From Nitrospirota bacterium (GTDB lineage: Bacteria > Nitrospirota > Thermodesulfovibrionia > UBA6902 > JAJYJJ01), in assembly GCA_021789595.1 (NCBI GenBank), contig JAJYJJ010000011.1, forward strand, positions 1-64,000: DNA of 64,000 bases. Reading direction: 5' to 3'. Under the pieces are notes generated by a model. It worked only from the letters and a program-made list of their open reading frames with translations, did not search any database and was not told the origin of the DNA. Positions 1-64,000 of the stretch are shown here, piece by piece. Position 1 is the stretch's first letter. Every line of letters begins with the position of its first letter. A program made the translations under genes and the position numbers.

Positions 1-1
1 C

Positions 2-646
2 GTCTATTACAGCTATGACGCTCTAAGGCATCTCACAAAGAAGACATATCCTGATAGAACTACAGTGACATTCACATACAACCCGAAGGGCAACATCCTC
101 ACAGCCGCAAACCACAAGGAAAAGGGGTCAGGTCTTGAAATTTACATTTATATAATGAAAGTAGAGGCAGATACAAAATACACTTACTCCTACGATTCGA
201 TCTACAGACTCTTACAATCCACTCCTACCAAGCTCCAGGGTAAAGACCAGGATAAGAAGCCGGAGACCTTCACCTATGACCCTGTAGGCAACAGGCAAAC
301 AGGGCCAGAAACAAAAGATACCTACAGCTACAATTCAGGCAACCAACTAACAAATGACAGCAGGCATCAATATCAATATGACAGAAACGGCAATCTGATA
401 AAGAAGACAGAGACAGACGATGATGGAAAGACCACCACATGGACATACTCTTATGATTACGAGAACAGATTGACACAGGTAGTCAAACAGGAGGAGGCTG
501 AAACAGAGACCATATCCTTTGGATACGACCCGTTTGGAAGGAGGGTATGGAAACAAGTCACAGAAACCTCCTCGCCTCTTGAGGGAGATGGTCAGGTTTA
601 CCTGTTGAAAAACTCTCCTGACAAAATCCCCTGTTACCTCACATAA
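2..646 (+). CDS. RHS/YD-repeat protein, 3' fragment (5' end outside window)
   Basis: The frame is open from the first bases of the window, so the ATG at 65 in the ORF track is internal. The translation is a run of YD repeats (YSYD, FTYDPVGNR, YQYDRNGNL, FGYDPFGRR) typical of RHS wall-associated or polymorphic-toxin proteins that form a large beta-cage shell. The protein stops soon after a FGYDPFGRR-type repeat without the hyperconserved RHS core or any toxin tip, and the last 25 or so residues do not look like RHS. An in-frame stretch near 122-170 (KEKGSGLEIYIYIM) also interrupts the repeat pattern. It is probably a truncated, non-functional 3' end, although an orphan silent RHS cassette is possible. 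Confidence 0.75.
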   Translation, partial: VYYSYDALRHLTKKTYPDRTTVTFTYNPKGNILTAANHKEKGSGLEIYIYIMKVEADTKYTYSYDSIYRLLQSTPTKLQGKDQDKKPETFTYDPVGNRQTGPETKDTYSYNSGNQLTNDSRHQYQYDRNGNLIKKTETDDDGKTTTWTYSYDYENRLTQVVKQEEAETETISFGYDPFGRRVWKQVTETSSPLEGDGQVYLLKNSPDKIPCYLT

Positions 647-717
647 GAATCTAAACGAAATCAAATGCAATTTTTTTACAATTTCTGGTAAAATTATTCC
701 CATGTGAAAGGAGTATT

Positions 718-1722
718 ATGAAACAGTTCAAACAGCTCAATAAGTTCAAATCGTTCTTTTTAGCGGTTTTCTTTGTCCTGATCGGTTCTTCTCTTTCTAT
801 GGCAAACGATCTATGGAAGGGGCCATTTGAGATAAAAAACCAGTTTCCCCTTACATCTGACCTCCTTTCCCCCGAACCAGAGAAGGCATCCATCTATGAT
901 AAGGATACAGGGGATGGCACATTGAGCCTTTCATATTCAAGCATCTACATCTTCAATAGCTCGCCTTCATGGGATGTTGGTATGGATATGGAGATAGCTG
1001 AACTTACATATAGCTACAGAAGGGGTATTACGGATTACCTTGAGGTTGGAGGAGAGGTGCCTGTGTTGTCCTTCAGGGGAGGTTTTATGGATTCCTTTCT
1101 TTCTGATTATCACAGGCTATTTGGCTTCCCTGATTACGGCAGGAGTGAAAGGCCGAGGAATTCCTTTCTTTATTATCTGAGGAGGGATGGAAAAGACATA
1201 ATACTGCCAGAGGATAATAAGATAGGGCTTGGAGACATATCCCTCTATGGAAAGTTTGCCCTGAAAAAGGGCGACCCTAACATAAGTGTAAAACTCATGG
1301 TCGAGGCGCCTACTGGTAATGCAAAGAAGGGGTTTGGCAATGGCAGTTGGGATTATGGGATATCCCTTCTCATGGACAAAGAGCTATTGCAATCAGTAAA
1401 ACTCTATGGAGGTGTCGGCCTCATATTACCAGGTAACCTGAAGGGCTATGAAAAGATACATCTTAATCCATACCCATATGGTTTTATTGCATTGGAAAAG
1501 TCTTTTGGAGATTGGAGCCTCATAGGTCAGATGCAGGTAGCAAAATCACCATTTCCAAAGACAGGCATCAAGCAGATTGATAATATAGCTGTCTCTGGCA
1601 CAGGTGGTGTTAAATACAGGATATCCAATAACCATATCTTAAGCTTTTCACTGAGCGAAGATGTAAACCTCTCAGGCGCACCTGATGTAACATTCAACCT
1701 CAGCCTTAAGGAGTTTTTTTAG
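718..1722 (+). CDS. DUF3187-type outer-membrane protein
   Basis: This 334-residue protein starts at an ATG preceded by AAAGGAG. Residues 1-29 are a signal peptide ending in a hydrophobic stretch and LSMA. The mature part is rich in alternating beta-strand patterns and aromatic residues, and it matches my recollection of the DUF3187 family. Those proteins are predicted outer-membrane beta-barrels of unknown function found in Nitrospirota and deltaproteobacterial lineages. hisA begins one base after its stop, so the two are probably cotranscribed, but no functional link is evident. Export and barrel fold are inferred from sequence pattern; the exact role is unknown. Confidence 0.7.
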   Translation: MKQFKQLNKFKSFFLAVFFVLIGSSLSMANDLWKGPFEIKNQFPLTSDLLSPEPEKASIYDKDTGDGTLSLSYSSIYIFNSSPSWDVGMDMEIAELTYSYRRGITDYLEVGGEVPVLSFRGGFMDSFLSDYHRLFGFPDYGRSERPRNSFLYYLRRDGKDIILPEDNKIGLGDISLYGKFALKKGDPNISVKLMVEAPTGNAKKGFGNGSWDYGISLLMDKELLQSVKLYGGVGLILPGNLKGYEKIHLNPYPYGFIALEKSFGDWSLIGQMQVAKSPFPKTGIKQIDNIAVSGTGGVKYRISNNHILSFSLSEDVNLSGAPDVTFNLSLKEFF

Positions 1723-1723
1723 G

Positions 1724-2458
1724 ATGATTGTAATCCCTGCCATTGATCTAAAAGACGGTAAATGCGTCCGCCTTGTTCAGGGTAAAAAGGAAGCTGTAAC
1801 CATCTATTCTGATGACCCGGTATCCACGGCAAGGCATTGGGCAGCCCTTGGCGCAAAACTCCTTCATGTTGTTGACCTCGATGGAGCATTCGATGGCATA
1901 CAGAAAAACCTTGATGTCATTATTGCTATAAGAAGGGCTGTAGATATAGGGATAGAGATTGGCGGCGGTATAAGGGATATGGATAGGATTGATGCCCTTT
2001 TAAATGCAGGGCTTGACAGGGTTGTCCTTGGAACTGCTGTTGTTGAGAAACAAGAACTTGTTGAGAAGGCATGCAAGAAATTCCCCGGCAGGATCCTTAT
2101 CGGCATAGATGCAAAGGATGGCTGGGTTGCTGTAAGGGGATGGCAGGAGGTTACCGATATAAAGGCTGTATCACTGGCAGAGGATATGATGGACAAAGGG
2201 GTTGCTGGCATTATATATACGGACATCTCAAGGGATGGGATGCTTAGCGGGCCGAATCTTGATGCTGTGCAGGAGATGGTAAATGCCGTTAATCTGCCTG
2301 TCATAGCCTCTGGCGGTATCAAAACCATAGATGACATCAGGACACTGATGGGGGTTAAGGGATTATGGGGTGCAATAACAGGCAAGGCCATATATTCAGG
2401 AAGTCTCGATCTAAAAAAGGCTATTGAGCTTACATCTGAAATATCGCCCTCCTCTTGA
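1724..2458 (+). CDS. hisA: Phosphoribosylformimino-5-aminoimidazole carboxamide ribotide isomerase HisA
   Basis: HisA catalyses the Amadori rearrangement of ProFAR to PRFAR in histidine biosynthesis, in the cytoplasm. The 244-residue protein is full length for the (beta/alpha)8 family. It begins MIVIPAIDLKDGKCVRL, with the first catalytic Asp in AIDLKDG and the second in TDISRDGML, and it carries the phosphate-binding signatures GGGIR and ASGGIK. The start ATG lies one base after the preceding stop. Unusually, hisF does not follow: the next gene is a radical SAM protein, so the gene is detached from a classical his operon here. Confidence 0.95.
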   Translation: MIVIPAIDLKDGKCVRLVQGKKEAVTIYSDDPVSTARHWAALGAKLLHVVDLDGAFDGIQKNLDVIIAIRRAVDIGIEIGGGIRDMDRIDALLNAGLDRVVLGTAVVEKQELVEKACKKFPGRILIGIDAKDGWVAVRGWQEVTDIKAVSLAEDMMDKGVAGIIYTDISRDGMLSGPNLDAVQEMVNAVNLPVIASGGIKTIDDIRTLMGVKGLWGAITGKAIYSGSLDLKKAIELTSEISPSS

Positions 2459-2501
2459 CGAATGCATCAGAAACTCCTTATCCTTAAATAAGGAGGCACA
2501 C

Positions 2502-3446
2502 TTGAACACAAGGCTTTTACAGGCAAGGTATAATTCCTTCAACGACTTCTGCAGGGAGAGGTTCGGACACAGGGTCTATAAGGTAAATGTAGATGCAGGT
2601 TTCACATGCCCCAATAGGGATGGGACAGTCTCTGTCGGCGGATGTATATACTGCAACAATGATTCCTTCAGGCCGGATGCCTGCAGGCATGCCATCCCCA
2701 TAGAGGAGCAGATAAAAAACGGAATAGAGTATATCAGAAGAAGATACAAGGCAGATAGATTTATCATCTATTTTCAGCCATTTACCAACACCTATGCGCC
2801 TGTAGATGAGCTTGAAAGGCTTTACAAAACAGCCCTCATGGATGATAGGGTTATTGGTCTTGCCATCGGTACAAGGCCTGATTGCATAGATGATGAGAAA
2901 CTATGTCTGTTGGAGGAGCTGTCCAAGAGGTATTTCATCCTTATAGAGTATGGCGTCCAATCCATATATGATAAGACATTGAGGTTTATAAACCGTGGGC
3001 ATAACTATCAGTGTTTTAAAGACGCCCTAAAAAAGACGAAGGGCAGGGGGATATACATAGGCTCGCACATAATCCTTGGCTTTCCAACAGAGACTATGGA
3101 TGAGATGCTTTACATGGCAGATGAGCTTTCAAGACAGCCAATAGATTTTCTAAAGATACATCAATTACAGATTGTCAGGGACACTGCCTTGTCTGTAATG
3201 TATGAGAGGCATCCGTTTCATGTCTTTTCCTGCGATGAATATATTGGCCTTGTGTGTGATTTTTTTGAAAGGCTCTCTCCGGATATTTATATACAAAGGC
3301 TTTTTGCCACTGCCCCTGATAATGTCCTGATTGCACCACACTGGGATAAAAGCAGGCACCAGCTTCTTATAGATATAAACATTGAATTTGATAGGCGGGA
3401 TGCCTATCAGGGCAGACTTTACAAAAAACAGGCACCTGTATATTAG
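2502..3446 (+). CDS. TIGR01212/YhcC-type radical SAM protein
   Basis: The ORF track begins at 2424, inside hisA. However, an AGGAGG at 2491-2496 sits five bases before an in-frame TTG at 2502, so I place the start there (314 residues, LNTRLLQARYNSF). The N-terminal third carries a radical SAM cysteine cluster in TCPNRDGTVSVGGCIYC, spaced as in the YhcC/TIGR01212 family rather than the simple CX3CX2C. The family has an Elp3-like radical SAM fold and its members remain poorly characterised. The gene appears cotranscribed with hisA and the thioesterase that follows 9 bases downstream. Confidence 0.85.
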   Translation: MNTRLLQARYNSFNDFCRERFGHRVYKVNVDAGFTCPNRDGTVSVGGCIYCNNDSFRPDACRHAIPIEEQIKNGIEYIRRRYKADRFIIYFQPFTNTYAPVDELERLYKTALMDDRVIGLAIGTRPDCIDDEKLCLLEELSKRYFILIEYGVQSIYDKTLRFINRGHNYQCFKDALKKTKGRGIYIGSHIILGFPTETMDEMLYMADELSRQPIDFLKIHQLQIVRDTALSVMYERHPFHVFSCDEYIGLVCDFFERLSPDIYIQRLFATAPDNVLIAPHWDKSRHQLLIDINIEFDRRDAYQGRLYKKQAPVY

Positions 3447-3455
3447 ACCTTTAAC

Positions 3456-3845
3456 ATGAAACTCGGTGATGATGGATATTGTTTTGTATGTGGCGATAAA
3501 AACCCGATAGGCCTCAAGCTCAGGTTTATCCCTGAGGGCAGGGATATAAGGGCCGAGTTCACAGCATCAAAGAACCATCAGGGTTATAAGGACATTGTCC
3601 ACGGAGGCATTGTTTCAACCCTTCTTGATGAGGCAATGGTAAAGCTTGCCATCTCTATGGGGATAATGGCAGTGACAGGCAGGATGGAGATTAGATTCAG
3701 AAACCCTTTGATGGTCGGAGAAAGGGCACTCCTTGCGGCAAGGCTTATAAAAGAGGGGAAGAGATTTATCGAGGTTGAGGCATCCCTGTCAAAGGCCGAC
3801 AATGTTATCATTGCAGAGGCAACAGGGATATTGATAAAGACATAA
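3456..3845 (+). CDS. PaaI-family hotdog thioesterase
   Basis: This 129-residue protein is the usual length of a single hotdog domain. It shows the family's central helix signature (HGGIVSTLLDEAM) and an N-terminal CFVCGDKNPIGL motif common in PaaI-like or DUF4442-like acyl-CoA thioesterases. It probably hydrolyses an acyl-CoA or similar thioester in the cytoplasm; the substrate cannot be told from sequence. The ATG follows the radical SAM gene by 9 bases, so it is likely the last gene of the DUF3187-hisA operon. It ends next to the convergent mtnA. Confidence 0.8.
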   Translation: MKLGDDGYCFVCGDKNPIGLKLRFIPEGRDIRAEFTASKNHQGYKDIVHGGIVSTLLDEAMVKLAISMGIMAVTGRMEIRFRNPLMVGERALLAARLIKEGKRFIEVEASLSKADNVIIAEATGILIKT

Positions 3846-4919
3846 TTACTTTATCCTTATTGATTCTATGTCTATGAGGGGGTCTTTGAGTTTCTTTATA
3901 TCTTCTGGCCTGAAAGCCCCCTTTTCCGTGATTATTGCAGTGACATATCTATGCGGCGTGACATCAAATACCATATTTCTTACCATTACTCCCTCGGGTG
4001 CAATTTGACACCTTCCCAAGATGTTTGTCACCTCTTCATGACCTCTCTCCTCGATTGGTATCATATCCCCTGATGGTATGGATAGATCTATGCTGCTCAA
4101 TGGAGCTGCCACATAAAAGGGGATACCATGCTCTTTACATAAGACAGCAACAGAGTATGTGCCGATCTTATTGGCCACATCACCGTTTCTCACTGTTCTG
4201 TCAGTGCCAACAATGCACAGGTCTATCTCACCTGCCTTCATAAGGGCGCCTGCGGAATTATCAGTAATCAGTATTACAGGAATATCTTCCTGCATAAGCT
4301 CCCATGTTGTAAGCCTTGCTCCTTGAAGCACAGGCCTTGTCTCATCAACAATCACACGAACCTTTTTACCCTGTTTTTTTGCAGTATATATAGCTGCTGT
4401 TGCCGTTCCATAGCCGCCTGTTGCAAGGCTGCCTGCATTACAGTGGGTAAGGATATTACTGCCGTCGCTGATGAACTCAGCCCCCCATCTGCCTATAGCC
4501 TTATTCACCTCGATGTCTTCTGTAAGGATCTTGTTTGCCTCCTCGATAAGAAGGGACGCAGCATGCTGTATCCCTGCGGATATAATCTCCTCCCTTTTAG
4601 CATGCAAAAGCCCTTTAATCCTTTCTACAGCCCATCTTATATTTACAGCAGTCGGTCGTGTTGAAAGCATCGTGTTAAATATCGGCTCAAGTCTTTCCAT
4701 AAACCCATCGAAATCCCTTGCCTTTATGTCCTGTGCACCAAGGGCAACGCCCATGGCTGCTGCAATGCCTATGGCAGGAGCGCCCCTTATCTTCATGGTC
4801 TTGATACATTCTGCTACCGTCTGATAATCCATACACTCTATATACACAACCTCCAGGGGCAGCCTTGACTGGTCAAGCATCCTTACCTTTCCATTGCTCC
4901 ACTCTATGGTCTTAAGCAT
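3846..4919 (-). CDS. mtnA: S-methyl-5-thioribose-1-phosphate isomerase MtnA
   Basis: MtnA isomerises methylthioribose-1-phosphate to methylthioribulose-1-phosphate in methionine salvage. The 357-residue protein is full length and contains the catalytic Cys in THCNAGSLAT and the catalytic Asp in VGTDRTVRNGD, with KIGTY following. The family is homologous to eIF2B-alpha subunits, but these catalytic residues favour the isomerase. The start ATG is preceded by AGGAGG. No other methionine-salvage gene is adjacent. The gene lies 51 bases downstream of a tRNA-Val on the same strand and could be read from the tRNA promoter. Confidence 0.94.
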   Translation of the reverse strand: MLKTIEWSNGKVRMLDQSRLPLEVVYIECMDYQTVAECIKTMKIRGAPAIGIAAAMGVALGAQDIKARDFDGFMERLEPIFNTMLSTRPTAVNIRWAVERIKGLLHAKREEIISAGIQHAASLLIEEANKILTEDIEVNKAIGRWGAEFISDGSNILTHCNAGSLATGGYGTATAAIYTAKKQGKKVRVIVDETRPVLQGARLTTWELMQEDIPVILITDNSAGALMKAGEIDLCIVGTDRTVRNGDVANKIGTYSVAVLCKEHGIPFYVAAPLSSIDLSIPSGDMIPIEERGHEEVTNILGRCQIAPEGVMVRNMVFDVTPHRYVTAIITEKGAFRPEDIKKLKDPLIDIESIRIK

Positions 4920-4970
4920 CCATCCTCCTAAGTTTTTTCGATATTATTTTATGGCAGGAGTCTGATTTAA

Positions 4971-5045
4971 TGGTAGGCGATGTAGGTTTCGAACCTACGA
5001 CCTCTGCCGTGTGAAGGCAGCGCTCTCCCACTGAGCTAATCGCCC
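4971..5045 (-). tRNA. tRNA-Val(CAC)
   Basis: The complement folds as a complete tRNA. It has a 7-bp acceptor stem (GGGCGAT/ATCGCCT with a G-U first pair), a D-arm with AGCTCAGTGGGAGAG, a 5-bp anticodon stem around the loop TTCACAC, a T-arm with GGTTCGAAACC, discriminator A and an encoded CCA. The anticodon CAC reads GUG valine codons. Confidence 0.95.
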
Positions 5046-5056
5046 ACCGTAAGGAG

Positions 5057-5086
5057 ATTATATTAAATATCTAATTGCGTAGTCAA
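5057..5086 (-). promoter_or_regulatory. Sigma-70-like promoter of tRNA-Val
   Basis: On the minus strand TTGACT and TATAAT are separated by 18 bases and lie just upstream of the tRNA 5' end. The placement suits a stable-RNA promoter and may also serve mtnA by read-through. Confidence 0.65.
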
Positions 5087-5114
5087 ATTTGATCATTTAT
5101 TCCACTGAAGATAC

Positions 5115-5729
5115 TTATTCTTTTAATGCCTCATGGACCTTCCCGACCATCTTAGCAGAAGGCTTAAGGGTTTTATCCCCTTCGTCTTTCCATTTAGCCG
5201 GACAGCCTTCATTTGTATGTTTTGCAAGGTGAAGATTTGCCTTAAATTTCCTCATCAGTTCATCAATGTTCCTGCCCATGTTATAGTAGTTGACCTCGGC
5301 ATTTAAGAGCTTGCCATCAGGATTGATAATGAATGTTCCCCTTAGTGCAAGGCCTGTTGCCTCGTCATAAACGCCAAAGTCTCTTGCAAGCTTCCCTGTT
5401 GGATCTGAGCCCATAGGATATTTGACATTTGCAAGCTCTTTTTCGTCCCTTTGCCACGCAAGATGGACATATTTTGTATCCGTGCTTACTGTAATTACCT
5501 CTGCACCCATCTTTTTAAACCTGTCGTACTGCTCTGCCAGAGCAGCAAACTCGGTAGCTCAGACGAATGTAAAATCAGCAGGATAGAAGAAAAGTATAGT
5601 CCATTTCTTCTTTGCTTTTTGCGCCTCAAGGCTTATCTCTCCAAAGTCGCTTTTTGATGGCTCATAGATTTCAAGTTTAAAATCAGGGACCATCTGTCCT
5701 ATCTGAAGTCCGCAGCAATTCTCTGACAT
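5115..5729 (-). CDS. Peroxiredoxin (AhpC/Prx1 type), probable selenoprotein with UGA at the peroxidatic site
   Basis: The ORF track gives only the C-terminal 131 residues because an in-frame TGA at complement 5559-5561 breaks the gene. Reading it as selenocysteine gives 204 residues from an ATG at 5729 with AGGAGG upstream. The UGA is codon 57 in FYPADFTFV(U)ATEF, exactly where typical 2-Cys peroxiredoxins carry the peroxidatic cysteine (TFVCPTE). The resolving Cys is at about 176 (EGCPAKW). A stem-loop fitting bacterial SECIS rules follows the UGA. The enzyme would reduce peroxides in the cytoplasm. Rubrerythrin lies 16 bases upstream and a PerR-like gene lies before that. The alternative is a pseudogene or a Cys-to-stop base error. 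Confidence 0.85.
5527..5547 (-). promoter_or_regulatory. Candidate bacterial SECIS element
   Basis: Starting 11 bases after the UGA, the mRNA can form a 9-bp stem (7 Watson-Crick pairs CTGCTCT/AGAGCAG, extended by a G-U and a U-A pair) capped by the loop GGC. The loop begins 20 bases after UGA with G in its first two positions. This agrees with the published bacterial SECIS consensus of a loop 16-37 bases from UGA, a 3-14 base loop with an early G, and an upper stem of at least 4 bp. Confidence 0.7.
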
Positions 5730-5745
5730 ATCATCCTCCTAAATT

Positions 5746-6168
5746 TTAATTAGCAAAGAACCTATCAAGGAGACCTTTAAGCATCCTTGCATGTCTTGCC
5801 TCATCCCTTGATGACTCATCAAAGAAGTCATGTGCGGGGTCTATGTTGTTCTCTTTTGCCTTGGTTGCAGCCTGTTTTTTACCGTTGTTAGCACCGATCT
5901 CTCCTGCAAGCATCTTCTCAAGATTATCCTTTGTATTTGTAGATACCAGGCCGTTTAACTCTGCGAATTGCGCTGCATGCTCGGCCTCTTCCCATGCGAT
6001 TGTCTTTAGTGCACCTGCTATCTCTGGATAGCCGTCCCTCTGGGCCTGTCGTGCCATGGCGAGGTAAAGCCCCACCTCTGTGCACTCACCCTTAAAGTTA
6101 GCCATTACCTCATCCTCAACTGCTGTTCCCTTTGATACCCCTATTTTGTGTTCATTGATGATCTCCAT
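5746..6168 (-). CDS. Rubrerythrin (erythrin-type, no rubredoxin domain)
   Basis: Rubrerythrins reduce hydrogen peroxide at a diiron site in a four-helix bundle and are common in anaerobes. This 140-residue protein contains the paired ligand motifs EEAEHAAQF and RDEARHARM, plus glutamates in [13 protein letters not shown]. Unlike classical rubrerythrin it has no C-terminal rubredoxin domain. A rubredoxin-like domain occurs instead at the C-terminus of the adjacent PerR-like gene and could conceivably act as an electron donor. A good ribosome site (GGAGGTC) precedes the ATG. It sits between perR and the peroxiredoxin and is probably repressed by the former. Confidence 0.88.
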
Positions 6169-6197
6169 GTTCAGACCTCCAGTATAAATCTTTAATC

Positions 6198-6214
6198 AAG
6201 AGTCAAAGACTCTT
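6198..6214. repeat. Perfect inverted repeat between perR and rbr
   Basis: AAGAGTC-AAA-GACTCTT forms a 7-bp perfect palindrome in the 62-base gap between the two genes. No T-run follows in the minus orientation, so it may be an operator or a processing hairpin rather than a terminator. Confidence 0.4.
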
Positions 6215-6230
6215 TTATAAGTGAAAATTC

Positions 6231-6335
6231 TTAAGACTTCTGCATTGTTCTCTTCTCGCCACATTTGGGACATTTCTGTGGCTTGCATCTCCCCTCTTTT
6301 GTTGCCCCGCATTTACTGCATTTAAATACTGCCAT
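6231..6335 (-). CDS. Possible internal start: free 34-residue rubredoxin-like protein
   Basis: Inside the perR-like gene, exactly at the domain junction, a near-perfect Shine-Dalgarno AAAGGAGGTGA lies 8 bases before an in-frame ATG at 6335. Initiation there would give a 34-residue protein beginning MAVFKCSKCG with five cysteines, matching the size of stand-alone RCKP rubredoxin-like proteins. The locus may therefore produce both a fused repressor and a free metal protein. Use of this start is inferred only from the ribosome binding site. Confidence 0.45.
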   Translation of the reverse strand: MAVFKCSKCGATKEGRCKPQKCPKCGEKRTMQKS

Positions 6336-6743
6336 TTTCATCACCTCCTTTAAAGTCTTACACTTTGGGCATACTCCATAGAACTCAATATGGTTGCCTA
6401 TCAATTCAAAACCATTTCTTTTTTCCTTTGGTATATCTACCCTATAATCCTGATGTAGATCAACTATAGACTTGCATCTGACGCATATAAGGTGGTGGTG
6501 AGGCTTTGTATTGGGGTCAAACCTCTTTCTTGCAGGGTCGATGGTTAACTCCAGAATCCACCTGTTTCTTTTTAATGCCTCAAGTGTATTGTAGACCGTG
6601 GCAAATGACATGGTCGGAAATCGCCTTGAGATACTTCTGTATATATCCTCTGCCGACGGATGGCTTTTATTGCCATCGAGATAATCGAGTATTGCCAGCC
6701 TCTGTGGTGTTAACTTCAGTCCGAGATCCTTATACCTTTCCAT
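6231..6743 (-). CDS. Fur/PerR-family repressor fused to an RCKP-type rubredoxin-like domain
   Basis: Residues 1-135 or so are a complete Fur-family protein: a winged helix (LTPQRLAILDYL, FATVYNTLEAL), a His-rich metal site (KPHHHLIC) and two CXXC structural zinc pairs (CVRC, CPKC). This looks closer to PerR than Fur. Residues 137-170 add a short domain with CSKCGATKEGRCKPQKCPKCG, resembling small RCKP rubredoxin-like proteins. The ORF track uses a TTG at 6755, but the ATG at 6743 preceded by GAGGA is better. The gene heads the rbr-prx operon and its promoter contains a PerR-box-like palindrome, suggesting autoregulated peroxide sensing. The fusion is unusual. Confidence 0.85.
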   Translation of the reverse strand: MERYKDLGLKLTPQRLAILDYLDGNKSHPSAEDIYRSISRRFPTMSFATVYNTLEALKRNRWILELTIDPARKRFDPNTKPHHHLICVRCKSIVDLHQDYRVDIPKEKRNGFELIGNHIEFYGVCPKCKTLKEVMKMAVFKCSKCGATKEGRCKPQKCPKCGEKRTMQKS

Positions 6744-6776
6744 CTCTGTCCTCAATAATTACTTTTTATAAATAAA

Positions 6777-6805
6777 TAGTATCATATTAGAATAATTCTT
6801 GTCAA
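6777..6805 (-). promoter_or_regulatory. perR promoter with overlapping PerR-box-like operator
   Basis: On the minus strand TTGACA and TACTAT are separated by 18 bases. In the spacer lies the palindrome AGAAT-A-ATTCT (15-base context 6787-6801). It resembles the 7-1-7 AT-rich operator of PerR regulators and is placed so that binding would block the promoter. Confidence 0.55.
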
Positions 6806-6847
6806 GAAAAATTTTAAAAAATTTTAACCATTGGCCGAGATATTGAA

Positions 6848-6878
6848 TTGCAAAAAATATAGATGCATTTGATATAAT
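6848..6878 (+). promoter_or_regulatory. Probable ruvC promoter
   Basis: TTGCAA and TATAAT are separated by 19 bases, ending 26 bases before the chosen ruvC ATG. The -10 is a consensus match but the spacer is long. Confidence 0.4.
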
Positions 6879-6904
6879 ATGCAAAATTGGCTATTAAGGC
6901 GTCT

Positions 6905-7405
6905 ATGATCAAGAGGAATATAAGGGTTATCGGCATTGACCCAGGTACTGTGCACTGCGGTTATGGGATAGTTGAGGGCTTCGATGGAAAACAGTATTAT
7001 CTTAAGGCAGATAGTGTAAATATCCCACGAGGAGGATCATTCCCTGAGAGGTTAAACAGGCTTTATACAGGGCTTGAAGATATAATAGACCAATACAGCC
7101 CAGACCAACTGGCCATTGAGAGGATATTCTACTCAAAAAGCATACGCTCTGCCCTGGCCCTTGGACATATGAGGGGGATTGCCCTCCTTCTGGCTGCAAA
7201 GAAAGGCATAGAGGTATTTGAATACAGTCCCCTTGAGGTAAAAATGGCTGTGGTTGGCTATGGAAGAGCGGAAAAAAGGCAGGTGCAGGAGATGGTTAAG
7301 GCAATATTCAACCTTGGAGAAAGACTTAAAGAAGATGCCTCAGACGCCCTTGCTATTGCCCTTTGCCATCTGAATTCAATGAAGCTTAAAGGGGTTGGTC
7401 TATGA
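6905..7405 (+). CDS. ruvC: Holliday junction resolvase RuvC
   Basis: RuvC is the dimeric endonuclease that resolves Holliday junctions with RuvAB. The protein shows the RNase H-like fold motifs with catalytic acidic residues: Asp in IGIDPGT, Glu in AIERIFY, and Asp residues in EDASDALAIA. The track start is a TTG at 6887. I prefer the ATG at 6905, which gives 166 residues and the usual short N-terminus, although no strong ribosome site decides the matter. Its stop overlaps the ruvA start (ATGA), so the two are translationally coupled. yebC, often upstream of ruvC, is instead at 51 kb, and ruvB is not in the window. Confidence 0.93.
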   Translation: MIKRNIRVIGIDPGTVHCGYGIVEGFDGKQYYLKADSVNIPRGGSFPERLNRLYTGLEDIIDQYSPDQLAIERIFYSKSIRSALALGHMRGIALLLAAKKGIEVFEYSPLEVKMAVVGYGRAEKRQVQEMVKAIFNLGERLKEDASDALAIALCHLNSMKLKGVGL

Positions 7406-7986
7406 TTGCCTCGCTGAAGGGAAAGGTATTACACAAATCCCCTGAACAGGTTATTGTTGATGTCGGTGGTGTTGGCTATCAGGTTCTTGTGCCCCTAAGC
7501 TGCCTGTGCAATATACCTGATCCAGGCAATGAGGTATTTCTGCATACCTATACATATGTAAGGGAGGACGCCCTTCACCTTTATGGATTTTCAACAGATG
7601 AAGAAAGAAAGGTATTTACAACCCTCCTCGGAATAAATGGCATAGGGCCTAAACTCGCTCTTGCCATACTTTCAGGTATGCCCCTTGAGCGGTTTATAGA
7701 GGCTGTCGGTTGCGAGGATGTTGCTGCAATAACCTCTATCCCGGGTCTTGGAAAGAAGACGGCAGCGAGACTTATACTGGAGCTGAAGGAGAAGCTGCCA
7801 AAGTCCTCAGCTATTGCATCGGGCAAATTGATTGCCGATGACGCTGTTTCCGCCCTTGTAAATCTCGGCTATAAAAAATCCCTCGCAGAGGAGGCTGTAA
7901 AGATGGGAATGAGGGATGATAATGCCTCCATCGAGATTATTATCAGAGACGCCCTTAAGTATCTTACAGGCACAAATACAGAATAG
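7402..7986 (+). CDS. ruvA: Holliday junction branch-migration protein RuvA
   Basis: RuvA forms the tetramer that holds four-way DNA junctions and recruits the RuvB motor. The 194-residue protein has the N-terminal OB domain (MIASLKGKVL, VGGVGYQVLVP) and two helix-hairpin-helix repeats (INGIGPKLALAIL and IPGLGKKTAARLI). The C-terminal RuvB-interacting domain contains DAVSALVNLGYKKSLAEEAV. It overlaps ruvC by four bases. ruvB does not follow, and a gene of unknown function takes its place. Confidence 0.95.
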   Translation: MIASLKGKVLHKSPEQVIVDVGGVGYQVLVPLSCLCNIPDPGNEVFLHTYTYVREDALHLYGFSTDEERKVFTTLLGINGIGPKLALAILSGMPLERFIEAVGCEDVAAITSIPGLGKKTAARLILELKEKLPKSSAIASGKLIADDAVSALVNLGYKKSLAEEAVKMGMRDDNASIEIIIRDALKYLTGTNTE

Positions 7987-8027
7987 ATGGAGGGTTTATC
8001 ATTACATTAAGCGATCTATATAACGAT

Positions 8028-8393
8028 ATGCTGGAAAAGGGGGCAGTCGTTAGATTTGTCAGAGAGACCCTCGGTTGTCAATGTCCTGACGAGGTTTTTG
8101 AGAGGATTGGCATTGGCTTTAGAAATAAAGGCGGTGCCTCTCAGGGGATACCGGATGTTGAAAAGATAATCTTAAATATTGGCAACAGGCTGCTTGTCCA
8201 TATAATCTCAGGTGACGGAATAGAGGAGGATATGGTATGGGGTTTTCTAAACGATGGAAGGGTAAAAAGGGATATACTTGGATTAAACCGCTTCAGGCTT
8301 GTTCTTGTGTCCTCTCCCCCCATTAAAATAGGGCAGATGGAGATCTCAAAAAGACTTGATGACAGGATTCATCTGCACTTGATTACGAAATAG
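8028..8393 (+). CDS. Conserved-looking protein of unknown function
   Basis: I do not recognise this 121-residue protein. It has no signal peptide or membrane segment, and it begins with a VRETLGCQCPDEVFERI segment containing a CXCP motif. The rest is a mixed alpha/beta pattern (IILNIGNRLLVHIISG, NRFRLVLVSSP) ending in LHLITK. It sits between ruvA and a sigma-54 response regulator, three bases before the latter, so it is probably cotranscribed with both. A small redox or regulatory role is conceivable, but nothing in the sequence proves one. Confidence 0.65.
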   Translation: MLEKGAVVRFVRETLGCQCPDEVFERIGIGFRNKGGASQGIPDVEKIILNIGNRLLVHIISGDGIEEDMVWGFLNDGRVKRDILGLNRFRLVLVSSPPIKIGQMEISKRLDDRIHLHLITK

Positions 8394-8396
8394 GCA

Positions 8397-9761
8397 ATGG
8401 AAACCATTCTCATAGTTGAGGACAGAGAATCAATGGCCCAGATGCTCAAGGAAACCCTTGAGGCAGAAGGCTATATAACGATTATTGCAAGGGATGGGGC
8501 AGAGGGTGTAAAAAGGATAAAGAGCTCCAAGATTGACCTTGTCCTGACAGACCTGAAGCTTCCTAAGAAAGATGGCATAGAGATTTTAAAGGCGTCCAAG
8601 GAGGAAAATCCCCTTGTCCCTGTCATAGTTATGACTGCCTATGGTTCTATAGAGACCGCTGTTACTGCCATGAAAGAAGGGGCATATGATTTTATTACAA
8701 AGCCATTTGATACAGACCATCTGTTTGTCCTTATAAAGAGGGCACTGGAGAATCAGAGGCTCCTTACAGAGAATATCCTTCTAAAGGAAGAGTTTTCAGG
8801 CATGGTAGGCCGTCCGAGGATTATCGGCAAGGACCCCAAGATGCTTGATGTGGCCCAGAAGATTCAGAAGGTCGCACCTGCCAGGACAAGCGTGCTGCTT
8901 CTTGGAGAATCTGGCACTGGCAAGGAACTTTTTGCCAGGGCTATCCACTATATGAGCCCAAGAGAGGATTATCCATTTATACCGATAAACTGCGCTGCAA
9001 TCCCAAAGGACCTGCTTGAATCAGAGCTTTTCGGCCATGAGAAGGGCTCTTTTACAGGTGCTGAGGATAGGAAACTTGGTAAATTTGAGCTTGCAGACAA
9101 GGGTACCATATTCATGGATGAGATCGGCGAGCTTGACCTGTCACTTCAGGCAAAGCTCCTAAGGGTCCTGCAGGAAGGTGAGATAGAACGGGTTGGAGGG
9201 ACGAAGGTAATAAAGATAGATATAAGGATAATTGCTGCAAGCAATAAAGACCTTGAAAGGGCTGTCGCGGCCAAGACCTTCAGGGATGACCTCTACTACA
9301 GACTTAATGTATTCCCCATACTTATTCCCCCGTTAAGGGAGAGGAGGTCTGATATACCTGCACTGGTCGAACACTTTATATGTAAATTTTCTCCTGAACT
9401 AAAGACCTCCGTAAAGACCGTTTCTAAGGAGGCAATGGAACTGCTGGTTAATTACCCATGGAGGGGCAATGTAAGGGAGCTTGAAAATGCCATTGAAAGA
9501 GCACTTATCCTTTGCGACAATAATGAGATAAGACCTGAGCACCTCGGCCTGAGTGTTATAGGCGACATGGAGTCCCTTGATATGACAGATATGGAAGGGA
9601 GCCTGGATGAGGTTTCGCGAAGGGCACTAAGGATTGTTGAGACCGAGAAGATCAGGAATGTCCTTTCAGAAACAAAATGGAATAAGAGCAGGGCAGCCGA
9701 GATCCTTGGTATAAGCTATAAAACCCTTCTCACAAAGATAAAGGATTACCACATAGAATGA
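8397..9761 (+). CDS. Sigma-54-dependent response regulator (NtrC family)
   Basis: This 454-residue bacterial enhancer-binding protein has a receiver domain (residues 1-120, phosphoacceptor Asp52 in LVLTDLKLP). A sigma-54 AAA+ domain follows, with Walker A GESGTGKE, the sigma-54 contact loop GSFTGA and Walker B GTIFMDEIGE. A C-terminal Fis-type helix-turn-helix (SRAAEILGISYKTLLTKI) completes it. It would activate sigma-54 promoters when phosphorylated. No kinase is on the same strand nearby; the convergent kinase at 11.6-12.7 kb is the nearest candidate partner. It is probably cotranscribed with the unknown gene upstream. Confidence 0.93.
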   Translation: METILIVEDRESMAQMLKETLEAEGYITIIARDGAEGVKRIKSSKIDLVLTDLKLPKKDGIEILKASKEENPLVPVIVMTAYGSIETAVTAMKEGAYDFITKPFDTDHLFVLIKRALENQRLLTENILLKEEFSGMVGRPRIIGKDPKMLDVAQKIQKVAPARTSVLLLGESGTGKELFARAIHYMSPREDYPFIPINCAAIPKDLLESELFGHEKGSFTGAEDRKLGKFELADKGTIFMDEIGELDLSLQAKLLRVLQEGEIERVGGTKVIKIDIRIIAASNKDLERAVAAKTFRDDLYYRLNVFPILIPPLRERRSDIPALVEHFICKFSPELKTSVKTVSKEAMELLVNYPWRGNVRELENAIERALILCDNNEIRPEHLGLSVIGDMESLDMTDMEGSLDEVSRRALRIVETEKIRNVLSETKWNKSRAAEILGISYKTLLTKIKDYHIE

Positions 9762-9792
9762 TTTTAGACGCTGAATGAAGTAGCGATAAATA

Positions 9793-10149
9793 CTAAAAGT
9801 TTACACACTTCTTTACTGCGTGCAGGAGCTCATCTATCTTGAAGGGCTTTCTTATTGTCTCTATTCCCCTGTCTTTAAGGGTATCGCTCATCTCCGGGGT
9901 AATAAATGCTGAGAACACAATAGTCCTTGGAGATTGGGCGAAATCCACCAGTTTGTCAATGAGATATGTGCCATTTTCCTCAGGCATTCTTATGTCTGTA
10001 AGCAGTATGTCTATGGTGTTTTCCTGAAGAACCTTTATGGCCTCCTTCGCGCTTGAGGCAGTAATAACCTCAAAGCCGGCCTTTTTAAGCGCCCTTTCAA
10101 CAAACCACCTTACAAGCTTTTCATCATCAACAACGAGAACTTTTGTCAT
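9793..10149 (-). CDS. Single-domain response regulator (CheY-like receiver)
   Basis: The 118 residues are one receiver domain: acidic pocket VVDDEK, phosphoacceptor Asp52 in LLTDIRMPEENG, a conserved switch Ser in FSAF, and the conserved Lys in IRKPFKIDE. No output domain is present, so it acts by protein interaction or as a phosphate shuttle. It lies 27 bases downstream of a sigma-54 regulator and is probably the last gene of the kinase-regulator operon. Its N-terminus (KLVRWFVERALKKAG) resembles that of the neighbouring regulator, suggesting a common origin. Confidence 0.88.
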   Translation of the reverse strand: MTKVLVVDDEKLVRWFVERALKKAGFEVITASSAKEAIKVLQENTIDILLTDIRMPEENGTYLIDKLVDFAQSPRTIVFSAFITPEMSDTLKDRGIETIRKPFKIDELLHAVKKCVNF

Positions 10150-10176
10150 AATACCCTATATAATTTTAAGCAAAAA

Positions 10177-11580
10177 TCATGCCGATTCCCTATCCTGTTT
10201 GATAAGACCAAACTTCTGCATCCTGTAACGGAAGGCATCCCTTGAAAGATGTAAAAGCCGTGCAGCCCTTGACTGATTCCCCTTGCTCATTTCCAATGCC
10301 TGCTGTATGAGGTGCTTCTCAACCTCTTCTATATCTATTCCCTGCGGCGGTATCCTCATCGTAATGTCTCTATGTTTTGTATCTTTTGTATCTGTGGAAT
10401 ATCCTGAGGTCAACTCCACAGGAAGGTGTTCTATCAATATGTATTCATCGCTTTCAAGTATCATTGCACGCTCAATGATATTCTTTAGTTCTCTGACATT
10501 TCCAGGCCAGTTATAATTAAGAAACAGTTTTTCTGTTTCCCCGTCGAGACCCCTTACATTTTTTCTGAATTCCCTGTTAAATCCATCTATAAAATATTTT
10601 GATAGAAGCGGTATATCCGCTGGTCGTTCCCTTAGAGGCGGCAATAAAACAGGAATTACCTTTAACCTGTAGTAAAGGTCTTCTCTAAAACCTCCGCTCC
10701 TTACATTCTCCCCAAGGTTTTTGTTTGTTGCTGCAATGAGCCTTACATCTATGGTTATGTCCTTTGTTCCGCCGATCCTCTTAAAGCTCTTGCCCTCAAT
10801 AACCTTTAAGAGCTTTGCCTGCGTTGTAAGGCTCATATCTCCAACCTCATCGAGAAATATGGTTCCTCCATCTGCCAGTTCAAAGAGACCTTTCTTTGTG
10901 GTCTTTGCATCAGTAAATGCCCCTTTTTCATATCCAAACAGTTCGCTCTCTATGAGATTTTCTGGAAGGGCAGTGCAGTTTATTTCCATAAATGGTTTAT
11001 CCGCCCTTCTACTCTGGTAGTGTATTACCTTTGCTGCAAGGTCTTTCCCCGTACCGCTTTCTCCCTGAAGCAGCACTGTGGTTGCATTACTCCTGGCAAT
11101 CTTCTTTATAACCTCAAATATCTCTCTCATCTTTTCAGATTGTCCTATCATACTGTTAAAGCCATATCTGAGGGCAAGCTGTTTCCTGAGCTGTGAGACC
11201 TCCTTCTTAAGGCGTATAGTCTCTATGGACTTTCCAATAAGGATATTTAATTTTTCCATATTGAAAGGTTTCTCTATAAAATCATATGCCCCGAGTTTGA
11301 TGCTCCTTACAGCCGTCTGGATGTCGCCAAAGGCGGTTACCATTATCACAAGTGCCTCTTCATCTAGGCCTTTGATCTGTTCGAGAACAGACATCCCCGA
11401 TAGATCAGGAAGATTGATGTCAAGAATAGTAAGGTCAGGGGTGTCTTCTTTAAAGCGTTTGATCCCTTCAAGTCCTTTTTCTGCTGTCAGGACTTCATAT
11501 CCCTCCTTTGAGAGGTTTTGCTGCAATGACCATCGCAGCAGCTTCTCATCGTCTATCACAAGGATTTTTGCCTCAAGCAT
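10177..11580 (-). CDS. Sigma-54-dependent response regulator (NtrC family), GAFTDA variant
   Basis: The 467-residue protein has a receiver domain (phosphoacceptor Asp54 in LTILDINLP), a sigma-54 AAA+ domain (Walker A GESGTGKD, Walker B GTIFLDEVGD) and a Fis-type helix-turn-helix (NQSRAARLLHLSRDAFRYRM). The sigma-54 contact loop reads GAFTDA rather than canonical GAFTGA, a variant known in functional activators. It overlaps the upstream histidine kinase by eight bases, so the two form a coupled two-component pair. The order resB-ccsB-kinase-regulator-receiver on one strand suggests a link to cytochrome c maturation or respiration. Confidence 0.92.
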   Translation of the reverse strand: MLEAKILVIDDEKLLRWSLQQNLSKEGYEVLTAEKGLEGIKRFKEDTPDLTILDINLPDLSGMSVLEQIKGLDEEALVIMVTAFGDIQTAVRSIKLGAYDFIEKPFNMEKLNILIGKSIETIRLKKEVSQLRKQLALRYGFNSMIGQSEKMREIFEVIKKIARSNATTVLLQGESGTGKDLAAKVIHYQSRRADKPFMEINCTALPENLIESELFGYEKGAFTDAKTTKKGLFELADGGTIFLDEVGDMSLTTQAKLLKVIEGKSFKRIGGTKDITIDVRLIAATNKNLGENVRSGGFREDLYYRLKVIPVLLPPLRERPADIPLLSKYFIDGFNREFRKNVRGLDGETEKLFLNYNWPGNVRELKNIIERAMILESDEYILIEHLPVELTSGYSTDTKDTKHRDITMRIPPQGIDIEEVEKHLIQQALEMSKGNQSRAARLLHLSRDAFRYRMQKFGLIKQDRESA

Positions 11581-12718
11581 AACTACCCTCCTTGACAGGC
11601 AACCTCACTATAAAAATACTGCCTATCCCCGGCTTGCTTTCGAGCAATATATCGCCATGATGGCTTTCAATAATATTATAGGTTATTGCAAGGGAAAAAC
11701 CTGTAGTAAGGGATCTCGCATCTGAAGAAAACGGTTTAAATACACCTGTCTTTCCCCTTATAACCTGTCCTGTATCTGAAAAATATATCTTAACCAGTCT
11801 GTCTAAAGGAGAGAAGTTAGTCCATATCTCGAGGATTCCCCCATCTGTCATGGAGCAAATGGCATTCATGGATAAACATAGAAATGCCTGATACATCTGT
11901 TCCACATCTATCTCTATCTCAGGTATTGAGCTGTCAAGCCTTGTAATTATCTTAACCCCTTGCTTTATGCCATCCTGTTGAATCCCTGCTTCTACCTGTT
12001 TGATAATCTCGTTTATCTGAAATGGCACCTTATGGGGTTCCTGCGGCCTTGCAAGTAATATCAGCTCTTTTACGGTCTTATCCAGCCTTTCTATCTGTTT
12101 TAAGACCTCTGCTATTATCTCCTTTCTGGGGTCATTTTCCTGCAGATCCTCAGCAATAACCTGAACCGCTCCACTTATGCCGGCCAGGGGATTTTTTATC
12201 TCGTGTGCTATACCTGTTGCTATCTCGCCCAATGCGGCCATCCTCTCCATCCTACTTAGCTCTTTCTGGTGACATCTATCCACATCGTTCCTTACCCGCT
12301 CAAACTCTGACGCCATAGAATTAAATCCCCGTGCTAATATGCCTATCTCATCTGTGCGATTAGCGCCAAAACAGACCTTATAATCTCGATGCTCTGCAGC
12401 CTTCATATTTCTTATAAGGCTATCGATGGGTCTTTTTACTAGAATAGTTACAATGATGCCAGAGGAAAGGACGATTGCTATTGCTGTTAAGATTGATATA
12501 ACGACTACCCTGATTCTGAGAGCCTCTAATGCCTTTTCAGATTCTTCTGCCCACATTGCACTTGCAGGTCGACTGGCATATCTCTTAACGATGGTTTTAA
12601 ACTGGTCTTCTTCTATGCGGAGTATCTGCCATGAGAACAGCCCTATCAGGACAGAGACGATTATTGCTATCAGGAGGATGGATCTTCCTCTTAAACCGAT
12701 GGATTTCTGCATCTCCAT
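11573..12718 (-). CDS. Membrane sensor histidine kinase (HAMP, HisKA, HATPase)
   Basis: The ORF track begins at a TTG. I choose the ATG at 12718 because GGGGGAG lies upstream, giving 381 residues. Two membrane segments (about 12-30 and 71-92) bracket a small periplasmic loop of about 40 residues, followed by a HAMP linker. The phosphoacceptor is His172 in GIAHEIKNPLAG. The ATPase domain has an N-box Asn (SMNAICSM), a DTG loop and a G2-like TTGFSLAITY that departs from GTGLGL, so the nucleotide lid is somewhat degenerate. It overlaps the sigma-54 regulator gene and is very likely its cognate kinase. Confidence 0.9.
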   Translation of the reverse strand: MEMQKSIGLRGRSILLIAIIVSVLIGLFSWQILRIEEDQFKTIVKRYASRPASAMWAEESEKALEALRIRVVVISILTAIAIVLSSGIIVTILVKRPIDSLIRNMKAAEHRDYKVCFGANRTDEIGILARGFNSMASEFERVRNDVDRCHQKELSRMERMAALGEIATGIAHEIKNPLAGISGAVQVIAEDLQENDPRKEIIAEVLKQIERLDKTVKELILLARPQEPHKVPFQINEIIKQVEAGIQQDGIKQGVKIITRLDSSIPEIEIDVEQMYQAFLCLSMNAICSMTDGGILEIWTNFSPLDRLVKIYFSDTGQVIRGKTGVFKPFSSDARSLTTGFSLAITYNIIESHHGDILLESKPGIGSIFIVRLPVKEGSYA

Positions 12719-12797
12719 TAATGTCTCCCCCTGTTGTGTATTGTCTAAGGGCAACCACAGTGAACCAGCCTCAATGGTTGATCTTGGTACTGAATCT

Positions 12798-13868
12798 CTA
12801 TTTCATCGAGCCATAGCTGTGCAGACCTGACAGCAGCAGGTTGACTCCTAAATATGTAAATATAACAGCCACAAAGCCAAGTACTGAAAGAACAGCAACC
12901 TTCTTGCCCCTCCAACCCCTGACAAACCTGCCGTGTAGATATACAGCATAGATAAACCAGGTTATAAGAGACCATGTCTCTTTTGGATCCCATGACCAAT
13001 ATACCCCCCATGCAGTATTAGCCCATACCGCGCCTGTTATAACCCCGAGTGTAAGAAGGGGAAAACCAATGGCTATTGTCTTGTATGTTATCTCGTCAAG
13101 GATTTCTACTGATAAAGAGAAGGAGTGGAGTAATCTTTTCAAAGCAAGGCCGTATCTCCATAGGATAAAAATCAGTCCGGCGGAGACAAGCCAGCTTACT
13201 GTATCTATTGCAAGGGATGGATTTTTAAAGGTTGACTCAAAGAGATGTTCCTTTATAATCATTTCCTGGCCTGAAGATACAGCCTTATAGTGGATGTAAT
13301 CGATTCCGAAGGCAGCAAGGATTATTATAAATATGCTTACGCATATCGTCCAGAATATATATATCCCCTGTCTTCTGTTATCTGACCTCAGGATAAGATA
13401 CATGAGTCCTGTGGCAAAGGATACGCCAAAGGCAGCATAGCCGAGAAAGCTTATCATAACATGGGCAATCAGCCAATTGCTCTGAAGTGCAGGGACAAGA
13501 GGCTCGATATTCTTTGACATGCCAGAGAGCTCTATAAATGCAAGGGCGAGACCGGCTATTGGCGTTACAAAGGCGCCGAATACATGGGTTTTGTATTTAA
13601 ATTCTATTATCAGGTATATCAGGATAAGCGTCCATACGAAGAATATCAAGGATTCATAGAGGTTTGTCAGAGGAGCACGGCCTATCCCAAGCCTGTATGA
13701 TTCTGACCATCTGAGCAACAGTGCAATGGTCTGGTTTATGAAACCAAAGACAGTGACAGATGTTGCAAATATACCGATGCCTTTTTTCTTAAAGGCAAGA
13801 TAGCTTATATATATTGCCATTGCCGCTATATAGGACAATGTCGAAATCCCAAAAAATGTCGAGCTCAT
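12798..13868 (-). CDS. ccsB: Cytochrome c biogenesis protein CcsB/CcsA (heme handling, System II)
   Basis: This 356-residue multi-spanning membrane protein contains the tryptophan-rich heme-handling motif WGVYWSWDPKETWS near its C-terminus. It belongs to the HHP family (CcsA/ResC-like) that presents heme for covalent attachment to apocytochromes on the outer face of the inner membrane. About eight membrane segments can be seen. It overlaps resB by four bases, making the usual ResB-ResC pair of System II. It presumably matures the multiheme cytochromes encoded at 27 and 35 kb. Confidence 0.92.
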   Translation of the reverse strand: MSSTFFGISTLSYIAAMAIYISYLAFKKKGIGIFATSVTVFGFINQTIALLLRWSESYRLGIGRAPLTNLYESLIFFVWTLILIYLIIEFKYKTHVFGAFVTPIAGLALAFIELSGMSKNIEPLVPALQSNWLIAHVMISFLGYAAFGVSFATGLMYLILRSDNRRQGIYIFWTICVSIFIIILAAFGIDYIHYKAVSSGQEMIIKEHLFESTFKNPSLAIDTVSWLVSAGLIFILWRYGLALKRLLHSFSLSVEILDEITYKTIAIGFPLLTLGVITGAVWANTAWGVYWSWDPKETWSLITWFIYAVYLHGRFVRGWRGKKVAVLSVLGFVAVIFTYLGVNLLLSGLHSYGSMK

Positions 13869-15292
13869 TTTCTACCTCCTTCTAACACCCTTACCATTCG
13901 TTCTATCTCCCTTTCAAATGCCAGTTTATTCTTGTTTGCCGAACCTCCGAAGATTACCCTTGTTGAACCGCCTTCCTCTGACAGTCGTACCCAGAGCCTC
14001 TTATGATTTATAAAGAAGGCTATTATAAGGCCGAGGGTTATAGTTATACATCCAATGTAAACTACCCAGACCCCAGGGTCATTTCTTACCTGAAGCCCTG
14101 TATATTTTACACCCCAGTAATCAACGAATTCTATCTTATGCCCTTCAGGGAGATTACTTGTTTCTGGATAACGCTTCAATATCCACCCGCGGTATTTCTC
14201 CGCGCCTTTGTCATAAACGCCGATATATATAGCTGGATTTACAAGCTCATCAGAGTATGTGTAAGGTTTGCCTGTCTTGTCATTAATTGCAAGCGCTGGA
14301 GAAAAATCAAGTATCTTAGCACTCATTGACGTCCCGGGGATGTCAAAGGAGTCTCCTAATTTGAGGTTATCATATACCTTTTCGATGCCGTTCTTTGAGA
14401 CTACCTTCAGGATGAATTTTCCATCAGCACCAGGGACCATTCCATAGCTTGATTGATAGAAGGTTATGCCGTTATATGTCAATGGATCATTGACCACAAT
14501 GGTTTTTCTTTCTACCTCCTTGCCATCTACAATTATGGAAAGGTCGCTCTTGTATGCCTTTGGCATATCCATATTTTTATAATACTCAACATCAAAGCTG
14601 TTGCATCTTATTGCAAATCCGAGGGGTATCGGGTTTCCATTCCTCGAATAGGCAACGGTTGATGTCTCTCCCTCTGGAAGATTAAGGAAACCCTTGAAAC
14701 CGAAAAGTCCACCGATTAATGCCCCTGTAAGGATGAGTAATATACTAAAATGGGTTATGTATACTCCAAGACGGCTGTAGCGGCCTTTCTGTGTAAGAAA
14801 CTGTATGTTTTTTTCCTCTTTTATCTCTGCAAAGTTATACCTGAAGGATTTGAGAACATGTGCGGTCTCATTACTTACCTTTATAAGATTCCCTTTTAAT
14901 CTTAGTTCCCTCTTGATAGCTACGCCTTTAAAAGATTCATCCTTTATCGGAACCATAGGCTCCCTTATGATCTTCAATATCCTTGGAAGCCTGTCAAAGG
15001 AACATATAATCAGGTTGCAGCAGAACAACAAGAGGAGGGCAACAAACCACCACGAATGATACATATCCATAAAACCCATCTTCAGGAAGATATTATAGAG
15101 TGTTGGGGCTATGGATTCACCAAAGAGCCTTGAGATGACTTTTATATTTTCCTCAGGCGCTGCCTGCTGCTCAATAACTGTTCCTATAATGGATGTTAGT
15201 GAGATGGTGATGAGTAGAACAATTGCCAGCTTGACCGAGGCAAAAAAATTCCAGACTCTATCTATAAAACCTGTGTCTTCTTTTTTTGTCAT
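13865..15292 (-). CDS. resB: Cytochrome c biogenesis protein ResB (System II)
   Basis: ResB partners CcsA/ResC in delivering heme and keeping apocytochrome cysteines reduced. The 475-residue protein has the family layout. N-terminal membrane helices (LAIVLLITISLTSIIGTVI) are followed by another near 75-95, then a third, and then a long extracytoplasmic domain (about 200-400) containing YNGITFYQSSYG. A last membrane helix follows (VVYIGCITITLGLIIAFFI). It is the first gene of the resB-ccsB-kinase-regulator cluster and is preceded by a 40-base AT-rich gap that may hold the promoter. Confidence 0.92.
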   Translation of the reverse strand: MTKKEDTGFIDRVWNFFASVKLAIVLLITISLTSIIGTVIEQQAAPEENIKVISRLFGESIAPTLYNIFLKMGFMDMYHSWWFVALLLLFCCNLIICSFDRLPRILKIIREPMVPIKDESFKGVAIKRELRLKGNLIKVSNETAHVLKSFRYNFAEIKEEKNIQFLTQKGRYSRLGVYITHFSILLILTGALIGGLFGFKGFLNLPEGETSTVAYSRNGNPIPLGFAIRCNSFDVEYYKNMDMPKAYKSDLSIIVDGKEVERKTIVVNDPLTYNGITFYQSSYGMVPGADGKFILKVVSKNGIEKVYDNLKLGDSFDIPGTSMSAKILDFSPALAINDKTGKPYTYSDELVNPAIYIGVYDKGAEKYRGWILKRYPETSNLPEGHKIEFVDYWGVKYTGLQVRNDPGVWVVYIGCITITLGLIIAFFINHKRLWVRLSEEGGSTRVIFGGSANKNKLAFEREIERMVRVLEGGRK

Positions 15293-15332
15293 AAGGGTAT
15301 TTTGTTTTTATAACATGAAAAAACGGGGTAAG

Positions 15333-15776
15333 TCAACGGTCCGTTTCGGACTTCCTTTTTGTGATGTGCTCCAACAGTATTTCATCCATAGTTTTTTTTG
15401 CCTGCTGCTTATGTTTGTTCTCGTTGACCTTGAGAACTATATTATTATGTCTAACATGCATGTCGTTGGATGGCTGTTCATCGTTTGAGGCGGATGCATT
15501 ATCCTTGGATAACAGCTTATCCATAATGTTATCGAATCTTCCCATCAGAACGGCCTTGATCATTGACTTATGCTGTTTTTCCATAATCTCCCTGACCGTC
15601 TCCTGAAAGTCAGTGATACTCAGGATATCTGCATAGCTTGTTTTTTTAGATGCAAGTATGGCCCCTTTATAATATAGGTGTGTTATCACCAATGGATTTT
15701 TGATCCCTCCATCCTCGGTCTGTATGTGGAAAACCATCTCTTTGTAAGAGAGATTTGTATTGTAACCAAGAAGCAT
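15333..15776 (-). CDS. Conserved protein of unknown function
   Basis: The ORF track extends to 16085, antisense to yceD. The recognisable protein begins at the ATG at 15776 (147 residues, MLLGYNTNLSYKEM). The first 75 residues (FHIQTEDGG, LVITHLYYKGAILASKKTSY) match a pattern I recall from conserved hypothetical proteins of deltaproteobacterial and Nitrospirota genomes, with no assigned function. The C-terminal half is charged and low in complexity (SASNDEQPSND, KHKQQAKK). No signal peptide or membrane helix is visible. It is divergent from yceD-rpmF. Confidence 0.65.
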   Translation of the reverse strand: MLLGYNTNLSYKEMVFHIQTEDGGIKNPLVITHLYYKGAILASKKTSYADILSITDFQETVREIMEKQHKSMIKAVLMGRFDNIMDKLLSKDNASASNDEQPSNDMHVRHNNIVLKVNENKHKQQAKKTMDEILLEHITKRKSETDR

Positions 15777-15894
15777 ATGAAAATTATATAATCTTTTTGA
15801 TTGTAAATACAATAGCTTTAGTTTGTTCTCGGCCGGCCTTGACAAACCATCAGACGACCTATTATAATTTTTAAATTTTAAGGGGATATCTTCG

Positions 15895-16398
15895 TTGAAG
15901 ATAAATATACTTGAACTTCCAGAAGAGGGCCTTGCACTTGATGTAAAGGAACTCCTTGAGATAGCGGGATATAAGCTCGACAGAGAAGTTGCTGCAACGC
16001 TACGCATTTCAAAGGTAGCTGAGAGGCTTGAGCTGAGGGGAAGGCTTGATACGGGAGTAATCCTCCAGTGCAGCAGATGTCTCAAGGAATTCTCTGTAGA
16101 TGTAGAGGCCGATTTTAGTGTCGAATATCATCCCATATCTATGTTGAGGACAGAAGAAGAACATGAGCTAAGGAAGGATGAGATAGACATTGATTTTTAC
16201 ACAGAGGATACATTTGACATAGATGAATTACTAAAGGAACAGGTCATCCTTAATATACCCATGAAACCCCTTTGCAACCCAAACTGTAAAGGGATCTGCC
16301 CACACTGTGGCAGGGACTTGAACAAGGGTTTGTGTGGATGTGAAACAAAGGAGATAGACCCAAGGCTATTGGCCTTAAAAAAACTTTTAAAGAACTGA
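15895..16398 (+). CDS. yceD: YceD/DUF177 family protein (23S rRNA accumulation)
   Basis: This 167-residue protein starts at TTG with AGGGG upstream. It carries the CXXC in LQCSRCLKEF and the second cysteine cluster CNPNCKGICPHCGRDLNKGLCGC of the DUF177 family. Homologues such as E. coli YceD and plant DUF177A are implicated in 23S rRNA accumulation or processing. It immediately precedes rpmF, the conserved arrangement in most bacteria, which supports the assignment. A zinc-binding role for the cysteines is inferred. Confidence 0.88.
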   Translation: MKINILELPEEGLALDVKELLEIAGYKLDREVAATLRISKVAERLELRGRLDTGVILQCSRCLKEFSVDVEADFSVEYHPISMLRTEEEHELRKDEIDIDFYTEDTFDIDELLKEQVILNIPMKPLCNPNCKGICPHCGRDLNKGLCGCETKEIDPRLLALKKLLKN

Positions 16399-16409
16399 AG
16401 GGAGAGAAA

Positions 16410-16601
16410 ATGGCTAATCCAAAACATAGACATTCAAGGGCAAGAAGGGACAAGAGACGAGCCAACTGGAAGTTTGAGGCACCCAACCTGTCAATATGCC
16501 CTGAGTGTAAGGAACCAAAGTTGCCTCATCGCGTTTGCCTCAGCTGCGGTAGCTATAACGGTAAAAAGATAATTGAGATAATAGAAAAAGCAGCTGTATG
16601 A
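16410..16601 (+). CDS. rpmF: Ribosomal protein bL32
   Basis: This 63-residue protein begins MANPKHRHSRARRDKRRAN and carries the zinc ribbon CPECKEPKLPHRVCLSCGSY (four-cysteine, C+ form). It is a large-subunit ribosomal protein. It lies between yceD and plsX in the widely conserved yceD-rpmF-plsX-fabH operon and overlaps the plsX start by four bases (ATGA). Confidence 0.96.
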   Translation: MANPKHRHSRARRDKRRANWKFEAPNLSICPECKEPKLPHRVCLSCGSYNGKKIIEIIEKAAV

Positions 16602-17623
16602 GGATTGCCCTTGATGCCATGGGGGGGGACTATGCCCCTGCTGTAAATGTGGAAGGGGCGATTGAAGCAGTTATAGAGCATGGTTTCGAGGTAATCCTCG
16701 TAGGCAACCAGGAAATCCTCAAGGGTGAATTAGAAGCAAAGAACTATCCACGCCCTCTAATATCCATCAGGCATTCATCTGAGGTTGCTGGAATGGATGA
16801 ATCAACAATAACAGCGCTCAGGAAGAAGAAGGATTCCTCAATAAGGGTTGCAGTCAATCTTGTGAAATCTGGTGAGGCAGATGCCGTAGTCAGTGCAGGG
16901 CATTCAGGGGTGGCGATGGCAACTGCCCTATTTGTTCTTGGCGCTCTGCCAGGAGTAGCCCGACCTGCTATAGCTGCTACCATGCCGACCTTAAAAGGGC
17001 CGTTTATCCTCATCGATGCCGGCGCAAATGTGGATTCAAAGCCTCTGCATCTACTCCAGTTCGCCCTTATGGGAGACGCCTATGTAAAGGCAATCTTTCA
17101 GAGAGAAGATCCGAGGGTGGGGCTTCTTGGCATAGGCGAGGAGGATATAAAGGGCAATGAACTCACAAAGGAGACATTCAAACTCCTCAAGGAGTCAGAC
17201 ATCAATTTCATAGGCAACATAGAAGGCAAGGATGTCTTTACAGGCATAGCTGATGTAGTTGTATGCGATGGCTTTATAGGCAATATAACGCTGAAGATAA
17301 GCGAGGGGCTTGCAGATGTCATCACAAAGATGCTAAAAAGGGAGATAGCAGACAAGACAACAGGAAGGCTTGGCTATCTGTTCTTAAAATCAGCCCTGAG
17401 AAACTTCAGAAAAAAAACAGATTATGCCGAATACGGCGGCGCACCACTGCTGGGTATAAATGGTACATGCATTATAGGTCATGGAAGGTCAACAGCAAAG
17501 GCAATAAAGAATGCGCTGAGGCTTGCATCTGAGTTCTCATCAAAAAGGGTAGCAGAGATGATTGCAGGTGAGATAAATGAGAGGATCCCGCAGTCAATGA
17601 CCCGTAAAGGGAAGGGAGCATAA
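16598..17623 (+). CDS. plsX: Phosphate acyltransferase PlsX
   Basis: PlsX converts acyl-ACP and phosphate to acyl-phosphate for phospholipid synthesis by PlsY. The 341-residue protein shows the family start MRIALDAMGGDYAP, the central SAGHSGVAMATAL and the late motif EYGGAPLLGINGTCIIGHG. It overlaps rpmF and is followed immediately by fabH, as in many bacteria. It acts at the cytoplasmic face of the membrane. Confidence 0.95.
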   Translation: MRIALDAMGGDYAPAVNVEGAIEAVIEHGFEVILVGNQEILKGELEAKNYPRPLISIRHSSEVAGMDESTITALRKKKDSSIRVAVNLVKSGEADAVVSAGHSGVAMATALFVLGALPGVARPAIAATMPTLKGPFILIDAGANVDSKPLHLLQFALMGDAYVKAIFQREDPRVGLLGIGEEDIKGNELTKETFKLLKESDINFIGNIEGKDVFTGIADVVVCDGFIGNITLKISEGLADVITKMLKREIADKTTGRLGYLFLKSALRNFRKKTDYAEYGGAPLLGINGTCIIGHGRSTAKAIKNALRLASEFSSKRVAEMIAGEINERIPQSMTRKGKGA

Positions 17624-18610
17624 TTGATAAGGAGTAGGATTACAGGAACCGGCTCCTATGCCCCGGAAAAGGTTTTGACCAATCTTGACCTTGAAAAGAT
17701 GGTAGAGACATCTGATGAATGGATAAGGGAAAGAACAGGAATAAGGGAGAGAAGGATAGCAGGGCAGGAGCAAACAACCTCTGATATGGCATATGAGGCA
17801 TCACGAAGGGCACTTGATGCCTCAGGGATAAAGGCAAAGGATATTGATCTGATAATAGTTGCCACTGTTACGCCTGATATGCCGACGCCGTCTGCTGCCT
17901 GCATACTGCAGCACAAACTTGGTGCAAAAAGGGCTGCTGCCTTTGACATCAATGCAGCCTGCTCGGGTTTTATATACGGCCTTTCAGTAGCCGACAGCTT
18001 CATAAGAGGCGGCTCTTATAAAAAGGTGCTTGTAGTTGGCTCAGAGACCTTGAGCAAGATAACAGACTGGGAGGACAGGACAACCTGCGTCCTGTTCGGA
18101 GATGGTGCCGGGGCTGTAATCTTAGAGCCAACAGAGGGCAACAATGCAATACTTTCAACCCACCTGCATACAGATGGCTCTATGTGGGAGCTGATACATA
18201 TGCCTGCCGGAGGCTCAAGGAATCCTGCCTCAGAAAAAACAATAAAGAAAAGACTGCACTATATCAAGATGAAGGGCAATGAGATATTCAAGGTTGCTGT
18301 AAGGACACTTGAGGATATCGTTATTGAGACGATAAAGGCAAATGGCTTAAAACCATCGGACATAACCCTGCTCATACCTCACCAGGCAAACCTGAGGATA
18401 ATCCAGGCAACTGCCAAAAGGCTTGATCTTCCCATGGACAGGGTAGTTGTAAATCTTGATAGATATGGAAATACATCAGCAGCGTCAATACCCATTGCCC
18501 TGGATGAGGCAGTGAGGCAGAAGAGGATAAGGAAGGGTGATATTATCCTGCTTGAGGCATTTGGCGGAGGACTTACATGGGCATCTGCCCTTATAAGATG
18601 GCCATTATAA
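17624..18610 (+). CDS. fabH: 3-oxoacyl-ACP synthase III FabH
   Basis: FabH condenses acetyl-CoA with malonyl-ACP to start fatty acid synthesis. The 328-residue protein shows the Cys-His-Asn triad: Cys in NAACSGF, His in IPHQANLRII and Asn in GNTSAASIP. Translation begins at TTG directly after the plsX stop, with GGGAAGGGA upstream. Unlike many genomes, fabD-fabG-acpP-fabF do not follow; fabF, acpP and rnc are at the far end of the window on the other strand. Confidence 0.95.
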   Translation: MIRSRITGTGSYAPEKVLTNLDLEKMVETSDEWIRERTGIRERRIAGQEQTTSDMAYEASRRALDASGIKAKDIDLIIVATVTPDMPTPSAACILQHKLGAKRAAAFDINAACSGFIYGLSVADSFIRGGSYKKVLVVGSETLSKITDWEDRTTCVLFGDGAGAVILEPTEGNNAILSTHLHTDGSMWELIHMPAGGSRNPASEKTIKKRLHYIKMKGNEIFKVAVRTLEDIVIETIKANGLKPSDITLLIPHQANLRIIQATAKRLDLPMDRVVVNLDRYGNTSAASIPIALDEAVRQKRIRKGDIILLEAFGGGLTWASALIRWPL

Positions 18611-18630
18611 GATGGTAGGTAAGGATATAT

Positions 18631-20031
18631 TTGTACATGAGAAGATATAGACAGCTATATAGGATAGAGAAAGATACCTTGGGTGAGGTAAAGGTTCCAA
18701 TCAATGCCTATTACGGCGCACAGACCCAGAGGGCAGTAGAGAATTTCCCTGTAAGCGGTATGCGCCTTAACCGAAGATTCATCAGGGCACAGGGCATAAT
18801 AAAGTTCGCTGCTGCAATGGCAAATACAAGCATCGGGCTCATTGATAAAAGAATCGGCAATGCAATAATGAAGGCCGCTGAAGAGGTGATCAAGGGGAAA
18901 TGGGATGAGCAATTTGTTGTTGATGTGTTTCAGGCAGGTGCAGGGACATCACAGAACATGAATGCCAATGAGGTAATAGCAAACAGGGCATCTGAGAGCC
19001 TCGGATTAAAAAAGGGGGATTATTCCCTTGTCCATCCCAATAACCATGTGAATATGGCCCAGTCCACAAATGATACAATCCATGCTGCAATACATATCGC
19101 ATCTATCGAGGCCGTAGATGACAGGCTTCTCCCATACATGTTACTTCTTGAAAGGGCACTGAAGAAGAAGGCAAGAGAGTTTAATGGCGTTGTAAAGATA
19201 GGGAGGACACATCTACAGGATGCTGTGCCGATAAGAATGGGGCAGGAATTTTCAGGCTATGCAGAGATGGTGACAAAGGGGATAGACAGGCTCAGGAGGG
19301 CGAGGGCATCTGTCCTTGAGATAGGCATAGGTGGAACTGCCGTTGGCACAGGGCTCAATGCGCATCCAGGTTTCCAGGGCATTGCAATAAAGGCGATAAA
19401 CAGGATTACAGGTAAGCGATTCAGAAGGCCAGGGAATATCTTTGAGTTTATGCAGAATACAGATGGGGTTCTTGAACTCAGTTCTGTGCTTAGGGGGATT
19501 GCTGTCAGCCTGACAAAGATAGCAAACGACATGAGGCTTCTGAGTTCAGGCCCAAGGGCAGGACTTGGAGAGATAATGCTTCCACCCATGCAGCCAGGCT
19601 CATCCATAATGCCAGGCAAGATAAACCCTGTGCTTGCAGAGATGCTGAACATGGTCTGTTATCAGGTGATTGGAAATGACCAGGCAGTGATGATGGCATG
19701 TCAGGCAGCACAACTTGAGCTTAATGTGATGATGCCTGTTATAGCACATAATATCCTGCAATCCATAGATATCCTTTCAGAAGGGATAAAGGCATTTACC
19801 GAGAAATGTATTGTTGGCATTAAGGTCAATAAGGAACGCTGTAAGTCGCTGTCAGATGACAGTACTGCTCTGGCAACAGCGCTCAATCCGAGGATCGGTT
19901 ATTACGAGGCAGCAGAGATAGCAAAAGAGGCATATATAAAGGGGAAGACTGTAAAGGACATCGTTATAGAGAAGGGCATCATGACAGAAAAAGAGGCCCA
20001 AAAAATCCTTGACCCAAGAAGACTGACATAG
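18631..20031 (+). CDS. Fumarase C / aspartate ammonia-lyase family protein
   Basis: This 466-residue protein is a full-length member of the fumarase/aspartase superfamily, with the mobile-loop signature GSSIMPGKINPVLAEM and QAGAGTSQNMNANEVIANRA. The two functions are difficult to separate: NANEVIANRA and ICRxL-like C-terminal features lean toward aspartase, while parts of the middle resemble class II fumarase. It interconverts fumarate with either malate or aspartate in the cytoplasm. The start is TTG 18631 (AAGGA five bases upstream) or the ATG two codons later. It follows fabH by 20 bases and may share its transcript. Confidence 0.88.
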   Translation: MYMRRYRQLYRIEKDTLGEVKVPINAYYGAQTQRAVENFPVSGMRLNRRFIRAQGIIKFAAAMANTSIGLIDKRIGNAIMKAAEEVIKGKWDEQFVVDVFQAGAGTSQNMNANEVIANRASESLGLKKGDYSLVHPNNHVNMAQSTNDTIHAAIHIASIEAVDDRLLPYMLLLERALKKKAREFNGVVKIGRTHLQDAVPIRMGQEFSGYAEMVTKGIDRLRRARASVLEIGIGGTAVGTGLNAHPGFQGIAIKAINRITGKRFRRPGNIFEFMQNTDGVLELSSVLRGIAVSLTKIANDMRLLSSGPRAGLGEIMLPPMQPGSSIMPGKINPVLAEMLNMVCYQVIGNDQAVMMACQAAQLELNVMMPVIAHNILQSIDILSEGIKAFTEKCIVGIKVNKERCKSLSDDSTALATALNPRIGYYEAAEIAKEAYIKGKTVKDIVIEKGIMTEKEAQKILDPRRLT

Positions 20032-20045
20032 CGCAGGGTGTTTCC

Positions 20046-21044
20046 TTACCTCGGATGCTCAAGTGTTGATGCAATTGGTATGAGTTTCTTATATTCGTTA
20101 TAGGATACGGATGATTTCCAATAGCCACTTACTTTACCGATGGTGATTACCCCAAAAAACACTGAAACACACAGGGCAGTGAATAGCCACGGCTGTATCT
20201 TCCTTTTGCCTATCATGGCCATGTCAAGTGCACCTTTTGCCGGGCAATGACTTATGCATGTCAGACAACCTGTACATTCAGGAGAGATGACCCTGTATTT
20301 TTGTTCGACCACAAGATATGATGGGCAGTTTTCAGTGCACTTGCCACAGTGGATACAACTCTGTTCATCCCGTGTTACCTTTATCGGGCTCAGGCAGCTT
20401 AAAAGGCCGAGAAGCGCTCCATAGGGACAGAGATAACGGCACCAGAAATTCTTGTTAACTATGGATAAGACTGTGAGGATTGATAATGTTATCATGGTGG
20501 TTGTTGACATCTCTGTAAAAAACTTAAGCAGCTTTATATCTGCTATCTTGTAGTATGGACCAGAGAGAAATGCATTCAGGGAATGGGCATCCATCCTGAT
20601 AATGATCACATAAAGGAAAAACGACATAAGAAGGTACTTGATAGACCTCAGCCCATAGTCAATAGCCTTTGAAAACGATATATTCCTGCCAAAGACCTTT
20701 TTGCCGATCTTCCACATGGCCTCTGATATGGTTCCAACAGGGCAGATATGGCTGCAAAACCCCTTTTTCAAGAAGATGGAAACGACAATGATTGCTATAA
20801 ATATTACGATTGCTGCAGGATGGATGGGGTTAAAGGCCCCTGTCAAGATCCAGTATTTAAAACCCATGAGCGCTCCTATGGGGAGGAAACCCTCCACTGA
20901 CGGCGGCCTTGAGACATACGGGGATGATGATTCAAAGTGTAATGCAAAACGATAAAACTGATAGCCTGTGTATATGATAAGGCATAGGATGCTCCAACCT
21001 ATAATATGTCGAATTATTCTCAGATAAGTCCGTGGCATCTTCAT
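20046..21044 (-). CDS. Membrane-bound polyferredoxin (NapH/CcoG-like 4Fe-4S protein)
   Basis: The 332-residue protein has about five or six membrane helices. It has two CXXXCP motifs of the NapH/NosR type on membrane loops (CSHICPVG, CRYLCPYG) and two classical ferredoxin clusters (CIHCGKCTENCP and CTGCLTCISHCP). Such proteins pass electrons between the quinone pool and periplasmic or cytoplasmic acceptors. No nap, nos or cco genes are adjacent, so the partner is unknown. It ends convergently 14 bases from the fumarase gene. Possible roles include quinol dehydrogenase or assembly of metal oxidases. Confidence 0.82.
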   Translation of the reverse strand: MKMPRTYLRIIRHIIGWSILCLIIYTGYQFYRFALHFESSSPYVSRPPSVEGFLPIGALMGFKYWILTGAFNPIHPAAIVIFIAIIVVSIFLKKGFCSHICPVGTISEAMWKIGKKVFGRNISFSKAIDYGLRSIKYLLMSFFLYVIIIRMDAHSLNAFLSGPYYKIADIKLLKFFTEMSTTTMITLSILTVLSIVNKNFWCRYLCPYGALLGLLSCLSPIKVTRDEQSCIHCGKCTENCPSYLVVEQKYRVISPECTGCLTCISHCPAKGALDMAMIGKRKIQPWLFTALCVSVFFGVITIGKVSGYWKSSVSYNEYKKLIPIASTLEHPR

Positions 21045-21101
21045 AAAAAATATTAACCTTTATGGAATAAAATGGATATGATGAAGGTCATATAAAGATA
21101 T

Positions 21102-22322
21102 CTATCTCTTTATATTCGGTCCGCCGCCGCGAACAAAGTGTATGAGGATAAGTCCAGCGATGAAGAATGCGGCCACAGAGAGGATGGCAGGCCTCTGGCT
21201 CTTAAAGGCAGAAGATACCTGGCCAAATACTAATGGGCCAATGATCGCTGAGGATTTTCCTACGAGTGAATATACACCAAAATACTCGCTTTCTCTTTCT
21301 TCTGGTATGAACTGTGTATAGAATGCCCTTGTTGCAGCCTGTACTGTCCCAAGGCCAAGACCTGCTATACATGCAATTCCCCAGAACTCGGGCTTTGTTT
21401 TTACAAAAAAGGCAAGTATGGAGACTGCACTCCACATGATAAGAGAGGAATAAACGATCTTCTTTGGCCCAAACAGGTCTGTAGGTTTTGCCATTGCAAA
21501 TGCGCCTATGAGGGCAGTAACCTGGACAACGATATAAAGCCATATCAGCTCCTCTGGCTTAAAACCAAGGGTTGTGGATGCAAAGATGCTTGAAAATACA
21601 ATTACTGTATTGACACCGTCCTCATAGATGAGATAGGCGAGAAGAAATTTTCTCTGTTCCTTTCTATGCCAGATCTCCATGAGCATGTTCCATGTATGCC
21701 TGAAACCTAATGTTGCCGCCATGTATACGGGCATCCTGCCAGGCCTGTCAGGCGGAAGGAAAAGAAACGCAGGCGCTGAGAATATGGCAAAAAAGACTGC
21801 TACCATAATCCATGTCGTCCCAAGATATCCTGCCTTAACAAGCGGTAAGGCCAAAACAAGGGATGCAATTGAACCTGCATAGCCTACTGCAAATCCCCAT
21901 CCAGAGACCCTGCCATGATACTGGCTCGGCGCAATCTCAGGCAGAAAGGAGTTGTAAAAGACCAATCCTCCTTCCATCCCGATATTGGCAAGGACGATCA
22001 TGCAAAAACCGGTGAAGACCATGCCCTTTTGAAGCAATGACAGGGCTGAAACCGAAAGTATGCAAAGGGCTGTATAGGCAAACAGCAGTCTTTTCCTTTT
22101 ACCTGTATAGTCTGCTATGCCGCCAAGAAATGGTGAGCTAAAGGCTATTATTGCCATACTTAAAGAGATAGCTCTTCCCCACCATACATCTCCCATGCCT
22201 GTCTCATTGCCGACAATGGTTTTAGCATAATACACAGGAAAGATTACAGATGCTATAACCGCAGAATAACTCGAGTTGGCAAAGTCAAATAGCGCCCAGC
22301 TTATGATCTGTTTTCTATCCAT
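21102..22322 (-). CDS. MFS transporter, UMF1/Atg22-like family
   Basis: This membrane protein has about twelve helices and the family hallmark WALFDFANSSYSAVI near the N-terminus. The ORF track start (22358) lies deep inside the upstream gene. The ATG at 22322 (MDRKQIISW) matches the family's usual start and overlaps the upstream stop by only eight bases, giving 406 residues. Bacterial UMF1 members are major-facilitator transporters of unknown substrate. It is translationally coupled to a small unknown protein. Confidence 0.85.
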   Translation of the reverse strand: MDRKQIISWALFDFANSSYSAVIASVIFPVYYAKTIVGNETGMGDVWWGRAISLSMAIIAFSSPFLGGIADYTGKRKRLLFAYTALCILSVSALSLLQKGMVFTGFCMIVLANIGMEGGLVFYNSFLPEIAPSQYHGRVSGWGFAVGYAGSIASLVLALPLVKAGYLGTTWIMVAVFFAIFSAPAFLFLPPDRPGRMPVYMAATLGFRHTWNMLMEIWHRKEQRKFLLAYLIYEDGVNTVIVFSSIFASTTLGFKPEELIWLYIVVQVTALIGAFAMAKPTDLFGPKKIVYSSLIMWSAVSILAFFVKTKPEFWGIACIAGLGLGTVQAATRAFYTQFIPEERESEYFGVYSLVGKSSAIIGPLVFGQVSSAFKSQRPAILSVAAFFIAGLILIHFVRGGGPNIKR

Positions 22323-22536
22323 CGAACTCATCGAGAAACCATCGGTGTTCGACCTCATCGTAGTGTATTAAAAACTCCATACCGTCCTTTGTCTTTACCT
22401 TGAAATATCGTCTCTCAGGCTCTACCCATGCCTTGAGTATCTCTGCTACCTCATGGATAATTCCATCTATGAAAAGGCTCTGTGGCCTTTGCTCCGCCCT
22501 GTAGCCTGAATAGGATTGGACCTCTATTTCAACCAT
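22315..22536 (-). CDS. Small protein of unknown function
   Basis: This 73-residue soluble-looking protein is rich in aromatic and acidic residues (SYSGYRAEQRPQSLFIDG, ERRYFKVKTKDGMEFLIHYD, HRWFLDEFDG). The pattern suggests a compact beta-rich fold with no cysteine cluster or membrane segment. I recall similar small conserved hypotheticals but no function. It precedes and overlaps the MFS gene, so it may be its cofactor or merely cotranscribed. Confidence 0.65.
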   Translation of the reverse strand: MVEIEVQSYSGYRAEQRPQSLFIDGIIHEVAEILKAWVEPERRYFKVKTKDGMEFLIHYDEVEHRWFLDEFDG

Positions 22537-22640
22537 AAAGAGACCTGCCTTTCATCTGGCATCCTCAGATTATATCATACCCCTGCATGCTCTTGGGTCG
22601 TTGACCAGCATCATCCATTCATGATATTCTTTATCTTCTT

Positions 22641-23558
22641 ATGAAAAGGGTAGGTCTTATATACAATGATGTCTTCCTTCTGCATGAGACCCCTGAGTGG
22701 CATCCTGAGTCAAAGGAAAGGCTTATTGCCATTATAACCACGCTAAAGGGCTCGGATGTCTGGGAAAGGCTTGTTCACATAAGGCCTCGAAAAGCCACAT
22801 TTGAGGATATCGAGTCTGTCCACACCCATGGGTATATAGAACGTATTAAAGGATTCGGCACAGGCTATGCAGACCCTGATACATACATATCAAAAGGCAC
22901 GGTTGAGGCAGCACTTTATGCTGCAGGCGCGGTGATGGAGGCCATTGACAGGTGCAGGACAGGTGAGATGGACAGGGCATTCTGTGCAGTGAGACCACCG
23001 GGGCATCATGCAGAGGTAGACAGGGCTATGGGTTTCTGCATATTCAATAACATTGCAGTAGGTGCAAGATATGCCCAGAGGATTGGATACAAGAGGGTCT
23101 TCATCGTGGACTTTGATGTTCATCATGGGAATGGCACACAGCATATGTTTGAACAGGACAATACAGTATTTTACTTCAGCACCCACCAGTATCCGCACTA
23201 TCCAGGCACAGGGGATGAATCAGAAAAAGGCCGCGGCAGGGGGCAGGGTTTTACATACAACCTGACCATGCAGGCAGGCTTTGGCGATAAGGAATATCTA
23301 TTTGCCTACCAGGACATCCTCCATCAGCTTATGAGCAATTTCAGGCCTGACTGTATCCTGGTGTCTGCTGGATACGATATTCATTTAAGAGACCCACTCT
23401 CGCAGATCCGTGTTACAGGTGATGGGATAAGAAACATTGTCAGATGTATTATCTCAGGACAGAACATACCTGTTGTTTTTGCCCTTGAGGGAGGATACGA
23501 TTTAGATGCCCTAAGTGAGTCTGTGCTGATTACCCTGAGAGAGATGATGGAGATATAG
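22641..23558 (+). CDS. Histone deacetylase-like amidohydrolase (AcuC family)
   Basis: The 305-residue protein has the HDAC superfamily zinc site and catalytic residues: RPPGHHAE (catalytic His pair), DFDVHHGNGTQ (Asp and His ligands) and SAGYDIHLRDPL (active-site Tyr/Asp region). Bacterial members deacetylate small amides, acetylpolyamines or acetylated proteins such as acetyl-CoA synthetase (AcuC). It is a single-gene unit, ending two bases from the convergent receiver-SPOR gene. The substrate is not predictable. Confidence 0.9.
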   Translation: MKRVGLIYNDVFLLHETPEWHPESKERLIAIITTLKGSDVWERLVHIRPRKATFEDIESVHTHGYIERIKGFGTGYADPDTYISKGTVEAALYAAGAVMEAIDRCRTGEMDRAFCAVRPPGHHAEVDRAMGFCIFNNIAVGARYAQRIGYKRVFIVDFDVHHGNGTQHMFEQDNTVFYFSTHQYPHYPGTGDESEKGRGRGQGFTYNLTMQAGFGDKEYLFAYQDILHQLMSNFRPDCILVSAGYDIHLRDPLSQIRVTGDGIRNIVRCIISGQNIPVVFALEGGYDLDALSESVLITLREMMEI

Positions 23559-23559
23559 A

Positions 23560-24810
23560 TTATTCCGAGTAAATTAGTGTCATTATTTTTTCCTTAATCT
23601 TTATCTCTTTTGCCAGTGTAGAAGCGGTCTTTCTATCGTCGAATCTACCGACAAGCACCCTATATATTGTCTTGCCCTGCCTTGAGTCTTCTTTAAAAAC
23701 TGCCTCATATCCCTTGTCTTTCAATTTCTTTGCAAGATTCTCCGCGTTGTTTTTATCCCTGAAGGCGCCAGCCTGAACAGAATAAACAGGCTTTGATGAT
23801 AAAGGTTTCTCAGCTTTTGGCTTTAAAACCTGTTTTGCAGTAGTTTCACTTTGAGGCAATGCTGCCTTATCTGTATGTTGAACTGCCTCTGGGATAACCG
23901 ATGTTCTGGGTTGAGGGTTCTGGACTGATTTTTGGGGAACAGGGGTTGCAGGTTTTTCATATGGCCTAAAGACTATATAAGCCGCAGCTATCAGCACACC
24001 AATGGCTGATAAGGAAATGGCTGCAAACACAATACCCCGTTTCCTTCCTTTCTTCGTGAGCCTGCCCTTCATCGCATCGTTTCTTAAAATAGGGCATTCT
24101 ATTTGCTTTCTCCTACGAACCTCATCAAAGGCCATATCTTTGATCTCAGTATGGACTGCGTCCTGTTTTATCTCTTTCTTGCCTTCATCTCTGATCTGCA
24201 ACCCTTCTGCCTCTGCCTGAGGCGGCTGTGCCTCTATTTTAATCTCCTCTGTAACTGCTTCTTTATCTGTCAGTTCCTGAGCTTCTGCGGATGTGAGTTC
24301 CTCTGATTCCCAGAGATCTTCTTGTAAAACCTCTGCTAAATGGGGCTCTCCTGCCGCAACCTCCTCAGCCCCTTGGAACTCGACTTCTCTGTCCGGTGAC
24401 TCTTCTGTCCCGTAATCCCTTTGAACTGTAACATCTTTCGTATCTGCAAGGGCTTTATTCGTCTTAGAAATGAGTTTCTCCGGGATGAGCGGTTTTTTAA
24501 GGAAGTCTATAATACCATATGTCTTCTGGTATCTTGGTTCATAGCCCTCCTCATGAGCAGTAAACAGGATTATAGGCACATTACTGAGTGATCTTATATT
24601 ATGTATGTCCCTGCATATCTGTAACCCGTTTGTATTAGGAGTGGTGAGATCCAAGAAGATGAGTAATGGATTTATCTTCTTGGCCATCATTATTCCTATA
24701 GGCCCGCTGGATGCAGTAAAAACGAGATAGCCTTCAGGCTCGAGTGTCTTTGAGATGAGCCTGGCTGACTCCATGTCATTGTCTATTACAAGGATGCATT
24801 TATCCTTCAT
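23560..24810 (-). CDS. Receiver domain - transmembrane helix - SPOR domain fusion
   Basis: This 416-residue protein joins three parts. Residues 1-120 are a response-regulator receiver (CILVIDND, phosphoacceptor Asp54 in IFLDLTTPN, conserved Lys in FLKKPLIP). Residues 121-255 are an acidic, low-complexity linker rich in Glu, Ala and Gln. A single membrane helix spans about 260-281, after the positive KKGRKR. A Pro/Gln linker leads to a C-terminal SPOR domain (about 338-414: YSVQAGAF, YRVLVGRFDDRKTA), which binds septal glycan stripped of peptides. The topology puts the receiver inside and SPOR in the periplasm. It is the last gene after an amidase and a MamK-like actin, 31 bases downstream of the latter. 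Confidence 0.85.
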   Translation of the reverse strand: MKDKCILVIDNDMESARLISKTLEPEGYLVFTASSGPIGIMMAKKINPLLIFLDLTTPNTNGLQICRDIHNIRSLSNVPIILFTAHEEGYEPRYQKTYGIIDFLKKPLIPEKLISKTNKALADTKDVTVQRDYGTEESPDREVEFQGAEEVAAGEPHLAEVLQEDLWESEELTSAEAQELTDKEAVTEEIKIEAQPPQAEAEGLQIRDEGKKEIKQDAVHTEIKDMAFDEVRRRKQIECPILRNDAMKGRLTKKGRKRGIVFAAISLSAIGVLIAAAYIVFRPYEKPATPVPQKSVQNPQPRTSVIPEAVQHTDKAALPQSETTAKQVLKPKAEKPLSSKPVYSVQAGAFRDKNNAENLAKKLKDKGYEAVFKEDSRQGKTIYRVLVGRFDDRKTASTLAKEIKIKEKIMTLIYSE

Positions 24811-24841
24811 GATGGTCTTGTTTTATCAAAAACCTCCATCA

Positions 24842-25867
24842 TTAAAGCTCCTCCCAGTATTTTTCAGGCATATCTGCTGCAAGCTTTAATGCGCCGTCTG
24901 AGCCGGCATACAGGGGCTCTTCGACACATCTCACATTGCAGGGTCCGTATTCCTTTAATGCATTGCTGATGTATTGTGCGATACCCCTAATCAGGCTTCC
25001 TCCTCCTGCTACAACAATATTGCGCTTTATCTTGGCCTGGAATTCAGGATCGAACCGTGCAATCATCTCAGAGGTTGTATCTATGATAGCTGGAAGAATG
25101 CTTTCGCATGCGCGCCTTATCTCATTTGTTATGTCGTGCATTACAGGCCTTCCATTAACAGGTATCTCTACATGAATTGCTTCCTCTGTGTCTCCAACAA
25201 AGCTGTATCTCTCCTTAAACTGCCTTATCATATTCAGATTGAAAGTGGAGTCGGGGTATTTCTCGCTCATGTAACTGTAAAGCTGTTCGTCAACATAATC
25301 CCCGGCAGTGAGTATTGTCTTTTGATCATTCTCATCAGGTATGGAGCCGTGCATAATGCAGAAATCAACCGTACCTGCACCGAGATCTATTATAAGGGCA
25401 TTATTAAGTAAGTTCAGGCCATAAGCCACCGAAAATGGCTCTGAGACCACCATCAAGGAATTCACATACTCAGAAACAGCCTTTCTTATTGCAAGCTTGT
25501 TTATCTTCAATGTATCGGCAGGCACACCGACTATAGCGTATATCTTCTGCTCTGGCTGGGGTTTCACTAATCCTATCATGTATCGGATAAGCTCCCTGAC
25601 AGCCTCCTCGTTCCTTTCTATCCCCTCTTTTATCACGCCTCTTTCCAACGGCCTGTAAAGTTCGAGAGAAAGCCTGTTTTCCAATGCCTCTGAGCCGAAA
25701 AGAACATCCTTGCCGAGCACCTTGGCTGCTATAAAGTCCTTTGGCCATCCCACATAGCTTTCAACCCAGTCTTTTATGTCATTGCTTGCTGAAATGGCGC
25801 TCCTTGATGTTCCAAGGTCTATTCCCACATACAGTGCGCTGTCCTTCTTTCCTGTTTGCTGTTTCAT
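24842..25867 (-). CDS. MamK-like bacterial actin
   Basis: This 341-residue actin-fold ATPase has phosphate-1 GIDLGTSRSA, phosphate-2 LIIDLGAGTVD and adenosine motif VVAGGGSLIRG. Beyond the generic MreB/ParM motifs it aligns, from memory, along its whole length with the magnetosome filament protein MamK. Shared segments include SEPFSVAYGL, KTILTAGDYVDEQL, a cysteine-containing ACESILPAIID, FDPEFQAK and the C-terminal LPPQYW-like MPEKYWEEL. MamK-like proteins also occur outside magnetosome islands. No other mam genes are here. It overlaps the upstream amidase gene by four bases and precedes the receiver-SPOR fusion, suggesting a filament working with peptidoglycan remodelling. Confidence 0.85.
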   Translation of the reverse strand: MKQQTGKKDSALYVGIDLGTSRSAISASNDIKDWVESYVGWPKDFIAAKVLGKDVLFGSEALENRLSLELYRPLERGVIKEGIERNEEAVRELIRYMIGLVKPQPEQKIYAIVGVPADTLKINKLAIRKAVSEYVNSLMVVSEPFSVAYGLNLLNNALIIDLGAGTVDFCIMHGSIPDENDQKTILTAGDYVDEQLYSYMSEKYPDSTFNLNMIRQFKERYSFVGDTEEAIHVEIPVNGRPVMHDITNEIRRACESILPAIIDTTSEMIARFDPEFQAKIKRNIVVAGGGSLIRGIAQYISNALKEYGPCNVRCVEEPLYAGSDGALKLAADMPEKYWEEL

Positions 25868-26886
25868 GAATTACTCCTTCCATTTAGTAGATATTGGATT
25901 ATCCCCGCTTCAAGGTAACGGGCTATATCCTCCCTATAGTTTGGATTGTTGAGTTTATATTCTTCTTCCTTGTTGCTGAGGCATGCCACCTCAACCAGTA
26001 TACCGGGCATATCAACGCCCAGAAGCACAAGGAAAGGAGCCCGCTTTACGCCAAAATCTAAGACATTCTTATTCAGCGTTTTCATATGCAGAAACAGATT
26101 CTTCTGAATCTGAGCCGCAAGGACCCTTGATTCCTGTAGTTTCAATGTATTGCCAATCTTCTGAATAACTTCATTGTAATCGCTCAGGCTGTATCTTGAC
26201 CCTTCGTTCTCCTTAGCAGCAAGTCTCAGTGTATTTTCGTCAGAAGAAGGTCCAAAATAGTATGTCTCGATAATATCTATCGGCTTTGCAGGGAGGTAAT
26301 TCACATGTATGGAAATGAAGATATCTGCCTTGCTTGAGTTTGCTATTTCTATTCTCCGTTTTAGAGACAGCGACTTATCCTTTTCCCTTGTCATGAGAAC
26401 ATTATACCGCATGTGTTCTTCAAGCCTCTCCTTAAGCCTCTGTGCTATATCTAATGTGATGTTCTTCTCCATCGTACCCAGTGTGCCTATTGCGCCAGGG
26501 TCATCTCCGCCATGCCCTGCATCTATGATAATGGTCTTTACCTCAAGACCAAACACCCTTTTTAAAGGCACTGCTGTTTCATTCAGCAAAGAGCTATAGT
26601 CCGAGGGGAATATCTCGTCTGGGTAATCTCCTGCATAATTTCTATGTTGAATGGTGGCGTTGATTACCGCATCGTTGCTGGAGACGAGGGGATTTAAATA
26701 GTCCGTATAACCAAAAGAAAACAGTAGCAGCATTACATAGAGAAACAACAAACGACCCTTTAAAAAAGGAAATCTGCTTGCTTTTGTAGCAGGCTTTTTG
26801 CCTATGACCCTCAGGTTTTCATCATACAGAGCTTTAAGGAGTGTCTGTCTTAGTTGTGTTTCTCTCCTAAGTAACTTCATCATCAA
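25864..26886 (-). CDS. N-acetylmuramoyl-L-alanine amidase (Amidase_3)
   Basis: The 340-residue protein has an N-terminal membrane anchor or signal (about 48-66: LLFLYVMLLLFSFGYTDYL) and a zinc amidase_3 domain (about 118-335). The zinc and active-site motifs are IIIDAGHGGDDPGA, the Glu in TMEKNITLDIA, ISIHVN and a late LVEVACLSN Glu. It would cleave the stem peptide from glycan in the periplasm, as AmiA/B/C do at division. A FGVKRAPFLVL insert matches the regulatory helix region. It is the first gene of the amidase-actin-SPOR operon. EnvC-FtsEX at 53-56 kb is a plausible activator. Confidence 0.9.
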   Translation of the reverse strand: MMMKLLRRETQLRQTLLKALYDENLRVIGKKPATKASRFPFLKGRLLFLYVMLLLFSFGYTDYLNPLVSSNDAVINATIQHRNYAGDYPDEIFPSDYSSLLNETAVPLKRVFGLEVKTIIIDAGHGGDDPGAIGTLGTMEKNITLDIAQRLKERLEEHMRYNVLMTREKDKSLSLKRRIEIANSSKADIFISIHVNYLPAKPIDIIETYYFGPSSDENTLRLAAKENEGSRYSLSDYNEVIQKIGNTLKLQESRVLAAQIQKNLFLHMKTLNKNVLDFGVKRAPFLVLLGVDMPGILVEVACLSNKEEEYKLNNPNYREDIARYLEAGIIQYLLNGRSNS

Positions 26887-27143
26887 CTAAAAATCACCGC
26901 TGTCAGGGCTTAAAAGGTTTCTTTTAAGAATAATCAGGCATCATCTCCTATTTGATAGCAGATTATCTCATAAAGCTAAAAGGATTTCAAGCCCTCGATT
27001 GATCTTGCAAGTCTAAAATTTTATCTTGACTTTTTTATTAAATGTAATAATATAGAAAGGGGAATAGAAGAATTTTTAGGTTTAAGACATATAAGGCATA
27101 AAGACACGCGATGGATTTTATTTAAGCTGTAAGGAGGAGAAGA
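26887..27143. other. Intergenic region upstream of two divergent operons
   Basis: This 257-base AT-rich gap separates the amidase operon from the pentaheme cytochrome gene. I see a promoter for the latter (listed separately) and no coding sequence. Confidence 0.5.
27026..27053 (+). promoter_or_regulatory. Promoter of the pentaheme cytochrome gene
   Basis: TTGACT and TAATAT are separated by 16 bases, giving a 5' leader of about 85 bases ending in AAGGAGGAG before the ATG. Confidence 0.5.
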
Positions 27144-27920
27144 ATGAAGAGGCTCTCTATCGTTATGGTGTCGGTGCTGTTTGTAATAGCCCTATCGCTA
27201 ATGGCCTATGCGGGAAGCATTGTTTATTCAAAGCATAATTTGAGCTACATCCTTACTGCCGCTCCACCGAATGGCATGGGAGGGACAGTGGGAGCACAGT
27301 CCTTTAACCAGTATAACCAGATCTGCGTTTATTGCCACACACCGCATAATAGCGTGCCTCTTTCTGCAGGCGGGGGTTATAACTATCTCTGGAACAGGTA
27401 TGCATCTACAACAACATATCAAGTCTATACCAGTAGCACATTGAATGCCACTGATGAACCAAGCACACTGTCATCAAGCGTATCAGGTATATGCATGAGC
27501 TGCCATGATGGGTCAATCGCAGTGGATATGGTTGTAAATACACCGCTGAACAACTGGAGCCCTGCACCTTATCATAGAAAGATGAGCACAGATACCTCCG
27601 ATATTAATAGTTGCTCATATTGTCATAATGGCTCCTTTGCAATTGACCTACGGAAATCCTTCCTCGGCACAGACTTAAGGAATGACCATCCAGTTGGTTT
27701 TACATATAATGCAGCCTTAGCCCTTAGCGATGGAGGCCTTGAAACTCCTGGAACAAACTCTATCACAGGGACTACCAATGGCACAGGTATAACTCTGCCG
27801 CTCTATAATCAAAGGCTTGAATGTCCCACCTGCCATAATGTCCATGATCCAACATTTACACCTTTTCTAAGGGCATCAAATGATTCGAGTCTCCTATGCT
27901 TTACATGCCATCTAAAATAA
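27144..27920 (+). CDS. Periplasmic pentaheme c-type cytochrome
   Basis: This 258-residue protein has a signal peptide (residues 1-23, ending MAYAG) and five CXXCH motifs (CVYCH, CMSCH, CSYCH, CPTCH, CFTCH), the last one six residues from the end. Spacing and the segments CVYCHTPHNS and CPTCHNVHDP resemble the doubled-CXXCH family. It would carry electrons in the periplasm. A strong ribosome site (AAGGAGG) and its own promoter are present. There is no partner gene adjacent. Confidence 0.88.
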   Translation: MKRLSIVMVSVLFVIALSLMAYAGSIVYSKHNLSYILTAAPPNGMGGTVGAQSFNQYNQICVYCHTPHNSVPLSAGGGYNYLWNRYASTTTYQVYTSSTLNATDEPSTLSSSVSGICMSCHDGSIAVDMVVNTPLNNWSPAPYHRKMSTDTSDINSCSYCHNGSFAIDLRKSFLGTDLRNDHPVGFTYNAALALSDGGLETPGTNSITGTTNGTGITLPLYNQRLECPTCHNVHDPTFTPFLRASNDSSLLCFTCHLK

Positions 27921-28128
27921 AAGCTCATGATAGATTAGGGTGAATGGGTTAGGAAATAGCCGAACAAGTCATCTTGCCATAGAGATGTAAATCAGCGCCA
28001 TAGCATCTTCGCTGCTTCCCATGTCATGACCTGGTATATATTCAACCCGTTCTTTAGGTTACTATGATAGCTAATGTAAAGGCATACAGTCTCTGATACA
28101 GCTTTGGTAGCTGAAGCTTGACGAATAC

Positions 28129-28158
28129 TTGAAAAAATAACAGAAAGGCTGTTATAAT
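28129..28158 (+). promoter_or_regulatory. Promoter of the thrS-infC operon
   Basis: TTGAAA and a consensus TATAAT are 18 bases apart, about 60 bases before the thrS ATG. Confidence 0.55.
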
Positions 28159-28188
28159 TCCATGCCGTAAAATGGAAAATCTATTTTT

Positions 28189-28205
28189 GGTCTTTTATAA
28201 AGACC
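28189..28205 (+). promoter_or_regulatory. Leader hairpin upstream of thrS
   Basis: GGTCTTT-TAT-AAAGACC is a 7-bp perfect hairpin ending 13 bases before the start codon. Its position suggests it could influence translation initiation of thrS, which in E. coli is autoregulated through leader structures; that role is inference. Confidence 0.4.
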
Positions 28206-28218
28206 TTATACAGAAGCT

Positions 28219-30000
28219 ATGACAAGTGCAACAAGGGATAAGGTGACATCAGAAGGAACTAAGATATTGCCATTTTCTTCAGGGGAAGGAAGAGAGATAT
28301 ACAGGCACAGTGCTGCCCATATAATGGCGCATGCACTAAAAAAGCTTTATCCTGATGTTAAACTCGCAATAGGCCCTGCTACTTCAGAGGGTTTTTATTA
28401 CGACTTTGATTATGATACCAACTTTACCCAGGATGAGCTCATAAGGATAGAGGAGAAGATGCGGGAGATAATCAAGGCAGACAATCCATTTATCCGCAAG
28501 GAACTTACAAGACAGGAGGCAATGGAGCTATTCAGGCATGCTGGAGAACCCTATAAGGTTGAGCTGCTTGATGAGATACAGGACGAGATAGTCTCGATAT
28601 ATCAAGAAGGCGATTTTGTTGATCTCTGCCGTGGGCCTCACCTGCCTTCGACAGGCAGGATAAAGGCATTCAAGCTTTTAAGTATTGCAGGTGCATACTG
28701 GCGCGGTGATGAAAGGAACAAGATGCTCCAGAGGATATATGGGACTGCCTTTGACAGCAAGGACGAACTAAATGAATACCTAAACTATCTGGAGGAGATA
28801 AAAAAGAGGGACCACAGAAGGCTCGGGAAAGAGCTTGATCTGTTTAGCATAAGCGATGATATAGGTCCTGGCCTTGTGCTCTGGCATCCGAGAGGCGCAA
28901 TTATAAGAAAGACCATTGAGGATTTCTGGAGGGATGAACACTACAAGGCAGGTTATCATCTATTGTTTACCCCCCATATTGCACGGCTTGACCTCTGGAA
29001 GAAGAGCGGCCACTGGGACTTCTACAGGGAAAACATGTATTCTCCAGTTGATGTAGAAGGTCAGGAATACGAGATAAAGCCGATGAATTGTCCATTTCAT
29101 ATACATATATATAAGAGTCATCTGAGGAGTTATAAGGAATTACCAATACGGTTTGCAGAACTCGGCACAGTTTACAGGTATGAGAGATCAGGTGTGCTTC
29201 ATGGACTTTTGAGGGTAAGGGGTTTTACACAGGACGATGCCCATATCTTCTGCAGGGAAGAGCAGATTGAGGATGAGATACAGAGGGTTCTGGATTTTAC
29301 CCTGTTCATTCTAAGGACATTCGGCTTTGATAGATATGACATATATCTTTCAACGAGGCCCGAAAAGTATGTGGGCACGCTGGACGGCTGGGAACGTGCC
29401 ACAAGTGCCCTAAAGCAGTCCCTTGAGGCAAAAGGGCTATTACATAATATAAAGCCAGGGGAAGGTGCCTTCTATGGGCCGAAGATTGATATAGAGATTA
29501 AGGATTCCATCAACAGGGCATGGCAGTGTAGCACTATACAGGTGGACTTCAGTATCCCTGAGAGGTTTGACATTACATATCGCGGCAGTGATGGGAAGGA
29601 ACACAGGCCCATAATGATACACAGGGCACTAATGGGCTCCCTTGAGAGATTCTTTGGTGTCCTGATAGAGCATTATTCCGGGTCATTTCCATTATGGCTT
29701 TCGCCTGTTCAGGCTGTTGTGTTCAGCATTGCTGAAAGACATGCGGGATATGTCTCCAGCGTTGCTATGAAACTCAGGGATGAAGGTTTAAGGGTAGAAC
29801 TGAATGTAGACAACGAAAAGATTGGTTATAAGGTCAGACAGGCAATAGCATCAAGGATTCCATATATACTTGTTGCTGGCGATAAGGAGGTAGAGGATAA
29901 TACTATAAATGTAAGAAGGCGGGATGGAACCAATCTTGGGGCATTATCCATCCAGGAAACAAGCAGCATCCTTATGGATGATCTGAAAAACAGGAGGTGA
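28219..30000 (+). CDS. thrS: Threonyl-tRNA synthetase, lacking the N-terminal TGS domain
   Basis: ThrRS charges tRNA-Thr. At 593 residues it is about 50 shorter than E. coli ThrRS (642). Only 25 or so residues precede the editing domain, which starts at RHSAAHIMAH (His30 and His34) and keeps CRGPHLPSTG, so the TGS domain is missing. The class II core follows (motif 2 region YRYERSGVLHGL; KPMNCPFHIHIYKS), then the anticodon-binding domain. The gene begins the thrS-infC-rpmI-rplT-pheS-pheT operon. It overlaps the infC ribosome binding site at its stop. Confidence 0.94.
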   Translation: MTSATRDKVTSEGTKILPFSSGEGREIYRHSAAHIMAHALKKLYPDVKLAIGPATSEGFYYDFDYDTNFTQDELIRIEEKMREIIKADNPFIRKELTRQEAMELFRHAGEPYKVELLDEIQDEIVSIYQEGDFVDLCRGPHLPSTGRIKAFKLLSIAGAYWRGDERNKMLQRIYGTAFDSKDELNEYLNYLEEIKKRDHRRLGKELDLFSISDDIGPGLVLWHPRGAIIRKTIEDFWRDEHYKAGYHLLFTPHIARLDLWKKSGHWDFYRENMYSPVDVEGQEYEIKPMNCPFHIHIYKSHLRSYKELPIRFAELGTVYRYERSGVLHGLLRVRGFTQDDAHIFCREEQIEDEIQRVLDFTLFILRTFGFDRYDIYLSTRPEKYVGTLDGWERATSALKQSLEAKGLLHNIKPGEGAFYGPKIDIEIKDSINRAWQCSTIQVDFSIPERFDITYRGSDGKEHRPIMIHRALMGSLERFFGVLIEHYSGSFPLWLSPVQAVVFSIAERHAGYVSSVAMKLRDEGLRVELNVDNEKIGYKVRQAIASRIPYILVAGDKEVEDNTINVRRRDGTNLGALSIQETSSILMDDLKNRR

Positions 30001-30004
30001 TAGC

Positions 30005-30508
30005 ATAAGTAAAGAGGCAAGAATCAACGAAGAAATAAGGACAAAAGAAGTAAGACTTATAGACCCGGAAGGTAAACAGTTAGGGGTAGTTCCTATAAGG
30101 GAGGCATTGAGGATAGCAGAAGAACATGGTCTTGACCTTGTTGAGGTTGCGCCGCTTGCAAACCCTCCGGTCTGTAAGATAATGGACTTTGGAAAATACA
30201 GGTATCAACTTAGTAAAAAGACGGCAAAACACAAGGTCACCGAGGTTAAAGAGATAAAGGTAAGGCCTCAGATAGATGAACACGATCTTGATTTGAAGAT
30301 ACGAACCATCGAGCGATTTTTAAAGGATGGAAACAAGGCTAAGGTTACCATGATGTTTAGAGGCAGAGAGATAGTCCATTCGGCACTTTCAAGGAAGGTC
30401 TTTGAAAGGATAACAGATGCCCTTTTGGGAAAGGTTAATATAGAGCAAATGCCGAAACTTGAAGGTCACCATATGACAATGGTCCTTGCGCCAAAAACAA
30501 GCAAATAG
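30005..30508 (+). CDS. infC: Translation initiation factor IF-3, AUA start
   Basis: IF-3 polices start-codon choice on the 30S subunit. The ORF track begins at an internal ATG (30107), but homology begins earlier with SKEARINEEIRTKEVRLID. AGGAGG (29992-29997) lies seven bases before an in-frame ATA at 30005, with no ATG, GTG or TTG nearby. This gives 167 residues with both IF-3 domains (VAPLANPPVCKIMDFGKYRY; MFRGREI). Non-canonical AUU/AUA-type starts in infC are the known basis of IF-3 autoregulation. It is embedded between thrS and rpmI, as in most bacteria. Confidence 0.92.
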   Translation: MSKEARINEEIRTKEVRLIDPEGKQLGVVPIREALRIAEEHGLDLVEVAPLANPPVCKIMDFGKYRYQLSKKTAKHKVTEVKEIKVRPQIDEHDLDLKIRTIERFLKDGNKAKVTMMFRGREIVHSALSRKVFERITDALLGKVNIEQMPKLEGHHMTMVLAPKTSK

Positions 30509-30551
30509 TCTAAGGCCAGTAAATACTCTAAGGATTGAACAGGAGGTATAA

Positions 30552-30749
30552 GTGCCAAAACTAAAAACACACAGAGGGGCTGCCAAGCGGTTCAAGATTA
30601 CCGGGACAGGAAAGGTCAGGAGGAGAAAGGCATACAAGAGTCATCTCCTCACCGGCAAGCCTGCAAAAAGGATGAGACGGTTAAGGTCAGGCGATACTGT
30701 TAATGATGCAAATAAGGACGCCATAAAAAAACTATTACCATATGCATAA
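30552..30749 (+). CDS. rpmI: Ribosomal protein bL35
   Basis: This 65-residue basic protein starts at GTG after AGGAGG and begins [20 protein letters not shown], the bL35 signature, with [15 protein letters not shown] following. It is a large-subunit protein in the canonical infC-rpmI-rplT arrangement. Confidence 0.96.
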
Positions 30750-30758
30750 AAAATGATC

Positions 30759-30785
30759 CCCTAAAAAATCAGAGGGTTTTTAGGG
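30759..30785 (+). promoter_or_regulatory. Hairpin between rpmI and rplT
   Basis: CCCTAAAAA and TTTTTAGGG form a 9-bp perfect stem with a 9-base loop, ending 17 bases before the rplT start. L20 autoregulates this operon in several bacteria by binding leader structures, so this hairpin is a candidate control element. It lacks a terminal U-run, so it is unlikely to be a terminator. Confidence 0.45.
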
Positions 30786-30802
30786 TGGAAAGAGGTGAGA
30801 TA

Positions 30803-31162
30803 ATGCCAAGAGCAAAAGGTGGATTCAAGACAAGAAGGAGAAGGAAAAAGATTCTTAAGATGGCAAAGGGCTACTATGGCGGCAAAAGTCGCCTCTACAG
30901 GATTGCCACAGAAGCTGTTGACAGGGCATTGCTCTATGCCTATAGAGACAGGAGGAATAAGAAAAGGGAGTTCAGGTCATTATGGATTATCAGGATAAAT
31001 GCGGCTGTTAGAGCATTCGGCATGAGCTATAGCCAGTTTATGGCTGGCATAAAGAAGTCCAATATTGCGCTGAACAGAAAGGCCATTGCCGATATAGCAG
31101 TTAATGACCAGAAGGCGTTTTCAGACCTCATGGATACGGTGAAGAAGGCTGTAAATCAGTAG
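30803..31162 (+). CDS. rplT: Ribosomal protein bL20
   Basis: The ORF track begins at a GTG at 30785, but the standard N-terminus [16 protein letters not shown] starts at the ATG at 30803 with AGAGGTGAG upstream. The result is a 119-residue protein of normal length. bL20 is needed for 50S assembly and is a translational regulator of its own operon in well-studied bacteria. pheS starts immediately after the stop codon. Confidence 0.96.
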
Positions 31163-32179
31163 ATGCATGAAGAACTACTCAGGCTGAAGGAAGAGGCATT
31201 AAAGGATATAGCTGAGGCAGAAGAACTAAAGAGCCTTCAGGATATAAGGGTAAGATATTTAGGTAAAAAAGGTCTTGTTACAGAAAAACTTAAGGGCATT
31301 GCAGGACTTTCAAAACAGGAGAGGCCTGAATTTGGAAGGGTTCTTAATGAAATCAAGGCATTAATCGAGTCATCCATATCCAGAAAAGAAGACATCCTCA
31401 AGGCTGCTGACAAGCAGAGGATGCTCAGGTCTGAGGCAGTTGACATAAGCCTGCCTGGGTACTTTACTACCATTGGCAGGGAGCATCCCATAAGCAAGAT
31501 CCTCTCTGAGATTACCCAAGTCTTTACATCCCTTGGTTTTACAGTGGAGGAAGGCCCTGAGGTGGAATCTGATTATTACAATTTTGAGGCACTTAATATA
31601 CCAAAAGACCATCCTGCAAGGGATATGCAGGATACCTTTTACATATCAGATGACATATTGCTCAGGACCCATACATCCCCTGTCCAGGTCAGGGTTATGG
31701 AAAGGCAGAGACCTCCGTTACGTGTTATAGCCCCTGGGAAGGTCTATAGATGCGATTCTGACATCACACATACTCCGATGTTCCATCAGGTCGAGGGCTT
31801 TATGGTGGACACTGATATCCGTTTCAGCGACCTTAAAGGCATCCTTGAGCTTTTTATACATGCCATGTTTGGGCCAGAGACCTCTATACGGTTTCGACCA
31901 AGTTTTTTCCCCTTTACAGAGCCAAGCGCTGAGATTGACATAGGATGTGTGTTATGTTTTGGTGCAGGATGCAAGGTCTGTAAGGACACGGGCTGGCTTG
32001 AGATACTTGGTGCAGGCATGATAAATCCACGGGTTTTTGAGATGGTTCATTACGACCCTGAGATATACACAGGTTTTGCCTTTGGCATGGGTGTTGAGAG
32101 GATAACAATGCTTAAATATGGCATTGATGATATAAGGCTCTTTTTTGAAAACGACATACGGTTCCTGGAGCAGTTCTGA
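31163..32179 (+). CDS. pheS: Phenylalanyl-tRNA synthetase alpha subunit
   Basis: PheS carries the catalytic core of the alpha2beta2 enzyme. The 338-residue protein has an N-terminal coiled-coil region, class II motif 2 (FHQVEGFMVD) and motif 3 (GFAFGMGVERITML). It also shows DTFYISDDILLRTHTSPVQ. It is full length. The ATG follows the rplT stop directly, and the stop shares one base with the pheT ATG (TGATG), indicating translational coupling. Confidence 0.96.
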   Translation: MHEELLRLKEEALKDIAEAEELKSLQDIRVRYLGKKGLVTEKLKGIAGLSKQERPEFGRVLNEIKALIESSISRKEDILKAADKQRMLRSEAVDISLPGYFTTIGREHPISKILSEITQVFTSLGFTVEEGPEVESDYYNFEALNIPKDHPARDMQDTFYISDDILLRTHTSPVQVRVMERQRPPLRVIAPGKVYRCDSDITHTPMFHQVEGFMVDTDIRFSDLKGILELFIHAMFGPETSIRFRPSFFPFTEPSAEIDIGCVLCFGAGCKVCKDTGWLEILGAGMINPRVFEMVHYDPEIYTGFAFGMGVERITMLKYGIDDIRLFFENDIRFLEQF

Positions 32180-34266
32180 TGAGGGCGTCTTTCATCTGGC
32201 TCAAGGAATTCGTATACCTTGACAGGGATGTCAAAGAGGTTGCGCATGCACTTACCATGACAGGCCTTGAGGTGGAGGGCATTGACGATATAGATGGCGA
32301 CAGTATCCTTGAGATTAATGTAACGCCGAACAGGCCTGATTGCCTGAGTATCCTCGGCATTGCAAGAGAGCTTTCAGCCATATACGAAATCCCGCTTAAT
32401 CTTAAAACTCATGCAATTAATGAGGTCAAGGGAAAACTCCCTGATATAAGAATACTGCAACCTGAGTTGTGCCAGAGGTATGCGTGCAGGCCAATACTTG
32501 ATGTCAATGTACAACCCTCTCCCCTGTGGATGCAGAAAAGGCTTGAGGCACATGGCTTCAGACCAATAAATAACATCGTAGATGTAACAAACTATGTCCT
32601 TATTGAGATGGGACATCCTTTGCATGCCTTTGACTACGACAGGATAAAAGGCAATGAGCTACTGGTTGGAAGGCTGAAGCACAAAGACAATTTTTTAACA
32701 CTTGATGGCATTGAAAGAGAGATATCGCCTGATATGTTACTTATAATGGACAGGGAAAGACCTATTGCAATTGCAGGTGTCATGGGCGGGGAAAATACTG
32801 AGGTTACATCTGATACGCGCAATATCCTCCTTGAATCAGCGTATTTCTCACCTTCATCCGTAAGAAGGACTTCAAGGGCTCTTAATCTGAGGACAGATGC
32901 ATCCTACAGGTTTGAAAGAGGAACCGACATAGAAGGCCTTGTAATGGCATTAAACAGGGCTGCACAACTTATATCTGAGCTTGCAGGCGGCAGTGTCCTT
33001 GAAAAGATTGATGTATATCCTGATGTCTATATATATCAGACAATAGATCTCTCAACCAAGAAATTAAACAGTGTCCTTGGAACAGGACTTAGAACCGATT
33101 ATATTGCAGATACCCTGAAGAGATTGAATCTGACGATTGAAGGAGTAGGGGAGGACATGAAGGTTACTCCCCCTACCTACAGGAGGGATATTAGGCGTGA
33201 TATAGACCTGATTGAAGAGGTTGCAAGGCTTTATGGTTATGACAGGATTCTGACCACACTGCCTGCTGGTAGAATGCTGCCGTTGAAAAGCAGCGAAAGG
33301 GCAATTGTCCAAAGGATAAAAGATATCGTGAGGGGCTGTGGTTATACAGAGGTAATAAACTATAGCTTTCTCGATCCTGTTTCGCTGGATACGCTGCATT
33401 TACCCGAAGCGGATAGGAGGATGCGGCTGATAAGGATATTAAATCCCCTGAGAAAGGAAGAGGAGGCTCTGCGGACAACACTTGTGCCGGCACTGATAGA
33501 TAATCTTATTCTTAATATCCGAAGGGCACAAAAGGATATAAGGCTGTTTGAGGTCTCCAAGGTCTTTTTCTCAACGAAGGATGAAATGTCAACTGGCTCT
33601 CCAAAGAATCTTTCACCTTCGGGGGTCAAGGAGGTTTTGACATTAGCAGGCATCCTCTTTAAGGGTGAACAACATCTCCTGTGGAAAAACAATGTGGGTG
33701 AGTTTTTTAGGCTGAAGGGCTGTATTGAGTCTATTTTCTTTGACCTGAAGATAACAGATTACTCATTCCAGACCGTATCGGGGAACCATGTAGAGCCGTT
33801 TCTCCACCCTAATAAATCTGCAAGGGTTGCTGTTGCTGGAGAGTTCATCGGTTATCTTGGAATACTCCATCCTGACATTGAAGAGTCTATGGGGGTAGAT
33901 GGTGAAATAGCAATCTTTGAGATAGATATGGATAGGCTTACTGCCCTTTGTCCAAAACAGATAAAATACAGGGCAATCCCAAGGTATCCGTCGGTTGATA
34001 GAGACGTGGCTGTTGTTGTGGATGATACCCTGCCAGCCATTGAGATTGAAAAGGCCATAAGGGCGTTTCCCGCAAGCATTATTGAATCTGTGAGGCTCTT
34101 CGATGTATACAAGGGTGCTAACATACTGGAAGGTAAAAAGAGTCTTGCATTCTCCATATGCTACAGGGCAGATAACAGAACACTTACTGCAGAGGAGGTA
34201 GATGACCTGCATATGAAGATAGCAGGATACTTAAAAAAGACCTTTGGTGCATGGTTAAGGTCTTAG
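32179..34266 (+). CDS. pheT: Phenylalanyl-tRNA synthetase beta subunit lacking the tRNA-binding OB domain
   Basis: This 695-residue beta subunit is about 100 residues shorter than the E. coli one (795). The N-terminus runs straight from FIWLKEFVYLDRDVKEV..LTMTGLEVEGID into LEINVTPNRPDCLSILG. The EMAPII-like OB domain that normally separates these blocks (HPNADKLRVC-type motifs) is absent. The B3/B4 editing domain, B5 (TPPTYRRDI) and the C-terminal anticodon-binding domain (RYPSVDRDVAVVVDD) are present. The frame is intact, so this is a natural domain loss. Its end overlaps the convergent cNMP-binding gene by 12 bases. Confidence 0.94.
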   Translation: MRASFIWLKEFVYLDRDVKEVAHALTMTGLEVEGIDDIDGDSILEINVTPNRPDCLSILGIARELSAIYEIPLNLKTHAINEVKGKLPDIRILQPELCQRYACRPILDVNVQPSPLWMQKRLEAHGFRPINNIVDVTNYVLIEMGHPLHAFDYDRIKGNELLVGRLKHKDNFLTLDGIEREISPDMLLIMDRERPIAIAGVMGGENTEVTSDTRNILLESAYFSPSSVRRTSRALNLRTDASYRFERGTDIEGLVMALNRAAQLISELAGGSVLEKIDVYPDVYIYQTIDLSTKKLNSVLGTGLRTDYIADTLKRLNLTIEGVGEDMKVTPPTYRRDIRRDIDLIEEVARLYGYDRILTTLPAGRMLPLKSSERAIVQRIKDIVRGCGYTEVINYSFLDPVSLDTLHLPEADRRMRLIRILNPLRKEEEALRTTLVPALIDNLILNIRRAQKDIRLFEVSKVFFSTKDEMSTGSPKNLSPSGVKEVLTLAGILFKGEQHLLWKNNVGEFFRLKGCIESIFFDLKITDYSFQTVSGNHVEPFLHPNKSARVAVAGEFIGYLGILHPDIEESMGVDGEIAIFEIDMDRLTALCPKQIKYRAIPRYPSVDRDVAVVVDDTLPAIEIEKAIRAFPASIIESVRLFDVYKGANILEGKKSLAFSICYRADNRTLTAEEVDDLHMKIAGYLKKTFGAWLRS

Positions 34267-35082
34267 CTCTGCCTTAACCCTCTGTACCGTTTCCTGAACC
34301 CTGCTCTCATAAAATCCCTGGAGGATTTCCGAGATGCGGGGATATTTCCCTGTCAACTCCTCAAGGTCTGCCCTGCCAATCTCGAAGACCTCAATATCTG
34401 TGCTTGCTATTACACTCGCTGTTCTCGGCCTTCCTGTGAGAAAGGCAACCTCGCCAAATATGTCGCCGTCAGAGAGGGTTGCAAGCCCTATCTCTTTTCC
34501 ACCTATGTGCGTAATAACCTTTGCAATGCCTTTCTTGATTATGAACAGAGAATCGCCCGAATCCCCTTCCTCAACAATCCTGTCTTCAGACTGAAAAGAA
34601 AGGGGGATAAGTTTGCCTTTAAGCTCTGAAAGCTCCTCGGCAGACATTCCCGAAAAAAGCGATAACTCTCCTATTGCACCAGACTCCGATGTGAAAGGCT
34701 CCTCCACAGGCTCTATTTCTTCCATGGGTTTGCCCAATGCCGATATAGTAGCAGGCCTGAGTGTCTCCTGTTCCTTCAGTATCTCATCAAGCCTTTTAAG
34801 TGAAACAGAATCATCAGTGTCTATCTTCAGTATCATCTTGTAAAGGGCCAATGTCTTGTCCTTGAAGCCTTCCTTATACAGGATGGCTGCTGCCTTATGG
34901 TAGGATGACACAGCCATCTCCTTTTGCCCTGTCTTCTGATAGGCATCACCCATCCTGAGATAGACCAGGTGGTTTTTTGGTTCAAGGCTGCTGATTGTAT
35001 AGAGCAGTTCAATTACCTTATTCCATCGCTCCTTTTTTACAAGATCAGAATAGTCTTCCCACAGTTCTTCCTTATTTTTCAT
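34255..35082 (-). CDS. TPR-like and cyclic nucleotide-binding domain protein
   Basis: The 275-residue protein has an N-terminal helical region with TPR character (YLRMGDAYQKTGQKEMAVSSYHKAA). A cyclic nucleotide-binding beta-roll occupies about 135-255, with phosphate-cassette-like GDIFGEVAFLTGRPRTASV. It lacks the helix-turn-helix of CRP proteins, so it is not itself a transcription factor; similar proteins act as sensory adaptors. It is directly downstream of the HMA-domain gene (no gap) and convergent with pheT. Confidence 0.82.
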   Translation of the reverse strand: MKNKEELWEDYSDLVKKERWNKVIELLYTISSLEPKNHLVYLRMGDAYQKTGQKEMAVSSYHKAAAILYKEGFKDKTLALYKMILKIDTDDSVSLKRLDEILKEQETLRPATISALGKPMEEIEPVEEPFTSESGAIGELSLFSGMSAEELSELKGKLIPLSFQSEDRIVEEGDSGDSLFIIKKGIAKVITHIGGKEIGLATLSDGDIFGEVAFLTGRPRTASVIASTDIEVFEIGRADLEELTGKYPRISEILQGFYESRVQETVQRVKAELRP

Positions 35083-35286
35083 CTAATCACCTACCTTATA
35101 GCCTGATTTCTCTATAGCCCTTTTTATTATGCCATCATCCACAGCCTCCTCATCATATTTCACCTCTGCCTCTCCTATAGTAACCTTCGAGTCCTTTACA
35201 GCGTTGAGACTATCCAATGCCTTTTTAACCCTCATTACACAGTGCTGACAGCTCATGCCATGGATCTTTATAGTCTTTGTAATCAT
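35083..35286 (-). CDS. Heavy-metal-associated (CopZ/HMA) domain protein
   Basis: This 67-residue protein is a single ferredoxin-like HMA domain with the metal-binding motif GMSCQHCVMRVKKAL (MXCXXC). It probably carries Cu(I) or a similar metal in the cytoplasm. No P-type ATPase is adjacent. GGGGAGG precedes the ATG. It is followed without a gap by the cNMP-binding gene, an unexplained pairing. Confidence 0.9.
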   Translation of the reverse strand: MITKTIKIHGMSCQHCVMRVKKALDSLNAVKDSKVTIGEAEVKYDEEAVDDGIIKRAIEKSGYKVGD

Positions 35287-35384
35287 CCTGCCTCCCCTTT
35301 TTATATTTTAACTACAAAATTTGATATAATCAATACAGGTTTATTCAGCGGTTGCAGAAACAGTAAAAACCTCTGGAGGGGAAT

Positions 35385-36383
35385 ATGATCTTATGCAGAA
35401 ATATCTTTTGTTTTTTTGCTGTCTTAACAATAGCCCTATCAGGATGCGAATCCCTCAAGTCTTCCAGGCCTATCATTCCGATAAAAGAATATGAGCGGAT
35501 GATCGTCGGGAGGCTCGATGCCCAATATGTTGGAACTCAGAATTGTCTTTCTGCCTGCCATTATCATGACAAGATAAGGCGTGACTTTGAGGCAAGCACA
35601 ATGGGGCTTCAACTTTCAAGAAAATCTGGCCTACCTATAGTTGATTGTGAGTCATGCCATGGGCCAGGAAGCCTTGCCATAGAAGGGATAACCCCTGAAA
35701 AGGTCGCGATGGATGCAAAGCAGGGAAAACAGACTGCGTGCAACTATAAAACCCTAATCGACCTGAATAACCTTCCTGCTCAGGCAAAATCCCTCATATG
35801 TCTTAAGTGTCACACTGCCAATGCAACCTTCAATCTTCATAATTGGAATGCGGGTGTTCATGCGATCAATGATGTCTCATGTTTTGACTGCCACAAGATT
35901 CATGCGGGACCTGATCTAACGGTTAAACCAAGGGAAATATCTGAGATGTGTTACAAATGCCATCAGGAGATTAAGGCGGAGTTTTCACTGCCGAGTCATC
36001 ATCCGGTACCCGAGAAAAGGATGTTCTGCACAGACTGTCATGACCCGCATGGGACATCCAACGATAAAATGTTAAGAAAAGATACTGTGAAACAGACATG
36101 TACCCAATGCCATGCAGAGAAGGAAGGCCCATTTGTATACGAGCATGCTGAAAACACAGAGGACTGTCGGACATGCCACAGCCCTCACGGCTCGATAAAC
36201 AACAATCTGCTTGTACTGCGGGTGCCCTTTTTATGCCTCCAGTGCCATTCAGGGCACAGGACATCGAGCACCTCTGCAATAGAATCAAAAGGGGCGTTTT
36301 ATACAAGATGCACAGACTGCCATTCACAGATTCACGGCACAGACCTTCCATCTCCAAGTGGTAGTGGAAGGTTTATCCAGTAG
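35385..36383 (+). CDS. DmsE/MtrA-like decaheme-type cytochrome lipoprotein
   Basis: The 332-residue protein has a lipoprotein signal (IALSGC at about residues 17-22). Nine CXXCH motifs follow (CESCH, CLKCH, CFDCH, CYKCH, CTDCH, CTQCH, CRTCH, CLQCH, CTDCH), preceded by an unusual CX3CH (CLSACH). That gives ten potential hemes, as in MtrA/DmsE/PioA. Such proteins plug an outer-membrane barrel and carry electrons across it. The gene is 11 bases upstream of the MtrB/PioB-like barrel gene and begins the five-gene cluster. A lipid anchor is atypical of MtrA and may attach it to a membrane. Confidence 0.88.
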   Translation: MILCRNIFCFFAVLTIALSGCESLKSSRPIIPIKEYERMIVGRLDAQYVGTQNCLSACHYHDKIRRDFEASTMGLQLSRKSGLPIVDCESCHGPGSLAIEGITPEKVAMDAKQGKQTACNYKTLIDLNNLPAQAKSLICLKCHTANATFNLHNWNAGVHAINDVSCFDCHKIHAGPDLTVKPREISEMCYKCHQEIKAEFSLPSHHPVPEKRMFCTDCHDPHGTSNDKMLRKDTVKQTCTQCHAEKEGPFVYEHAENTEDCRTCHSPHGSINNNLLVLRVPFLCLQCHSGHRTSSTSAIESKGAFYTRCTDCHSQIHGTDLPSPSGSGRFIQ

Positions 36384-36394
36384 GGGAGGGTGAG

Positions 36395-38362
36395 ATGAAA
36401 AAGATATTTATCTCTCTTTTGTTCGTTATAATTTCTGGCAGTACGGTTTTAGCTCAGGGGGTTGATACAGGCGAGGTTACTTCAGAAGAGGTATATACAT
36501 TCCCTGTGATAAAGCCAGAGGTATCCACATTTGGCGGCTACAGGTTTGTTGACCTCAGCGGCTCTGAAAGGGCTGACGAATATGAATACCTGCACGACTC
36601 CATCTCATTGGGTGGCGAGGCAAGGATATTTTCATTTCCCCATAGATTCCACCTCGACCTTGATCTAAAAGACAGAAAGGACTATTTCAGTGATATCAGT
36701 TATTCATATAAGGATATTGTTCAGTTCAGGTGGATAAACAGGACGCTGTTCCATAACCTGGATAACATCAGGCTTATAGACCTTGATCCTGCAACACCAT
36801 CCCCTGGTGTTGATGCCAGAGACATGGATGAGAAGTATGGTGTAAAGGTTGGCATGAACACTGTCTTCTTAAGATTTAAGACGCCTGATTATCCATTTCA
36901 TATCTATGCAGAAGGCAGCCTCGTAGAAAAAGACGGAACACAACAGCAGAGAAGCCTGTTAGGGGCAGGTTATTTTAACGATATTGTAAGAACTTCTCAG
37001 AGCAGGAATATAGACTGGCAGACGAGAAACCTTGTTATTGGAGTAAACAGCCATCTCGGACCAATCGAAGTTGATATATCCCATGGTGAAAAGAGATTTA
37101 CTGCAGGCGGTGATACGGTTCTCTACGATACCTATTCGGCCGCAGGCTCTCCCCCTGGTTCAACAAGGGCGGCAGGTGTATTCCCTCATAATCTGATCCC
37201 CGATCTTACAGGCTCGTCAAATACTATAAAGATTCACACCTCTTATACAGGAAGCATTGTTGCCGCTGCAACCATCTCAAAAACAGACAGAAAGAATGAG
37301 GACAGCGGAGCAAGGGCAGGTTATTTTATGGGCGCGGGCGAGGTGACATGGATGCTCACGACAAGACTCGCATTCTTTCTGAATTACAGGCATAAAGAGG
37401 CCGATATAGATAATCCAGGCAGTATAACTATAGCAGATATATCAAATCCTGCAAACACCTATACCTATCAGGTAAGACCCTCCATCTCATCAATGACCGA
37501 CACAGTTTCAGGAGTACTACGCTACAGACCAATCTCGTTTTTAACTCTCAGGACAGAGTATTCTTACGAGAATATCCACAGAAAAAATGCCCACGAATGG
37601 AATATTCCTGACTCGACAAAAAGGGACATCCTATCTTTATCGGCAGATACGAGGATTTTAAAGGGCGTAAATCTCAGGGCAAGGTATATACATAAGGAAA
37701 TAGATAATCCTGCATATAATATAGAGCCTAACCGTTGCAATGAGGGCAGGGTATCGGTCTCATGGATACCGATCCCGAGGATAAATACACTGTTAAGCTA
37801 CAGCATTGTAAGGGAGAAGCGGAATGATCTGTACTATGATGGTGTCCAAGATGCAGGAGACAGGGATGCAAAAAGGGATAGGCTGCTGGGCAGTATTACA
37901 TTCCTCATCTTAAAAAACCTTTCGCTTACTACAAGCTATGCCTATATGCATAACAAAGTTACGCAGGATATAGTCTATGGTTCAAGCATTTCCCCGTTCC
38001 CTGAACTGCTCGATCCAGCGGTTCCATATAAAGATATGGCTCATAATTATGCAATTGATGTCAACTATATGCCGAAGAACAACATAACTGTTAATGCAGG
38101 CATCAGCTATTCAATAAGCAGCGGGATGTTCTATCCTAACAGCCAGGATCTCCTGCAACCAGTGTCTGTTGCGTCATTCTCTGAACTCAAGTTAAGAGAA
38201 ACCGTCTATTCTGCCTCAGGAGAATATAGATTCAGAAATGGTTTTGCAGCAGGTCTCCAGCTTAGATATACTGTTGTCAAGGATGTTTTAGATAATCCCA
38301 ATGACGATTTGAATAATGGCAAGGCGCATATCATATTGCTGACGCTCTCAAAGAGGTGGTAA
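36395..38362 (+). CDS. MtrB/PioB-like outer-membrane beta-barrel of a porin-cytochrome complex
   Basis: The 655-residue protein starts with a signal peptide (ending VLAQG). The rest alternates polar and hydrophobic residues in aromatic-capped strands, ending in LLTLSKRW, the C-terminal aromatic signature of barrels. The position after a decaheme cytochrome and segments such as GGYRFVDLSGSE..YEYL fit the MtrB/PioB family, which forms a sheath for MtrA. It lacks an obvious N-terminal CXXC. Together with the upstream gene it would move electrons between periplasm and cell surface; direction (metal reduction or oxidation) is unknown. No extracellular MtrC-like cytochrome follows. Confidence 0.82.
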   Translation: MKKIFISLLFVIISGSTVLAQGVDTGEVTSEEVYTFPVIKPEVSTFGGYRFVDLSGSERADEYEYLHDSISLGGEARIFSFPHRFHLDLDLKDRKDYFSDISYSYKDIVQFRWINRTLFHNLDNIRLIDLDPATPSPGVDARDMDEKYGVKVGMNTVFLRFKTPDYPFHIYAEGSLVEKDGTQQQRSLLGAGYFNDIVRTSQSRNIDWQTRNLVIGVNSHLGPIEVDISHGEKRFTAGGDTVLYDTYSAAGSPPGSTRAAGVFPHNLIPDLTGSSNTIKIHTSYTGSIVAAATISKTDRKNEDSGARAGYFMGAGEVTWMLTTRLAFFLNYRHKEADIDNPGSITIADISNPANTYTYQVRPSISSMTDTVSGVLRYRPISFLTLRTEYSYENIHRKNAHEWNIPDSTKRDILSLSADTRILKGVNLRARYIHKEIDNPAYNIEPNRCNEGRVSVSWIPIPRINTLLSYSIVREKRNDLYYDGVQDAGDRDAKRDRLLGSITFLILKNLSLTTSYAYMHNKVTQDIVYGSSISPFPELLDPAVPYKDMAHNYAIDVNYMPKNNITVNAGISYSISSGMFYPNSQDLLQPVSVASFSELKLRETVYSASGEYRFRNGFAAGLQLRYTVVKDVLDNPNDDLNNGKAHIILLTLSKRW

Positions 38363-39339
38363 TGGACAATAGGATTAGGAACCTGGGATTAAGGATTAAA
38401 AACAATAGAAATCCGTATCTTTTAATCCTGCTTTTTGTCCTTTTAATCCCCCAACTAGTTTTCGCCTCTCATTGTTTTGCAGCCAAAAAGACAATTGGAG
38501 TGATAATGACAGGGGATATCCCATACTACAGGGATATGGAAAATGCATTTGTGTCAAAACTTAGCAGAGATGGTTATCTGGACAATGTGGATATAATAAT
38601 ACAGAGGCCGTATCCTGATCCCATCTCTTTGAGCAATGCTGCAAGGAAGCTCATAGCTTTAGATGTTGATATAATCGTTGCGTATGGCGCACCTGCGGTC
38701 ATTGCAGTTCTGAGAGAGAAAACAACGATACCTGTTGTCTATACTGGTGTATATGAGCCGCTCACCTTGAAGATCAGGGCAAAAAATATTACAGGTACAT
38801 CTTCAAGGATATCGATCTCGAGCCTGTTGCGATATCTGAAAGGAATGCGTACTATCACAACCCTCGGGGTTATCTATAGCACAAACGAAGAGGATTCTAT
38901 ATATCAGATGGAAGAATTGCTCAGGTTCTCAAATCAGTATGGATTTAAGATTGAAAAGATAAATCTTAGGAGGCCTCAGGATGCAAAACTGTTACTTTCA
39001 GGCAAGAGGTTTGATGCGATCTTCATTACCACCAGTTCCATAGCGAATATGGCATCTTATTCGATCATGGATTTCTCAAGGGATTATCGGATCCCTACTG
39101 CCTCTTTGCTTCCTGATAAGAGTTCGCATGCGATAATTACCCTCTATGCAAGTCCTAAGGAGCTGGGCGAAAAGGCTGCCGAGAAGGTTATAAAGATACT
39201 TAATGGGACCCCACCTGAGCGGATTCAGGCGGATTCTTCAAGCAATACAGAATTAGTCTTCAATCTAAAGGAGACAATTGCTATGGGTTTAAGGATACCA
39301 ATGGAGTTGACAACGGAGGCAACTAAACTAATTCAATGA
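38362..39339 (+). CDS. ABC-type substrate-binding protein (TrpX/YtrF-like, ABC_sub_bind)
   Basis: The track start (GTG 38356) lies within the preceding gene. The ATG at 38362 overlaps its stop (TAATG) with AGGTGG upstream. The resulting 325-residue protein has a signal peptide (to about residue 35) and the two-lobed fold of the ABC_sub_bind family, with VDIIVAYGAPAVIAVL and IPVVYTGVYEP. No permease or ATPase is nearby. In this cluster, with a PhnD-like protein and a sensor kinase, it is more likely a periplasmic sensor input than a transporter subunit. Confidence 0.82.
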   Translation: MDNRIRNLGLRIKNNRNPYLLILLFVLLIPQLVFASHCFAAKKTIGVIMTGDIPYYRDMENAFVSKLSRDGYLDNVDIIIQRPYPDPISLSNAARKLIALDVDIIVAYGAPAVIAVLREKTTIPVVYTGVYEPLTLKIRAKNITGTSSRISISSLLRYLKGMRTITTLGVIYSTNEEDSIYQMEELLRFSNQYGFKIEKINLRRPQDAKLLLSGKRFDAIFITTSSIANMASYSIMDFSRDYRIPTASLLPDKSSHAIITLYASPKELGEKAAEKVIKILNGTPPERIQADSSSNTELVFNLKETIAMGLRIPMELTTEATKLIQ

Positions 39340-40220
39340 AAATGAATAGACTGCCGAGATTCATAATTGTCTTTTTGCTTGTGCTTTTCATGCCCGTAAA
39401 GGCGTTCTGCCAGAACGAGGTACTTATAGGACTTATACCAGAAGAGAATATTTTCAATCAGATGGAGAGATATAGACCACTTGCGGCCTATCTGTCCAGT
39501 AAGCTCGGTATCAATGTGAAACTGACAATACTGAGCAGGTATGGAGACATTATTGATAGGTTTAAGGCCAGGGGGATGGACGGTGCGTTCTTTGGTGTAT
39601 TCACAGGTGTCCTTGCCATGGAAAAGCTGGGAGTAGAACCAATAGCAAGGCCTGTAAACCTTGATGGAACATCAACTGTCAATAGTTTAATATTTGTAAG
39701 AAAGGACAGCGGGATAAAAAATGTGAAGGATATGAAGGGTAAAAGGATAGCCTTTGTTGACAGGGCAACAGTAACGGGCTATCTATATGCAATAGCATTC
39801 CTGCGGGACAAGGGCGTTAAAGACATTGATAGATATTTTAAGGAATACTATTTCACAGGAAGTCATGATTCTGCAATATACTCTGTCCTTGACAATAGGG
39901 CTGACATAGGTTCTGCAAAGAGCAAGGTTTACCAGAGGATGATAGAGAAAGACCCTGTCATCAAAGACGAACTGACTATCATTGCGAGGTCCAGCGAGTT
40001 TCCAGATACAACCCTATGCCTTAGGAAGGGCCTGCCTGCAGGCATAAAAGCAAGGATTAAGGCAATACTCTTGAACATGGACAAGGAGCCCGAAGGCAGA
40101 GAGGTCTTAAGAAGACTGAGGGCCTTAAGATTTGTCGCTGCCAGCAGGAACGACTTCCTGCCTTTTTTTGAACTGGCAAGAAAGACAGGCATAAATTTAA
40201 AGCGCTACAGATATAAATGA
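39336..40220 (+). CDS. PhnD-like periplasmic substrate-binding protein
   Basis: The 294-residue protein has a signal peptide (to about residue 25) and the PhnD/TauA-like fold: PEENIFNQMERYRPLAAYLSSKLG, MDGAFFGVFTGVLA and MKGKRIAFVDRATVTGYLY. It overlaps the upstream substrate-binding gene and the downstream kinase gene by four bases each (ATGA). No ABC transporter partner is present. Orphan PhnD-like proteins beside histidine kinases often feed ligand information to the kinase; the ligand here is unknown. Confidence 0.85.
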   Translation: MKMNRLPRFIIVFLLVLFMPVKAFCQNEVLIGLIPEENIFNQMERYRPLAAYLSSKLGINVKLTILSRYGDIIDRFKARGMDGAFFGVFTGVLAMEKLGVEPIARPVNLDGTSTVNSLIFVRKDSGIKNVKDMKGKRIAFVDRATVTGYLYAIAFLRDKGVKDIDRYFKEYYFTGSHDSAIYSVLDNRADIGSAKSKVYQRMIEKDPVIKDELTIIARSSEFPDTTLCLRKGLPAGIKARIKAILLNMDKEPEGREVLRRLRALRFVAASRNDFLPFFELARKTGINLKRYRYK

Positions 40221-42181
40221 GGAAACGACTTATATATTCTCTGTCCATCCTGTTTCTCCTGTTCACTGCAGGAATAGCACTGAGTATGCTTTATATATAC
40301 AAGATAACTGCAAACCTTGAATCTGTCATAAATCTTCACAGGGTTGAAATAATTCGCCAGAATCTTGTTATCAACACCCAGACCGTACAGTCTAACCTAT
40401 ACGCAGAAGGAACTGCCTTTGGCAAGGAAGTCGATGTGATAGTTAACAATGTTACAGCCCTTGACAATTCTGTCCATACCTGTAGCGCCTGTCATCACAA
40501 CAAACAGATGACAGCGAGGCTTAAAGATCTCGGAGACACGGTGGAGCAGTATAAGGATGCAATAAGTTATTTACTAACAACTACAGCAAATCCAGAGAGG
40601 ATAAAGCGGCTTAAGACAGTTGCAGTGGATATTGGAGATTCGCTTTTATCAAAAACGCAGGAGATGGCCTTTATTGCAGACAAGAGTCTAAACGCTAAAA
40701 CCATCCAGGCTATTAGGGATATAAACAATTCGAGGGTTATACTGATTGTAACTCTCATCCTTGCCTTTATTATCGCCCTAACAACTGCCGTTACACTTAC
40801 AAGACAGATAACAAGGCCTGTATATGAGCTTGTCAATGCAGCAAGGATGATAGCATCAGGGAACCTTGGATATCAGACATCATATAAGGATAAGACAGAG
40901 TTTGGAGAACTTGCCAGCAATTTTAATGCAATGAGTACTGCCCTTAAAGATGGACATGAAAAAGTTCTTCGATATATAAGACAGCTCTCGGGTCTGTACA
41001 GCATAACCCTTTCCTTTTACAGAATCACAGACATGGAGGATGTATACAGGGAGATATGTCAGCAGGTGGCTGACCTATTAAAGGTCGGGCAATGCGGCCT
41101 TATCCTTTATGACAATGAGAGGGATATGTTTATCCATCAGCCCTCTGCCTTTGGTTTGAATAATGATGAGATTGGCCTTCTAAGATTCAAAAGGCAGAGG
41201 ATCGAAAATCTATTTAAGTTTTCAAACGGTCTTCCCATTGTCTCAAATAATCCTGCAAACGATGACCGCTTTGACCCAAGGATAGCAAATGCCCTTAATG
41301 AGCGTTCGCTCTTGATAGCATGGCTCTATAGAAAGGGGAAAATACTTGGAGCTATCAGGGCCGCAAATAAAGATAGGGAATTTACAGAGGAGGACGCAAG
41401 GCTTTTAACAATCCTGGGAAATCATATGGCAGTGGCTATAGAAAATGCCGAGCTTTATAAGAACCTGCAAGAGCAGATGATTGAATTAAGAGAGACCCAG
41501 GAACAGCTCGTCCAGTCTGCAAAGCTTGCTGCGATAGGAGAGCTTGCATCCAATGTTGCCCACGAGATAAACAATCCCCTGACAAGCATCCTCGGCTATA
41601 CTGAACTGATAAAGGACGAGAGGGATATTGACCTTATCAGGGAAGACCTCAGTATAATTGAGAGGGAATCCCTGAGGGCAAGGGAGATTGTAAGACAACT
41701 GTTAGAATTCGCAAGAAGAAGACCATTGCAGGTTACAGATGTTGATATAAATGAAGTGCTGAAGGATGTAATCCCTCTTGTAAGCAACCAGGCAAGGCTG
41801 AATAATGTTGAGCTATTTGAGGAGTATGAGGATCTGCCGAAAACAATTGCAGATTCAAATCAATTGAAGCAGGTCTTTATCAACATAATCAATAATGCCA
41901 TCTTTGCAATGCCAGAAGGCGGCAAGCTCTCTATAAGGACATCACGACTTGGAGAATATATCCTGGTCATTTTTAAGGATACCGGTATTGGCATTCCAAA
42001 AGAGGTCATACCAAAGATATTTGAACCATTCTTTACAACAAAACAGGATGTAGGAACAGGCCTTGGTCTGTCTATAAGCTACAGCATAATACAGAATCAT
42101 GGTGGAAGGATTGATGTGGAAAGCCAGGAAGGGAAGGGTTCAACATTCACGGTCAGGCTGCCTATAAAGGGCTTTAGTTAA
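40217..42181 (+). CDS. Sensor histidine kinase with periplasmic CXXCH heme motif, HAMP and GAF domains
   Basis: The 654-residue protein has a first membrane helix (about 7-28) and a periplasmic helical domain with CSACHH (Cys89, Cys92, His93), a potential covalent heme site. A second helix (about 174-194) is followed by HAMP, a GAF domain (about 255-405), then HisKA with the phospho-His in NVAHEINNPLTS and an HATPase with DTGIGIPKE and GTGLGLSISYS. It would sense redox state or ligand in the periplasm and signal to an unknown regulator. No regulator is adjacent. It is coupled to the PhnD-like gene and sits in the decaheme/porin cluster. Confidence 0.9.
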   Translation: MRKRLIYSLSILFLLFTAGIALSMLYIYKITANLESVINLHRVEIIRQNLVINTQTVQSNLYAEGTAFGKEVDVIVNNVTALDNSVHTCSACHHNKQMTARLKDLGDTVEQYKDAISYLLTTTANPERIKRLKTVAVDIGDSLLSKTQEMAFIADKSLNAKTIQAIRDINNSRVILIVTLILAFIIALTTAVTLTRQITRPVYELVNAARMIASGNLGYQTSYKDKTEFGELASNFNAMSTALKDGHEKVLRYIRQLSGLYSITLSFYRITDMEDVYREICQQVADLLKVGQCGLILYDNERDMFIHQPSAFGLNNDEIGLLRFKRQRIENLFKFSNGLPIVSNNPANDDRFDPRIANALNERSLLIAWLYRKGKILGAIRAANKDREFTEEDARLLTILGNHMAVAIENAELYKNLQEQMIELRETQEQLVQSAKLAAIGELASNVAHEINNPLTSILGYTELIKDERDIDLIREDLSIIERESLRAREIVRQLLEFARRRPLQVTDVDINEVLKDVIPLVSNQARLNNVELFEEYEDLPKTIADSNQLKQVFINIINNAIFAMPEGGKLSIRTSRLGEYILVIFKDTGIGIPKEVIPKIFEPFFTTKQDVGTGLGLSISYSIIQNHGGRIDVESQEGKGSTFTVRLPIKGFS

Positions 42182-42824
42182 TGCTCTTCACATATATCTC
42201 CCTTGCAATCTCCGGGTCAAGGGCAATTGTTGTCTCATCCACCTGAATGACATAGGATGGCCTTTTCTGGGTTAATCTGAGTATGTTGCCTGCAATTACA
42301 CCAAGTGCTGCAAGCTTGCTGAGCCGTTCACGCTCTGTGGGTACAATAAAGACTATCCTTCCCATTTCTCCTACCTCAAAATCAGTAAGCCTCATAACCA
42401 GAGGTCTCAATTCCACATTGTATTTTTTGCAGCATTCTCCCCTTGGTATGGGTTTGCCGTGAGGACAGGTCGGAGGGTGGCCAAGAAAGGTGCAGACGCT
42501 GTCTGTTGTATCTTCCGACAGGATATGCTCAAACTGACAGGCGTTGGACTCTGTCTGGTTTGCGTCAAGCTCAAAGACCTCTGAAAAGAGCCTTTCGACA
42601 AGGCGGTGTCTGCGCACAATGCCTTCTGCCCTTTGCTCACCAGCCTGGGTCAATGTCACAAGCCCATTTTTCGTGCTTATAAGACCTTCTTCCATAGCCC
42701 CTTCCATAACCTCCAAAGCATTGTCATCTACAAGCCTTTCAACAAGGTTCTTGCAGTTTAATACACCCTGTTCCCTCAAGATCCAGGAGAGTTCTAATAG
42801 CTCATCAACACGTTCTTTCTGCAT
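42174..42824 (-). CDS. DtxR-family metal-dependent regulator with FeoA-like domain
   Basis: The 216-residue protein has a winged helix (residues 1-60), a DtxR dimerisation and metal-binding segment (RRHRLVERLFSEVF, CQFEHILSEDTTDSVCTFLGHP) and a C-terminal SH3/FeoA-like domain (MGRIVFIVPTERERLSKLAALGVIAGN). It probably controls iron or manganese genes in response to metal. The CPHGKPIPRGECC segment matches the family. It overlaps the sensor kinase convergently by eight bases and has no obvious target adjacent. Confidence 0.87.
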   Translation of the reverse strand: MQKERVDELLELSWILREQGVLNCKNLVERLVDDNALEVMEGAMEEGLISTKNGLVTLTQAGEQRAEGIVRRHRLVERLFSEVFELDANQTESNACQFEHILSEDTTDSVCTFLGHPPTCPHGKPIPRGECCKKYNVELRPLVMRLTDFEVGEMGRIVFIVPTERERLSKLAALGVIAGNILRLTQKRPSYVIQVDETTIALDPEIAREIYVKSIN

Positions 42825-42855
42825 GATTAATAATATAGGAATCTATCGTCTATTT

Positions 42856-44022
42856 TCAAGGCATACCAACAAACTCTTTTTTCCTCAACTCCTCTATCAT
42901 AGCTCCGAGCTCTGGCCCAGGTTTAAGACCAAAGACCTTCTGGATATGCTCAGAAGACATAGAAACAGATGAGGAGATGCTTTCATATCGTTCAGCCATA
43001 TCAATGAGTTTTATATCTCCGATCAGTAGAACCACATCATAAAGGGCGTTACCTGCATTCTTAAAGGTGTCATATAGATTGGGCTTATCTCTACCACCCT
43101 TATAGGTGGCAATTGCCCTGTTGCATCTCAAGAGCCTTTTTCTTATATCACTGCTAAATCGTAGTCTCTTTGATATCGCTGTTACATTTGTGCCATGTAA
43201 CAGCGCCTCAAGATGTAAAAGACCTTTAATTGTCAAGCCATGAGAGTAGATTTCTTCAAGTCCTGTCTTAAATTCTGATGGCATTTGTTTTATCGTATTA
43301 TTAAGAGTATAAACAGCTTGAAGATTCACACCTAATATATTTGTTGATAAATCAAATATCTTCTCCAGGATACCATCAGATAAGGCCATCCTGAGATATT
43401 TCTCTGAATGTTCTGAGCTTAAGATATTGAATAATTCAAAAGTAATCCTTTCAGGAGAGGGAAGGGATACAAGTTCTGCAAGTTCCACTATATAACCTCT
43501 TGTTACCTCCTCAATAATGCCATTTATCTCAGAGGCCATTCTATATGCCCGTAAAAGCCTTAATGGATCTGCTATAAGGTTATCTCTTTTAATAGCCCTT
43601 ACAATCATCAAATCAATATCTTGAAGGCCGTTAACAATATCAATAAGCCCTTTGCCAGGTGACCAGGCCAGGGCATTAATAGTGAAATCTCTGCTTTTAA
43701 GATTCTCATTTAACTCTTCAGTAAACAATGAAAAATCAATTGTATGACTGTCCTTTAAGACAAGCCGGAATACCTTCTCATCTCTTAAACTGACAACAGT
43801 TGCATCGAAATCAACAGCAAGCTGTTTAATGAGGGGGGGGAGATGGTTTTTTATTATAAAGTCCATATCCTTTGAAGGTTTACCCAAGAACATATCACGC
43901 AAATAGCCGCCAATAAGATATACTTCAAAACCAGGTGTTAGTTTAAAGATGTGGCCTACAATAGGATCTGAAAGGAGTTTTTCTGATAGGGCAGAGTATT
44001 TCATCTTCTTGCCATAGGGCAT
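42856..44022 (-). CDS. tRNA nucleotidyltransferase / poly(A) polymerase family protein
   Basis: The 388-residue protein has the class II nucleotidyltransferase head: LIGGYLRDMFLG, catalytic DMDF, then RDFTINALAW and the NLIADPLRLLRAYRMA motif. The C-terminal helical tail is longer than in the simplest CCA enzymes. It could be a CCA-adding enzyme, an A-adding or CC-adding enzyme, or a poly(A) polymerase. The tRNA in this window already encodes CCA, so a repair role is possible. The start may be 44022 or the later ATG at 44004. Confidence 0.85.
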   Translation of the reverse strand: MPYGKKMKYSALSEKLLSDPIVGHIFKLTPGFEVYLIGGYLRDMFLGKPSKDMDFIIKNHLPPLIKQLAVDFDATVVSLRDEKVFRLVLKDSHTIDFSLFTEELNENLKSRDFTINALAWSPGKGLIDIVNGLQDIDLMIVRAIKRDNLIADPLRLLRAYRMASEINGIIEEVTRGYIVELAELVSLPSPERITFELFNILSSEHSEKYLRMALSDGILEKIFDLSTNILGVNLQAVYTLNNTIKQMPSEFKTGLEEIYSHGLTIKGLLHLEALLHGTNVTAISKRLRFSSDIRKRLLRCNRAIATYKGGRDKPNLYDTFKNAGNALYDVVLLIGDIKLIDMAERYESISSSVSMSSEHIQKVFGLKPGPELGAMIEELRKKEFVGMP

Positions 44023-44101
44023 GCCTGCCTATAATTTTTTTGTAATTCCAACATACATCTATTTTTAAAAAACTTTACATAATATATATTATCAGACATA
44101 A

Positions 44102-44126
44102 GCTTTTTACACGAAATGTGTAAAAG
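44102..44126. repeat. Hairpin in the 210-base gap after mtaB
   Basis: GCTTTTTACAC-GAAAT-GTGTAAAAG forms a stem of about nine pairs with one bulged base. It lies between the CCA-transferase start and mtaB and is of unknown function. Confidence 0.35.
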
Positions 44127-44183
44127 TTGTTATTAAGCATGTTTGTTTGCACGATGGAAATCGCTCCAACCTTAGAAAATCAA

Positions 44184-44210
44184 CCATATGCCCAAGTTTT
44201 AGGCATATGG
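44184..44210. repeat. Perfect 9-bp inverted repeat near the 3' end of mtaB
   Basis: CCATATGCC and GGCATATGG flank a 9-base loop. It lies 23 bases past the mtaB stop, the place for a terminator, but no T-run follows in either orientation. Confidence 0.4.
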
Positions 44211-44232
44211 AAAAATCTTATAATATAAGGAC

Positions 44233-45507
44233 TTACAATATTGTTGTGCAGTTTCCTATCTCCCTGCCTGATAATCCGCCATTTCGAAGGTCATGTATTT
44301 GAACGGTGATTATATCGCCTTTTTTCTCTGTTGATTGTTCTATATTGACCTCAAGATAATTTTCTGAAATTCCCTTAAGATACATAGAATTATTGTCTGT
44401 TTCCTCTATTATCACATTCACAAATCTTCCTAATTGCCTTTGTTTATAAATATTTTTCTTATTTATTGAGAGTGTCCTTAGTGCCATTGCCCTTAACCCC
44501 TTTGTGTTATTCCTTACCTGCCCATCCATGGCTGCAGCAGCAGTGTTGTGTCTCCGTGAAAATGGAAATACATGGATATAACTAAAGGGTAATTCCTCTA
44601 TAAACCTGTAGCTCCTCTGGAAGCTCTCCTCTGTCTCGCCTGGAAATCCGACAATAACATCGGTTCCTATACAGATATTGGGAACCCTTTTGACAATCCT
44701 GGAGATTACCTTTCTATAAGATGATGTGTCATATCTACGATTCATAAGTGTTAGTATGTCATCGTCTCCGCTTTGCAGTGGTATGTGAAGATGCGGGCAT
44801 ACCCTGCCTGTCTCTATCAGTGATATAAGGTCGTCGTTTACCTCATTTGGTTCAAGTGAGCTTATCCTTATCCTTGGAATAGCTGGGTCATTTGTAAGCT
44901 CTGTAAGTAATTCTATTAGACTACTTTTAGGCAACAAGTCCTGACCATAAGAGCCGATATGTATGCCTGTAAGGATAATCTCATTATAGCCTTTATAATA
45001 AAGCGCTTTTGCATGTCTTACAGCATCCTCAATACTGATGCTTTTACTCCTGCCCCTTGCCATTGGCACTATGCAGTATGAGCATCTGTAATTGCATCCA
45101 TCTTGCACTTTAAGATAGGCACGAGATCTTGTTGAATAATAACAAAATTCACGCTTTTTAGCATCACCTTTGTGCTCGCCTATAAGATAGTTGATTATAG
45201 AATCCTTTTCTGTATTGTTAAAAACAATCACATCACCGAGTGTCTCGATCTCCTTGTGGTGCAATTGGGCATAGCAGCCTGTTACAATAACCTTTGCCTT
45301 GCCACTGGCTTGTCTGAGTGCCCTTCTTATTAACTGCCTTGCCTGGTAATCGGTCTTTCCTGTAACTGTGCATGTATTTATGATGTAAACATCTGCCATC
45401 TCATTAAACGGGATGATCTCAATACCATTTGAAAACAATGCACCCTGTATACAGGTACTATCTGCCTGATTTGTCTTACACCCGAGGGTTGACAATGCCA
45501 CCTTCAT
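44233..45507 (-). CDS. mtaB: tRNA t6A37 methylthiotransferase MtaB
   Basis: MtaB is a radical SAM enzyme converting t6A37 of tRNA to ms2t6A. The protein has the UPF0004 domain (LSTLGCKTNQADS), a radical SAM CX3CX2C in GCNYRCSYCIVP and a C-terminal TRAM domain. GCKTNQ and MARGRSKS separate it from MiaB. The ORF track begins at 45522; I chose the ATG at 45507 (MKVALST), which gives 424 residues and the typical N-terminus, though no strong ribosome site distinguishes the two. It is divergent from thiD. Confidence 0.9.
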   Translation of the reverse strand: MKVALSTLGCKTNQADSTCIQGALFSNGIEIIPFNEMADVYIINTCTVTGKTDYQARQLIRRALRQASGKAKVIVTGCYAQLHHKEIETLGDVIVFNNTEKDSIINYLIGEHKGDAKKREFCYYSTRSRAYLKVQDGCNYRCSYCIVPMARGRSKSISIEDAVRHAKALYYKGYNEIILTGIHIGSYGQDLLPKSSLIELLTELTNDPAIPRIRISSLEPNEVNDDLISLIETGRVCPHLHIPLQSGDDDILTLMNRRYDTSSYRKVISRIVKRVPNICIGTDVIVGFPGETEESFQRSYRFIEELPFSYIHVFPFSRRHNTAAAAMDGQVRNNTKGLRAMALRTLSINKKNIYKQRQLGRFVNVIIEETDNNSMYLKGISENYLEVNIEQSTEKKGDIITVQIHDLRNGGLSGREIGNCTTIL

Positions 45508-45560
45508 AGAGAAATCTAACATTTAACCAGGTATTTGTTCAAGCAGATTGGAATTTCTGG

Positions 45561-45566
45561 TATAAT
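45561..45566 (+). promoter_or_regulatory. -10 element close to the thiD start
   Basis: A consensus TATAAT ends only five bases before the thiD ATG, so a transcript from it would be leaderless or nearly so. No convincing -35 is seen. Confidence 0.35.
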
Positions 45567-45571
45567 CTATT

Positions 45572-46336
45572 ATGAAGGTTGCCTTAACCATAGCAGGCTC
45601 TGACCCGACAGGTGGCGCAGGACTACAGGTGGATTTGAAGGTATTTAATGCCTATGGCATCTATGGGATTAGTGTTCCATCAGTCCTTACTGCCCAGAAT
45701 ACAAAGACAGTCCTTGATATATACGAACTGCCTGCAAACTTCTTCTCTTTACAGATGCAAGGCCTCTTACAGGATATAATACCTGATGCTACAAAAACAG
45801 GTATGCTCTATGATCCCGAGATAATCAGGATTACCGCACAGATGGTCAGGGCATTTGACTTAAGACACCTTGTAATCGATCCTGTCACTGTGTCATCTAC
45901 AGGGACGGCATTGATAAAGGATAAGGCGCTTGAGACACTTAAAAAGGAGCTTTTCCCTCTCGCAGAGGTGATTACGCCAAATATATATGAGGCATCTCTA
46001 TTAGGTGGAATTAAGATTGAAGATGAGGAGGACATGAAAAAGGCAGCAAAGATATTAAAGGATTCTGGGGCTCAGACTGTTGTTATTACAGGCGGCCATC
46101 TATCTGATAGAACCATTGACATTTTATATGACGGAGTGGAATTTCTTCGGATAGAGGGCAATAAGATGCCCGGCGAATACCATGGAACAGGATGTGTTTA
46201 CTCTGCTGCCTTGACTGCCAATCTTGCCCTTGGGCAGGATATAAAAACCGCTGCCTTAAATGCAAAGGGGGTTGTGGACAAGGCCATAATGTCATCATTG
46301 AGGCTTGGGAACGGCCTCAGCCTTCTCAATCTATAA
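45572..46336 (+). CDS. thiD: Hydroxymethylpyrimidine/phosphomethylpyrimidine kinase ThiD
   Basis: ThiD phosphorylates HMP and then HMP-P in thiamine biosynthesis. The 254-residue ribokinase-fold protein has the substrate-side AGSDPTGGAGLQVDLKVF, the ATP-binding VITPNIYEASLLGG and the catalytic EYHGTGCVYSAAL (GTGC anion hole). It is a single gene between the convergent miaB (11-base overlap) and divergent mtaB. No TPP riboswitch is evident upstream; the leader is only a few bases long. Confidence 0.94.
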   Translation: MKVALTIAGSDPTGGAGLQVDLKVFNAYGIYGISVPSVLTAQNTKTVLDIYELPANFFSLQMQGLLQDIIPDATKTGMLYDPEIIRITAQMVRAFDLRHLVIDPVTVSSTGTALIKDKALETLKKELFPLAEVITPNIYEASLLGGIKIEDEEDMKKAAKILKDSGAQTVVITGGHLSDRTIDILYDGVEFLRIEGNKMPGEYHGTGCVYSAALTANLALGQDIKTAALNAKGVVDKAIMSSLRLGNGLSLLNL

Positions 46337-47642
46337 GCCTCCCACAGAGTGAGTGCTGTTTTGCCTCTATAATAAGGACATTAACCAACCTTCCCTTTAG
46401 AGCCTCATCACCTTCAAGATTGACTATCTTATTTGTCCTTGTCCTTCCTGTAAGCCTGTGTGGGTTTGTTTTACTTTTCCCCTCTATCAGTATCTCAAGG
46501 GTCTTGCCTTCAAGTTCCTTGTTCTTTTTCGATGTTATAGATTCCTGAAGCTCAAGGACATTTTCAAGCCTTTTCCCCTTTGTATCTTCAGGTACCTTTC
46601 CATCGAGTTTTATAGCGGCAGTATTAGGTCTTTCTGAATACTTAAAGGCAAATATCCCATCGTACTGTATCTCCTTTAGCGCATCTATGGTCTTTTCAAA
46701 GTCCTCCTCGGTCTCGCCTGGGAAGCCAACGATTATATCTGTTGTTATAGATAAATCATGGATTGTCTGCCTCAGCATATCCACCATAGATTTATACTTC
46801 TGATAGGTATAGCCCCTGTTCATAAGTTTTAGAATCCTGTCAGAGCCCGACTGTACCGGAAGGTGGATATGCTCGCATAGTTTTGGCAATTCTGCCATTG
46901 CTTTTAGCAAAGCCGCGGAAATGTCCTTTGGATGCGATGCGACAAACCTTATCCTTTCTATTCCATCAATTTGATGAAGCATATAAAGAAGACCAGGGAA
47001 GTCTACTATTGTAGTCCCGGCATCATCCCTATATGAATTAACATTCTGGCCGAGAAGGGTTACCTCCTTATAATCCATATCTGACAGGTCTTTGACCTCC
47101 TGATAGATATCAATGCCCGGTCTGCTTATCTCTCTTCCTCTTGTATAAGGAACAATGCAGTAGGAACAGAAATTATTGCAGCCGTACATAATAGATACAA
47201 ATGCCCTTACCTCCTCTGCCCTCTTTGAAGGAATCTTCTGGAGATGGTATCCTGTGTTATCTCCGATGGCAACAGGGACTGGTTCGCTGCCATCAATCCA
47301 GAGGTCAAGTTTGTCAATATTCTGCGGGCCAAGGACAAAATCAACAGAGGGAAACCTTTTCCTGATACCCTCTCCGTGCTGTTGAGCTATGCATCCTGCA
47401 ACCGCAAGCCTGAGAAATGGATTCTTTTTCTTGAGGATGCTGAGCCTTCCGAGCTCGCTATAGAATTTCTGCTCTGCCTTTTCCCTGATGCTACAGGTAT
47501 TAAGGATAATCACACCTGCCTTCTTGATGTCCTCTGTTGGCTCATAGCCGTGAAGCTCAAGGATTCCAGCCATCCTCTCTGAGTCCTGGACATTCATCTG
47601 ACAACCAAAGGTCTCTATGAAGAATTTCTGTTTTTCAGTCAT
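46326..47642 (-). CDS. miaB: tRNA-2-methylthio-N6-dimethylallyladenosine synthase MiaB
   Basis: MiaB methylthiolates i6A37 in tRNA. The protein has the UPF0004 domain (ETFGCQMNVQDSERM), a radical SAM motif in GCNNFCSYCIVPYTRGRE and a C-terminal TRAM domain. I place the start at the ATG at 47642 (MTEKQKFF), 438 residues, rather than the upstream hydrophobic extension in the track. It is a paralogue of mtaB 2 kb away, with thiD between. It overlaps thiD convergently by 11 bases. Confidence 0.94.
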   Translation of the reverse strand: MTEKQKFFIETFGCQMNVQDSERMAGILELHGYEPTEDIKKAGVIILNTCSIREKAEQKFYSELGRLSILKKKNPFLRLAVAGCIAQQHGEGIRKRFPSVDFVLGPQNIDKLDLWIDGSEPVPVAIGDNTGYHLQKIPSKRAEEVRAFVSIMYGCNNFCSYCIVPYTRGREISRPGIDIYQEVKDLSDMDYKEVTLLGQNVNSYRDDAGTTIVDFPGLLYMLHQIDGIERIRFVASHPKDISAALLKAMAELPKLCEHIHLPVQSGSDRILKLMNRGYTYQKYKSMVDMLRQTIHDLSITTDIIVGFPGETEEDFEKTIDALKEIQYDGIFAFKYSERPNTAAIKLDGKVPEDTKGKRLENVLELQESITSKKNKELEGKTLEILIEGKSKTNPHRLTGRTRTNKIVNLEGDEALKGRLVNVLIIEAKQHSLCGRLID

Positions 47643-47689
47643 AATTAAAAATAACATCAATTATGTATTTGATGCAAGTAAAGTAGGTA

Positions 47690-48057
47690 GCTAATGTTCT
47701 CTATCGGGTGAGTTCCAGTGCTAAAGCAGCCTTTCGGTTACACCCGTAACACCTTTGTATCCGCCATCACGCCATTCTTTGACCCTCTGCCGTATCTTGC
47801 TCTAATATCCTTAAGCGTCCCGTCCTTGTTTCAATATCAAGCCTGAATATTTTCCCTACGAGTTCAATAGGAGTTTTATCTACAAATGTGGATGGATTGA
47901 ATATTTTATTTTCTTTTGAAGTTAGAATAATACCATCATTGCGGTGTTTGTCTTCTTTGCCTCCAGTAGCCCGCTCAATATCAAAGTTGTCACCAAGGTG
48001 GTTCTTGAATTTTTTGACTGTTTGAGCCGCCAAGGCATCCCTATCAACTAAGAACAA
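47690..48057 (-). pseudogene. Remnant of a type I-like restriction/SF2 helicase gene
   Basis: Reading the minus strand, one frame (48057-47767) encodes a fragment with LFLVDRDALAAQTVKKF, typical of helicase/restriction R subunits. A shifted frame just beyond it reads RVKEWRDGGYKGVTGVTERLL, then a stop, then HWNSPDRE. This is the second recognisable piece of such proteins, with a GAG-to-TAG change likely at the stop. There is no ATP-binding motif or full domain, and the pieces appear out of their usual order. The gene is dead, next to a toxin-antitoxin pair. Confidence 0.65.
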
Positions 48058-48065
48058 TACTCTAC

Positions 48066-48365
48066 TTACTTATGCTGCAACTTGATAATCAGACGAGCGT
48101 CCAGAGCTTCTGCAATCTTATTCAGAGTTTCGACAGTCGCTTTCTTAAAGCCGCCCCTTTCAAGCCTCGACAACGCAGGCTGCTTTGTCCCTATTTTTCT
48201 TGCCAGTTCATCCTGTGTGAGCCCTGCCTTTTCCCGCGCCTTAATCATGCTCTCCAGGAGTTCAAATTCGGTATCAAGTTCGTGCCAAGCCTTTTTGAAC
48301 TCAGGGTCCTTCATCTGTTCTTTGATATACGTATCGAGGGTTGTCCCTCTCACATACTTTTTCAT
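48066..48365 (-). CDS. XRE-family antitoxin (HigA-like)
   Basis: The 99-residue protein has a Cro/C1-type helix-turn-helix (AGLTQDELARKIGTKQPALSRLERGG). The N-terminal extension (MKDPEFKKAWHELDTEFELLESMIKAR) is of the type seen in antitoxins paired with Gp49/HigB toxins. It overlaps the upstream toxin gene by four bases. The toxin-first order matches HigBA systems. It would neutralise the toxin and repress the operon. Confidence 0.87.
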   Translation of the reverse strand: MKKYVRGTTLDTYIKEQMKDPEFKKAWHELDTEFELLESMIKAREKAGLTQDELARKIGTKQPALSRLERGGFKKATVETLNKIAEALDARLIIKLQHK

Positions 48366-48721
48366 GTTTTCACCTCCTCCTGTCTTTCAAGAAAATCGTT
48401 CATTCTCCTTTCGGCTGTTTCTATCTCCCTAACAGGCGTCTTTTCAGTCTTCTTTACAAAGCCGTGGAGGAGAATGAAGCGCTTGCCCGTGTGAGTAAAA
48501 TAGAAAACTCTGACGTTACCTTGACTGTCCTTTATCCTCAGCTCTCTGATCTTGCCCTTTACCTGTCTGGTGTATGGCTCTTTTAGTAAAACGCCATATT
48601 CCTTCAAAAGGGCTAACGTTCTAACAACTTTTGCTCTTGCAGATCTGGGAAGAGAATTGAAGAAACTCTTCACCGGTTCATGTCCGTCAGGATCTCTGTA
48701 AAACTCGACGGTCCAGTCCAT
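48362..48721 (-). CDS. RelE/HigB-like toxin (Gp49 family)
   Basis: The 119-residue protein matches the Gp49/HigB branch of RelE-fold toxins: VKSFFNSLPRSARAKVVRTLALL, PYTRQVKGKIRELRIKDSQGNVRVFYFTHTGKRFILLHGFVKKTEKTP. These are ribosome-dependent mRNA endonucleases. The gene is upstream of and overlaps its XRE antitoxin. A promoter (TTGCTT, 18, TATAAT) lies directly upstream. The pair appears intact. Confidence 0.88.
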   Translation of the reverse strand: MDWTVEFYRDPDGHEPVKSFFNSLPRSARAKVVRTLALLKEYGVLLKEPYTRQVKGKIRELRIKDSQGNVRVFYFTHTGKRFILLHGFVKKTEKTPVREIETAERRMNDFLERQEEVKT

Positions 48722-49042
48722 CTCGATTTAATTATAACGCATATGTTATATAACAAGCAAGGGTTCTTTGGAGTTCGTGTTGTTTGGAGTTCGGTCAGTG
48801 GCAAAAATATTGAATTCATGTTTGAAAAAATCCTCGCAAGAATAGGATCAGTTCTAACAAAACACACTATACTTAAAAACCTTTGAGCAAATACTGAGAG
48901 ATTTATGAGAATTGATAAGACAGAGATTTGGATAACCTGCAAAAATGCTTTACAGCGTTGAGCTTGCACAATTCCATTATATGAGTTATATTTACAGTAT
49001 AAGATTATAGATATTGAGCAAATCTAAAACAGGAGGTGTGTT
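48722..49042. other. Intergenic region between the toxin gene and the phasin-like gene
   Basis: This 321-base gap contains the divergent promoter of the toxin operon (48731-48760, minus strand) and an 11-base direct repeat TTTGGAGTTCG near 48775-48805. A possible promoter for the phasin-ubiB operon (TTGCAC, 16, TTATAT at 48964-48991) is also present. I see no coding sequence. Confidence 0.5.
48731..48760 (-). promoter_or_regulatory. Promoter of the HigBA-like operon
   Basis: On the minus strand TTGCTT and TATAAT are 18 bases apart, immediately before the toxin ATG. The spacer holds the palindrome-like GTTATATAAC, a possible operator for the XRE antitoxin. Confidence 0.5.
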
Positions 49043-49384
49043 ATGACATTCGTTGAGGTTGTCAGACGGGCATTGCTTGCTGGTTTTGGGGTTCAGGAGA
49101 AGGTAAAGGAGCTTATTGATGACCTTGTCGAGAAGGGTGAGCTCAGCGAAACCCAGGGGGCAAAGCTTGTAAAGGAATGGACAGAAAAGGCAGAGAAATC
49201 TACGAAAGACATGAACAGAAGCATTAGTGAACTTACCAGTAAGACCCTTGAGAAGATGAATATCTCTACAAAGGATGATATCGACAAGCTCAACAGAAAG
49301 ATTCAATCCCTCTCGGCAAGATTGAAGAAACTCGAAGAGGGAAGACCAGAGGCGCAGGAAAAGGCACAGGAAGAAATAGAATAG
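49043..49384 (+). CDS. Phasin-like / PhaF-type helical protein
   Basis: This 113-residue, highly charged protein is almost entirely alpha-helical and coiled-coil (LIDDLVEKGELSETQGAKLVKEW, then DDIDKLNRKIQSLSARLKKLEE). This pattern is typical of PHA-granule-associated or phasin-family proteins, which often precede a UbiB-family kinase. AGGAGG precedes the ATG, and the ubiB-like gene begins directly after its stop. A role in lipid or quinone organisation is inferred from the neighbour; PHA genes are not present. Confidence 0.78.
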   Translation: MTFVEVVRRALLAGFGVQEKVKELIDDLVEKGELSETQGAKLVKEWTEKAEKSTKDMNRSISELTSKTLEKMNISTKDDIDKLNRKIQSLSARLKKLEEGRPEAQEKAQEEIE

Positions 49385-51091
49385 ATGCCGATAAGTTTCT
49401 TGGGTCTTCGCAGGACATACAGGAGTGTAAACCGCATAAGGCAGGTAGTAAATGTACTCCTGAGGCACGGCTTTGGGGCATTTATCGAGCAGATAAACCT
49501 CCAGCGATTTATACCGATAGGCAAAAGGTTCAGGGCATTTGGGCACTGGCCATACTTAGAAAAACATACCATTCCTGAAAGACTCAGGATGGCATTTACC
49601 GAGCTCGGCCCATCCTTTATAAAACTTGCCCAGATCCTCTCATCTCGGCCTGACCTTATAACAAAAGCTTTTGCAGATGAGTTTAAAAAACTTCAGGATG
49701 AGGTTCCGCCGTTTCCTTTTGAGGATGTAATGAATATTATAAGGGAGGAATTCAACGCCCCACTTGATGATATTTTCATGGAGTTTGAAAAAACGCCAGT
49801 TGCAGCCGCATCCATTGCCCAGGTCCACAGGGCAACACTCAATGATGGGAATAAGGTCGTCATAAAAATCCAGAGGCCTGACATAAAGGGACAGATAGAG
49901 ACAGACATTGATATCCTCAGGAACATTGCAAGGCTTATGCTTAGATATATCCCTGAAAGTCAATTCTACAATCCAATGGGTATTGTGGAGGAATTCTCAA
50001 AGACAGTAAGAAAAGAGCTGAATTTTATAGAGGAAGGCAGAAATGCCTGCAGATTCAGGGGCAATTTTTCAGACAACCCGAACATCTGTATACCCAAGAT
50101 ATTTCCAGACCTGCTGAGTGAACGGGTCATCGTGATGGAGAGATTAGAAGGGGTGAGGATAGATAATATAAAGGCTATTGATGAGATGGGCATTGACAGG
50201 AAAGAGCTTGCAAGGGTCGGCGTTGATGCCTATTTCAAGATGATGCTCGAGGACGGCTTTTTCCATGCCGATCCGCATCCAGGTAATATCTTTGCGCTTC
50301 AGGATGGACGGATTGGTCTTGTTGACTTCGGCATTGTAGGATGGCTTACTCCTGATATTATGGAGAGCATTGCAAATGCCTTTCTTGCCATAGTAAATAA
50401 GGACTTTGATAAACTCGTTGATGAATATGTTGCCCTCGGCCTTGTATCAGAGGATGTTGATATAGAGACATTCAGGGCAGAATTTAAGGCAGACCTTATG
50501 GAATTCTTAGTTCCGATGTACGGCCTTACATTAAGGGAGATAAACTTTCCAGAATACCTTGATACAATAACCCATCTCGCAATCAAACACAACCTTAAGA
50601 TACCATCAGACCTACTCCTTGTAAATAAGGCAATGCTCATCCTGGACAGCATAGGAAGGGAGCTTGACCCAGATTTTAATTTCATGTCTATAGCAGAACC
50701 CTATGCATCGAAACTTATACGGAAGAAATACAGTCCGTCAAGGATCATTGAGAGGGCAAGAAAACAGATGGTAGAACTTGGCGACTTCTTCGTGACAACA
50801 CCCAAACAGTTAAAACTTCTCCTTAGAAAGGCACTGAAGGATGAATTGAATATAAAGATAATCCCTGTGGGCCTTGACAGATTAATAAGAAATATAGACC
50901 GTGCAAGCAACAGGGTTGCCTTTAGCGTTGTTATAGCAGCCATCATAATCGGCTCATCGATCCTTAACCTTTCAGGTATTGGCGGTAGACCCTTATTTGG
51001 TATTTCATCCCTCGGGGTGATCGGCTTTACAGTTGCCTTTTTCTTTGGACTGTGGCTGCTAATATCTATACTAAAATCCGGGAGGCTGTAA
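49385..51091 (+). CDS. UbiB/AarF (ABC1) family kinase-like protein
   Basis: This 568-residue protein has the atypical kinase core with ASIAQVHRATL (A-rich loop), the catalytic HADPHPGNIF and the DFG-like VDFGIVG. It ends in two membrane helices (SVVIAAIIIGSSIL, FTVAFFFGLWLLISIL). UbiB proteins are needed for ubiquinone or isoprenoid lipid handling at the membrane. The family's KXGQ motif reads KLAQ in SFIKLAQILSSRPD, a Gly-to-Ala change that in homologues alters nucleotide selectivity. It is coupled to the phasin-like gene. Confidence 0.92.
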   Translation: MPISFLGLRRTYRSVNRIRQVVNVLLRHGFGAFIEQINLQRFIPIGKRFRAFGHWPYLEKHTIPERLRMAFTELGPSFIKLAQILSSRPDLITKAFADEFKKLQDEVPPFPFEDVMNIIREEFNAPLDDIFMEFEKTPVAAASIAQVHRATLNDGNKVVIKIQRPDIKGQIETDIDILRNIARLMLRYIPESQFYNPMGIVEEFSKTVRKELNFIEEGRNACRFRGNFSDNPNICIPKIFPDLLSERVIVMERLEGVRIDNIKAIDEMGIDRKELARVGVDAYFKMMLEDGFFHADPHPGNIFALQDGRIGLVDFGIVGWLTPDIMESIANAFLAIVNKDFDKLVDEYVALGLVSEDVDIETFRAEFKADLMEFLVPMYGLTLREINFPEYLDTITHLAIKHNLKIPSDLLLVNKAMLILDSIGRELDPDFNFMSIAEPYASKLIRKKYSPSRIIERARKQMVELGDFFVTTPKQLKLLLRKALKDELNIKIIPVGLDRLIRNIDRASNRVAFSVVIAAIIIGSSILNLSGIGGRPLFGISSLGVIGFTVAFFFGLWLLISILKSGRL

Positions 51092-51115
51092 TAAGGTGAG
51101 AAATACAATGGAGCC

Positions 51116-51874
51116 TTACTGTTGATTAACCCTGTGCATCACCTCATCTGATACATCAAAATTGGCGTATATATTCTGCACATCGTCGTGGTCCTCAATG
51201 GCATCCATCAGCTTCATCATCTGCTCTGCATCCTTTTCATCAAGTTTTATATAGTTTTTTGGAAGCATTGTTACCTCGGCCATAGCAAGCTCAATCCCTG
51301 CCTTCTCAAGGGATTCCTTTACCTTCCTTAGATCCTCAGGGACAGTTATGATCTCGTAGTTTTCCTCTCCAGGATCGTTTCTCATATCCTCTGCACCGGC
51401 ATCAAGGGCTAAAGACATAATCGCATCCTCATCGACCTTTTTTTTATCCACGAGGATATAACCCCTTTTTTCAAAGAGCCACGCTACACATCCTGCCTCG
51501 CCAAGGTTGCCTCCGTGTTTGCTCATCACATGCCTTATTTCAGATACAGTCCTGTTCTTGTTGTCTGTTAGAACCTCAATCAGCATGGCAACACCTCCAG
51601 GACCATAACCCTCATATACGCTCTCCTCATAAGATACACCTGGCAGTTCCCCTGTACCTCTCATAACAGCCCGCTTGATATTATCAGATGGCATATTTGC
51701 ATCCCTTGCCTTTTCCATAGCAAGCCTTAGCCTTGCATTGCCATCGGGATCTCCTCCGCCAGTCCTTGCGGCTATTATTATCTCCTTTGTTAACTTAGTG
51801 AAGAGTTTCCCCCTCTTGGCATCAATCGCTGCCTTTTTATGCTTTGTCTGTGCCCATTTTGAATGTCCTGACAT
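51116..51874 (-). CDS. yebC: YebC/PmpR-family regulatory protein
   Basis: This 252-residue protein begins with [25 protein letters not shown] and has the family's three-domain layout. YebC-type proteins were described as DNA-binding regulators; some help ribosomes pass polyproline stretches. It usually sits upstream of ruvC, but here lies downstream of the ctpA-envC-ftsX-ftsE block on the minus strand, 21 bases after ctpA. Confidence 0.95.
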
Positions 51875-51895
51875 ATATTGCCCCCCTCTTCAATC

Positions 51896-53224
51896 CTATC
51901 CTGCCTTTGGAAGTCCTTCGAATATCTTCCATGTCTTTAAGAGGTCTATTGCCCTCTGAAGCTGGGTGTCGTCCTTCCCTCCAAGCTCTGAAGGCATTAC
52001 ATCTTTCTCTAATTTTTCACCCTCGCCTTCCTCTTTTTTCTTACCTTCCTTCTGTTCGTTGCTCAGATGGTGTTCGAGGTCTTTTTCCCTTATCACAGGG
52101 TGCTCAGCCTCGCCCTTTTTGGGAATGAGCTTCACCACTATATCAGGGGTTATACCTGTGGACTGGATGGATATACCCTTTGGCGTATAGTATTTTGCAG
52201 TGGTAAGCCTGAGGCCTGAGCCGTCGCTCAACGGTATAACTGTCTGAACAGAGCCCTTACCAAATGTCTGTGTGCCGAGGATTGCAGCCCTTCTCCAATC
52301 CTTTAATGCGCCTGCAACTATCTCTGAGGCGCTTGCACTGCCTTCATTGACAAGCACGATCATGGGCATGGAATAATCAGGATATTTGTTGTTCGTGTAA
52401 TACTCGGAGCGCTCTCCCGTTCTTCCCTGTATATATACAACAAGCTTACCCCGCGGAAGGAACTGCTCTGCCACATCAACGGCAGAATTTAAAAGCCCGC
52501 CAGGATTATTCCTCAAATCAAGGATAAGGGAATTTATCTTATCCTTCTCTGTCAGATCTTTCATAGCAGCAGCAAGGTCATCTGCCGTATGTTCCTGAAA
52601 TTGATTTATCTTCACATACCCCATACCTTTTTCTATCACCTTTGACTTAACACTCTGAATCTTTATTACCTCCCTTATTATTGTGAAGTCCTTTGGTTCC
52701 TTCCAGCCTTCTCTCAGTATTGTCAGAGTAACAGATGTGCCTTTTGGCCCGCGCATCTTCCCAACAGCATCCTGAAGTGACATGTCCTTGGTCAGCTCAT
52801 TATTTATCTTTACTATCCTGTCGCCTGCCTTTATACCTGCCTTATCAGCAGGGGTATCTTCAATTGGGGCTATGACTGTAAGGGCGCCGTCCTTTATAGC
52901 AATCTGAAGGCCAAGGCCGCCGAATTCACCCCTTGTATCCACCTGCATCTCCTTATATACATCAGGCGGCATAAAGGCAGAATGCGGGTCAAGGGAGGCC
53001 AGCATCCCCTTTATTGCCCCGTAGATAAGGTCCTTTGTCTTTACATCCTCTACATAGTTCTTTTTTATAAGCGTCAAGACCTCTGTAAAGGTCTTGAGGT
53101 CGCCATAGCCTTCTGTCTCTGCAGTCACATTCCTGATGCTCCATCTTCCAACCGCTATGCCTGAAAGTGCAACAATTAAAACTAATGCGGTAATGAAGAT
53201 GGTCTTTTTTGTATGCCTAAGCAT
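51896..53224 (-). CDS. ctpA: S41-family carboxyl-terminal processing protease (CtpA)
   Basis: This 442-residue protein has an N-terminal membrane anchor (FITALVLIVALSGIAVGRW), a PDZ domain (about 95-170) and the S41 catalytic core. The nucleophile Ser is in NEGSASASEI and the general-base Lys in FGKGSVQT. It is periplasmic and processes protein C-termini, including cell-wall enzymes in other bacteria. It follows envC by 21 bases, giving the common ftsE-ftsX-envC-ctpA order and suggesting control of peptidoglycan hydrolases. Confidence 0.94.
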   Translation of the reverse strand: MLRHTKKTIFITALVLIVALSGIAVGRWSIRNVTAETEGYGDLKTFTEVLTLIKKNYVEDVKTKDLIYGAIKGMLASLDPHSAFMPPDVYKEMQVDTRGEFGGLGLQIAIKDGALTVIAPIEDTPADKAGIKAGDRIVKINNELTKDMSLQDAVGKMRGPKGTSVTLTILREGWKEPKDFTIIREVIKIQSVKSKVIEKGMGYVKINQFQEHTADDLAAAMKDLTEKDKINSLILDLRNNPGGLLNSAVDVAEQFLPRGKLVVYIQGRTGERSEYYTNNKYPDYSMPMIVLVNEGSASASEIVAGALKDWRRAAILGTQTFGKGSVQTVIPLSDGSGLRLTTAKYYTPKGISIQSTGITPDIVVKLIPKKGEAEHPVIREKDLEHHLSNEQKEGKKKEEGEGEKLEKDVMPSELGGKDDTQLQRAIDLLKTWKIFEGLPKAG

Positions 53225-53245
53225 GTTTAACCTCCACGGATTATC

Positions 53246-54382
53246 TTATTTCCTCCTCAACCACTTTATCGGGTCAAGAGGCTTGCCCTTATATCTCAAT
53301 TCAAAGTACAGTGCAGGTGTATTCATTGTACCAGAATCACCCACCTTCCCTATTGGTTGATACTCCTTTATAGAATCACCTACCTTTGGATATATGTCAG
53401 AAAGATGTGCATATAGACTATAATAACCCGCTCCATGGTTTATTATCAAGAGTTTTCCATAACCCTTAAACCAGTTGGCATATGCAACCCTTCCGCCATA
53501 AACAGCCTTTGCATCCTCCCCTATCTCTGCCTTAATCTCAATGCCGTTGTTAAACACAGGCATGTTGAACTCAGGGTCTCTCTGTCTTCCAAAGAAGGAT
53601 ATCACCCTTCCATCTATCGGCCACGGCAGTCTGCCCAAAAGGCTTGAAAAGCCTCTCCCCTCTATAGGCGGAGGTAATGACCTGCGCTCGGATTCTTTTA
53701 TTATCTCAAGCAGCCTTGCTGATGCAGCCTCCATCTCTTTTACCATCCTTTCGTAAGAGGCCCTTTTAGTCCTGATACTTGCAAGGATGATGTTCTTCTT
53801 ATTCTTTTCCTCGGCAATCTCGTTCTCCTTTAATACAAGGGCATTTTTATCTGTTTCAAGCTCCTTCATTGCAGATTCCATCTCCTGCTTCTTTCTCTTT
53901 AATCCTTCCATATCAGCATTGTAGCCATTAATAAGACCCCTGTCATAGCGGGCAATATCGCTCATATACCTTGAAAGACGTAGAAACTCCTGGTAACTTG
54001 AGACGGATACGAGGGCTGCCATCATACCCTCCTTCTCCTGTTTGTAAAGTGCCCTTATCCTTTCCATTAACAATGATCTCCTGCTCGATAGCCTGTTTTC
54101 AAGATCCTCTATCTGCGATGTAAGGATCTGTATCCTAACCTTGTTTTCTTTTATCCTCTTCTCATATGCCATACGCTCCTGCCTCTTATTTGCCAGTGCA
54201 GCATCTATTTCTTCGAGGGCATTCAGGATTGAACCTTCCTGTTTCCTTGTCTGCTTTACCTTTTGCCTTCCTTCGCGAAGTCTCTTTTGTATACTCTGGA
54301 ATTCTTCCCGTGGTCCTGCAAAAGTAGATGCAGAAGGGATGCCGATAATCAGCAGGCAGAGAAATAGACAGAGACCATTCAA
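53246..54382 (-). CDS. envC: EnvC-like murein hydrolase activator (degenerate LytM)
   Basis: This 378-residue protein has a signal peptide, a long coiled coil (about 25-230) and a C-terminal LytM/M23 domain. The zinc ligands of active M23 enzymes are lost: the HxxxD His is Asn in FNNGIEIK, and the final HxH is YFELR. Such degenerate LytM proteins activate amidases rather than cleave peptidoglycan. It overlaps ftsX by four bases, and FtsEX regulates EnvC in E. coli. The amidase at 25.9 kb is a candidate client. Confidence 0.92.
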   Translation of the reverse strand: MNGLCLFLCLLIIGIPSASTFAGPREEFQSIQKRLREGRQKVKQTRKQEGSILNALEEIDAALANKRQERMAYEKRIKENKVRIQILTSQIEDLENRLSSRRSLLMERIRALYKQEKEGMMAALVSVSSYQEFLRLSRYMSDIARYDRGLINGYNADMEGLKRKKQEMESAMKELETDKNALVLKENEIAEEKNKKNIILASIRTKRASYERMVKEMEAASARLLEIIKESERRSLPPPIEGRGFSSLLGRLPWPIDGRVISFFGRQRDPEFNMPVFNNGIEIKAEIGEDAKAVYGGRVAYANWFKGYGKLLIINHGAGYYSLYAHLSDIYPKVGDSIKEYQPIGKVGDSGTMNTPALYFELRYKGKPLDPIKWLRRK

Positions 54383-55260
54383 TACCTTATCCTCCCCAAG
54401 GCAATAAAACTACCTGTCAGCCCCAGGGTGATACCGCTCAACAGGAATACAAACCATGACCATACAGGCAAAAACGAAACAGGATAAGCCATGAGGCCTG
54501 GGAACATAGAAATTATCTGAAAAGAAAAAAGCCTGTAAACACCCCGGAGTGCAAGCAGGGATACTGCACCGCCTAAAAACCCTATTATCCCTCCCTCTAT
54601 CAGAAATGGGCCTCTTATAATAGCTTTTGTGGCACCAAGGAGTTTGAGTGTCTCCACCTCCTCGGTCCTTCTATAAAAAAGCACCTTTATACTGCTGTAG
54701 ATTATGAAGATTATACCAAGGGCTATCATAGTGCCTAATAATATGGCAAGTGCCCTGAGCCCCTTATTTACAGAGCCCAGTATTGAAACCCATCTTTCAC
54801 CGTACTGGACATCGTCAACACCATCCATTTTTTTTATCTTAAGCGCTATGGACTTTACCTTCGACGGTTCAAGAGCTTCAGGCCGGAGTTTAATCTCGAA
54901 GGAAGACGGCAATGGATTCTGTTCAAGTCCGCTTAGGACATCGCCAAATGAGCCAAGCTGGCTTTTGAGTTCATTCAGGGCATCATCCTTTGATATGAAC
55001 CTCACATTTAGAATATCCCTGTTACTGGTCAGGGCATTGTCAACTGCCTTTATGGATGATTGGTTAATGTCATCCTTGAGGTATACGATAATACCAAAAC
55101 CCTCAGACCAGTGTCTTAGTGCAAGATTGAGATTAAAAAGCAGCATTGAGAAGATACCTATTATGATCAGGGCAACTGCTACAGTAAGGGTGGTCAGGAG
55201 GTTTATCCACTTTCCTTTCCACAGGCTGTCAATAGCAGAGTTGAACAAGAAAAAGGACAT
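54379..55260 (-). CDS. ftsX: Cell division protein FtsX
   Basis: This 293-residue membrane subunit of the FtsEX complex has one N-terminal helix, an extracytoplasmic domain (about 45-165, VYLKDDINQSSIKAV) and three further helices (LAILLGTMIALGIIFIIYSSI onward). It links FtsE ATP hydrolysis to EnvC and the periplasmic amidases at the division site. It overlaps ftsE by one base and envC by four. Confidence 0.94.
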   Translation of the reverse strand: MSFFLFNSAIDSLWKGKWINLLTTLTVAVALIIIGIFSMLLFNLNLALRHWSEGFGIIVYLKDDINQSSIKAVDNALTSNRDILNVRFISKDDALNELKSQLGSFGDVLSGLEQNPLPSSFEIKLRPEALEPSKVKSIALKIKKMDGVDDVQYGERWVSILGSVNKGLRALAILLGTMIALGIIFIIYSSIKVLFYRRTEEVETLKLLGATKAIIRGPFLIEGGIIGFLGGAVSLLALRGVYRLFSFQIISMFPGLMAYPVSFLPVWSWFVFLLSGITLGLTGSFIALGRIRY

Positions 55261-55922
55261 CAGCCCAGCGCCTCCCTTTCAATCTCTCCATCCCTTAGAT
55301 AGATAACCCGTTTGCCTGTCTCTGCGAAGAGATCCCTGTTGTGGGTTGCAATAAGTACGGTAGTGCCTCTTGTATTTATGTCCTTAAATAACTTCAATAT
55401 GCCCATAGCTGTATCAGGGTCAAGATTACCTGTAGGCTCATCTGCCAGAAGCACTGTTGGGTCTCCTACCAATGCCCTTGCAATAACGGCTCTCTGCTGC
55501 TCTCCGCCGGAAAGGTCTTTCGGAAGGCTGTCTGACTTATGCCTTATACCGACAAGCTTGAGAATATTTGAAACCCTTGTCTTTATATCACCTTCACCCA
55601 CTTTAAGTATTCTCAGGGTAAGGGCAATATTGTCGTATACTGTCTTTTCCTGAAGAAGCCTATAATCCTGAAATACAAGACCAATATTTCTCCTCAGGTA
55701 TGGAATACTCCTATCCTTGAGTTTACCCACATCCCATCCTGCAACAATAATCTGCCCCTCGTCAGGATGTTCGGCCCTGTAAATCAACCTCAGAAGTGTG
55801 GTCTTTCCGGCACCGCTTGGCCCTGTTATAAAGACCATCTCGCCTTTTTCTATATTGAGATTTACTGCCCTGATGGCTATGTTGGAGTCATAGGATTTAG
55901 TGACATTTACAAACTGTATCAT
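55260..55922 (-). CDS. ftsE: Cell division ATP-binding protein FtsE
   Basis: This 220-residue ABC ATPase has Walker A GPSGAGKTT, signature LSGGEQQR, Walker B VLLADEPTGNLD and the switch His in ATHNRDL. It is the cytoplasmic partner of FtsX. It overlaps ftsX by a single base and begins the ftsE-ftsX-envC-ctpA operon, which in turn lies 9 bases downstream of a transketolase subunit. Confidence 0.95.
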   Translation of the reverse strand: MIQFVNVTKSYDSNIAIRAVNLNIEKGEMVFITGPSGAGKTTLLRLIYRAEHPDEGQIIVAGWDVGKLKDRSIPYLRRNIGLVFQDYRLLQEKTVYDNIALTLRILKVGEGDIKTRVSNILKLVGIRHKSDSLPKDLSGGEQQRAVIARALVGDPTVLLADEPTGNLDPDTAMGILKLFKDINTRGTTVLIATHNRDLFAETGKRVIYLRDGEIEREALG

Positions 55923-55931
55923 TGATGTAAA

Positions 55932-56867
55932 CTAACAATTGGAGATAGTAATAGTCTCCTTTATAAGTTTTACCATATCCTCTGATGTAAGACCGTACAG
56001 CTTTAACAGCGCCCCTGGCTCTCCAGAGGTTCCAAAGCTGTCCTTTACCCCGACCCTTTTTATGACAACTGGATAATTCTCTGAAAGGAATTCGCTAACA
56101 GCCCCTCCAAGCCCGCCTATGATCGAATGTTCCTCGGCAGTAACTATAAACCCCGATGTCCTGGCAGCCTGAATAAGCACATCCCCATCAAGTGGCTTTA
56201 TTGTTGACATGTTTATAACGCCTACATCTATACCATCATTTCTAAGGGCCTCTGATGCCTTTAACGCCTCTGCCACCATAATCCCGCAGGCAATTATATT
56301 TGCATGCCTGCCAAGATTAAATGTGTATGCCCTGCCGATATGAAATCTATAACCTTCTGGCATAATCTCCTTGACCTTTGCCCTGCCAAGCCTTACATAG
56401 GTCGGGCCATAGCTCTCTGAAATAACATCCACAACGCCTTTTGTCTCATAGGCATCCGCAGGCACAACCACAGTCATATTAGGTAATACCCTCATAAGGG
56501 CAATGTCCTCAACAGACTGATGCGATGCACCGTCTTCACCAACTGTAATACCGCCATGCGTTGCAACAATCTTGACATTGAGGTTTGAATAGCATATGGT
56601 CTGCCTTATCTGCTCCCATGCCCTGCCTGTTGCAAATATGGCAAATGTAGAGGCAAATGGCAGCTTGCCTGAAAGAGAAAGACCTGCGGCAGTGCCAATC
56701 ATATCCTGTTCAGATATTCCGATATTGAAAAACCTTTCAGGGAATGCCTTTGCGAATTCCCCTGTTTTTGTAGACCCTGAAAGGTCTGCATCAAGAACAA
56801 CAACATCAGCCCTTCTTTTGCCGAGTTCCAAGAGGGCCTCTCCGTATGCATCCCTTGTTGCCTTCAT
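55932..56867 (-). CDS. Transketolase C-terminal subunit
   Basis: The 311-residue protein has the transketolase pyrimidine-binding and C-terminal domains, with the catalytic Glu in IGISEQDMIGTAAG and THGGITVGEDGASHQS. Together with the upstream gene it forms a split transketolase (pentose phosphate pathway or precursor supply). The two genes overlap by four bases. The C-terminal region TSGFIVTAEEHSIIGGLG is typical. Confidence 0.94.
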   Translation of the reverse strand: MKATRDAYGEALLELGKRRADVVVLDADLSGSTKTGEFAKAFPERFFNIGISEQDMIGTAAGLSLSGKLPFASTFAIFATGRAWEQIRQTICYSNLNVKIVATHGGITVGEDGASHQSVEDIALMRVLPNMTVVVPADAYETKGVVDVISESYGPTYVRLGRAKVKEIMPEGYRFHIGRAYTFNLGRHANIIACGIMVAEALKASEALRNDGIDVGVINMSTIKPLDGDVLIQAARTSGFIVTAEEHSIIGGLGGAVSEFLSENYPVVIKRVGVKDSFGTSGEPGALLKLYGLTSEDMVKLIKETITISNC

Positions 56868-57703
56868 TCTCCAAGCTCCTTTAGTGCCCGCTTCAGTTCA
56901 TCACTGGTTGGCGCCTTACCGTGGTATTCAACCCTGCCTTCAAAAAACGATACGCCCTTACCCTTAATTGTGTGGGCAATTATTACTGTCGGTCTTCCCT
57001 TAATCTTCTCTGCCTCATCAAGGGCCGAGAGGATTGCCGCCATATCATGGCCGTCTATCTCGATAACATTCCATCCGAATGCCCGCCACTTGTCATTCAT
57101 CGGAGAGACCCTCATAATCTCCTCTACAGGGCCGTCGATCTGAAGGCCGTTATTGTCCACAATCGCACAGAGGTTGTCGAGGCCATAGTGTGCAGCAGTC
57201 ATGGCTGCCTCCCACACCTGTCCCTCCTGCGTCTCACCATCACCGAGCAGGCAATAGACCCTTGCAGGTATATTATTGAGTCTTAAACCGAGGCAGATAC
57301 CGCTTGCAACAGAAAGACCCTGGCCAAGTGAGCCAGTGGAGACCTCAATGCCAGGAAGGCTCTTTGAATTCGGATGGCCCTGAAGCGGGCTTCCAAGCCT
57401 TCTCAATGTTGACAGAAGAGAGGGATCAAAATATCCTGAGCGTGCAAGCACAGCATAAAGAAGCGGGGCAGCATGTCCCTTGGAAAGGATAAACCTATCC
57501 CTCTCCTTCCATGCCGGGTCTTTTGGATTATGCCGCATCTTATGAAAATAAAGTGCAGTTACTATATCTGTAGCTGAGAGCGAACCGCCGGTATGGCCTG
57601 AACCTGCCTCAGCAAGCATCTTCAGTATATCTATCCTGATACCTCGGGCAATATCCTCAAGCCTCTTGATGTCGCTGACCTTTTCCCCTTCTATAACCGC
57701 CAT
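56864..57703 (-). CDS. Transketolase N-terminal subunit
   Basis: The 279-residue protein contains the thiamine diphosphate/Mg2+ motif GDGETQEGQVWEAA..DNNG and the conserved GSGHTGGSLSATDI and GHAAPLLYAVL segments. It is the N-terminal half of a split transketolase, coupled to the C-terminal subunit by a four-base overlap, and first in a run leading to ftsEX. Confidence 0.94.
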   Translation of the reverse strand: MAVIEGEKVSDIKRLEDIARGIRIDILKMLAEAGSGHTGGSLSATDIVTALYFHKMRHNPKDPAWKERDRFILSKGHAAPLLYAVLARSGYFDPSLLSTLRRLGSPLQGHPNSKSLPGIEVSTGSLGQGLSVASGICLGLRLNNIPARVYCLLGDGETQEGQVWEAAMTAAHYGLDNLCAIVDNNGLQIDGPVEEIMRVSPMNDKWRAFGWNVIEIDGHDMAAILSALDEAEKIKGRPTVIIAHTIKGKGVSFFEGRVEYHGKAPTSDELKRALKELGE

Positions 57704-57736
57704 CTACTCCCCCTAAAAAATAGATTTCTGGAATTA

Positions 57737-57770
57737 TAAACCTATTGCCTTTGTATAAGCAATAGGTTTA
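57737..57770. repeat. 12-bp inverted repeat (terminator-like)
   Basis: TAAACCTATTGC and GCAATAGGTTTA form a perfect 12-bp stem with a 10-base loop, upstream of the transketolase operon. On the plus strand it is followed by TTATT, weakly terminator-like. It marks the left edge of the accessory region. Confidence 0.45.
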
Positions 57771-57779
57771 TTATGGTTT

Positions 57780-57815
57780 TGACATCCTCCCTCGCCTAAA
57801 GGCGTGGGATTCCTA
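57780..57815. mobile_element. IS200/IS605-family end remnant
   Basis: GACATCCTCCCTCGCC-TAAA-GGCGTGGGATTCCTAC closely resembles the imperfect-hairpin ends of IS200/IS605 elements. No transposase or TnpB gene is present, so it is a solo end or relic. Identification is from pattern recollection. Confidence 0.45.
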
Positions 57816-57864
57816 CTGCCTATAAAGAGGCTTCGGTGGGTTCCTGATGGAAAGGAGGATTTTA

Positions 57865-58102
57865 ATGCAAAAAAAGTTGACCATAACCATAGATGAGGAA
57901 GTTTATGAAGGCCTTCATAAGGCCATAGGCCATCGGCCCCCGCAAGATCAGCAAATTTGTTGAGGAATTAGTTCGTCCGCACGTAGTTCGCCCAAATCTG
58001 GAATTGGCATACTCCAAAATGTCAAAGGACAAAAAGAGAGAAGCAGAAGCCTTGGATTGGGCAGAAACAACTTTTATGGACATAGCGCATGAAAAGAGGT
58101 GA
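57865..58102 (+). pseudogene. Frameshifted MazE-like antitoxin
   Basis: An AAAGGAGGAT ribosome site precedes an ATG at 57865. The frame reads KKLTITIDEEVYEGLHKAIG, then stops early. Removing one C from the run CCCCC at 57937-57941 restores a 78-residue protein continuing with RKISKFVEELVRPHVVRPNLEL and ending DIAHEKR at 58102, overlapping the toxin start. This matches CopG/MazE-like antitoxins of PemK/MazF pairs. The single-base insertion in a homopolymer could be a real mutation or a sequencing error. Confidence 0.7.
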
Positions 58103-58340
58103 GGTCTGGTGGGTTAATTTTGATCCTTCCATCGGCGGAGAAATTAGGAAAAAACGTCCTGCCGTGATCGTTAGCAATAACGCATCAAATAAGTTCCTCA
58201 ATCGAGTTCAAGTTGTTCCTCTTGAAAATTTTAAATTGAAAATTTGCATTTGCTCCGAAAATAACCTTTTTTGTCATTGCGGCTTGTCCGCAATCCTTCT
58301 GGAAAAGAAAGATTCCCGACAAGCGGGAATGACATCTTGA
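58089..58340 (+). pseudogene. MazF/PemK-like toxin truncated by a REP-like insertion
   Basis: The first 46 residues or so (MKRGEVWWVNFDPSIGGEIRKKRPAVIVSNN..NRVQVVPL) are the N-terminal half of a MazF/PemK RNA endonuclease. The remainder (ENFKLKICICSENNLF..) does not match the family and is encoded partly by a small palindromic element at 58272-58334. The C-terminal half of the fold is missing, so the toxin should be inactive. The antitoxin gene overlapping its start is also broken. The pair is a decayed toxin-antitoxin module. Confidence 0.75.
58272..58334. repeat. REP-like double-hairpin (63 bp) with complementary loops
   Basis: The two 23-base ends form inverted repeats of each other with four mismatches. 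Each arm is itself a hairpin: ATTGCGG-CTTGT-CCGCAAT and ATTCCCG-ACAAG-CGGGAAT. The two loops (CTTGT and ACAAG) are complementary. This is the organisation of a paired REP/BIME or MITE-like element, inserted in the mazF-like gene. Confidence 0.6.
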
Positions 58341-58343
58341 TTC

Positions 58344-58363
58344 CCCTGTGCCAGGGCACAGGG
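58344..58363. repeat. GC-rich palindrome between mazF remnant and cassette array
   Basis: CCCTGTGCC-AG-GGCACAGGG is a 9-bp perfect palindrome followed by a GC-rich low-complexity stretch to about 58392, unlike the AT-rich sequence on either side. Confidence 0.4.
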
Positions 58364-58497
58364 CCCTCGCGGCCCCCGCCCGCCCGGGGCTCCAACATAA
58401 TTAAAACTCAATATTATATTCTAACAATATAATAGTTAATATTGCATGATTATATTGCAAAATGCCGCCTTTTTCAAGAGTTTTTTCGGTTTTTTAC

Positions 58498-58527
58498 TTG
58501 ACTATACATTCTCCCCTTCACTATAAT
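58498..58527 (+). promoter_or_regulatory. Promoter reading into the cassette array
   Basis: TTGACT and TATAAT are 18 bases apart and lie 34 bases before the first cassette boundary. It is placed like an integron Pc promoter and would transcribe the GHKL-zincin cassette. Confidence 0.55.
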
Positions 58528-58588
58528 TCATCATATTATTGAAGTAACATAAAATATAATGTTATGTGCAAGGATGGAGGCCCGCCAT

Positions 58589-59980
58589 ATGAAGAAGTTT
58601 GACCTCAATATCGAAAAAATACTTGAAGACTGGGAGATGCATCATGCGATTAGAGAAATAATCGCAAATGCGATAGACGAGCAGCTTTTGACGAAAACGA
58701 ATGATGTAGTAATTGCCAAAAATGGCAATTCCTGGGTCATTCGTGATTTTGGTCGCGGGCTCAAGTATTCACACCTTACACAAAATGAAAATCAAGAGAA
58801 ACTTTCTAGCACAAATGTAATTGGAAAGTTCGGTATTGGACTGAAAGATGCTCTAGCGACTTTTGACAGAAGAGGAGCGATAGTATCTGCAAAATCACAA
58901 TATGGCCGAATAACCATTGAGAAGTCGCCAAAAGAGGGCTTCCAAGACATCAGTACATTGCATGCAATAATCGAAGATCCGATTGACGCCGACTTTGTGG
59001 GTACAGAGTTTGCGTTAAATGGCGTAACAGATAATGAGGTTGAAGCGGCAAAAAAACTTTTTCTCAAATTCTCTGACGAAGAGGTAATCGAAACCACAAG
59101 ACAAGGACAAGTTGTCAAACGAAATGGAAATCATGGGAATATTTATATAAACGGCGTAAAAGTATCAGAAGAAGAGAATTTTTTGTTCAGCTACAATATC
59201 ACGAGGTTGAGCACCTCAATAAAAAAGGCTCTTAATAGAGAGCGGTCGAATGTTGGACGTGGTGCCTACACGGATTCTGTCAAAAAAATATTGCTCAATT
59301 CAAAAGAAAAAGAAGTTGCAGAAATACTTGCGAAAGATTTAACGAATATCAACAGAGGAACCGCGCATGATGAGTTGACGTGGATTGATGTTCAAGAACA
59401 CTCAGTTAAGATTTTGAATCAAAATGGAAAATATCTTTTTATCACTTCCCTTGAAGCGATGCAGCATCCTGACATGATCGACCATGCGAGAAGTAGCGGT
59501 CATGAGATTATTACCATACCTGAGAATTTGAAAGATAAAATTCAAGGGGCAAGAGATTTATCTGGAAACCCTATCATCGACATTGGTCAATTTGTTGAAA
59601 ATTATAACGATAGTTTTGAGTTCAATTTTGTTGACCCAGACAAATTGAACAACAAAGAAAAGGCTGTTTATCAATTCACACCAAAGATACTTGGTTTATT
59701 TGGCCAAGTACCAAAGAAAGTAAAGGAAATTAGAATATCCTCTACGATGAGGAAAGATTTTTTTGATGAAGCAGAGACGCTTGGCTGTTGGGATCAGAAA
59801 ACGAGTTCAATTGTCTTAGCTCGCAAAACATTAAAGTCACTCTCTGACTACTCTGGTACACTGATTCATGAGTTAATACACGCCAAGACCGGACATGATG
59901 ATGTCTCAAGAGCATTTGAGAACTCTTTGACGGAAAAGATCGGCGATCTTTGCAGTCAAGTTCTTGAAAGATCGGGATGA
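58589..59980 (+). CDS. GHKL ATPase - HEXXH zincin fusion (cassette 1)
   Basis: The ATG at 58589 has GGAGG eight bases upstream, giving 463 residues. The N-terminal half is a GHKL (HSP90/histidine-kinase-like) ATPase: EIIANAIDEQL (N-box Asn and Asp), VIRDFGRGL and GKFGIGLKDALATF. The C-terminal region contains TLIHELIHAKTGHDD, an HEXXH metallopeptidase site, with a later Glu in FENSLTEKIGD as a possible third ligand. I do not recall an assigned function for this architecture. It is soluble, AT-rich relative to its neighbours, and carried as an integron cassette, so a stress or anti-phage effector role is plausible but unproven. Confidence 0.8.
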   Translation: MKKFDLNIEKILEDWEMHHAIREIIANAIDEQLLTKTNDVVIAKNGNSWVIRDFGRGLKYSHLTQNENQEKLSSTNVIGKFGIGLKDALATFDRRGAIVSAKSQYGRITIEKSPKEGFQDISTLHAIIEDPIDADFVGTEFALNGVTDNEVEAAKKLFLKFSDEEVIETTRQGQVVKRNGNHGNIYINGVKVSEEENFLFSYNITRLSTSIKKALNRERSNVGRGAYTDSVKKILLNSKEKEVAEILAKDLTNINRGTAHDELTWIDVQEHSVKILNQNGKYLFITSLEAMQHPDMIDHARSSGHEIITIPENLKDKIQGARDLSGNPIIDIGQFVENYNDSFEFNFVDPDKLNNKEKAVYQFTPKILGLFGQVPKKVKEIRISSTMRKDFFDEAETLGCWDQKTSSIVLARKTLKSLSDYSGTLIHELIHAKTGHDDVSRAFENSLTEKIGDLCSQVLERSG

Positions 59981-60007
59981 TCAAACAACCACCGTAATAA
60001 TACCGGC

Positions 60008-60078
60008 ACATAACAAGGCGCTGCACCGGACGGCTTTTCCGCTGCGCTTCGCGGCGCAGGTGAAGCCAACCGTTAGGC
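60008..60078 (+). repeat. attC site of cassette 1
   Basis: This 71-base site runs from ACATAAC to GTTAGGC, with the inner AAGGCGCTGCACCG and GGCGCAGGTGAAGCC arms typical of attC recombination sites. Confidence 0.82.
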
Positions 60079-60081
60079 TGA

Positions 60082-60109
60082 TTGATGATTTCATGAAATA
60101 TGCTACAAT
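60082..60109 (+). promoter_or_regulatory. Possible cassette-borne promoter
   Basis: TTGATG and TACAAT are 16 bases apart. The -10 ends three bases before the ATG at 60113, so the transcript would be leaderless. Confidence 0.35.
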
Positions 60110-60112
60110 TAT

Positions 60113-60343
60113 ATGGATTTCAAAGTAGTCGGAGAAATAAGGGAAATTGAAACTATTGCTATTGGACATGGAATTAAGAATTTGAATCGGTTGAACAAGC
60201 TGTATGGCAAAACAAATTGGAGGAAATTAAAGGGAAAATGCCGTGTAAGATTGGCAGATGGTGCAATCCTTGATGCTGAAGTGCATTGGTATGAAGGACA
60301 TGGCGTAGGCAAGAAAGAAATGAAAATTAAGAAGTATTTATAG
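60113..60343 (+). CDS. Small unknown protein (cassette 2, first ORF)
   Basis: This 76-residue protein is not recognised. It is basic, with a first half RLNKLYGKTNWRKLKGKCRVRL and a second half AEVHWYEGHGVGKKEMKIKKYL. It suggests a small beta-rich fold, possibly related to small toxin-linked or nucleic-acid-binding proteins. No clear Shine-Dalgarno precedes its ATG. It is 10 bases upstream of a second small gene in the same cassette, so the two may work as a pair. Confidence 0.6.
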   Translation: MDFKVVGEIREIETIAIGHGIKNLNRLNKLYGKTNWRKLKGKCRVRLADGAILDAEVHWYEGHGVGKKEMKIKKYL

Positions 60344-60353
60344 GAGAAAGATT

Positions 60354-60575
60354 ATGAAAAGACATTTTATGGTTTGTGTAAATAATCTTGGGTATGAAGC
60401 CTCGTTGGAGGTTAGAAAGATATATGAGGTTTTGACAGATCGAGCGGCAGAGAAACATCATCAGATACGAGTGATAGATGATTCTGGTGAAGATTATTTA
60501 TACCCTGTAGATTATTTTGCCCCTGTGCGGCTTCCTACCGAAACAAAAGAAAAATTAGAATTGATAGCAGCCTAA
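60354..60575 (+). CDS. Small unknown protein (cassette 2, second ORF)
   Basis: This 73-residue protein is not recognised. It starts MKRHFMVCVNNLGYEASLEVRKIYEVLTD and ends PVRLPTETKEKLELIAA, with a GEDYLYPVDYFAPV core, suggesting a compact SH3-like or beta-barrel fold. AGGAGAAAG precedes the ATG. Its TAA stop lies inside the attC first core site (GCCTAAC), as is common in integron cassettes. Confidence 0.62.
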   Translation: MKRHFMVCVNNLGYEASLEVRKIYEVLTDRAAEKHHQIRVIDDSGEDYLYPVDYFAPVRLPTETKEKLELIAA

Positions 60576-60628
60576 CAAATCACTACACGGGACGGGCTAT
60601 TGCCCGCCCGTGATTTCAGGCGTTGGGC
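60570..60628 (+). repeat. attC site of cassette 2
   Basis: This classic 59-base site runs from GCCTAAC to GTTGGGC. The arms AAATCAC and GTGATTT can pair around a GC-rich centre. Confidence 0.88.
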
Positions 60629-60669
60629 TGCCAGATTATTATCTCATCTGATCTGAAAATTGGAGGCTT

Positions 60670-61347
60670 ATGATTGCACCGAAACATATAGGTCTGATTA
60701 TGGATGGCAACGGACGTTGGGCTCAACAGCGGGGGCTATCCAGAAGCGCAGGTCATAAAGCCGGATTTGAGCACATTCCTCCTGTATTAGAAATTTGCCA
60801 TGATCTTGGTATTCAAATCGTCTCGGCATATGCATGGTCTACAGAAAACTGGAATCGCCCTAAAGCGGAGGTAGGCTATATCATGAGTTCTCTGGAAAAA
60901 CATTTGCCTGAGTTTGTAAGCAAATTACATCAAAGAGGCGTCCGTTTTATGCATAGTGGTCGGCGTGATGAGCTCACACCAGAGGCATTACAAGCCCTTG
61001 ATGAAGCAGCCACCTTGACCCAACAAAATGGGCCTGAAATTTTCAATTTTGTTTTCAATTATGGAGGACGGGCTGAATTGGTAAATGTAACTCGCAAATT
61101 ATTAGCAGAAAAAGTTGAGTCGGAAGTAGTTTCTGAGTCTACAATCAATCATTATTTATGGACAAATGGCTTACCTGATGTCGACTTGGTTATTCGTACC
61201 AGTGGTGAGCAACGTCTAAGTAATTTTTTGTTATGGCAAAGTGCCTATGCTTGTATTTATGTCACCCAGGCATATTGGCCCGATGTAAGTCGAGATGATG
61301 TTGAAGCAGCTGTCAAATACTATAATCGGGTAATGGCAAAGATATAA
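60670..61347 (+). CDS. Cis-prenyltransferase (UppS-like) in cassette 3
   Basis: This 225-residue protein carries the cis-prenyltransferase signatures IMDGNGRWA (catalytic Asp), FNYGGRAEL and RTSGEQRLSNFLLW. In the last motif, canonical AYAELYFTDVLWPDF becomes AYACIYVTQAYWPDV, so the Glu equivalent to the E. coli UppS Mg2+ ligand (Glu213) is Cys. It could be an inactive or altered enzyme, or a subunit. TTGGAGG precedes the ATG. A polyprenyl diphosphate synthase is an unexpected cassette cargo and is distinct from a housekeeping uppS. Confidence 0.85.
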   Translation: MIAPKHIGLIMDGNGRWAQQRGLSRSAGHKAGFEHIPPVLEICHDLGIQIVSAYAWSTENWNRPKAEVGYIMSSLEKHLPEFVSKLHQRGVRFMHSGRRDELTPEALQALDEAATLTQQNGPEIFNFVFNYGGRAELVNVTRKLLAEKVESEVVSESTINHYLWTNGLPDVDLVIRTSGEQRLSNFLLWQSAYACIYVTQAYWPDVSRDDVEAAVKYYNRVMAKI

Positions 61348-61379
61348 GTCCAAGTGAAACGCTCCTTCTCCAGCGAGCA

Positions 61380-61503
61380 GCCCAACACAGCGTGCACCGG
61401 ACGGGGCTAACGCCCCACGATTCAGAGCGCGTTTTGCAAAATTTCGTGCAGTAATATCAGGAGTCTTGCCAATCCGCCCCGCCGGTAACGCAAACCGTTC
61501 GGC
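61380..61503 (+). repeat. attC site of cassette 3
   Basis: This long 124-base site runs from GCCCAAC to GTTCGGC, with inner CAGCGTGCACCGG and CCGGTAACGCAAACC arms. Confidence 0.78.
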
Positions 61504-61505
61504 GT

Positions 61506-62000
61506 ATGCATGCGTATGACTCTCCAGAGGGCCGGGCGAATGTGGCAGCCATCGAGTCAAAACTCAAAGAGCTTGACGAGGTGTTCCTGCGGTTCTGCTC
61601 TCGTGAGAACTATACATTCCGCCCAATGGTGGATCTTTGGCCTCGGCGTCGAGTGTGGCGTCGACAGGAGATTGATCGGTGCATGGACCTCACAATGGTC
61701 ATTGGAGTCGTTGGAGTCCAAGATGTCCTGGATCGCGGCTTCTATCCGGAGTTACCGTGGTCGCTTTACGCCAGCGGATCACTTCCACCGGGGACAGATC
61801 CAGATATCCGCATCTTATCACGCCCGGTTTTCGGCTCAGTGCCGTTCTCTCGCTTGGCATCGGTTCTCGCCAATAGCATAGATCGCGGATTGGAAATCTT
61901 GAATGCTATGACCGAAACTGAAATTCTCAGGCACGGAAAGAAATATGGGCGAGGCGCCGAACCCGGCGCTGCACCGAATGCGGCTCCGCCGCATCTGTGA
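61506..62000 (+). CDS. Unknown protein (cassette 4)
   Basis: This 164-residue protein starts three bases after the cassette boundary and is not recognised. It looks soluble, with an N-terminal helix (NVAAIESKLKELDEVFLRFC) and a central FRPMVDLWPRRRVWRRQEIDRC segment, then VFGSVPFSRLASVLANSID. The last 18 or so residues are encoded by the attC site. The sequence is markedly more GC-rich than the other cassettes, consistent with a different source. An overlapping frame (from 61510) is a shadow. Confidence 0.55.
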   Translation: MHAYDSPEGRANVAAIESKLKELDEVFLRFCSRENYTFRPMVDLWPRRRVWRRQEIDRCMDLTMVIGVVGVQDVLDRGFYPELPWSLYASGSLPPGTDPDIRILSRPVFGSVPFSRLASVLANSIDRGLEILNAMTETEILRHGKKYGRGAEPGAAPNAAPPHL

Positions 62001-62010
62001 GCTGTTCATT
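61956..62010 (+). repeat. attC site of cassette 4 (right end of array)
   Basis: GCCGAAC begins the site, with inner GGCGCTGCACCG and a short GC-rich hairpin (GCGGCTCCGCCGC). The right core site is GTTCATT, whose TTCATT belongs to the chromosome next to the rnc stop. Confidence 0.72.
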
Positions 62011-62716
62011 AAGTTGCTTGCATCTTTTTTAATGCAACCTCGGCAGCATGCTGTGCTGCCTCCTTCTTGCTCTTTCCTCTGCCAGAGCCGTAGACCATAT
62101 CTTTTATAAAAACGACAACCTCAAATGTCTTCTCGTGCTCAGGGCCTGTTTCGCTTGTTATCGTGTATCTTGGAAGCACGCCAAATATTGCCTGGGCTTT
62201 TTCCTGAAGCTCTGTCTTAAAGTCAAACCTTAATCCTTTCATCCCCATGGTTGGGATTATATCCTTAAAAAACCTGTGGATAAACGATCTTGCCTTCTTG
62301 AGTCCACCATCAAGGTAGATGGCGCCTATAAGGGCCTCAAGGGCATCAGCAAGCACTGAGGACTTTTCCCTCCCGCCTGTTGATTCTTCACCTTTACCGA
62401 GCAGCAGAAAGTCTCCCAGTCCAATCCTTAATGCGACATCTGACAGTGTATGTTCCTGGACAATATATGCCCTTAGCTTTGAAAGCTCTGCCTCGGTGTA
62501 TTCAGGAAAACTCCCGAACAGATAATCCCCGATTACAAGCTCAAGCACAGAGTCGCCAAGAAACTCAAGCCTCTCATTATAGGATATGCATTTATCCATA
62601 TTTTCATGGAAATAGGACTTGTGTGTAATGGCCTCTCTCAGGAGACCCTTGTCCTTAAAGCTGTATCCCATCTTTGATTCAAGATGTGCTGTATCGTTTG
62701 AAGACAAGGCAGGCAT
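62009..62716 (-). CDS. rnc: Ribonuclease III
   Basis: RNase III cuts double-stranded RNA in rRNA and mRNA maturation. The protein has the catalytic signature [14 protein letters not shown], the second acidic site in [15 protein letters not shown] and a C-terminal dsRNA-binding domain ([16 protein letters not shown]). I place the start at the ATG at 62716 (235 residues), with GGGGGA upstream, overlapping the fabF end by 38 bases; the track start is 12 codons earlier. The integron array ends within the last few bases of this gene. Confidence 0.93.
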
Positions 62717-63923
62717 TGGTTCCCCCAAAACCAAAGGAGTTAGACATGGCAATATTTACATCCATCTTTCTATGCTTATGGGGGACATAGTCAAGGTCGC
62801 ATTCAGGGTCGGGATTATCAAGGTTTATAGTTGGCGGGACGAGACCCCTCGCAATGGAAAGAACGCTTATTACTGCCTCAACACCGCCGGCTGCACCAAG
62901 GAGATGACCGGTCATGGATTTTGTTGAGCTGACAGCAACTCTATAGGCATGATCGCCAAAAACCGTCTTTATTGCGACTGTCTCAATCTCATCACCATAT
63001 TTTGTTGAGGTGCCGTGGGCATTGATATAGTCAACGGCATCAGGGGTAATGGCTGCATCCTTAAGGGCAACAGCCATACATCTTGCAGCCCCCTCGCCAT
63101 TAGGGGCAGGGGCAGTAATATGGTAGGCATCAGATGTCATCCCATAACCTACTATCTCGGCATAGATCCTTGCTCCCCTTCCAACGGCATGGTCAAGGTC
63201 CTCCATGATTACCATGCCTGAGCCCTCACCCATAATAAAGCCGTCTCTGTCCCTGTCAAAGGGCCTGCTTGCCTTTTCCGGCTCATTATTTCTTGTGGAG
63301 AGGGCCTTCATCGCATTAAAACCTGCCATGCTAAGGGGTGTTATAACGGATTCTGTCCCTCCTGCAATCATGGCATCTGCATCCCCTCTCTGGATAATCT
63401 TGAAGGCATCGCCTATGGCATGGCTGCCTGATGCGCATGCAGTTACAACTGAGGAGTTTGGCCCCTTGGCACCAAACCTGATAGATATCTGTCCTGATGC
63501 GAGGTTTATGATGAGCATCGGGATAAAGAAGGGGGAGACCCTTCTATGACCCTTTTCAAGCAAGACCTTGTGATAGTGTTCGATAGCAGGAAGTCCTCCA
63601 ATGCCAGAGCCGACAATGACTCCCACCCTATCGGCATTATCCTCTGTAATCTTAAGCCCTGAGTTATCCAGGGCCATCTGGGCAGAGGCAACTGCAAAGT
63701 GGATAAACCTGTCCATCTTCTTCTGCTCTTTTATCTCTATGAAGGCAGATGGATCAAAATCTGAAACCTCTGCAGCAATCTGTGTTGGAAAGCCGGTGGC
63801 GTCAAAGTGTGTAATCCTTCTAACCCCTGATTTCCCCTGAAGCAGTGCCTCCCATGTCTTTTCAAGACCCGTGCCCAGGGGGGTAACAAGCCCCAGCCCC
63901 GTTATTACTACCCTTCTTTTCAT
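62679..63923 (-). CDS. fabF: 3-oxoacyl-ACP synthase II FabF
   Basis: FabF elongates acyl-ACP with malonyl-ACP. The 414-residue protein has the Cys-His-His triad: Cys in [12 protein letters not shown], His in [11 protein letters not shown] and His in [13 protein letters not shown]. The preceding acpP ends directly before its ATG (adjacent codons), and rnc overlaps its end. The order acpP-fabF-rnc is common, but fabD and fabG, if present, lie outside the window. Confidence 0.96.
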
Positions 63924-64000
63924 CTACGCCTGAGATTTTGCCTTTATATAGTTTATAGCGTCCTGGACCTTTGCGATCTTCTCTGCATCCTCATCAGGGA
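63924..64000 (-). CDS. acpP: Acyl carrier protein, C-terminal fragment (runs off window)
   Basis: The last 25 codons are visible: PDEDAEKIAKVQDAINYIKAKSQA and a stop, matching the C-terminal helix of ACP. The phosphopantetheine serine lies upstream, beyond the window edge. It immediately precedes fabF on the minus strand, as is usual. Confidence 0.9.
   Translation of the reverse strand, partial: PDEDAEKIAKVQDAINYIKAKSQA

Follow-up and report, generated by a model that had tools for sequence, protein, structure and literature searches.

Selenocysteine peroxiredoxins are exemplified by PrxU of Eubacterium acidaminophilum, which Sohling et al. are said to have described in 2001. The gene analysed here, prx, lies in a window of 64,000 nucleotides from the genome of a Nitrospirota bacterium and resembles PrxU in its Prx1/AhpC-like fold, in Sec at the peroxidatic position of a TxxU motif and in a UGA followed by a hairpin. 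Its product reaches 180.3 bits against the PrxU model NF040737 (cut-off 270), whereas the PrxU genes L124 and L126 of the same phylum score 403 and 356 bits. These two are about 43–44% identical to the prx product, stand on a separate branch and have an unrelated sequence after the UGA. Since prx falls below the cut-off while L124 and L126 exceed it and branch apart, prx would work like PrxU but stand outside the NF040737 equivalog. L125 is a further PrxU-type UGA gene of the phylum whose post-UGA sequence is unrelated to that in the window, and one genome (G015) has both Sec lineages, the PrxU type and the prx clade.

AhpC (PDB 1yf1 and 1we0) has the fold, the peroxidatic and resolving positions and the C-terminal CPAKW motif in common with the prx product. 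The latter differs in having Sec for Cys and UATE for CPTE, and its score to the AhpC model TIGR03137 is 203.9 bits, below the cut-off of 272. For AhpF, the partner of AhpC, there was no full-length match above the cut-off in the prx genome, only separate TrxR-like and PDO proteins. The same domain and motif as in prx (pfam00578, TxxU) characterize the predicted Sec ‘Prx’ proteins catalogued previously (PMC2398784, PMC13188914). These two catalogues may include members of the prx clade, but the accessible parts of their main text set apart neither the clade nor its fixed SECIS nor the reversions from Sec to Cys. With PrxU and the catalogued proteins known, the class is not new, as the preliminary description of this DNA had already stated; judged from the alignments and the tree, the prx clade is a separate and widespread branch. 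The features of the locus are as follows:

5115..5729, minus strand: AhpC/Prx1-type peroxiredoxin gene (prx), 204 aa with UGA taken as Sec (translation, Pfam, PDB chains)
5559..5561, minus strand: predicted Sec codon UGA, codon 57 (sole in-frame stop; TGA recurs in 92 distinct homologous genes)
5528..5546, minus strand: predicted SECIS hairpin core GCUGCUCU-GGC-AGAGCAGU, loop 5536-5538, 20 nt after the UGA (fold, codon fixity, compensatory changes)
5735..5741, minus strand: AGGAGG, Shine-Dalgarno-like, of prx (read directly from the sequence)
5746..6168, minus strand: rubrerythrin-family ferritin-like protein without a rubredoxin domain, 140 aa, directly 5′ of prx (Pfam Rubrerythrin, 62 bits; ORF)
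6231..6755, minus strand: PerR-type Fur regulator with a C-terminal RCKP rubredoxin-like domain in one open frame (Pfam FUR, 104 bits; NCBIfam)

The prx frame of 204 codons runs from ATG (5729-5727), with AGGAGG a few bases 5′ of it, to TAA (5117-5115) and contains a single in-frame TGA (5561-5559). The product matches Pfam AhpC-TSA with 134 bits and AhpC chains in the PDB with E values of 1e-46 to 1e-47, and the fold is settled because of this homology. U57 in YPADFTFV-U-ATEF falls on the peroxidatic Cys in the FTFVCPTE of AhpC, and Cys175 (NEGCPAKW) aligns with the resolving Cys of AhpC (GEVCPAKW), so that the alignment assigns the peroxidatic role to Sec57 and the resolving role to Cys175. 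The three marks of the typical 2-Cys Prx1/AhpC type, an AhpC-TSA domain, the motif PxxxTxxC/U and a resolving Cys in a C-terminal CPAKW, are all present. Codon 57 among the loci read is TGA in 92 distinct clade genes and TGC or TGT in 19, which places an in-frame UGA where homologues have a redox Cys. The dN/dS of prx 3′ of the UGA is about 0.03–0.09, and both sides of UGA57 appear as intact coding sequence on which purifying selection acts. The preliminary description had put the UGA at the peroxidatic position, between two intact halves and together with a conserved resolving Cys; the alignment, in which the UGA falls on Sec or Cys columns, the single stop and the low dN/dS after it bear this out. 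By these characters, prx is a real selenoprotein gene for an AhpC/Prx1-type 2-Cys peroxiredoxin.

The genes selA, selB, selC and selD that a selenoprotein gene calls for are all present in the assembly with prx (99% complete, 36 contigs), and thus the selenium machinery was found where it had been expected, elsewhere in the genome; the main ground on which the preliminary description could have fallen, a lack of all these genes, does not apply. SelA (533 bits) and SelB (390 bits) adjoin on contig C27, a normal tRNA-Sec with the anticodon UCA is on C4 and SelD (334 bits), with an in-frame UGA of its own, is on C11. The UGA of this SelD (L018 1498-2421, minus strand) presumably occupies the active-site Cys/Sec position. 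A partly fixed GGTCC...GGACC after the UGA is shared by its relatives (SelD set L157-L186), one of which (L181) has Cys instead of the UGA. SelA was detected in each of the 45 genomes tested that have the peroxiredoxin in its UGA form and in 21 of 35 genomes with the stop-free form only (Fisher p 1.5e-6), a contrast that ignores phylogeny and is confounded, since most of the SelA-less genomes come from few families. A second tRNA-Sec-shaped tRNA (G000:C33:30449-30543, minus strand; L003 1501-1595; RF01852, 55.5 bits) has the anticodon GCA and U73. It sits just 5′ of a YedF gene (TIGR03527, 206.7 bits) and fits the selC* tRNA-Cys known from Nitrospirae.

A 9-bp stem with a GGC loop 20 nt after the UGA had been proposed as a SECIS element, and the minimum free energy structure indeed consists of nine contiguous pairs with a GGC loop beginning 20 nt past the UGA. 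The free energy of a 31-nt piece with the hairpin is −13.8 kcal/mol, and 1 of 200 shuffles was equally stable (z −2.9). Bacterial SECIS elements as delimited in the accessible part of PMC13188914 have a loop of 3–9 nt with G among its first two positions, a stem of 4–16 bp, a spacing of 16–37 nt and a free energy of at most −7.5 kcal/mol; the prx hairpin, with G first in its loop, lies within each of these limits. Codons 62–67 show a codon entropy of 0–0.29 bits in 72 Sec sequences; other conserved residues average 1.36 bits and nowhere fall below 0.48. The third-position GC of the same sequences varies from 35 to 96%, yet these codons are nearly frozen. The 18-mer GCTGCTCTGGCAGAGCAG is identical in 65 of the 72, and several exceptions with the pairing kept, among them GCCGCTCTGGCAGAGCGG, GCTGATCTGGCAGATCAG and GCTGACCTGGCAGGTCAG, occur in the larger set.

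Over the 92 Sec sequences, 98.8% of the stem cells are paired and four of the eight stem pairs show two-sided changes. Neither the pairing nor the two-sided counts of the Sec set were matched by any of 1000 shuffles, a control which leaves relatedness in, so that its counts are not probabilities; slid partners pair at 15–61%. The 19 Cys homologues are paired at 53%, not above shuffles. Residue 63 is A together with E66 in 84 genes and D together with D66 or G66 in eight, with no mixing; in the Cys homologues, the combinations at residues 63 and 66 mix freely. The changes in the hairpin are two-sided and some of them alter amino acids (residues 63 and 66). The TGA and the hairpin go far beyond chance, since 92 distinct homologues have kept both. 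The fixity of the prx SECIS was also considered as a unique property, which was rejected because the SelD hairpin is partly fixed too (30 sequences, mostly GGTCC-GNN-GGACC or similar), although shorter and with variable flanks. Compared with SelD, the fixity in prx is stronger in degree and the same in kind.

Homologues at E ≤ 1e-40 were found in 140 of 396 genomes searched in the phylum, and a scan of GTDB species contigs provided 56 loci labelled Nitrospirota, Acidobacteriota, Planctomycetota, Rokuibacteriota, Methylomirabilota, Krumholzibacteriota, Binatota and others, these being MAG labels and possibly imperfect. In the maximum-likelihood tree of 112 proteins, Cys forms with CPTE are basal and the U/C-ATE clade follows as a supported branch, inside which further Cys forms are nested (L042, L098, L112, L118, and L127 with the f12 group). 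With PrxU counted, supported branches of this tree demand at least seven changes of the Sec/Cys label. This suggests one gain of Sec from a Cys ancestor and then about five reversions to Cys, the direction of the changes hinging on the root, which was placed at the midpoint. The Cys form L127 retains the near-SECIS sequence GCTGCTCTTGCAGAACTG and UGA forms also occur in its genus, which fits a recent reversion to Cys. A survey from 2006 listed five Cys-to-Sec events and no Sec-to-Cys event for Prx (PMC1794560); the clade may offer about five Sec-to-Cys changes and a hairpin fixed within one family. The clade is noteworthy for these two properties, the fixed SECIS and the repeated Sec-to-Cys changes, and ordinary in kind.

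The peroxide-defence context of the preliminary description was found as well, with the rubrerythrin and PerR-type Fur genes just upstream of prx on the same strand, which suggests a peroxide-responsive expression of prx. The product of 6231-6755 scored below the cut-offs of the NCBIfam PerR models and above that of NF045720 (RCKP). A PerR gene is upstream of the prx homologue in 29 of 126 loci, and the PerR/rubrerythrin operon was rejected as a defining context because only a minority of the relatives have it. Inside the single PerR-RCKP frame, a strong ribosome-binding site (GGAGGTGATGAAAATG) precedes the ATG of the rubredoxin part, and PerR mostly stops before the RCKP rubredoxin-like part in the relatives checked. 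The single frame represents either a fusion or a lost stop with an internal start.

Taken as a whole, the locus is very probably that of a Sec57 2-Cys peroxiredoxin, whose UGA57 would be decoded via SelB and an in-frame SECIS; gene structure, machinery, conservation and covariation make up the sequence basis of this reading. As to Sec insertion, catalysis, reductant and regulation, we infer the following course. For the decoding of UGA57, the in-frame hairpin 20 nt further on would bring in SelB with its Sec-tRNA-Sec. By analogy with established peroxiredoxin chemistry, the selenolate of Sec57 would attack H2O2 or an alkyl hydroperoxide and turn into a selenenic acid, which Cys175 in the partner subunit would resolve to a selenenylsulfide. 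The selenenylsulfide would then be reduced by a dithiol protein, with thioredoxin or a Grx-like/PDO protein as the probable donor, and the adjacent PerR-type repressor probably controls prx together with rubrerythrin. Besides thioredoxin, the genome encodes a TrxR-like flavoprotein and a PDO that would contain Sec.

The Sec-PDO candidate (G000:C33 near 1886-2518, minus strand; L150 1504-2145) reaches 277 bits to TIGR02187 (cut-off 185) and has an in-frame TGA in VTPT-U-PHC; a 3′ hairpin is possible but not notably stable. The neighbouring gene, in divergent orientation, belongs to the OsmC family. Sec-PDO, a homologue of the AhpF N-terminal domain, was also considered as a dedicated reductant, which is unsupported: it is encoded on another contig, its close orthologues are absent from most Sec-peroxiredoxin genomes, and it never occurred in the fetched neighbourhoods.

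Lone in-frame stops in draft assemblies often turn out to be errors, and the TGA might represent a nonsense mutation or a miscalled TGC or TGT in a broken gene. However, codon 57 is TGA in 92 different genes that belong to several phyla, which makes a sequencing error untenable, and the low dN/dS downstream and the covariation of the hairpin also argue against a pseudogene or an error, so that we consider this explanation extremely improbable. It is also highly improbable that a selC*-type tRNA-Cys inserts Cys at UGA57, which would make prx an ordinary Cys peroxiredoxin. Such tRNAs with the anticodon UCA are present in some Desulfobacterales (PMC7609411), and the genome does have a tRNA-Sec-shaped tRNA with U73 upstream of yedF; yet the anticodon of the latter is GCA, which reads UGC and UGU, the UCA tRNA of the genome is a normal tRNA-Sec, and the Cys homologues use TGC or TGT and drop the hairpin. 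That UGA has become a sense codon throughout the genome, for which nothing besides the single in-frame UGA speaks, has next to no probability, given that UGA otherwise serves as a normal stop, with 20 of 50 long ORFs that do not overlap in the window ending in TGA, and that a SECIS follows the UGA that is read through.

The selenoprotein might also serve mainly as a peroxide sensor or relay with PerR and rubrerythrin and not in bulk peroxide removal. The genes of both these proteins adjoin prx in the window and PerR is found in part of the relatives, but the resolving Cys and the PxxxTxxU motif are those of an ordinary peroxidase and most relatives do not share this context, which makes a mainly sensory role unlikely.

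As regards the Sec57 peroxidase and its clade, neither of the curated peroxiredoxin models (NF040737, TIGR03137) names prx, and annotation with standard stops probably splits or truncates the gene, so that an antioxidant enzyme widespread among mostly uncultured bacteria would easily be missed. We also tentatively consider, at somewhat less than an even chance, that the clade is a distinct Sec-peroxiredoxin lineage with a nearly sequence-fixed SECIS that serves the SelB of several phyla, that it spread partly by gene transfer and reverted to Cys several times, and that selection on the RNA put constraints on the protein, with joint changes at residues 63 and 66. If this is true, a SECIS in bacteria need not be a fast-evolving structure but can be a portable cassette that stays fixed.
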